A stretch of DNA of 33,444 nt from an uncultured Clostridia bacterium (GTDB lineage: Bacteria; Bacillota; Clostridia; Oscillospirales; Ruminococcaceae), in NCBI GenBank assembly GCA_947588775.1, contig CANPZQ010000002.1, forward strand, positions 1 to 33,444. Direction: 5' to 3'. Position numbers and translations under genes: made by a program. The notes under the pieces were generated by a model. The model was not told the origin of the DNA and made no database searches. It saw only the letters and a list, made by a program, of their open reading frames with translations. Below are positions 1-33,444 of the stretch, piece by piece (within the stretch, counting starts at the first letter, position 1; each line of letters opens with the position of its first letter).

Positions 1-2104
1 GCGAAATCTCCTGATCGTAAAATTCCCTGTAATCCTGCTTCGAGGCAAGCTCGATTATGTGGTGGTCGGGGACATAGGTCTGGATATACGCGACGCCCTT
101 TTCCGCGCCTCTGCCTCCCCTGCCGACGACCTGCGTCAGGAGGGAAAACGTGCGCTCATAGCTTTTGTAGCTTCCCGCAAAGAGCGAGCTGTCAAGGGAA
201 ATAACCCCGACGAGCGTTACCTTCTCGAAATCAAGCCCCTTGGCTATCATCTGGGTGCCGACCATTATGTCGTACCTGCCCTCCTCGAAGTCGCGGAATT
301 TTTCTTCGTAGTGCGCCCGCGAGGAGGTAGTGTCGGCGTCCATGCGAAGTATTCTCGCGCCCGGGAAAAGCTCCGAAAGCTGCTCCTCGATAAGCTGCGT
401 TCCCGCGCCGGAGGTGCGAATGCTCCTTCCTCCGCAGACGGGACAGCTTCCGTCGAATTTCGAGGAATAGCCGCAGTAGTGGCACATAAGCCTGCCGTTG
501 GATTTATGGTATGTCAGCGGCAGAAGGCAGTTCGGGCATTTAATCGCCCCGCGGCAGCCCGAGCATAGCGCAAAGGTATTATACCCGCGCCGGTTGAGTA
601 AAAGTATCGACTGCCTGCCGTTTTTGATGTTTTCGTTGACTGCGCGAATCAAATCCTCGCAAAATTCCGAATAGTTGCCGTTTTCCGCCTCCAAAGACAT
701 ATCCGCGACGACGACCTGCGGAAGAGAAGCGTTGTTGTATCGAGAATTCATCTCAAAAAGGCTGTAGCGGCCGGTTTTCGCGTAATAGTAGCTTTCAAGC
801 GACGGGGTCGCCGACGCCATTAAAAGCACACAGCCGTGGTCGCCGCAGCGTTTTATCGCGACGTCGCGCGCATGGTAGCGAGGCGAGGATTCCGACTTAT
901 ATGTCCCCTCGCCCTCCTCGTCCATGATGATGATTCCGATATTTTTAAGCGGCGCGAAAACCGCGCTGCGGGTGCCGATAACGATTTTCGCCTTTTGGGA
1001 TTTTATCCTCTTGAACTCGTCGAGCCGTTGACCCAGCGAAAGCGCGGAATGCGTAACCGCGACGGTATCGCCGAACGCGGTGCGGAATTTTCCGACAAGC
1101 TGAGGCGTTAATGATATTTCCGGAACGAGCATCAAGGCGGTTTTTCCCTTTTTTAAAACCGAATCGATAAGCTTTATAAAAACAGCCGTCTTGCCGCTTC
1201 CGGTAACGCCGTGCAGGAGCGCGCCGGCGGGCTTTTCGGCGTCGACAAGCTTCATAATCCCCTCATAGGCGGCGTTCTGCTCGTCGGAAAGGACTATTTC
1301 GTCCGGACTTTGGAATTCCCGGGGGATGAAATCGGGCGTGCGGAAGGTTTCGTACTTATATTCCTCCAAAACGCCCTTGTCGAGCATGTTTCGGATAATC
1401 GTCTTTGTTACGCCGACGAAGTAGCAGGTTTCCTTGACGGAGGCGGATGTATTTTCCTCCAAAAATTCCGCGACTAAGCTCTGCTTAGCCGTTAAAGTAT
1501 ATGCCGACGAATCGGAAAGATAGCTGTCCGAAAGCCTGAGCATGGCGACGGTTTCGTCGCCGACGCGCCGCTTTATCTCGTCTGAACGCTCCAAAAGGCC
1601 CTTATCCGCCAGCGAGGAGAGAAGCTTCGGGTCGCTCATTCCGGCAATCATCGAAAAATCCTTCGCGGTTTCGGCGGCAAGAAGCTTTTCGTAAAGCTCC
1701 GCCTCCCTGCCTGTCAAGGGCTCGTCGGCGGTCGGGCGGTTCGGCGAAAGGGTATAGCTTTCGTCGACCGTAACGGAATACCCGGACGGTATAACCGTGC
1801 GAAACGCCTCATAGTAGGTGCAAAACGTTCGCTCCTTGAGCCATCTCACAAGCTCCATCAGCTCGGAGTCAATCAGCGGCTTTCGGTCTATAAGCGAAAG
1901 TATGGGCTTTATGCCCTCCTCGTCCTCGCGCTCGTAGACGCGCATCACAAGCCCGACGCGCTTTGAGTTAGCCCTGCCGAACGGGGCAAGAACCCGCATT
2001 CCAACGTCGAGAACGTCCTTTAAAACCACGGGAACGCGGTAGGTGTATTCGATGTCGAAGCCGTAGGCCGTGCCGGAGAGCGCGACCTTTGCAGCGGTTA
2101 TCAC
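1..2104 (-). CDS. priA: Primosomal protein N' (PriA helicase), C-terminus truncated by window edge
   Basis: Open minus-strand frame running off the window from a GTG at 2104 (VITAAKVALSGTAYGFDIEYTYRVPVVLKDVLDVGMRVLAPFGRANSKRVG...); Walker A GVTGSGKT near 1200; CPxC/CxYC zinc motifs near 430-530; GTGA overlap with rpoZ stop. Confidence 0.93.
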   Translation of the reverse strand, partial: MITAAKVALSGTAYGFDIEYTYRVPVVLKDVLDVGMRVLAPFGRANSKRVGLVMRVYEREDEEGIKPILSLIDRKPLIDSELMELVRWLKERTFCTYYEAFRTVIPSGYSVTVDESYTLSPNRPTADEPLTGREAELYEKLLAAETAKDFSMIAGMSDPKLLSSLADKGLLERSDEIKRRVGDETVAMLRLSDSYLSDSSAYTLTAKQSLVAEFLEENTSASVKETCYFVGVTKTIIRNMLDKGVLEEYKYETFRTPDFIPREFQSPDEIVLSDEQNAAYEGIMKLVDAEKPAGALLHGVTGSGKTAVFIKLIDSVLKKGKTALMLVPEISLTPQLVGKFRTAFGDTVAVTHSALSLGQRLDEFKRIKSQKAKIVIGTRSAVFAPLKNIGIIIMDEEGEGTYKSESSPRYHARDVAIKRCGDHGCVLLMASATPSLESYYYAKTGRYSLFEMNSRYNNASLPQVVVADMSLEAENGNYSEFCEDLIRAVNENIKNGRQSILLLNRRGYNTFALCSGCRGAIKCPNCLLPLTYHKSNGRLMCHYCGYSSKFDGSCPVCGGRSIRTSGAGTQLIEEQLSELFPGARILRMDADTTSSRAHYEEKFRDFEEGRYDIMVGTQMIAKGLDFEKVTLVGVISLDSSLFAGSYKSYERTFSLLTQVVGRGGRGAEKGVAYIQTYVPDHHIIELASKQDYREFYDQEIS

Positions 2105-2310
2105 TTCTTTTTAAGGGAGGGGTCTTCGCAGAGCCTGTATTCGCCCTTGGCAAACTGCTCGACGGCGGTTTTTACCGGCTTTTCGTCGATTACGGCCTTT
2201 TCCTCATACGCCTCGTCGATTATTTCCCTCGCGCGGCGCGCCACGGCGATAACCAAAGAATAGTTGCTCTCGCCGTTCTTTAAAATCTGTGAGCTTGACG
2301 GTCTTAACAT
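2101..2310 (-). CDS. rpoZ: DNA-directed RNA polymerase omega subunit
   Basis: 69 aa, MLRPSSSQILKNGESNYSLVIAVARRAREI...; position between gmk and priA is canonical. Confidence 0.9.
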   Translation of the reverse strand: MLRPSSSQILKNGESNYSLVIAVARRAREIIDEAYEEKAVIDEKPVKTAVEQFAKGEYRLCEDPSLKKK

Positions 2311-2912
2311 TTTGACAGCACTCCTTCTATTGTATCTGAATTTAACTTTGTCATGCTTTTTGCGGCCTTCATTACCGCCTTTACCTCGGAAACGGCGGCT
2401 TCGAGGTCGTCGTTCACAACGACAAAATCGTAGTTTACCGATTTTTCGATTTCGCTTTTTGCCTCCGCGACCCTTCGGGCTATTACCTCTTCGGAATCGG
2501 TTCCGCGCTTTTCAAGCCTGCGTCGAAGCTCCTTAAGCGACGGCGGGAGAATAAATATTCCCACCGCTTCGGGACACGCGGCCTTGACCTTCATCGCACC
2601 GACCGTTTCTATTTCAAGTATAACGTCGCGGCCCTCACAAAGCCTGTCGAAAACTGGGCCGCGCGGGGTTCCGTAGAGATTTCCGCAAAATTCGGCGTAC
2701 TCTAACATCCCGCCGCCCTCCATCAGCTTTTCAAACGCCGGGCGGTCGATGAAATAGTAGTTCACGCCGTCCGTTTCGCCCTCGCGCGGGGCTCTGGTGG
2801 TCGCCGAAACCGAAAAATGTATCGTCGGGTCGTCGGCAAGAATCCGCGAAACAACGGTTCCCTTTCCCGTTCCCGACGGCGCGGAAATTATAAAAAGCGT
2901 TCCTCTTTTCAT
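2304..2912 (-). CDS. gmk: Guanylate kinase
   Basis: MKRGTLFIISAPSGTGKGTVVSRIL...SVSATTRAPREGETDGVNYYF. Confidence 0.96.
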   Translation of the reverse strand: MKRGTLFIISAPSGTGKGTVVSRILADDPTIHFSVSATTRAPREGETDGVNYYFIDRPAFEKLMEGGGMLEYAEFCGNLYGTPRGPVFDRLCEGRDVILEIETVGAMKVKAACPEAVGIFILPPSLKELRRRLEKRGTDSEEVIARRVAEAKSEIEKSVNYDFVVVNDDLEAAVSEVKAVMKAAKSMTKLNSDTIEGVLSKC

Positions 2913-3148
2913 TCGGGTTCATCCTTTGCTTTAAGTATATATTCCGGCTCCCTTGCCGAGAGAATAACGTGGTCTGAATCCATCACGATGACGGATTTTG
3001 TCTTTTTGCCGTATGTCGCGTCAATCAGAGTGCCGCTGTCGCGGGAATCCTGAATCAGCCTTTTAATAGGCGAGCTCGACGGCTCGACGACCGCGATTAT
3101 CCTTCCCAACGGGACGAAGCAGGAATAGCCGATATTTACAACTTCCAT
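2909..3148 (-). CDS. remA: RemA/DUF370-family extracellular matrix regulatory protein
   Basis: 79 aa MEVVNIGYSCFVPLGRIIAVVEPSSSPIKRLIQDSRDSGTLIDATYGKKTKSVIVMDSDHVILSA; located yicC-remA-gmk. Confidence 0.88.
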   Translation of the reverse strand: MEVVNIGYSCFVPLGRIIAVVEPSSSPIKRLIQDSRDSGTLIDATYGKKTKSVIVMDSDHVILSAREPEYILKAKDEPE

Positions 3149-3160
3149 AAAAAGCCTCCG

Positions 3161-4039
3161 CTATTCGATATTCTGGAGCTGCTCGCGGATTTTTTCCACG
3201 GCGGCTTTCATGTTCAGAACGAGCTTTGTGACGGCGATGTCGTTGCACTTCGAGCCCATCGTGTTTACCTCGCGGTTGAACTCCTGAATAAGAAAATCAA
3301 GCCTCTTTCCAATCGGTCCGTCCTCCTCAAGAAGCCCGCGGCACTGGCAGATATGGCTCTTTAAGCGAACCGTTTCCTCGTCGACGGCAATTTTGTCGGC
3401 AAAAATCGCGGCCTCGGTGAGAATCCGCTGCTCGTCGGCGTTTTTGTCCTCCAAAACCTCGGAAATCTTTTTATATAGCCGCTCGCGGTATGCGGCGACG
3501 GTTTCCGGGGAGCGGCGTTCGACCTCCGCGACGTCAGAGCTTATTTCGTCGAGCTTTGAAATTATGTCGGATTTAAGCTTTTCGCCCTCGGCCGCGCGCA
3601 TCGCCAAAAAGCCGTCGAGGGCCTCGGAAGCGGTTTCGGAAACCTGCGCCCAAAGCTCCTCCTCGTCCTCCTCGGCTTTTTTAACGGTGAACGCGTCGGG
3701 AATCCGAAGAAGGTGGGAAAGCGCGAGGTCGTCGGGGATATTGAAGCTTTCGCCGGCCTCGCGGAGCGCGGCGACGTAGCGGCCGATGATTTCGCGGTTC
3801 GGCTCGACCGTTCCGGAGGGGTCGCCGGTATCGGTGACGGTAACGAACGCTTCGGTCTTGCCGCGGTTTATTTTTTCGGAGCATAGCTTTTTAAGGCGTT
3901 CCTCCATGAATGTATACTGCCGCGGCGTGCGCGCGGTGAATTCAAAAAAGCGGTGGTTTACGGCCTTTATCTCGACGGTGATTTCGCGGGTATCGAATAC
4001 CTTCGCCGCCCTGCCGTAGCCGGTCATGCTTTTCGGCAT
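3161..4039 (-). CDS. yicC: YicC-family protein (endoribonuclease YicC-like)
   Basis: MPKSMTGYGRAAKVFDTREITVEIKAVNHRFFEF...C-terminal NTMGSKCNDIAVTKLVLNMKAAVEKIREQLQNIE; start chosen at MPKSMTG with upstream AAAGGA. Confidence 0.92.
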   Translation of the reverse strand: MPKSMTGYGRAAKVFDTREITVEIKAVNHRFFEFTARTPRQYTFMEERLKKLCSEKINRGKTEAFVTVTDTGDPSGTVEPNREIIGRYVAALREAGESFNIPDDLALSHLLRIPDAFTVKKAEEDEEELWAQVSETASEALDGFLAMRAAEGEKLKSDIISKLDEISSDVAEVERRSPETVAAYRERLYKKISEVLEDKNADEQRILTEAAIFADKIAVDEETVRLKSHICQCRGLLEEDGPIGKRLDFLIQEFNREVNTMGSKCNDIAVTKLVLNMKAAVEKIREQLQNIE

Positions 4040-4081
4040 TAAAAACAGTCCTTTCTGCACGGTTATCCATAATCAAAGTTC

Positions 4082-4110
4082 AGTATAGCACATTTTTGAA
4101 AATAAAGCAA
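4082..4110 (-). promoter_or_regulatory. Sigma-A-type promoter for yicC cluster
   Basis: Minus strand TTGCTT-N17-TATACT. Confidence 0.6.
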
Positions 4111-4193
4111 GTTTTTTGACAAAAATTAAAGGTTACATTTTTGTAACACCGCGTCCACGCGCTCTACGCATCTATCCAATAAAAGCGCGGGTA

Positions 4194-4222
4194 TTTACAA
4201 AGCCGAAAAAATATGATAAAAT
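4194..4222 (+). promoter_or_regulatory. Sigma-A-type promoter for HD-domain gene
   Basis: TTTACA-N17-TAAAAT followed by GAGAGGAG RBS and ATG at 4251. Confidence 0.6.
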
Positions 4223-4250
4223 ATTCCCAAACCGCGAGAGGAGATTTGCA

Positions 4251-4850
4251 ATGGCGAACGAAACAAAGGAAAGATTCATTGAAATATACACGCGCGAAAT
4301 TAAGCGCGACGGAGCGGACAGACTGCTTGATTTTTTGCAGCAAAAGTGCGATTTTTTCACCGCGCCCGCTTCCACCCGCTTTCACTGCTCCTATGAGGGC
4401 GGGCTCTGCGAGCACAGCCTCAACGTCTACGACTGTCTGAGGTCCTACCTCGACTCCGACCGGGCAAAAAACACCTTCGGGCTCGACTTTTCCGACGAAT
4501 CGGTCGCGATTGTGTCGCTTTTGCATGACGTTTGCAAGATAAACACCTACCGCACGTCGATGCGAAACGTAAAGGACGACAAAACCGGGATTTGGTCGAG
4601 GGTCCCATACTACGAATACAACGACACCCTCCCCTACGGCCACGGCGAGAAGTCGGTTTACATAGTTTCCGGCTTTATGAGGCTCACGCGCGACGAGGCT
4701 ATGGCGATAAGGTGGCACATGGGCTTTTCGGGAACCGAGGATCAAAAGCTCGTCGGAAACGCCCTGAGAATGTACCCCCTCGCGATGGCACTGATGATTG
4801 CGGACTGCGAGGCCTCGACATTTGTCGAGGAAAGAGCGGAGAAAAAGTAA
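4251..4850 (+). CDS. HD-domain protein (putative phosphohydrolase)
   Basis: MANETKERFIEIYTREIKRDGADRLLDFLQQ...FHCSYEGGLCEHSLNVYDCL...LLHDVCKINTY; internal start at 4251 preferred over 4116 because of promoter and RBS. Confidence 0.82.
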   Translation: MANETKERFIEIYTREIKRDGADRLLDFLQQKCDFFTAPASTRFHCSYEGGLCEHSLNVYDCLRSYLDSDRAKNTFGLDFSDESVAIVSLLHDVCKINTYRTSMRNVKDDKTGIWSRVPYYEYNDTLPYGHGEKSVYIVSGFMRLTRDEAMAIRWHMGFSGTEDQKLVGNALRMYPLAMALMIADCEASTFVEERAEKK

Positions 4851-4860
4851 ATTGAAAAAT

Positions 4861-4888
4861 TTAAACCCCGGGATAGCCCCGGGGTTAA
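4861..4888. terminator. Bidirectional intrinsic terminator
   Basis: ttaaaccccgggatagccccggggttaa between convergent genes. Confidence 0.75.
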
Positions 4889-4890
4889 TT

Positions 4891-5082
4891 TTATCTGTCG
4901 GATTTTCTCAGGAAATATACTGCGGCCGCAAAGCTTATAACCGCGCAGACGGCGAGGGCGATTAAAACCCACGTCGATTCCGACTCCCCTACCATGTCGG
5001 TAAGGCCGATAAAAAGTCCGAGCGCAAGCTGTATTGCGGAAGAAACGAATATAAGAATCGATATAAGGCGGTAACGGTTCAT
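4891..5082 (-). CDS. Small two-TM membrane protein, unknown function
   Basis: 63 aa MNRYRLISILIFVSSAIQLALGLFIGLTDMVGESESTWVLIALAVCAVISFAAAVYFLRKSDR; two hydrophobic segments. Confidence 0.65.
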   Translation of the reverse strand: MNRYRLISILIFVSSAIQLALGLFIGLTDMVGESESTWVLIALAVCAVISFAAAVYFLRKSDR

Positions 5083-5094
5083 TTTTTCGCTTCC

Positions 5095-6483
5095 TCAGAA
5101 TTTAAGATTCTTGGGCGTTCTCGAATATGCCTGAACGTCGCGGATATTCGCGACCCCCGTGACGTACATAAGGAGCCTTTCAAGCCCGAGGCCGAAGCCG
5201 GAATGCACCACTCCGCCGTATCTTCTCAAATCGAGATACCAGTCGAGGGTTTCCTTTTCCATCTTAAGCTCGTCCATGCGCTTATCCAGAAGCTCGAAGC
5301 TCTCCTCGCGCTGAGAGCCGCCAATCAGCTCCCCTACCCCCGGAACCAGAAGGTCGCAGGCGGCGACGGTCTTTCCGTCGGGGTTGAGCTTCATGTAAAA
5401 CGCCTTGATGTCCTTCGGGAAGTCAATCAGGAAAACGGGTCCCTTCGCTATCTGCTCGCAGATATATACCTCATGCTCCTTGTTGAAGTCCATTCCCCAC
5501 GAAACCGGGTTTTCAAACTTAACGCCGCTTTTAATCAGCGCGTCGACGGCCTCGGTATAGGTGATTACCTTGAAATCGGAGGAAGCGACGGTTTTAAGCT
5601 TTTCGATTAAATCATGCTTCTCGGCGACGAAATTGTTGAGGAACTCCAGCTCGTCGGGGCAGCTTTTCAGCACGTCGTTGATGACGTATTTAAGCATCGC
5701 CTCCATCACGGCCATATCGCCCTTAAGGTCGCAAAACGCCATTTCCGGCTCAATCATCCAGAATTCGGAGGCATGGTAGGGCGTATTTGAGTTTTCGGCG
5801 CGGAACGTCGGGCCGAAGGTATAAACCTTACCGAAAGCGAGCGCGAACGGCTCGACATGCAGCTGTCCCGAAACGGTGAGGCAGGCGTGCTTGCCGAAAA
5901 AGTCCTCGGCGTAGTTTCCGTCCTCGCGGGTGGTAACGGTGAAGCATTCGCCCGCGCCCTCGGCGTCGTTTCCGGTTATAATCGGGGTGTGGATATAGGT
6001 GAAGCCGTTTTGGCGGAAGAATTCATGAAGGCTCTGCGAAACGACGGAGCGGATTCTGAACACCGCCATAAAGGTGTTGGTCTTTGGCCTTAAATGCGGG
6101 ATTTCGCGCAAAAATTCGAGGCTGTGGCGTTTTTTCTGCATGGGATACGTAGCGTCGCAGTCGCCCAAAAGCTCGATTTCTGACGCGTTGATTTCAAAGG
6201 GCTGCTTTGCGCCCTCTGTTATAACGAGCCTTCCGGTTACGCGGACGGAGCAGCCGGTCAGAAGCTTTGAAACGTCGGCGTAGTTGGAAAGCTTATCCTC
6301 CTCGTAGACAATCTGGCAGTTATTGAACGACGAGCCGTCGTTTAGGGCGATAAAGCCGATTTTATTGGACGAGCGGTTGGTTCTTATCCAGCCCTCAAGG
6401 GTAATTTCGGCCCCCGATACAAGGCTGCCGTCCGGCTTTTCGCCGCGGACGCTTTTATAAATACTGTCAATCAGGTATTTCAA
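5095..6483 (-). CDS. asnS: Asparagine--tRNA ligase
   Basis: MKYLIDSIYKSVRGEKPDGSLVSGAEITLEGWIRTNRSSNKIGFIALNDGSSFNNCQIV...SGFGLGLERLLMYVTGVANIRDVQAYSRTPKNLKF. Confidence 0.97.
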   Translation of the reverse strand: MKYLIDSIYKSVRGEKPDGSLVSGAEITLEGWIRTNRSSNKIGFIALNDGSSFNNCQIVYEEDKLSNYADVSKLLTGCSVRVTGRLVITEGAKQPFEINASEIELLGDCDATYPMQKKRHSLEFLREIPHLRPKTNTFMAVFRIRSVVSQSLHEFFRQNGFTYIHTPIITGNDAEGAGECFTVTTREDGNYAEDFFGKHACLTVSGQLHVEPFALAFGKVYTFGPTFRAENSNTPYHASEFWMIEPEMAFCDLKGDMAVMEAMLKYVINDVLKSCPDELEFLNNFVAEKHDLIEKLKTVASSDFKVITYTEAVDALIKSGVKFENPVSWGMDFNKEHEVYICEQIAKGPVFLIDFPKDIKAFYMKLNPDGKTVAACDLLVPGVGELIGGSQREESFELLDKRMDELKMEKETLDWYLDLRRYGGVVHSGFGLGLERLLMYVTGVANIRDVQAYSRTPKNLKF

Positions 6484-6515
6484 ATCAATGACTCCTTTTT
6501 TCCGTAATTAAGGAT

Positions 6516-6544
6516 ATTATAGTATCGCCCGAAAAAATTGTCAA
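6516..6544 (-). promoter_or_regulatory. Sigma-A promoter for asnS
   Basis: Minus strand TTGACA-N17-TATAAT (perfect consensus). Confidence 0.75.
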
Positions 6545-6577
6545 GTGCCGCCGCATATTTTTTTCGCAAATCCGGCT

Positions 6578-7444
6578 TCAATGCGCCGCGCCGCTCTTTG
6601 AAAGCTCCTCGCAGAGGGCGGCGAAGTCCTCGCCGCGAAGCTGTTCGGGGCGGGCGGTCGGGGAAATCCCCGCGCTTTTAAGAACCTCCGACGCCGCGGC
6701 CTTATCAATCCCCAAAGAGCCCGAAAGCGCGTTTAAAAGCGTTTTTCTGCGCATTGTGAAAACTCCCCTGACGATTTTAAAATACAGCTTTTCGTCGGCG
6801 ACCTGCGGGAGGGTTTTTCGGATATTCAAGCGGATAACCTCGCTGTCGACGTTCGGCGAAGGCATGAAGCTTCCCCTGCCGACCGAAAAGAGCTTTTCCG
6901 GCTCGGAATAAAACCTCACCGCCGCTGTAACCGCTCCCGCCTCGCGGGTTCCCAACGGCGCGCAGAGCCTGTCCGCCGCCTCTCGCTGAACCATAGTCGT
7001 GACGGATTCCACCGGCAGGCGGTCCTCCAAAAGCTTCATTACTACGGGAGAAGTGATATAATACGGAAGGTTTGCGCAGACCGTCACCGGCATTCCGTCA
7101 AATTCCTCCGCCAAAAGCTTATTCAAATCGAGCTTTAAAACGTCGGCGTTTATGATTTTCAGGTTTTTGTGCTCCGAAAGCGTTTCGGAAAGTATCGGCA
7201 AAAGGCGGCCGTCGAGCTCGACTGCGACGACTTTTTTCGCGTTTTTGCAAAGCTCGTTCGTCAGAACCCCTATCCCGGGGCCGATTTCCAAAACGCCGCC
7301 GTCGGGACGCGCTCCGCCGAGCTCGGCAATCCTCGGGCAAACCGACGGGTTTATCAGAAAATTCTGGCCGAGGCGTTTTGAAAACGTAAAGCCGTGCCGC
7401 GAAAGTATCTTTTTTATAACGGCGGGGTCGTATAAATTGTCCAT
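6578..7444 (-). CDS. rsmA: 16S rRNA (adenine(1518)-N(6)/adenine(1519)-N(6))-dimethyltransferase
   Basis: FTFSKRLGQNFLINPSVCPRIAELGG...VLEIGPGIGVLTNELC...VCANLPYYITSPVVMKLLE. Confidence 0.96.
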   Translation of the reverse strand: MDNLYDPAVIKKILSRHGFTFSKRLGQNFLINPSVCPRIAELGGARPDGGVLEIGPGIGVLTNELCKNAKKVVAVELDGRLLPILSETLSEHKNLKIINADVLKLDLNKLLAEEFDGMPVTVCANLPYYITSPVVMKLLEDRLPVESVTTMVQREAADRLCAPLGTREAGAVTAAVRFYSEPEKLFSVGRGSFMPSPNVDSEVIRLNIRKTLPQVADEKLYFKIVRGVFTMRRKTLLNALSGSLGIDKAAASEVLKSAGISPTARPEQLRGEDFAALCEELSKSGAAH

Positions 7445-7470
7445 AGCGCGCTCCTTTTCGGGTTTGGGAT

Positions 7471-7499
7471 ATTATAGCACAGAGTTTTGTCGCAGTCAA
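7471..7499 (-). promoter_or_regulatory. Sigma-A promoter for rsmA
   Basis: Minus strand TTGACT-N17-TATAAT. Confidence 0.75.
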
Positions 7500-7500
7500 G

Positions 7501-7529
7501 TTGACATAGCGGCGGCGTTGTGTTAAAAT
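7501..7529 (+). promoter_or_regulatory. Sigma-A promoter for methyltransferase gene
   Basis: TTGACA-N17-TAAAAT. Confidence 0.7.
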
Positions 7530-7550
7530 GGCTTAAACGGAGGGATTTTC

Positions 7551-8300
7551 ATGAATTATCAGGACATAAACGCCGAAACAATCGACCGCTGGATTGACGA
7601 GGGCTGGGAATGGGGAGTTCCGGTCGCTCACGAAGTCTGCGAGGACGCGCGGCGCGGAAAATGGGACGTTTTGCTCACGCCGACAAAGTCGGTTCCCCAC
7701 AAATGGTTCGGCGAATTAAAGGGAAAGAAGCTTTTGGGGCTTGCCTCGGGCGGAGGCCAGCAGATTCCGATTTTTTCGATTTTAGGAGCCGACTGCACCG
7801 TTCTCGACTACTCCCCGAAGCAGCTTGAAGCGGAAAAGACGGTTTCTGAGCGCGAGGGCTACAACGTGAAAATTGTCCGCGCCGACATGACGAAGCCCCT
7901 GCCCTTTTCGGACGGCGAGTTTGACATAATCTTTCACCCGGTTTCAAACTGCTACGTCGAGGAGGTAAAGCCGATTTTCAGGGAATGCTTTCGGGTGCTG
8001 AAAAGCGGCGGAGTGCTCCTTTCGGGGCTCGACAACGGCGTGAATTTTCTCGTCAACGGCGACGAATCGAGGATTGTGAACACGCTCCCGTTTAACCCGC
8101 TTAAAAATCCCGAGCAGATGAAGTCGCTGTCGGACGACGACTGCGGCGTTCAGTTTTCGCACACGCTTGAGGAGCAAATCGGCGGGCAGCTCGAGGCGGG
8201 ATTTATTCTCACCGACATCTACGAGGACACTAACGGCTATGGGTACCTTCACGAGCACAATATCCCCTGCTTTTTAGCGACAAGAGCCGTAAAGCCCTGA
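7551..8300 (+). CDS. Class I SAM-dependent methyltransferase
   Basis: GKKLLGLASGGGQQIPIFSILGADCTVLDYSPKQLEAEK...FDIIFHPVSNCYVEE; RBS GGAGGGA. Confidence 0.88.
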   Translation: MNYQDINAETIDRWIDEGWEWGVPVAHEVCEDARRGKWDVLLTPTKSVPHKWFGELKGKKLLGLASGGGQQIPIFSILGADCTVLDYSPKQLEAEKTVSEREGYNVKIVRADMTKPLPFSDGEFDIIFHPVSNCYVEEVKPIFRECFRVLKSGGVLLSGLDNGVNFLVNGDESRIVNTLPFNPLKNPEQMKSLSDDDCGVQFSHTLEEQIGGQLEAGFILTDIYEDTNGYGYLHEHNIPCFLATRAVKP

Positions 8301-8357
8301 ATTTCGCATAAACCGCCCGTCGGCGCAGATAATAGCACCGAAGGGCGGTGAATTTTT

Positions 8358-8522
8358 ATGCCGGATAAACAAAAGCTTGCGCGGCTTCAAAAGGCGACCG
8401 CCGCCGAAGCGGCAAAGTACCTTGACCCGAAGGAGCTTCGGGACTTTCTCGAGGAGCGGCACCCGCTTTTTCCCGAAAATGCGGAAAAAAGGAGCTCTTC
8501 CGACTACGAAGGGCCGATATAA
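8358..8522 (+). CDS. Small unknown protein, 54 aa (below ORF-track cutoff)
   Basis: MPDKQKLARLQKATAAEAAKYLDPKELRDFLEERHPLFPENAEKRSSSDYEGPI; SD-like GGGCGGTGA; ends just before a terminator hairpin. Confidence 0.6.
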   Translation: MPDKQKLARLQKATAAEAAKYLDPKELRDFLEERHPLFPENAEKRSSSDYEGPI

Positions 8523-8530
8523 ACGCCATG

Positions 8531-8563
8531 AAAAAAGCCCCCGGGGTATCCGGAGGCTTTTTC
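8531..8563. terminator. Bidirectional terminator between 54-aa ORF (+) and tsf (-)
   Basis: aaaaaagcccccggggtatccggaggctttttcc. Confidence 0.75.
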
Positions 8564-8589
8564 CGAAAGCTAAAAAGGAGAACGGAAAA

Positions 8590-9501
8590 TTACTTAATCA
8601 TCGAGGCAACCTCGTCGGCGAAGTTGTCCTCGCGCTTCGCGATGCCCTCGCCGCGCTCGTAGCGGACGTACTCGGCAACCTTAATCGAGCCGCCGAGCTC
8701 CTTCGCGCACTTGTCGACATACTTGCCGACGGTGAGGTCGCCGTCCTTGATGAATTCCTGGTCGACTAGGCAGTTTTCGCTGTAGTACTTGCCGATTTTG
8801 CCGTCGACAATCTTCGCGAGAACCTGCTCGGGCTTGTTCTTCATCTTCGGGTCCTCGGCCATCTGCGCGAGCATAATCTTCTTCTCGCCCTCTAATACGT
8901 CGGCGGGAACATGCTCTCTGTCGAGGTAGGAAGCGTTCATCGACGCGACCTGAAGCGCGACGTCCTTGCCGCAGACAAGTGCCTTGTCGCCGAGGTCGGT
9001 ATCGAGCTTTACGAGAACGCCGATTCTGCCGCCGCCGTGTACATAGGAAACAAGGGTTCCCTCGAGGCGGGCAAATCTGCGAATCTGAATGTTCTCGCGA
9101 ATCTTAAGGAACAGCTCCTGGAGCTCCTCCTCGACGGTTCTCTCGGAACCTACGGCCTTGGCGGCCTTTAAAGCGTCAACGTCGGCGGGATTCGCGGCGA
9201 TAACGGTCTTGACGACGGTGTTGACAAAGTTCTTGAAGTCGTCGGTGTTGGCAACGAAGTCGGTTTCGGAGTTTACCTCTACGATTGCGCCTACATTGCC
9301 CTCTACGGCGGCGATAACAAGGCCCTCGGCGGCAACTCTGCCGGCCTTCTTGGCCTGAGTTGCGAGGCCCTTCTCGCGGAGTATGATTATAGCCTTCTCG
9401 AAGTCGCCTTCGGCCTCGACAAGTGCCTTTTTGCAGTCCATCATTCCGACGCCCGTTCTCTCTCTGAGGGCGGAAACGTCCTTGGCGGTAATATTTGCCA
9501 T
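8590..9501 (-). CDS. tsf: Translation elongation factor Ts
   Basis: MANITAKDVSALRERTGVGMMDCKKALVEAEGDFEKAIIILREKGLA. Confidence 0.97.
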   Translation of the reverse strand: MANITAKDVSALRERTGVGMMDCKKALVEAEGDFEKAIIILREKGLATQAKKAGRVAAEGLVIAAVEGNVGAIVEVNSETDFVANTDDFKNFVNTVVKTVIAANPADVDALKAAKAVGSERTVEEELQELFLKIRENIQIRRFARLEGTLVSYVHGGGRIGVLVKLDTDLGDKALVCGKDVALQVASMNASYLDREHVPADVLEGEKKIMLAQMAEDPKMKNKPEQVLAKIVDGKIGKYYSENCLVDQEFIKDGDLTVGKYVDKCAKELGGSIKVAEYVRYERGEGIAKREDNFADEVASMIK

Positions 9502-9594
9502 ATTTTATCCTCCTAAATCATGCGGAAGCTCCCGAAAGCCGGATTTTCAGCTCACGGGTCCGCGTTTAATATATCCTTGTATAAAATCCGGAAA

Positions 9595-10326
9595 TTATTC
9601 CTCTTCGGAAACGGTCGGGGCTTCCTCGCCTTCGGCGGCGGTTTCGCCCTGACGGCCCTCGATTACGGCGTCGGCGATTGCGCCCGAAATGAGCTTGATG
9701 GCGCGGATAGCGTCGTCGTTGCCGGGGATAACGTAGTCGACCTCATCGGGGTCGCAGTTTGTATCGACAATCGCGACAACGGGAATGCCGAGCTTTCTCG
9801 CCTCGGAAACGGCAATCTTCTCCCTCTTGGGGTCGACGATAAAGAGAGCCGACGGGAGCTTCTGCATGTTCTTGATGCCGCCGAGGTACTTTTCGAGCTT
9901 CTCGATCTCAAGCTGGAGCTTTACGACTTCCTTCTTGGGAAGAAGGTTGAAGGTGCCGTCGGTTTCCATCTTGTGAAGCTGCTCAAGCCTCTTGATTCTG
10001 GTCTGAATGGTCTTGAAGTTGGTCATCATTCCGCCGAGCCAGCGGGCGTTTACATAGTGAGCGTTCGCGCGAAGGGCTTCCTCGCGGATAGAGTCGCTCG
10101 CCTGCTTCTTGGTGCCTACAAAGATAATCTCGCCGCCCTCCGCGGAAAGGTCGCGGACGAACATATAAGCCTCTTCGAGCTTACGAACGGTCTTTTGCAG
10201 GTCGATGATGTAGATTCCGTTTCTTTCGGTGAAGATGTACGGAGCCATCTTCGGGTTCCATCTTCTCGAGGGGTGGCCGAAATGGACGCCCGCTTCAAGA
10301 AGCTGCTTCATTGATACTACTGCCAT
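9595..10326 (-). CDS. rpsB: 30S ribosomal protein S2
   Basis: [46 protein letters not shown]. Confidence 0.97.
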
Positions 10327-10366
10327 GGTAGTAACCTCCTGTTTGGTTTAAAATTTTTTAACCCTC

Positions 10367-10488
10367 CGCCGGCATGGCTGAAAAGCAAAAACCGGAAATT
10401 ATTGCAACATGCTTAAAAGGTACGGCTTTTAGGCTTCTCCCTGCGTATCAACCCGAGGATTTTCGGGCACCTCCGCAGACAGCCGGCG
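10367..10488 (-). promoter_or_regulatory. Structured 5' leader RNA of rpsB (candidate S2-type autoregulatory leader)
   Basis: Outer stem CGCCGGC/GCCGGCG closing about 120 nt; internal stems CTGCG/CGCAG, CCCGA/TCGGG, and GCCTAAAAG/CTTTTAAGC (one mismatch). Confidence 0.55.
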
Positions 10489-10503
10489 TGCGAATTACAA
10501 GCA

Positions 10504-10532
10504 ATTGTAGCACAGTTTTTTGAAAAATGCAA
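10504..10532 (-). promoter_or_regulatory. Sigma-A promoter for rpsB-tsf
   Basis: Minus strand TTGCAT-N17-TACAAT. Confidence 0.65.
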
Positions 10533-10539
10533 GGGGTTT

Positions 10540-10845
10540 TCAGAAATTTTTTGAATTTATCGGGTCATTGCCGGGCTTTTCGGGCTTTTTGTCGGGCGAG
10601 GGAAGGTATTCCGCCGCCGTGACGAGCACGGCGTCCTTGCCGATAAGACTTATATCCTCAAATCTGACCGCAAGGTCGCAGTCGCGCCCCAAAAGCCCGA
10701 AAAGCTTCGGTCTGCCGTATATAATCACCGTTTTTACGTCCGACGTTTCGGTATCGAACCTTATGTCGTCGGCGCGGCCCAAAATTTCCCCGGTCTTTGT
10801 GTCGACTATCTCCTTGCGCCTCAGCTCGCTCAGGCTGCACAGCAT
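10540..10845 (-). CDS. YlmC/YmxH-family PRC-barrel protein (sporulation-associated family)
   Basis: MLCSLSELRRKEIVDTKTGEILGRADDIRFDTETSDVKTVIIYGRPKLFGLLGRDCDLAVRFEDISLIGKDAVLV. Confidence 0.85.
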   Translation of the reverse strand: MLCSLSELRRKEIVDTKTGEILGRADDIRFDTETSDVKTVIIYGRPKLFGLLGRDCDLAVRFEDISLIGKDAVLVTAAEYLPSPDKKPEKPGNDPINSKNF

Positions 10846-10889
10846 AAAAAATCACCTCTGTCAAATATATGACAGAGGCGGACGAAATA

Positions 10890-11672
10890 TTAGCCGTTTG
10901 TCTGCGAACAGCCGCAGCCGCCCGAGGCTTCCTCAAGGCCCTTGGGGAAGAACTCGCTTGTCGGGAAGCTTATCTTGTCGAAAAGCTCGCAGGGGCTTTC
11001 GGTCGCCGAGGTGCATTCCTTAGAGGGAACCTCGTAGTCGAACGCCGGAAGCATAACCGGGACGCTTCTTGAAAGCGAAACGACCGAGAACATTCCGAGG
11101 GTAACGCATATCATTTTTCTTGCGGGAACGGTGACGGCCGTTTCGCAGGTCGCGTCGGTGCATGCGCTGTAAGCCGGGATAGTCGCGAGGCGGAGCCCCA
11201 AAACTATCGGGTCGGCGACGGCGACCGTCGCGCGCGGCGGGTTGTTGTAGCAGCAGCCGTTTTGAGAAACAGCTCCGTTTACGTCGGAGCTGAAGAGCTT
11301 TGTGCCGCCCTCGCTGCCGTAGAGAATGACTTTTTTCGTAAATGCCGCCGTGCCGTTTACAAGGCTTGTCGCAGCGTTCGGCTGGGTCGACGTCGAAAGC
11401 TCTACCCCGATATTGAAGGTATAAGTAATGTCGACCGAATAGAAGCCCTTATTGAACTGTATAGGCTCTATCGAAAAGTACGCGCTTGTCACCTCGACGC
11501 AGCGCGCCTTGGCGTATACGGCGTCGTTCACGAGAGCCGCCGAGGCGGCGTCGGAAAATACGACTTCCAAATCCTCGAGGCAGTCGCGGTCCGAGCAGCT
11601 GTCAAATACCCGCTCTGCCTGAACCGTTACGGCTTCCTTGAAGCCGTATGGGTTATTAGCAAATTCTGCCAT
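10890..11672 (-). CDS. Conserved-looking Cys-rich protein of unknown function
   Basis: 260 aa MAEFANNPYGFKEAVTVQAERVFDSCSDRDCLEDLEVVF...GGCGCSQTNG; good RBS AGGAGGA. Confidence 0.75.
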   Translation of the reverse strand: MAEFANNPYGFKEAVTVQAERVFDSCSDRDCLEDLEVVFSDAASAALVNDAVYAKARCVEVTSAYFSIEPIQFNKGFYSVDITYTFNIGVELSTSTQPNAATSLVNGTAAFTKKVILYGSEGGTKLFSSDVNGAVSQNGCCYNNPPRATVAVADPIVLGLRLATIPAYSACTDATCETAVTVPARKMICVTLGMFSVVSLSRSVPVMLPAFDYEVPSKECTSATESPCELFDKISFPTSEFFPKGLEEASGGCGCSQTNG

Positions 11673-11801
11673 ATGAATCCTCCTGTATTAAGTATTAAAG
11701 TGCTATGACTTCGTTACATAATATTCGGAGGGTTGCGGTTTAGTTACCGAAGATTCGGGGGTTAGGAGGTGGAGGCGCGTAGGGCGGAGCGGGGAGGTAG
11801 C

Positions 11802-11829
11802 GGGGAGGAGGGAGGGGCGGGCGGGTGGG
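11802..11829 (+). other. Canonical G-quadruplex motif (six G-runs, four 1-nt loops)
   Basis: GGGGAGGAGGGAGGGGCGGGCGGGTGGG. Confidence 0.75.
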
Positions 11830-11880
11830 CGCAGCCAAAGGAGCTCCGCCCTTCGCGCCGGGCGGCTTCGCGCGAAATTT

Positions 11881-14800
11881 TCAGAAGAGCGTCATCTGCG
11901 CGGTGGCGGGCATATCCCCGAACGCGCCGAGCTCGGTGAGCTGGTCGATTACGGAGTTGCTGACTCCCGCCGCGAGGGCGAACTCCTCAATCGAGATGAA
12001 ATCGTCCTTCTGCGACGCGGCATAGAGGGCCTTCGCGGCCTTTTCGCCTACGCCCGCAAGGGCTATGAACGGGAGCCTGAGCTTTCCGTCCTCTATTTTA
12101 TAAACGGTCGCGTGGGATTTGTGAATATCCACCGGCAGGAACTCATATCCGCGGCAAAGCATCTCGTTTATAATAAGCAGAGTTTCCATAACGCCTGTGT
12201 CCTTGGCGGTGCGTTCCTTGCCCTTTTGCTGATATTCCTCGATTTTGTACTTTGTCGCGAGCTTTCCGCGAATCGCACTTTCCGCGTCGAAGTCCTCGCC
12301 GCGTACCGTGAAGATTGCGGCGTAAAATTCGAGCGGATGGTAAACCTTGAACCATGCGAGCCTTATCGCGGCGGTGACGTAGGCCGCGGCATGCGCCTTC
12401 GGGAACATGTACTTAATCTTCATGCAGCTGTCGATGTACCACTCCGGAACGCCGTGGTCGCGCATTGTCTGCTTCATCTCGTCGGTGAGCTTGTCGGGGG
12501 CCTTCCCCTTTCGGACTATCTCCATTATATGGAACGAAAGGCTCTGGTCGACCCCGTGATATATGAGATATGTCATAATCGAGTCGCGCGTTCCGATAAC
12601 CTCTTTAATGGTGCAGGTGCCGTTTCGGATAAGCTCCTGAGCGTTGCCCGCCCATACGTCGGTGCCGTGGGAAAGCCCGGAAATCTGAAGCAAATCCGCA
12701 AAAGTCCTCGGCTTTGTTTCCCTGAGCATGTCGCGGGTGTTCGGGGTACCCATCTCGGGTATCGCGAGGGTTCCGTTCGACCACCCGAGCTCCTCCTCGG
12801 TAACGCCGAGGGCCTCCGGCGACGTAAACAGCGAATAAACCTTCTGGTCGCTCATCGGTGTGTCGGTGATTTTAAGCCCCGTCATGTCCTCGAGGTATTT
12901 ATATATCGTCGGGACGTCGTGGCCGAGCTCGTCGAGCTTTAAGATGGTATCGTGAAGCGAGTTGAAGTCAAAGTGGGTGGTAATAACGTCGGAATCCGTC
13001 TTTTCGGCGGGGTGCTGAACCGGCGTGAAGTCGTATACCTCATAGTCCGAGGGAATAACTACCATTCCGCCCGGGTGCTGGCCGGTCGTGCGCTTGATTC
13101 CGGTACAGCCCTTTGTCAGGCGGGAAATTTCGGCGTTGCTGACGGTTTTTCCGCGCTCCTCAAGATATTTCATGACGTAGCCGTAGGCGGTCTTGTCGGC
13201 GACGGTGGAGATTGTCCCAGCCTTGAAAACGTTTTCCGCGCCGAAGAGAACCTCGGTGAACTTGTGCGCCGACGACTGGTAGTCGCCCGAGAAGTTGAGG
13301 TCAATATCCGGCGACTTGTCGCCCTCGAATCCCAAAAACGTTTCAAACGGAATGTCGTGGCCGTCGCGCTTCATTTCCGCACCGCACTTCGGACATTTTT
13401 TCGGCGGAAGGTCGAAGCCCGAGCCGTATTCGCCCTTGGTGAAGAACTCGCTCTCATGGCATTCGGGGCATACATAGTGCGGCACAAGCGGGTTTACCTC
13501 GGAAATTCCGCACATCGACGCGACAAAGCTCGAACCTACCGACCCACGCGAGCCGACCTGATAGCCGTGCTCGACGGAATCGGCGACAAGACGCTTCGCG
13601 ATAACGTACAAAACGGCGAAGCCGTGCTTTATAATGGAGCTAAGCTCGCGGTCGAGCCTGTCGTAAACGATTTCGGGGAGCGGGTCGCCGTAGATTTCCT
13701 TCGCCCTTCTCCAACAAATTTCGGTAAGCTCGTCGTCCGCGCCGTCGATATGCGGCGTGAACGTTCCCTTCGGAAACGCCCGAAGCTCGGGGTCGGTCAT
13801 GTCGGCAATCAGGTTTGAATTCGTGACGACGACCTCATACGCCTTCTCCTCGCCGAGATATGCAAATTCCTTAAGCATTTCGTCGGTTGTTTTAAGATAA
13901 AGCGGAGCCTGCGTGTCGGAATCGGTGTACATTACCGAAGTCAGAATGCTGCGGAAAATCCCGTCGCGCTCGTTGAGAAAATGAACGTCGCCCGTCGCGA
14001 CAACCGGGATATTGAGCTCCTCGCCGAGCTTTACAATCGTTCGGTTGAAGTCCCGAAGCTGCTCCTCCGACGCGACGCTTCCGTTTCGGAGCATGAACAT
14101 GTTGTTTCCGATTGGCTGGATTTCGAGGTAGTCGTAGAAGCGGGCGATTTCCAGAAGCTCGTTCCACGGTTTCCCCTGAAAAACGGCGCGGAAAAGCTCC
14201 CCCGCCTCGCACGCCGAGCCGACGATAAGCCCCTCGCGGTGCTTTATAAGCTCGGATTTCGGGATTCGCGGATATTTGTAATAATACTTTAAATTCGAGT
14301 AGGAAACAAGCTTGTAGAGGTTCTTCAGCCCGACCTTATCCTTAGCGATAATAATCTGGTGGAAGGTCGGCAGGTGGTTTATATCGGTGTTCGCCAAAAG
14401 CGCGTTGAGGTTTCCGACGTTCGCGCTCTCGTCGCGCTCCAAAAGGCGGCGTGAAAGCACTATGAATATATTCGCGTTCATCTCCGCGTCGTCGCAGGCT
14501 CGGTGGTGGTTGAATTCGCCGAGGTTCAGGGCCTTCGCGACGGCGTCGAGAGTGTGCTTCGAGTTCTGCGGGAGCATCGACCGCGCGAAAGGCACTGTGT
14601 CGATATATGTAAAGTCAAACTCCTTGCCGCACCTCTCGGCGGCGGCGCGGATAAACGATGTGTCAAAGGAGGCGTTGTGCGCGATGAGAACAGGGTTTTC
14701 GCCGCAGAATTCCTTGAATTTGTCGATGGCTTCCGGCTCCTTGGGCGCGCCCCTTACCATGTCGTCGCGGATTCCGGTGAGCTCGATTATCCTCCCCGGA

Positions 14801-16278
14801 ATCGGCCGCTCGGGGTCGACGAAGATATTCATCTTATCGACAGCTGACAAGTCTTTTACCTTTACAGCACCGATTTCGATTATTTTTTCATTTGTTGCGG
14901 AAAGCCCTGTTGTTTCAAGGTCGAAAACGACAAACTCCCCCGTCAGCGGTCGGGAATCATGCCCGACAACGACGACGTTTTCATCGTTTACCTGATACGC
15001 CTCGATTCCGTAGACGATTTTGAACTCGCCGCCCTCCTTGCGGATTTTGTCGACCTCGTACATCGCGTCCGGGAAGCTCTGGACGACGCCGTGATCGGTA
15101 ACGGCGATGGCGGGCATTCCCCATTCGTAGGCGCGGCGCACTATGTCGGCGACGGGGGAAATTCCGTCCATCATCGACATATTGGTGTGGCAGTGGAGCT
15201 CGACGCGCTTTGCCTTGGCTTCGTCCTTTTTCTTAATGCGGTGAACTATGCTTATGTCGCGGGGCTTTATGTTTACCTCGTTGTCAAAGGAATCAAAGGT
15301 CGCGTCGCCGTTAATCGCGAGGGTGATGTTTTCCTTGAGATTGCCCAAAAGTGCCTGCCCGCGGGCGGTCATCTCTATAATTTTAACGATAATCGAGCCG
15401 TTGTAGTCGGTGACGGAAAGGGTGATTATAAGCCGCTTGCCGTCGCGGGTTTCCTTGCTTTCTATCCCGAAAACGTCGCCGACGATAAACACGCTGCCGC
15501 TTTTTTCGGTGATGCCCGAGATGTCCGCGGGCGAGCCCTCGGGGTGGATTTCCCTGCCCATAATCGCGGTCGCGCACGGCTCCAAATCTATGCCCACGAC
15601 GGAGGTGTTATAGTTGAAAACCTCGTAGGGTTCCTCGTTTCGGCGGGAGTTATAGGAGCGGTATCCGCCGCCCGAATAGCCTCCGCCGGAATATCCCCCG
15701 CCCCCGCTTGATGACGGCGGCGCGCTTTCGCGCTGGGGAGCGGGCGGCGGTGGCGGCGGCGTCAGCTTTTCAAGAAGCTCGTCCTGAAGCTTTTCGCGCT
15801 CGCCGGCGTCGAGGGAGCGGTTTCCGGTAAACGAAACAGTTAAACTGCGGCCGAAGCGGCTGTTTATGAGCTTTGAAAGCTGCTCGTCCGCGCCGGAGCT
15901 CTTTAAAATGGCCTCGCCGCCGTTTTTGAGGTCGATAATCAAGGAATCGCCCTCAAAGGTGAAGCCCGCGTTGTCAAGAAAGCCGTTCACCGGAACGCGG
16001 TGCTTGAGCTCGGAAATTATGTCCGGCATCGCCTCCGCCGAAAGGAGCGCAGAGGGGTATTTCGGAATCACGAAAACTTCCTTTAAATTAAGATACCTCT
16101 TTAACACAGCGGCGAACGCGCGAAGGTCCTCAAAAGGCACGAGAGCCGAAAAATCGGCCTCGATTACAAGCATTGTCCTGTCGCGCGAAAACACCATTTT
16201 CCGGAACTCGCCCTCCCCGACGCTCGCAGGAAGCTCGGAGGCGTATGCCCCGAAGAAAACCGAAAGCTTTTTCTCCAT
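11881..16278 (-). CDS. polC: DNA polymerase III PolC-type, alpha subunit (PHP + DEDDh exonuclease)
   Basis: [36 protein letters not shown] (PHP), [24 protein letters not shown] (exonuclease), [12 protein letters not shown]...[10 protein letters not shown] (Zn), [12 protein letters not shown]; start at MEKKLSVFF with GAGG RBS. Confidence 0.97.
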
Positions 16279-16288
16279 TTTCAAGTCC

Positions 16289-17326
16289 TCAAAGTTTGTC
16301 AATCTCTTTAAGAAGCGCAGTCAGCGCGTCTTTTTCCGAAAATTTGCCTATTATCTCGTCTTTTTTGAAAATTACCGCGCAGCCGTCGCCGCCCGCAAGC
16401 CCTATATCCGCCTCGCGCGCCTCGCCGGGGCCGTTCACCACGCATCCCATAACCGCGACGGTTATGTCCTTGTCAATCCCTTTGACGGCCTCCTCGACCC
16501 TATGCGCAAGGCCGATTAAATCAATCTTCGTGCGCCCGCAGGTCGGGCAGGAAACAAGCTTCACGCCGCCGGTTTTTCCAAGCGCGCGCAGAATATCGAA
16601 CCCGGCCTCAACTTCCTTAACCGGGTCGTCGGTTAGCGAAACGCGAATCGTTTCGCCGATGCCGTCCGCAAGAAGCGAGCCTATGCCGATTGCCGACTTA
16701 ATCAGCCCCATTTTATATGTACCAGCCTCGGTGACGCCGAGATGAAGCGGGTGGGCGGTTTTTTCGGAAATAAGCCGGTACGCCGAAATCATCGTCGGTA
16801 CATCGGAGGATTTGAGCGAGATTACAATGTCCTCAAAGCCGAATTTTTCAAGCATCGCGGCCTCGTTCAGCGCACTCTCACAGAGTGCCTCGGCGGTCGG
16901 CGAGCCGTATTTTTCCAGAAGCCTCTTTTCAAGGGAGCCGGAATTAACGCCGATTCTTATCGGGATATGCCGGCGACGGCATTCGTCGGCGACAGCCTTC
17001 ACCCTGTCCTCGGAGCCGATGTTTCCGGGGTTGATTCTGATTTTGTCGATTCCCCTCTCGGCCGCCGCGAGCGCAAGGCGGTAGTCGAAGTGAATATCCG
17101 CGACGAGCGGAATGCTGATTTCGCGCTTTATGGCTTCAATCAGCGAAAGCGCGTTTTCGTCTGGAATCGAAACCCGGATAATCTCGCAGCCCGCCGCCTC
17201 GAGGGCTTTGGCCTGCGCGACGTTCCCCGAAACGTCAGTCGAGATTATGTTCAGCATCGACTGGACGTAGATATGCCGTCCGTCGAGTGTAAGGTTATTA
17301 AGCTTTACAGGTGAAATTTTACGCAT
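16289..17326 (-). CDS. ispG: 4-hydroxy-3-methylbut-2-en-1-yl diphosphate synthase
   Basis: [35 protein letters not shown]...[15 protein letters not shown]...[20 protein letters not shown]. Confidence 0.97.
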
Positions 17327-17337
17327 GGCTGCCTCGC

Positions 17338-18393
17338 TCAGAATAATTTCAATATGTCAAAAACGGTTACGACGATCATCAGCCCGAAAAGAAGCATCAG
17401 CCCGACGAAATGAACCGTTCCCTCGACCTCAGGCTTCATCGGTTTGCGGCGAACGAGCTCGATTAACAGGAAGAACGCTCGCGCGCCGTCGAGTGCGGGA
17501 ATCGGCAAAAGGTTGAATATTCCGACGTTTATCGTGATGAACACGACGAACGACATCAGGTTAAGGAGCATTTCGCCGACCGAAACGCCCTGCGCCGTCG
17601 AGCCGACGACGCTGCCGATTTCGTTGACGATTCCGACGGGACCGGAGAGGTCGTTGATGGTGTACCGACCTCGCAATAAGTCAAAGAGCGAGAGCCAGAT
17701 TATCCTTGCGACGGAAACAAATTTCCGCACGGAGTAGCTTACAACTGTAAAGGGCGATACCTTTTCACCTAAAACGTAGAAGTCGATGACAAGGCTCTGC
17801 GCGCCTTCCTCGTCGGTTCTGCCGTCGAACGTCACGGCAGGGAGAGTAAGCTTTTCGCCGTTGCGTATTACCGTCATCTCAAAGACGCGGTCGGAGTCGA
17901 GCTGGAACTGGTAGGAGATGTCGGTGTCGCAGAAAACCCGCATTCCGTTTACGCGGATAATTTCGTCGCCGACCTCGAGCCCGCTGACATGCGACGGCGA
18001 ATCGTCGGCATAAAAGCCGGCGACCTTGGTCGTCGTAACGCCGTCCTCGAAGGAAGTCGCGATTATAAGTATCACGAAGCCCAGAATCAGGTTCATAAGC
18101 GCGCCCGCGCAGACAATTATAAGCCGCTGCCAAACCGGTTTTTGGCCGAAAGCGCGCGGGTCGACGCTCTCCGAGTCCTCCCCTTCCATCGAAACGTAGC
18201 CGCCGATGGGCAGGAGGCGGACGGAATATTTCGTTTCGCCCCTGCCGAAGCCGAAGAGCCTCGGACCCATTCCGAGAGAAAATTCATTGACTTTTACTCC
18301 GCAGAGCTTTGCCGCCGTAAAGTGGCCGGCCTCGTGGATAATGATTATTACGCCGAACACCAAAACGGCGATGACAATGTATAGTGCCGTCAA
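17338..18393 (-). CDS. rseP: RIP metalloprotease RseP
   Basis: HEAGHF zinc motif, GVKVNEFSLGMGPRLF, PDZ domain, NLLPIPALDGARAFF. Confidence 0.95.
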   Translation of the reverse strand: MTALYIVIAVLVFGVIIIIHEAGHFTAAKLCGVKVNEFSLGMGPRLFGFGRGETKYSVRLLPIGGYVSMEGEDSESVDPRAFGQKPVWQRLIIVCAGALMNLILGFVILIIATSFEDGVTTTKVAGFYADDSPSHVSGLEVGDEIIRVNGMRVFCDTDISYQFQLDSDRVFEMTVIRNGEKLTLPAVTFDGRTDEEGAQSLVIDFYVLGEKVSPFTVVSYSVRKFVSVARIIWLSLFDLLRGRYTINDLSGPVGIVNEIGSVVGSTAQGVSVGEMLLNLMSFVVFITINVGIFNLLPIPALDGARAFFLLIELVRRKPMKPEVEGTVHFVGLMLLFGLMIVVTVFDILKLF

Positions 18394-18415
18394 GCTTACA
18401 CCTCATTCAAAAGCT

Positions 18416-19570
18416 TTATTTAAGCCGGTTTTCGTATGTTTTGATAACGTAGTCGCGCGCCTCGGACACAGCCTCGTAGACGTCCCCGGGGGTTCTTAAC
18501 GGCCTCGGGGAAATTGCTTTCAGCGCGCCCGAAACAAGCTCGCCTATCTGCAAAAAATTGATTTTTTCTGATAAAAACAGCGCGACCGCTTCTTCGTCGG
18601 CTCCGCTGACTATCGCTGGCGCGGTGCCGCCCTCTGCCGCCGCCGAAAGCGCGGATTTTATGCAGTCGAACGCCTCGAAGTCGGGCTTATAAAAGCTCAG
18701 CGAGCCGTAGTCCGTAAGGCTCAACGCCTTTACAGGGCTTTCAAGCCGCTCGGGGCAGGTCAGGGCGTACTGAATCGGCACCCGCATGTCGGGGACGCCG
18801 AGCTGCGCGATTACCGCGCCGTCGCGGAACTCCACCGCCGAATGAACGACGCTTTCGCGGTGAATAACTATCTCGATTTCGTCGGCCGAAACGCCGAAAA
18901 GCCGCATGGCTTCGATAAATTCAAGACCCTTGTTCATCAGCGTCGCCGAGTCTACGGTTATTTTTTTGCCCATTTTCCATGTCGGGTGGGCAAGTGCCTG
19001 CGAAACGGTGACGTTTTCAAGCTCCTTGCGGCGTTTTCCGAAAAACGGCCCGCCCGAGGCTGTTAAAATTATTTTTCTCAGGTCGCGGCGGCGCGAGCCC
19101 TGCAAACACTGGAAAATCGCGGAATGCTCGCTGTCGACCGGGTAAAGGTTTATGCCTTTACGCCTGACCGCCTCCATGACAATGTCCCCGCCGGCAACGA
19201 GGGCTTCCTTATTCGCAAGGGCGACGTCCTTTCCGGCCTCTATTGCCGCCAAAGTCGGCTTCAGGCCGATGGTTCCGACAACGCCGTTCAGGACAAGCTC
19301 CGCGCTGTCAAGCGTTGTGGCTTTACAGAGGCCGTCCATGCCGGTGACGATTTCCGCGCCGGTTTCCTTGGTCAAATCATAAAGCTTATCGGCAAAAGCC
19401 TCGTCGTAAACGCAAATCAGCTTCGGGCGGAACTCCTCCGCCTGTTTTGCGAGCAGCTCGACGTTTGAATGCGCGGCGAGGGCGGCGACCCGGATTCCGT
19501 GCATTCGGGCGACGTCGAGGGCCTGAACGCCGATTGCGCCGGTCGAGCCGAGAATTGAAACGGTTTTCAT
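18416..19570 (-). CDS. dxr: 1-deoxy-D-xylulose-5-phosphate reductoisomerase
   Basis: MKTVSILGSTGAIGVQALDVARMHG...ANKEALVAGG...PVDSEHSAIFQCLQG; internal start at 19570. Confidence 0.97.
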   Translation of the reverse strand: MKTVSILGSTGAIGVQALDVARMHGIRVAALAAHSNVELLAKQAEEFRPKLICVYDEAFADKLYDLTKETGAEIVTGMDGLCKATTLDSAELVLNGVVGTIGLKPTLAAIEAGKDVALANKEALVAGGDIVMEAVRRKGINLYPVDSEHSAIFQCLQGSRRRDLRKIILTASGGPFFGKRRKELENVTVSQALAHPTWKMGKKITVDSATLMNKGLEFIEAMRLFGVSADEIEIVIHRESVVHSAVEFRDGAVIAQLGVPDMRVPIQYALTCPERLESPVKALSLTDYGSLSFYKPDFEAFDCIKSALSAAAEGGTAPAIVSGADEEAVALFLSEKINFLQIGELVSGALKAISPRPLRTPGDVYEAVSEARDYVIKTYENRLK

Positions 19571-19572
19571 AG

Positions 19573-20454
19573 CTATCCCACCAATACGAGAACTGCATAC
19601 ATGAACGGCGCGACGTAGATAACGCTGTCGAAGCGGTCCATCGCTCCGCCGTGGCCCGGCATTATGTTGCCGTAGTCTTTTATTTCGCATTCGCGCTTAA
19701 TCAGCGAAGCAATCAGGTCGCCCAAAAGTCCCAGAAGGCAGCAGACAACCCCGACGGCCGCGCAGAGAAGTATGTCAAGTACTTTTTCTTTACAGATATG
19801 ATTCGCAGCCGCCGCGAAGATTGCGAAAGCCGCGGCGTTTGTCACCGCTCCGCCGATTAAACCCTCCACCGTTTTTTTCGGGGAAATCGAGGGACAGAGC
19901 TTATGCTTGCCGCATAGCGTTCCCGCAAAATATGCTCCGCTGTCGGCGACCCACGAGCCCATGAAGGTCAGCGCGAGGTATGCGACCGACATCTTCCCGA
20001 AGCGCGAGGCTATCTCGCAGATTGAGCCCATGCAAAGGGAAATCAGAGCCGTGCAGGCGGCGCAGAGGTAAAACGCGCCGCCCGAAACCGTCCTGTGGCG
20101 GACAAGTAAAACCGTTGTAACGGTAACAATATATGCAAAAGCGGCAAAAATATACAGAACCGCCGCAAACACCAGCCACAGCGCGGGCGAGGCGTTTGTT
20201 TCGGAACCGATAAAAGAGTAAACCCGCCCGGGGTCGGGGAGAAAGCGAAGTATTACCGGCCAGAAAAGGGCGAACGCCGCGCTCGGGATAAGCAGGGTGA
20301 ACTCCTTTTCAAGCTTTTCGGCGCGAAAAAGCTCGCATACCATCAGCGCGCCGATAAGCCCGAAGGCGATGTTGAAAACCACAGTGTTGTGCAGCGCGAT
20401 TACCGCCGCCAAAAGAACCAGCGCGACCGCGCCGGAAATTATTCTTGTTTTCAT
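19573..20454 (-). CDS. cdsA: Phosphatidate cytidylyltransferase
   Basis: Multi-TM; GSWVADSGAYFAGTLCGKHKLCPSISPKKTVEGLIGG...KDYGNIMPGHGGAMDRFDS. Confidence 0.95.
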   Translation of the reverse strand: MKTRIISGAVALVLLAAVIALHNTVVFNIAFGLIGALMVCELFRAEKLEKEFTLLIPSAAFALFWPVILRFLPDPGRVYSFIGSETNASPALWLVFAAVLYIFAAFAYIVTVTTVLLVRHRTVSGGAFYLCAACTALISLCMGSICEIASRFGKMSVAYLALTFMGSWVADSGAYFAGTLCGKHKLCPSISPKKTVEGLIGGAVTNAAAFAIFAAAANHICKEKVLDILLCAAVGVVCCLLGLLGDLIASLIKRECEIKDYGNIMPGHGGAMDRFDSVIYVAPFMYAVLVLVG

Positions 20455-21179
20455 TTTGCGTCACCAAACCTGCGGCTGCGCCGTGAAAATTCGGCGAGCG
20501 CAGCTTCCAGATCTTTCTTTGAAAAGTCACACCAGAGCGTGTCGGTGAAGTAAAGCTCGGCGTAGGAGTTTTCCCAGATTAAAAAGTTGGAAAGCCTGAG
20601 CTCCCCGCCCGTGCGAATCATCAAATCGACGTCGGGAACGCCGTCGGCTCTTAGCTCCCTGCCGAAAAGCTCCTCGGTTATGTCCTCGGGGGCGATTTTG
20701 CCGTCAAGGGCGAGCCGCGCGGTCTTTTGCGCCGTGCGGACGATTTCGTCGCGGCCGCCGTAGTTGATTGCGAGAGTTACGGTCATTCCGGTGTGGCCGA
20801 CGGAATTTTTCTCGCCGTTTTCCATTTTTTTGACGAGGTTTTCGGACAGCCGCTCACGGCCGCCGATGAACCGAAGGCGGATATTTTCGTCCTTATAGTT
20901 CACGAGGTCGTCGAGGTTATCCTCCAAAAGCTTCATCAGCGAGGATACCTCCTCCTCGGAGCGGGACCAGTTTTCGGTCGAAAAGCAATAAAATGTGGCG
21001 TATTTAACGCCGAAGGAATCGAGGTCGCGGATTATTCTGCGAAGGGTTTTAGCACCCTCGCGGTGTCCCGCTGTTCGCGGCAGACCGCGCTTTTTGGCCC
21101 ATCTGCCGTTGCCGTCCATTATTATCGCGACGTGCTCGGGAACCGACGCGGGTGCGGCTTCCTTTTTAATAAAGGGCAA
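20451..21179 (-). CDS. uppS: Isoprenyl (undecaprenyl diphosphate) synthase
   Basis: HVAIIMDGNGRWAKKRGLPRTAGHREGAKTLRRI...DVDLMIRTGGELRLSNFLIWENSYAELYFTDTLWCDF. Confidence 0.96.
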   Translation of the reverse strand: MPFIKKEAAPASVPEHVAIIMDGNGRWAKKRGLPRTAGHREGAKTLRRIIRDLDSFGVKYATFYCFSTENWSRSEEEVSSLMKLLEDNLDDLVNYKDENIRLRFIGGRERLSENLVKKMENGEKNSVGHTGMTVTLAINYGGRDEIVRTAQKTARLALDGKIAPEDITEELFGRELRADGVPDVDLMIRTGGELRLSNFLIWENSYAELYFTDTLWCDFSKKDLEAALAEFSRRSRRFGDAK

Positions 21180-21255
21180 GCTCTTAGCCCCCTTTCGGAA
21201 AATTCGGGGCGCAGAAGCGGGAAAGCCCCGCCCTGCGCGCCGGGATATATCTGTA

Positions 21256-21810
21256 TCAGACGGTCATTATTTCCTTTTCCTTGACTGCGACCGCTTCGTC
21301 GATATTTTCGATGTACTTGTCGGTGAGCTTCTGGATGTCCTTGTCGAAGAGCTTTACGTCGTCCTCGGTGAGCTCGCCGTTCTTTTTCATGGTTTTAACC
21401 TTGTCGTTTGCGTCGCGGCGGATGGCGCGGATTGCAACCTTTGAGTCCTCGCCGAGCTTTTTAATGTTCTTGGAAAGCTCCTTGCGGCGTTCCTCGGTCA
21501 GCTGGGGGAAGGTGAGGCGGATTACCGAGCCGTCGTTTGCGGGGTTGATGCCGAGGTCGCTCGCCTGAATCGCCTTTTCGATAGCTTTGAGCGACGACTT
21601 GTCCCACGGCTGGATTACGAGAACCCTCGCGTCGGAAACGGATATTGCCGCCATCTGCTGAATCGGGGTCGCGGTGCCGTAATAGTCGACGGTGATGCGG
21701 TCCAAAACCGCGGGATTTGCGCGTCCGGCGCGGATTGCCGCAAAGTCGGAGGCGAGAACCTTCATCGTCTTTTCCATTTTCTCCTTGGAAACGTTCAGAA
21801 CTTCTTTCAT
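21256..21810 (-). CDS. frr: Ribosome recycling factor
   Basis: [46 protein letters not shown]. Confidence 0.97.
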
Positions 21811-21856
21811 TTTAGTTGCTCCTTTCAGATTGGTTTAATATATTTTACGGAATTTA

Positions 21857-22561
21857 TCATTTCACGAGCGTTCCGACGTTTTCGCCCATGCAGGCGCGGT
21901 AGATGTTGTCTGGGTCCTCAATCGAGAAAACTATAATCGGGATATTGTTGTCGGAGCACATCGCGGCGGCGGTGGAATCCATCACCCCGAGGTGCTGCGT
22001 TAAAACGTCGTCGAGCTTCAGGGTGTCGTATTTTACGGCGTTGTCGAACTTATGCGGGTCCTTGTCGTATACGCCGTCTACCATGGTTGCTTTAAGCATC
22101 ACGTCGGCCTCGATTTCGGCGGCGCGAAGGCTCGAGGCGGTATCCGTCGAGAAGAAGGGACTTCCGGTTCCGCAGCCGAAGATTACGACCCTCCCCTTTT
22201 CAAGATGGCGAATGGCGCGGTTTCGGATATAGGGTTCGGCAATCTGCTGCATAAAAATCGAGGTCTGAACCCTTACGTCAACGCCCATCGATTCCAGAAC
22301 GTCGGCCACTGCAAGTGCGTTCATCGCGGTCGCGAGCATACCGATATGGTCGGCGCGGGTGCGGTCCATTGTTCCCGAAGAGCGGCCGCGCCAGAAATTC
22401 CCTCCGCCGACGACGATACCGATTTGAACGCCGGCGTCGTAGGCTTTTTTGATTCCGGAGCAGATTTTTTCAATCACCCCGAAGTCGAGGCCGTTGTGTT
22501 TTTCCCCGGAAAGGGACTCGCCGCTGAGCTTTAAAAGGACTCTTTTGTATGCAGGTGCCAT
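21857..22561 (-). CDS. pyrH: UMP kinase
   Basis: [29 protein letters not shown]...[10 protein letters not shown]. Confidence 0.96.
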
Positions 22562-22595
22562 AATATCACATTCCTCATTTAATTTTTATATATCT

Positions 22596-22624
22596 ATTTT
22601 ACACTAAAACTTGGTGAATGTAAA
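22596..22624 (-). promoter_or_regulatory. Sigma-A promoter for pyrH operon
   Basis: Minus strand TTTACA-N17-TAAAAT. Confidence 0.6.
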
Positions 22625-22635
22625 GACGTTTCGGG

Positions 22636-22672
22636 AAAAATTTTCGCCCGCACCTAATTTTTGGCGCGGGCG
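22636..22672 (-). terminator. Intrinsic terminator downstream of gpsA
   Basis: Minus strand CGCCCGCGCCAAAAATTAGGTGCGGGCGAAAATTTTT. Confidence 0.65.
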
Positions 22673-22699
22673 GGACTTTGAAGGGATTGTGCGGGAGGA

Positions 22700-22776
22700 G
22701 GGGCGAAGCCCCCGCCGGCCGAAGGCCGGCGCGCCGCCGCAGGCGGCGGTGCGCGAAGCGCACGGGGCTTCGCCCC
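22700..22776. repeat. Array of five contiguous perfect hairpins (palindromic intergenic element)
   Basis: GGGGC-GAA-GCCCC | CGCCGGCC-GAA-GGCCGGCG | CGCCGCC-GCA-GGCGGCG | GTGCGC-GAA-GCGCAC | GGGGC-TTC-GCCCC with no spacers. Confidence 0.85.
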
Positions 22777-22833
22777 GGTAAGAGGCAGAAAACTCCGGCA
22801 GGATAAAAGGCGGGTGAGAGAGCCTCCCCGGGT

Positions 22834-23829
22834 CTACTCGCTCCCCGTCGGGCGGCTCATAAGGTCGATAATCCCCTGCCGGACGGGCTGGCCTTTAAAG
22901 AGGATTTCGTTTATCTCCTCGGTTATCGGCATAGAAACGCCGAGCTTTCCCGCAAGCTCCAGCGTCGCCTTCGCGCAGGCGTAGCCCTCGACCGTTCCGG
23001 TTCTGCGGACGGCCTCCTCGGGCTCGATTCCCTGCCCGATAAGAACTCCGGCACGGTAGTTTCGCGAATGAATGCTCGTACAGGTTACGACGAGGTCGCC
23101 GAGCCCCGCAAGCCCCGAAAACGTCCTTGGCTTGCCGCCGAGAGCCTCGCCGAGGCGGGAAAGCTCCGAAAGCCCGCGGGTTATAAGCGCGGCCTTGGTA
23201 TTGTCGCCGAGCCCGAGGCCGTCGGTTACGCCGCAGCAGAGCGCGATTACGTTTTTAACCGCGCCTCCGATTTCGCAGCCGATAACGTCGTCATTGACAT
23301 AGAGCCGCAGGGTGTTGTCGGAAAACGCCTGCTGAATCATCACTGCGGCGTCGCGGTTTTCGGAGGCGACCGCAACCGCGGTCGGGATTCCCCTGCCGAG
23401 CTCCTCGGCGTGGGAGGGGCCGCTCATCACGACAATCGTGTTTTCCGGGAATATTTCGGAAATTATCTCGCTCATTCGCTTAAGCGTTCCGCCCTCGAGG
23501 CCCTTCGCCGTGCTGACAAGGATGCTTTCCCGGGAAATATGCGGCTTCGCCTGCTCGCAGACGGAGCGCACAAACGCCGTCGGTATGCCGATTAAAACGA
23601 TGTCCGCGCCCGTCGCGCAGCTAATATCGGTGGTGAGGGCGACGGATTTCGGTATCTGAACCCCGGGGAGCTTCGCCTTAAGCTCGCCGGTCCGCTTTAT
23701 CGCGTCGATTTCGTCTTTAAACGCGCTCCAGACGGTGACGGAGTGTCCGAGGCGGTCGCAGGTGCATGCAAGCGCGAGCCCCCAGCCGCCGGAGCCGAGA
23801 ATTGTAATCCTTTTTTTGTCCACGTTCAC
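22834..23829 (-). CDS. gpsA: Glycerol-3-phosphate dehydrogenase [NAD(P)+]
   Basis: ITILGSGGWGLALACTCDRLGHSVTVW...GLAGLGDLVVTCTSIHSRN. Confidence 0.95.
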   Translation of the reverse strand: MNVDKKRITILGSGGWGLALACTCDRLGHSVTVWSAFKDEIDAIKRTGELKAKLPGVQIPKSVALTTDISCATGADIVLIGIPTAFVRSVCEQAKPHISRESILVSTAKGLEGGTLKRMSEIISEIFPENTIVVMSGPSHAEELGRGIPTAVAVASENRDAAVMIQQAFSDNTLRLYVNDDVIGCEIGGAVKNVIALCCGVTDGLGLGDNTKAALITRGLSELSRLGEALGGKPRTFSGLAGLGDLVVTCTSIHSRNYRAGVLIGQGIEPEEAVRRTGTVEGYACAKATLELAGKLGVSMPITEEINEILFKGQPVRQGIIDLMSRPTGSE

Positions 23830-24506
23830 TCGTCCTCCCCCTTTTTATGGAAGTAAAATTTTTTCTCGGTGCCTTCCCAAAGATGGCGGATATTCGGAAA
23901 ATGCCTTGTATAGCATATGACGAATACCGGCAGGATTATAAGAAGGTGCAGGCCGATATTCTCGTAGCTTCCGCCGAAATACGCGTTTGAAAGGTTCTGC
24001 CACAAAAGCGTGAATACCGGATACCCAACGCATGCGGCGAGAGAGCCTACCGAAATATACTTCGTCGACGCTACCAAAACTATAAAAACTATCGCTTCGA
24101 GCAAAAATACCGCCGGGTCGGTTAGAAGCATACATACCGCCCCGAGCAAAATCCCCTTGCCGCCGTGAAATTTATAGAACACGGGATAGCAATGCCCGAC
24201 TATAACGCAGAGCATGGAAATCATCGTCACCGACAGAACGTCGAGCCCGAAGTCCTCAAAAACGGGGAGCCTCATCACAAGGCGCGTTCCGAATACGACG
24301 ATTACGCACTTCATCAAATCCATCGCGACCGTCGCGGCGGCGGCGACGGGGCCGAAGCAGCGGTAGACGTTTGTAAGCCCGGCGTTGAAGCTTCCGTATT
24401 CGCGGATGTCCTTACGCTTGATTAAATATGTGCATATAATCGCGGAATTGAGGCTGCCGATTATATATGACAGGATAAATACCGCTGCAAGAATTATCGC
24501 TTTCAT
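23826..24506 (-). CDS. plsY: Acyl-phosphate:glycerol-3-phosphate acyltransferase
   Basis: SYIIGSLNSAIICTYLIKRKDIREYGSFNAGLTNVYR...GHCYPVFYKFHGGKGI. Confidence 0.94.
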   Translation of the reverse strand: MKAIILAAVFILSYIIGSLNSAIICTYLIKRKDIREYGSFNAGLTNVYRCFGPVAAAATVAMDLMKCVIVVFGTRLVMRLPVFEDFGLDVLSVTMISMLCVIVGHCYPVFYKFHGGKGILLGAVCMLLTDPAVFLLEAIVFIVLVASTKYISVGSLAACVGYPVFTLLWQNLSNAYFGGSYENIGLHLLIILPVFVICYTRHFPNIRHLWEGTEKKFYFHKKGEDE

Positions 24507-24518
24507 TTTTGCTCTCCC

Positions 24519-25853
24519 CTATTTTGTGTCTGACGAATCGCGTTCGCGGACTATAATCCTCACCGGGGTTCCGATAAGTCCACCGTAAACCTCGCGAATC
24601 TGGTTTTCGATATACCGCTGATAGCTGAAATGGAAGAGCTCGGCGGAGTTTACGAACATTACAAAGGTCGGCGGGTTCGACGAAGGCTGGGTCATATAGT
24701 AAATCTTTAGCCTTCTTCCCTTGTCCGACGGCGGCTGCACGCGCTCGGTGGCGTAGGCAAGAATGTCGTTGAGCCTTCCCGTAGAAATTCTAAGAGAATT
24801 GTTCTCACGGACGGTGTTTATAAGCTCAAAGAGCTTGTTGAGCCGCTGGCCGGTCTTTGCGGAGATAAACACAAACGGCACATAGTCCATAAAGCCTAAG
24901 TTTGCCTTGAGTTTTTTTGTGAACTCGTCCATCGTGTTGGTTTCTTTTTCGATTAAATCCCACTTGTTGACCGCGACGATACAGCCCTTGCCCTGCTCGT
25001 GGGCGTAGCCCGCAACCTTAGAATCCTGCTCGGTGAAGCCGACGGACGCGTCTATTACGATAACCGCAACGTCGGCCCTGTCGACCGCCATATAGGAGCG
25101 CAGAACGCTGTAATGCTCGATATTTTCAAAAATTTTGGATTTTCGGCGTATTCCCGCGGTATCTATAAAAGTATATTTCCCGAAGGAATTTTCGACGTAT
25201 GCGTCGGTGGCGTCGCGGGTTGTTCCAGCGATGTCGGTGACAATCGCCCGCTCCTCGCCGCATACCGCGTTTATAATCGAGGACTTGCCGACGTTCGGCT
25301 TTCCGATTACGGCAACCTTAACGGTATCGTCGCCGCTCTCATCGCCCTCGTTTTCGGGAAGGCTTTTTACCACCTCGTCCAGAAGGTCGCCGGTGCCGGT
25401 TCCGTGGACGGAGCTTACGGCTATCGGGTCGCCGAGGCCGAGGTTGTAAAATTCATAGAATTCCGGCGGAGCCTCGCCGGGGCGGTCGCACTTGTTCACG
25501 CAAAGAACTATCGGCTTTCCGCACTTTTGAAGCATCGACGCGACGTCGTAGTCGTTCGCGGTTACGCCGCAGCGAACGTCGGTTACAAGTATTATCACCG
25601 AGGCGGAGTCTATCGCGACCTGCGCCTGACGGCGCATCTGGGAAAGTATTCTGTCGTCGGACTTCGGCTCGATTCCGCCTGTGTCGACAAGCATAAACTC
25701 CCGCCCCGCCCAATCGCACTTCGAGTAGATTCTGTCGCGGGTGACGCCGGGGGTATCGTCGACAATTGAAAGCCGCTGTCCTATGAGGCGGTTAAAGAGC
25801 GTCGATTTGCCGACATTCGGCCTTCCGACAACCGCTACAACGGGTAAAGCCAC
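24519..25853 (-). CDS. der: Ribosome biogenesis GTPase Der
   Basis: Two GTPase domains VGRPNVGKSTLFNRL and IGKPNVGKSSIINAV; NKCD/NKWD. Confidence 0.97.
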   Translation of the reverse strand: MALPVVAVVGRPNVGKSTLFNRLIGQRLSIVDDTPGVTRDRIYSKCDWAGREFMLVDTGGIEPKSDDRILSQMRRQAQVAIDSASVIILVTDVRCGVTANDYDVASMLQKCGKPIVLCVNKCDRPGEAPPEFYEFYNLGLGDPIAVSSVHGTGTGDLLDEVVKSLPENEGDESGDDTVKVAVIGKPNVGKSSIINAVCGEERAIVTDIAGTTRDATDAYVENSFGKYTFIDTAGIRRKSKIFENIEHYSVLRSYMAVDRADVAVIVIDASVGFTEQDSKVAGYAHEQGKGCIVAVNKWDLIEKETNTMDEFTKKLKANLGFMDYVPFVFISAKTGQRLNKLFELINTVRENNSLRISTGRLNDILAYATERVQPPSDKGRRLKIYYMTQPSSNPPTFVMFVNSAELFHFSYQRYIENQIREVYGGLIGTPVRIIVRERDSSDTK

Positions 25854-25924
25854 AGCATTTCCTCCCTCTGAATTAAAAATATCCGAACGCGGCGAACGGG
25901 ACGTTTAACCGTTTTCGCCGACAC

Positions 25925-25956
25925 AAAAAACAGAGAAGAGGCGCGCCCCTTCTCTG
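25925..25956 (-). terminator. Intrinsic terminator after rpmF
   Basis: Minus strand CAGAGAAGGGGCGCGCCTCTTCTCTGTTTTTT. Confidence 0.9.
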
Positions 25957-25970
25957 AATTCTGAAGAAAA

Positions 25971-26153
25971 TCAGGCTTCTTTCTTGATTACCTCTACGCC
26001 CTTATAGTAGCCGCAGTTGGAGCATACCTTGTGAGGGGGGGTCAGTGCGCCGCAGTTGGAGCATCTCGAAAGCGCGGGAGCGTCGAGCTTCCACACGGCG
26101 GAACGCCTTTTATCTCTTCTTGCTTTGGAGACTTTTCTCTTCGGTACTGCCAT
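25971..26153 (-). CDS. rpmF: 50S ribosomal protein L32 (zinc-binding form)
   Basis: MAVPKRKVSKARRDKRRSAVWKLDAPALSRCSNCGALTPPHKVCSNCGYYKG. Confidence 0.96.
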   Translation of the reverse strand: MAVPKRKVSKARRDKRRSAVWKLDAPALSRCSNCGALTPPHKVCSNCGYYKGVEVIKKEA

Positions 26154-26194
26154 TTTTCAGCACCTCCTTAATATTTTCTGTTGATTAGGTTCGT

Positions 26195-26662
26195 TCAGAC
26201 GGCTGCCGCGCAGCCGCATTCGCCGCGGTTAAGATTCGCGCCGCACTCCGGACAGAGCCCCTTACAGCCGTCGCGGCAAAGGTTCCTTGTCGGAAGCTCG
26301 GCGAGCATATCCGAAACGGCCAAAGCTGTAATATCAAGCTCGCCGCTGGGGCAGACAGCCTCATCCCCGCTTAGGACGTCATCCTCGCGAAGGACCAGAA
26401 CATGCTCGAATTCACGGCAAAAATCGCGAACGTATTCGTCAAGACATCTGTCGCAGGTAAGGCGCAGCGAATAATCGGCGGTATAGCTGAGTGAAACCAT
26501 TCCGGCACGGTTTATTATTACGCCTTTGAGCGATACGGGTGCGTTAAACGACGGCGAGTATCCGTCGGCATTCGCGTTCCCCAATTCCTCCAAAGGAACA
26601 ACGATGTCGAGCTCCTTGCGGTCCCCGATTCTCTCGAAGAGCCTCTTTAACTGGAAAATCAC
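26195..26662 (-). CDS. DUF177 (YceD-like) protein
   Basis: LRLTCDRCLDEYVRDFCREFEHVLV...LPTRNLCRDGCKGLCPECGANLNRGECGC, directly upstream of rpmF. Confidence 0.9.
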   Translation of the reverse strand: MIFQLKRLFERIGDRKELDIVVPLEELGNANADGYSPSFNAPVSLKGVIINRAGMVSLSYTADYSLRLTCDRCLDEYVRDFCREFEHVLVLREDDVLSGDEAVCPSGELDITALAVSDMLAELPTRNLCRDGCKGLCPECGANLNRGECGCAAAV

Positions 26663-26688
26663 GTCAACACCTCAGAATATCAACCTAT

Positions 26689-26717
26689 ATTATAACCGCA
26701 TTTTTGCAGGTTGTCAA
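26689..26717 (-). promoter_or_regulatory. Sigma-A promoter for DUF177-rpmF
   Basis: Minus strand TTGACA-N17-TATAAT. Confidence 0.75.
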
Positions 26718-26739
26718 CACCTATTTTCGATTATTTTGC

Positions 26740-27144
26740 TTATTTTGCGTATTTCAGCACGCTCTGGGGAAGATTTTCGGTGTCCTCGGAAACCGTAAAG
26801 ACGATTTCAATCTCGGAGGTTATCTTTTCAATCATGTCGAAGAACTGGCCGAGCTCCTCATAGTTGCGGCCGCCGATTTTAAGAATTCCGTCGACAAAAA
26901 TTTCCGAGATGTCGTAGTTGCCGGCTATCATTCCGCTGACGAAACCGTAGAGCTTATCGTAGCTGTCGATTGTGTAGCTGTCAACGTCGACAAGACGGAC
27001 GCTGTAGGGTATATCGTAGGTGAGCTGCATGGCTTTCTCGATGCAGACAACGTTGCCGCGCGTGTTGGCGGCGGCTTCCTTGATGAGGTCTACCAGAATC
27101 TTGGTCTTTCCCGAGCCTCTTTTGCCTGTAATCAATTTAATCAT
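26740..27144 (-). CDS. Small P-loop ATPase-like protein, unknown function
   Basis: 134 aa; Walker A GKRGSGKT and Walker B-like SEIFVDG. Confidence 0.75.
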   Translation of the reverse strand: MIKLITGKRGSGKTKILVDLIKEAAANTRGNVVCIEKAMQLTYDIPYSVRLVDVDSYTIDSYDKLYGFVSGMIAGNYDISEIFVDGILKIGGRNYEELGQFFDMIEKITSEIEIVFTVSEDTENLPQSVLKYAK

Positions 27145-27236
27145 GGTGTTACTCCGTTTCCGCCCTTTCGGGCTGCTTTTTTTATATTAGAGCCTCCCCC
27201 GCGGAGGGGATTCCGCGGGCGGGGGCGTTCTATCAC

Positions 27237-28571
27237 TTACTTCGAGAGCTTCGCCTCAAGCTCGGCCTTCTGGCTTTCATAGCCGGGCTTGCCCAAAAGC
27301 GCGAACATGTTCTTCTTATAGCTCTCAACGCCGGGCTGGTTGAACGGGTTTACCCCGAGCATGTAGCCGGAAAGCGCGCAGGCCTTCTCGAAGAAGTATA
27401 CCATCTCGCCGAAGTTGTACTCGTCGAGCTTGTCTACCCTGACGATGAGGTTCGGCACTCCGCCCTCGGTATGGGCGAGTATAGTGCCTTCCATAGCCTT
27501 GCGGTTTACGACGGACATGTTCTGGTTGGTGAGGAAGTTGAGGCCGTCGAGGTTTTCGGGGTCGGCTTCAAGGAAAACGTCCTGCTTGGGATTTTTTACG
27601 TCGACGACGGTTTCAAACATGATTCTCGAGCCGTCCTGAACGAACTGGCCGAGGGAGTGAAGGTCGGTCGAGAAGGTCGCGCTGGAGGGGTAGATTCCCT
27701 TATGGTCCTTGCCCTCGGATTCGCCGAAGAGTTGCTTGAACCATTCCGCCATCATGCCGAAGCAGGGCTCGTAGGAAACGAGCATTTCGACGGATTTGCC
27801 CTTTCTGTAGAGAATATTTCTCATCGCCGCGTATTTCTCGCAGTCGTTGAGGTCGTCGTTTTTGTATGCCTCTCTCGCGGCCTGCGCGCCAGCCATAATC
27901 GCGTCGACATCGCAGCCTGCTGCGGCAATCGGCAGAAGGCCTACCGCGGTGAGAACGCTGTAGCGGCCGCCCACGTCGTCGGGAACGACGAAGGTTTCAT
28001 ACCCTTCGGCGTCGGAAAGCTCTTTAAGGGTTCCGCGGGCCTTGTCGGTGGTCGCGAAGATGCGCTTTTTGGCCTCTTCTTTGCCGTACTTGTCCTCGAC
28101 GAGCTTCTTGAAGATTCTGAACGCGAGCGCGGGCTCGGTGGTGGTGCCGGACTTGGAGATAACGTTTACACAGATGTCCCTGCCCTCGCAAATCGAGAGG
28201 ATTTCGCTTAAGTAGGTCGGGCTGATGGTGTTTCCGACAAAGTAGATGTCGGGGGTATCCTTTTTAAGGGCGTTGTAGTTCTGGCTCTTAATCAGCTCGA
28301 TGGCGGCGCGGGCTCCGAGATAGGAGCCGCCGATTCCGATAACGATAAGAACGTCGCACATGCCCTGAATGCGCTTGGCGGCGGACTTAATCCGGGCGTA
28401 CTCCTCTTTGTCGTAGTTTACGGGAAGGTCGACCCATCCTAAAAAATCGTTGCCGGGGCCGGAACGCTTTTCGAGCGTTTCATAGGCGGCGGTCAGCTGC
28501 GCGCGGCAGGCTTCGAGCTCGTGGGGAGCGACAAACCTGTCGGCATACTTTGTAATAAGTTCTATTGACAT
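27237..28571 (-). CDS. pgi: Glucose-6-phosphate isomerase
   Basis: [19 protein letters not shown]...[16 protein letters not shown]...start [13 protein letters not shown]. Confidence 0.96.
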
Positions 28572-28670
28572 GACAATCCCTCTTTTCAAAGTTGTTGTAT
28601 ATATTTTAACACGTTCGGCTCGGGATTGCAAGGAATTTTTATGAAAAAATTGTGAAACATTAAAATTTTT

Positions 28671-29789
28671 TTACATCGACGCTATGCTTTCAAGAATTCG
28701 CTTTACCGCGATAAATATATTTATCCTCCGAACAGGCTCTTTTGCGACTATCGGGCAGGAGTAAATCTCCTCGCCGCCGACCGAATAAACCGCCCTGCCG
28801 ACGGGTTGGCCGCACTCGACAGGAGCCTCTACCGAATCGGAGTATTGCGCCGAAACCTCGGCCTTTCCGGCCTGAGATTTCCTTATAACAAAGGCTCTTA
28901 GCCCCGAAAGCTCGGTTTCAACCTCTGCGCGCTCCCCCTTTTTCACCTTGACCGGCTCGGTGAAAATGTCGGATTCGCGGGGCTTGAACATCTGATAGGC
29001 GTTGAAGCCGGCGTTCAGCTTTTCCTTTGCCGTTTTAAAGCGGGCGAGGTCATCGGCTTCCCCGAAAATCACGCAAACCATAATCAGCCCGTCCCTCTCG
29101 GCGGAGGCAATCACGCAGTTTCCGACGGCTTCCGAAAAATACGCCTTGGTGCCGATTATTCCGTCGTATGTCAGAATCAGTCGGTTTGTCGAGGCGAGCT
29201 GAGTTTTTCCGCCCCTTACGGTGCAAAGCCATGTCGTAAGGTATTCGCGGAGCCATTCAAATTCCGTAAGGCGCGACGCCAGAATCGCGCAGTCGCAGGC
29301 CGTCGTCACCGTTTCGGGGGAAATCCCGGTGCAGTCGGCATAGCTCGTTCCCATCATTCCGAGGGCTTTTGCGCGGGAATTCATCAACTCGACAAACTTT
29401 TCCTCGCTTCCGGCAACGGCTTCCGCCAAAACAACGCTCGCGTCGTTGGCGTTGCCGACGGTTATCGCAGAAATAAGCTCCGAAACCGGGATTTCCTCGC
29501 CGACGGAAAGCCAGATTTGCGCGCCCTGCATCGAATTCGCGTGCGGGGAGGCTTTCAGCACGGTATCGCGCGAAAGCTCGCCGCGCTCAATCGCCTCGCA
29601 GGTCAGAAGAATGGTCATCAGCTTCGCGGAATGGTGCGCCGGGACGACAGCTTCGCCGTTTTCGGAGTATAAAAGGGTCGAGGTCCGGCCCTCCATCAGG
29701 ACGTAGGAGTAGGCAGGGGCGGCGCAGACATGCGGCGCGAGGGTCAGCGAAAAAAGAAGAGCCAGAAGCAGTGAGAAAAAATTTTTCAT
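28671..29789 (-). CDS. D-alanyl-D-alanine carboxypeptidase family (DacF/PBP5-like) protein with degenerate active site
   Basis: Signal peptide; VVPAHHSAKLMTILL, VGNANDASVVLAEAVAGSEEKFVELMNSRAKALGM, STNRLILTYDGIIGTKAYFSEAVGNCVIASAERDG. Confidence 0.88.
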   Translation of the reverse strand: MKNFFSLLLALLFSLTLAPHVCAAPAYSYVLMEGRTSTLLYSENGEAVVPAHHSAKLMTILLTCEAIERGELSRDTVLKASPHANSMQGAQIWLSVGEEIPVSELISAITVGNANDASVVLAEAVAGSEEKFVELMNSRAKALGMMGTSYADCTGISPETVTTACDCAILASRLTEFEWLREYLTTWLCTVRGGKTQLASTNRLILTYDGIIGTKAYFSEAVGNCVIASAERDGLIMVCVIFGEADDLARFKTAKEKLNAGFNAYQMFKPRESDIFTEPVKVKKGERAEVETELSGLRAFVIRKSQAGKAEVSAQYSDSVEAPVECGQPVGRAVYSVGGEEIYSCPIVAKEPVRRINIFIAVKRILESIASM

Positions 29790-29833
29790 CGGGCAACGCC
29801 TTTCGTTTTTTTAATGGTATGCGCGCGCGGGGA

Positions 29834-29865
29834 CAAAAATAACCCCCTTCGGGCGAAGGGGGTAA
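29834..29865 (-). terminator. Intrinsic terminator of dockerin-protein gene
   Basis: Minus strand ACCCCCTTCGCCCGAAGGGGGTTATTTTTG. Confidence 0.75.
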
Positions 29866-29869
29866 GCTT

Positions 29870-31588
29870 TCAGGAGAGGCCGGCGAGAATTTTTTGCATC
29901 GCCACGCCGTCGGAAACGTCAACCACGCCGTTGCCGTCGAGGTCGGCGGCGGAGGTAATCGGCTCAAGCCCGGCGAGCATTTTCTGCATAATTACGCCGT
30001 CGGAAACATCGGGCTTGCCGCCGGAGTTGTTGAGGTCGCCGGGGCGGGTTGGCCGTGTGCTGTAACCACACCAGATACATGCGTCGTCAAGCATTGTATG
30101 CGCGCCTTCGGCGAAGGTATCGCCGCAAACATCGCATATTGCATAATGTGCATTTTCGTCTTTTACCCATCTTACAGAGCATTCTTCCCAATCGCTTTGC
30201 TGTTCTCCGCAGATTGAGCAGCATTTATAGTGTACTCCTACGAGTGCGTTTAAAACTTCTATATTTCTATAAGCGTCGGAATTGCATTCGTGCTCGGGAT
30301 AAGTATACCCGCACTCCGTGCAGCTATTGCCGACAAAATCATGCACTCTTACCCAATAAGCACCGCAATCTGCACATATTCCGCTGTGGCTTATGAAATC
30401 GATTGATTGCAGGTTAATCAGGTTATGGCTTTCGGTCTTTTTATAACCGCAAATAACACAGGTAGCATTATGCTTATAATCTTCTTCAATATCCTGAACA
30501 TAATTATCATACACATGTTCATGCGAAGCATAAGCAGGATTTATATATTCACAGCCGCCGCAAGTGCCGTCGGAATAGAAATAATGCTCTTTGGGTTCTG
30601 TATCATAATCGCAGCCGAAGTAAGGCGAATCGCATTGAGAGCAGGTATAATAATGCATCGTTTCGTTATAGTCCCTTGAATTACGATTATGAGTATGCTT
30701 TTTCTGATTTAACCCTTTGAGAGCACCGCAAACCCTGCAAACGCTGTTGACAAATTCATGCGCCTCGTAATCAATGTCTTGTCCGCAGAAGCATTCGCGC
30801 CAGTGATACTGAGTAGTCCAGTTGTACCATCTCGGATCACGTCCGTCGCGTGAATCAATTCCCGAACTAAATGAGGCATTACTGCAATCACCGCAAGTAT
30901 GAGTACATATAACCGCAATAGCAGTGTCCGGAATATCTCCCCTATAGTATTCATAGTTAAATGAAATTTCCCAAGTGCCGTCAGATAGAAGAATAGAATA
31001 TTCGTCCGACCATTCAGGGTCTTGCGAAAGTTTGACATACCCGTAATTATATTTTCTTGCTACACTTTTAATCTCATCTTCGGACATTTCTTCGGAAATG
31101 CCTTCCATCGGGGATTTAATATAATCGCTTACAACGACTGTATGCCCGTAATTTCTTGAACCGTCAAACATAACTACGTTTGAAAGATAATTATTTAAGT
31201 CAATATATTCACCATATTCAGGGTAAATTGATGTCTGACCGGCCAGAATATAATTTTCAAGGTCATTGGGCGCGTATATATAAAAAAGTAAAGATACATA
31301 CCCACCGTCGCCGCCAAGAGGTGCTTCAATAAGGGTTTGCGGGGTAATTATGCCGTTTACGCCGGAATTGGGTCTTGTATCTGCAAACGTTATACCGTAA
31401 AAACTTGCACGATAATAAAATCCTGCGGCGGTGACAGACTGTTCCAGCTCGGGAAGTCGCTTGCCGATACTGTCAGCGGCATTTAACGTGGGTGTTGCCT
31501 GCGGAGCGACAAAGCCCCATGCGTTCACACCGACTGTTATTACCGCAACAGTCACAAGAGCTGTTAATAATGCCAAAATTCTTTTCAT
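29870..31588 (-). CDS. Secreted Cys-rich (CxxC-repeat) protein with C-terminal type I dockerin-like domain
   Basis: Signal peptide MKRILALLTALVTVAVITVGVNAWG; repeated H..F....C..CG motifs; C-terminal PGDLNNSGGKPDVSDGVIMQKMLAGLEPITSAADLDGNGVVDVSDGVAMQKILAGLS; RBS AGGAGGAAAAATTATG. Confidence 0.88.
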   Translation of the reverse strand: MKRILALLTALVTVAVITVGVNAWGFVAPQATPTLNAADSIGKRLPELEQSVTAAGFYYRASFYGITFADTRPNSGVNGIITPQTLIEAPLGGDGGYVSLLFYIYAPNDLENYILAGQTSIYPEYGEYIDLNNYLSNVVMFDGSRNYGHTVVVSDYIKSPMEGISEEMSEDEIKSVARKYNYGYVKLSQDPEWSDEYSILLSDGTWEISFNYEYYRGDIPDTAIAVICTHTCGDCSNASFSSGIDSRDGRDPRWYNWTTQYHWRECFCGQDIDYEAHEFVNSVCRVCGALKGLNQKKHTHNRNSRDYNETMHYYTCSQCDSPYFGCDYDTEPKEHYFYSDGTCGGCEYINPAYASHEHVYDNYVQDIEEDYKHNATCVICGYKKTESHNLINLQSIDFISHSGICADCGAYWVRVHDFVGNSCTECGYTYPEHECNSDAYRNIEVLNALVGVHYKCCSICGEQQSDWEECSVRWVKDENAHYAICDVCGDTFAEGAHTMLDDACIWCGYSTRPTRPGDLNNSGGKPDVSDGVIMQKMLAGLEPITSAADLDGNGVVDVSDGVAMQKILAGLS

Positions 31589-31617
31589 AATTTTTCCTCC
31601 TATACAAGATTATTTAC

Positions 31618-31647
31618 ATTATACCCCCCCCCGAGCATTTTTGTCAA
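31618..31647 (-). promoter_or_regulatory. Consensus promoter with 9-G homopolymer in spacer (candidate phase-variable promoter)
   Basis: Minus strand TTGACA AAAATGCTCGGGGGGGGG TATAAT, 18-bp spacer. Confidence 0.85.
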
Positions 31648-31688
31648 CCCCATTTCCCCCTTTTCTCAAATTATTTCAACAAAATCTC

Positions 31689-31717
31689 TTGACAAACACT
31701 ATATATGGTGGTATACT
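31689..31717 (+). promoter_or_regulatory. Sigma-A promoter for pyrR-uraA
   Basis: TTGACA-N17-TATACT. Confidence 0.75.
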
Positions 31718-31774
31718 TTTATCAATCTTTAACATGCGGTACAGTGATGCCGATAAGACGGGATATTGCTTTTG

Positions 31775-31808
31775 GCCTTACCGCACTGTGGCGCGATAGG
31801 GCTTTTTT
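31775..31808 (+). terminator. Leader terminator/attenuator upstream of pyrR
   Basis: GCCTTACCGC-ACTGTG-GCGCGATAGGGC-TTTTTT stem-loop plus T6 just before the pyrR RBS. Confidence 0.6.
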
Positions 31809-31844
31809 GGAGGGGTTGAAACGGACAGGCTGATTGAAAAAGCC

Positions 31845-32363
31845 GTGCTGATGGACGAGGGAGCCGTTAAACGCGCCCTTACTCGCATCTCGCACGAGAT
31901 TCTTGAAAAAAACAGGGGCGCGGAAAATATCTGTCTTGTGGGGATTCTGCGGCGCGGCGCAGCCCTCGCAAGGGTCATCGCCGACAATATCCGCGCTTTC
32001 GAGGGCGTTGAGGTGCCATGCGGCGACATAGACATAAGCCACTACCGCGACGATATTCATGCCGGCGCGCCGGTGCTTAAAAAGGCGGAGTTGCCGTTCT
32101 CGGTTTCCGGGAAAAAGGTTATCCTTGCCGACGACGTTCTCTATACCGGAAGGACCGCCCGCGCGGCCATCGAGGCTGTTTTCTCGCTCGGACGGCCCGA
32201 CGCGATTCAGCTTGCAATCTTAATTGACCGCGGCCATCGGGAGCTTCCGATTCGCGCGGACTATGTCGGAAAAAATATCCCGACTTCGCACAGCGAGGTT
32301 ATAAACGTGCTGATTCCGCCGTATGACGGAGAAACGGCCGTTAAGCTGATGGAAAACGGGTAA
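31845..32363 (+). CDS. pyrR: PyrR bifunctional pyrimidine operon regulator/uracil phosphoribosyltransferase (start codon uncertain)
   Basis: DEGAVKRALTRISHEILEKNRGAENICLVGILRRG...VILADDVLYTGRTARAAIEAVFSLGRPDAIQLAILIDRGHRELPIRADYVGKNIPTSHSE. Confidence 0.95.
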   Translation: MLMDEGAVKRALTRISHEILEKNRGAENICLVGILRRGAALARVIADNIRAFEGVEVPCGDIDISHYRDDIHAGAPVLKKAELPFSVSGKKVILADDVLYTGRTARAAIEAVFSLGRPDAIQLAILIDRGHRELPIRADYVGKNIPTSHSEVINVLIPPYDGETAVKLMENG

Positions 32364-32395
32364 CACCGTTATTTAAAATATTGGAGGAATGCAAA

Positions 32396-33444
32396 ATGAA
32401 ATTAGTCTACGGTATCAAAGACAGGCCAAAGTTCGGGCAGATTATTGTATTTGCGATTCAGCAGCTGCTCGCAATCATGGCGGCGACGCTCGTCGTTCCG
32501 GTAATCACCAACGGCGTAACCCTCGCCGACGGCTCCCACCCGACGATGGACCCCGCGGCCGCTCTCTTCGGCGCGGGTATCGGCACCCTCGTTTACGTCT
32601 TCTTCACGAAGGCTTCGTCCCCTGTTTTTCTCGGGTCGTCCTTCGCCTTCCTCGGCTCGATGGCCGCTGCCTTCGCGGGCGGCGTTTCGATGCAGCTCGG
32701 CTACCTCGGCCTTATTATCGGCGCGATTTTAGCGGGACTTGTTTACGTCGTTATCGCGCTTTTGGTCAAGGCTGTCGGCGTCGGCTGGCTAAATAAGCTC
32801 ATGCCCTCCGTCGTAATCGGCCCGACCGTCGCGATTATCGGGCTCGGGCTTGCAGGAAACGCAATCGGCGACCTGCAAAAGGGCGGAGTTGCCGACGCGG
32901 AGGGAAATCCCGTCGCGGCGACGCTTCTCTGCGTGCTTGTTGGGCTTATAACCCTCATCGTCACCACCATCGCTTCCACTTACGGCAAGAAGATGGCGAA
33001 GCTGATACCTTTTATTATAGGAATTCTTGCGGGATATGCCGTTGCAACCGTTTTCACGGTTATCGGAAACGCCGCGGGCATCGATTCCCTTAAAATCGTC
33101 AACTTCGGCTCCTTCTCTGCTCTTGTTGAGGGCGGCGTTGGGCTCGGAACCTTCATTCATCTCCCCTCGTTTACATTCTTAACGGCGTTCGGCGCGTTCG
33201 GGGAGCTCAGCGCGTCCTACTTCGGTGCGATTGCGCTTGCGTACATACCGGTCGCGTTTGTTGTGTTCGCGGAGCACGTCGCCGACCACAAGAACATCTC
33301 CTCGATTATCAATAAGGACCTCCTCGAAGAGCCGGGTCTTGCGAGAACGCTCCTCGGCGACGGCGTCGGCTCGATGGCGGGCGCGTTCTTCGGCGGCTGC
33401 CCGAACACCACTTACGGCGAATCCATCGCCTGCGTGGCCATCAC
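32396..33444 (+). CDS. uraA: Uracil permease / uracil-xanthine permease, truncated by window edge
   Basis: MKLVYGIKDRPKFGQIIVFAIQQLLAIMAATLVVPVITNG...FGELSASYFGAIALAYIPVAFVVFAEHVADHKNISSII...FFGGCPNTTYGES; RBS GGAGG. Confidence 0.93.
   Translation, partial: MKLVYGIKDRPKFGQIIVFAIQQLLAIMAATLVVPVITNGVTLADGSHPTMDPAAALFGAGIGTLVYVFFTKASSPVFLGSSFAFLGSMAAAFAGGVSMQLGYLGLIIGAILAGLVYVVIALLVKAVGVGWLNKLMPSVVIGPTVAIIGLGLAGNAIGDLQKGGVADAEGNPVAATLLCVLVGLITLIVTTIASTYGKKMAKLIPFIIGILAGYAVATVFTVIGNAAGIDSLKIVNFGSFSALVEGGVGLGTFIHLPSFTFLTAFGAFGELSASYFGAIALAYIPVAFVVFAEHVADHKNISSIINKDLLEEPGLARTLLGDGVGSMAGAFFGGCPNTTYGESIACVAI

Follow-up and report, generated by a model that had tools for sequence, protein, structure and literature searches.

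A candidate slippage-tuned promoter with a nine-G spacer tract before the gene of an exported, dockerin-like protein in an uncultured Clostridia bacterium

Introduction

Can a run of guanines lying between the two boxes of a perfect promoter set, by slippage during replication, how much of an exported protein a Clostridia cell makes? The question is raised by a locus in a draft metagenome assembly of an uncultured bacterium (1.94 Mb, 193 contigs, 96% complete), from which we analysed a stretch of 33,444 nucleotides, hereafter the window. In Neisseria, the unstable homopolymers that lie between the -10 and -35 boxes of porA, fetA and opc are believed to change how the sigma factor binds (PMC2791445), and the opc homopolymer gives graded expression (PMC2791445, PMC3960869). 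In Helicobacter canadensis, G tracts that vary in length among reads lie in the putative promoters of genes for surface or secreted proteins (PMC2823697), and replication slippage in a G tract controls a surface structure, the pili, in the gut commensal Bifidobacterium breve (PMC9187656). A 2025 review counts among the major open questions the apparent confinement of multi-locus phase-variable genomes to pathogens, for which database bias is a possible reason (PMC11868660). A preliminary description of the window had proposed a phase-variable promoter of the porA kind, and here we weigh that proposal by comparison with related and distant genomes.

Results

Promoter and gene at the locus

Read on the minus strand, positions 31647-31618 are TTGACA-AAAATGCTC-G9-TATAAT, with a spacer of 18 bp, which is one base from the 17-bp optimum. 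The -35 box (31642..31647, minus strand) and the -10 box (31618..31623, minus strand) both match the consensus in full. Between them lie a fixed 9-bp spacer part, AAAATGCTC, which ends in C (31633..31641, minus strand), and the nine-G homopolymer (31624..31632, minus strand; C9 on the plus strand), which is the proposed slippage site and directly adjoins the -10 box. The poly-G of Neisseria porA likewise directly adjoins its -10 box, and a homopolymer between -35 and -10 is a feature of porA, fetA and opc alike. The pair of boxes around G9 is the sole 12/12 promoter match within 28.5-32 kb, and it is followed by an AGGAGG ribosome-binding site (31596..31601, minus strand) and the ATG of the controlled gene at 31588; direct reading confirms each of these elements as first described. 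The assembled count of nine G could be off by one. Rfam gave no match in the promoter region of the gene. An invertible promoter was considered and rejected, as no inverted repeats of at least 9 bp were found in 31580-31760.

The controlled gene (29870..31588, minus strand) is an open reading frame for a protein of 572 residues that begins with a signal-peptide-like segment, MKRILALLTALVTVAVITVGVNA, and contains many CxxC motifs; neither Pfam nor NCBIfam has a family that covers the protein. A dockerin-like domain with duplicated Ca-binding loops (GDLNNSGGKPDVSDGV...ADLDGNGVVDVSDGV) lies at the C-terminus (29873..30052, minus strand). The last 60 residues are 49-68% identical to the C-termini of ten proteins from the same genome and from a sister genome, G028, and the aligned segment holds two Asp/Asn-rich loops. 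Scanned alone, three of these ten C-termini exceed the cut-off of Dockerin_1 PF00404 (23.9-34.3 bits against 22.9), and the window protein's own C-terminus gives no match to this profile at the curated cut-off. The PDB chain 5lxv_B, described as a carbohydrate-binding protein and which we take to be a dockerin of R. flavefaciens, spans both repeats (E=0.006). Because the C-terminus aligns with relatives that pass PF00404, calling it dockerin-like is fair, as an assignment by homology only. The initial characterization of the product as an exported, Cys-rich dockerin protein therefore stands for the signal-peptide-like N-terminus and the many CxxC motifs; the dockerin part holds by homology and lacks Pfam significance of its own. 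From its two ends the protein is predicted to be an exported or surface product, as in the porA, fetA and opc systems. The cohesin profile PF00963 had no match in this 96% complete genome, and its cut-off was exceeded in 22 of the 31 genomes of the genus. A terminator-like hairpin with a 9 bp stem and a T tail lies directly after the stop codon (29842..29863, minus strand), so the gene is probably transcribed alone, as a monocistronic unit.

The orthologous locus in the sister species

Divergent from this gene lies pyrR (31845..32363, plus strand; an NCBIfam equivalog), encoding the pyr operon regulator/uracil phosphoribosyltransferase, which served as the synteny anchor and is followed by a uracil permease gene. 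Its promoter, TTGACA-17-TATACT (31689..31717, plus strand), has ordinary spacing. In G028, whose pyrR is 87% identical to that of the window, the divergent arrangement is kept, together with the pyrR promoter and leader, and at the same position TTGACAAAACATGTC-G9-TATAAT, also with an 18 bp spacer, drives a dockerin protein. Between the two orthologous loci the G tract is retained and the remaining spacer bases have changed. A clear pyrR ortholog was present in 12 further genomes, none of which showed a G-tract promoter beside it. Fourteen genomes share a conserved block within the pyrR leader (31722-31845, plus strand), CGGCATCACTGTACCGC when read on the minus strand, which is probably an attenuator or a PyrR site; Rfam gave no match in the leader.

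Recurrence of the arrangement

In the source genome, 43 G tracts are nine bases or longer. Four of these run straight into TATAAT, and three of the four have TTGACA upstream, for which the expectation with random flanks is about 3e-5 (43 x 10/4096 x 1/4096). The search was extended to draft metagenome assemblies, one genome per species, with genome-wide counts based on pattern searches and fetched regions. In the genus, a pattern of TTGAC, at least eight G and TATAAT, which permitted spacers of about 16 to 41 bp, gave 15 matches in 10 of 31 genomes, all of them at spacers of 17-20 bp, and the order gave 18 matches in 10 of 396 genomes. Since the reversed pattern gave 0 matches in both searches, the arrangement is not due to chance. 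In an even sample of the phylum the pattern occurred in only 2 of 399 genomes (reversed pattern, 0); the perfect form is accordingly rare overall but enriched among the relatives of the window. Patterns with C tracts in place of G between the boxes gave 0 matches.

The layout also occurs in Clostridia, Bacilli, Saccharibacteria, Spirochaetes, Streptobacillus and Helicobacter, scattered and mostly in gut bacteria, and the matches include a cultured isolate, Hydrogenoanaerobacterium saccharovorans An564. Viral contigs gave only two matches, so the arrangement is not mainly a phage device. Separately, similar tract promoters of the form TTGACAAAATCC-N3-C-G9-TATAAT were seen in three species (L063, L068 and L071, in G010, G022 and G000, the last being the source genome). 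None of them lies near an evident start of a coding sequence, and Rfam gave no match for them.

Spacing of tract promoters

In 149 of the 151 tract promoters collected, the tract adjoins the -10 box. Spacers range over 14-21 bp. A spacer of 17 bp is present in 10 of the 151, compared with 42 of 61 ordinary perfect promoters in the DNA fetched (Fisher p ~3e-20, for sequences that are not all independent). Most of the 151 were collected with at least eight G required, so that selection sets the lower end of their length distribution. Among the ordinary perfect TTGACA/TATAAT promoters listed for the source genome, the spacer is 17 bp in 76 of 98 and 18 bp in 5 of 98. In Clostridia the fixed flank measures 7 bp or 9-10 bp, almost never 8, and together with the usual nine G this gives a spacer of 16 or 18-19 bp, not 17. 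A single optimum shifted by the twist of poly-G was rejected, as it fails to explain modes on both sides of 17 bp in Clostridia. These spacings suggest that tract promoters are usually off their optimum and that slippage would yield the strong state.

Tract length in homologous promoters

That tract length should differ across relatives had been put forward as a check on slippage, and length does differ between near-identical or homologous promoters; the window promoter and its G028 ortholog are both G9. In front of a second, paralogous dockerin gene of G028, G10 and TACAAT (19 bp) come after exactly the same 15 bases, TTGACAAAACATGTC, and the two paralog promoters of that genome are one G apart, G9 and G10. 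The G10 promoter is preceded, some 80 bases further upstream, by another tract, ACC-G11-TATAAG (L275). Switching of all dockerin genes was rejected as a general rule, as tract promoters stand before two of the G028 dockerin genes examined and ordinary promoters before several others. One other genome carries ATGGCACTCC-G9 and ATGGCACTCC-G10, and another carries GATGTTGACC-G10 and GAAGTTGACC-G9 before paralogs.

Three paralogs in genome G302, 60-65% identical to one another, have G9 with 15 bp, G10 with 16 bp and G11 with 18 bp, and a fourth tract promoter there has G10 with 17 bp (L239, L241, L242 and L243, with spacers of 17, 15, 16 and 18). The genes behind three of the four encode exported, paralogous proteins that belong to no Pfam family. 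Judging by promoter context and a protein common to L106 and L243, G302 appears to be H. saccharovorans An564. A lipoprotein family found in six species of the genus (27-94% identity) is split evenly between G7 tracts with 16-bp spacers and G9 tracts with 18-bp spacers, three species each. This family, of unknown function, has a G-tract promoter before every copy (L257, L258, L259, L229, L067 and L069). The G028 paralogs, the lipoprotein family and G302 thus share with porA, fetA and opc a difference in tract length between homologous promoters.

Products of the controlled genes

Among promoters with a credible downstream open reading frame, a strongly hydrophobic N-terminus, called by a simple heuristic and not by a trained predictor, follows 96 of 123 tract promoters (78%) and 10 of 35 ordinary perfect promoters from the same DNA (29%; Fisher p = 2e-7). 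A Pfam scan of 111 downstream proteins found no single family; BspA-type LRR was the commonest, with nine, and other named domains were InlB B-repeats, Ig-like domains and collagen repeats.

Other G-rich elements

The idea that every long G tract here is a switch was rejected, because most tracts of at least nine G in the source genome belong to an interspersed inverted-repeat element, approximately GCGCGGCGGAGAAAGCGGGG...Gn...CGACGCA-NN-AGCTTTCTCCGCCGCGC. Some two dozen copies (loci L194-L233) were seen, including C11:24030-24050, C31:6899, C121:5643 and C112:4700, and their poly-G cores are 9 to 44 long and differ greatly between copies. A separate multicopy intergenic element of ~170 nt has a perfect TTGACA-17-TATAAT promoter with TGGGG before the -10 box, conserved stem-like segments and a T-rich 3' end, ...GGCGGTTATTTCTTTTT. 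It has no open reading frame and no Rfam match, occurs in G001, G002, G006, G009, G014, G025, G027, G029 and G030 (for example L246, L247, L249, L251 and L265), and is a candidate small-RNA family.

Discussion

The candidate porA-kind promoter has come through the comparative tests: the arrangement recurs, its reversed control gives 0, the tract is placed at the -10 box, lengths differ, spacers avoid 17 bp and the cargo is exported. We consider it probable, at roughly 0.77, that the window promoter undergoes slippage-driven, graded transcriptional phase variation of the porA/opc type, with the tract acting as a contingency locus in the core promoter. Under this mechanism, the G9 tract would lie inside a sigma-70/sigma-A core promoter, and slipped-strand mispairing at replication would gain or lose one G and shift the distance between -35 and -10 base by base. 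The assembled length, G9 with 18 bp, would give intermediate strength, and the promoter would be strongest at G8 (17 bp), after loss of a single G; it would be weak if at least one G were gained (19 bp or more) or several were lost (15 bp or less). Such a promoter would behave as a rheostat and not as a clean on/off switch, and a clonal population would be a mix of cells with differing amounts of the exported, Cys-rich, dockerin-bearing protein. Switching at the window promoter itself, meaning a change of length within one population with expression following length, is what we infer from these comparisons. Loss of mismatch repair as the driver of long tracts is not supported, because MutS is present in the genome; slippage would accordingly not be raised by a repair defect, which is a point against the mechanism.

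A G run upstream of the -10 box might instead be a favoured promoter or regulator-binding feature of stable length, in which slippage is incidental. GGGG beside TATAAT is indeed common in the genus without being prone to slippage, with 72 of 77 G4 promoters (four G before the -10 box) at 17 bp and many of those examined driving a multicopy non-coding element; moreover, CCCC was never found before the -10 box in the genus, and C precedes the long tract in 101 of 145 tract promoters. A fixed element, however, should keep the 17 bp of the G4 type, and tracts of at least six G in the genus have spacers of 14-20 bp, with 17 bp in 1 of 18. Tract length also varies between homologous promoters, and a constant role leaves the bias towards exported proteins unexplained. 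We regard this static reading as rather unlikely. Against the mechanism we prefer, 18 bp occurs in 5 of the 98 ordinary perfect promoters, so that G9 might just give steady, moderately strong expression; the overall rarity of the exact pattern and the lack of a tract promoter beside pyrR in 12 further genomes count against it as well.

It is more doubtful still that the promoter is an ordinary one, in which drift within a non-conserved spacer produced a tract of no regulatory effect. Such drift would fit 18 bp as a workable spacer, and poly-G of 9-44 is frequent here in the unrelated interspersed repeat, so that G runs may expand readily. Outside that repeat, however, long tracts concentrate directly upstream of TATAAT; the tract is kept at the orthologous locus despite changed flanking bases, and in the lipoprotein family down to 27% identity; and its independent recurrence, from Clostridia and Bacilli to Saccharibacteria, Spirochaetes, Streptobacillus and Helicobacter, also argues against drift. 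An artefact of assembly or sequencing, through poly-G errors of two-colour chemistry or collapsed homopolymers, seems very improbable, even for a draft metagenome assembly of 193 contigs in which some very long G runs stand at contig ends (C6, C30): the tract is internal, between intact promoter boxes, ribosome-binding site and gene, and it recurs at the orthologous locus and in independent assemblies, including that of the cultured An564.

The slippage-tuned promoter favoured here is, by its sequence-level features, likely a new case of the porA/fetA/opc type; the mechanism is known, and the hosts and the cargo are new. With Neisseria meningitidis porA it shares a coding-strand poly-G in the core-promoter spacer, a surface product and a length expected to set strength (PMC2791445). 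It differs from porA in its host, an uncultured relative of gut-type Clostridia, in its cargo, a secreted dockerin protein and not a porin, in its perfect TTGACA and in its shorter tract of nine. The opc promoter of N. meningitidis also has its homopolymer between -10 and -35 (PMC2791445, PMC3960869), but that tract is poly-C, whereas the tract here is poly-G and the genus lacks CCCC before the -10 box. H. canadensis offers a similar association of promoter G tracts with surface or secreted products, in a different phylum and with tracts 13-16 long in putative promoters, in contrast to nine within the -35/-10 spacer here (PMC2823697). The pilus switch of B. breve is likewise G-tract slippage in a gut commensal acting on a surface structure, but it is translational, with a tract that joins two reading frames inside a gene and does not lie in a promoter spacer (PMC9187656). 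Invertible promoters also provide phase variation at the promoter level in gut commensals; unlike the window promoter, which is without inverted repeats, they are binary and act by site-specific inversion (cited in PMC11868660). In the full-text literature searched, which left most subscription journals outside its scope, the promoter design is not reported for gut Clostridia or for a dockerin protein; such absence is weak evidence of novelty.

More broadly, and only tentatively, poised G-tract promoters may make up a class that has arisen convergently and recurs among host-associated bacteria, gut Firmicutes included. Their common state would lie one or two bases off 17 bp, rare slippage variants would be fully on, and each lineage would hedge its bets on many surface genes without a recombinase. 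At least three perfect G-tract promoters are present in the genome studied here, whose sister species is represented by a rabbit-gut assembly (Lapin-012 bin74), and its relatives carry more. H. saccharovorans An564, with four tract promoters at 15, 16, 17 and 18 bp, offers a cultured test organism. Because the source genome and its relatives have multiple tract promoters and the layout occurs in distant lineages, slippage-tuned promoters probably give rise to hidden heterogeneity of the cell surface in gut communities, which can be measured directly in existing metagenome reads.
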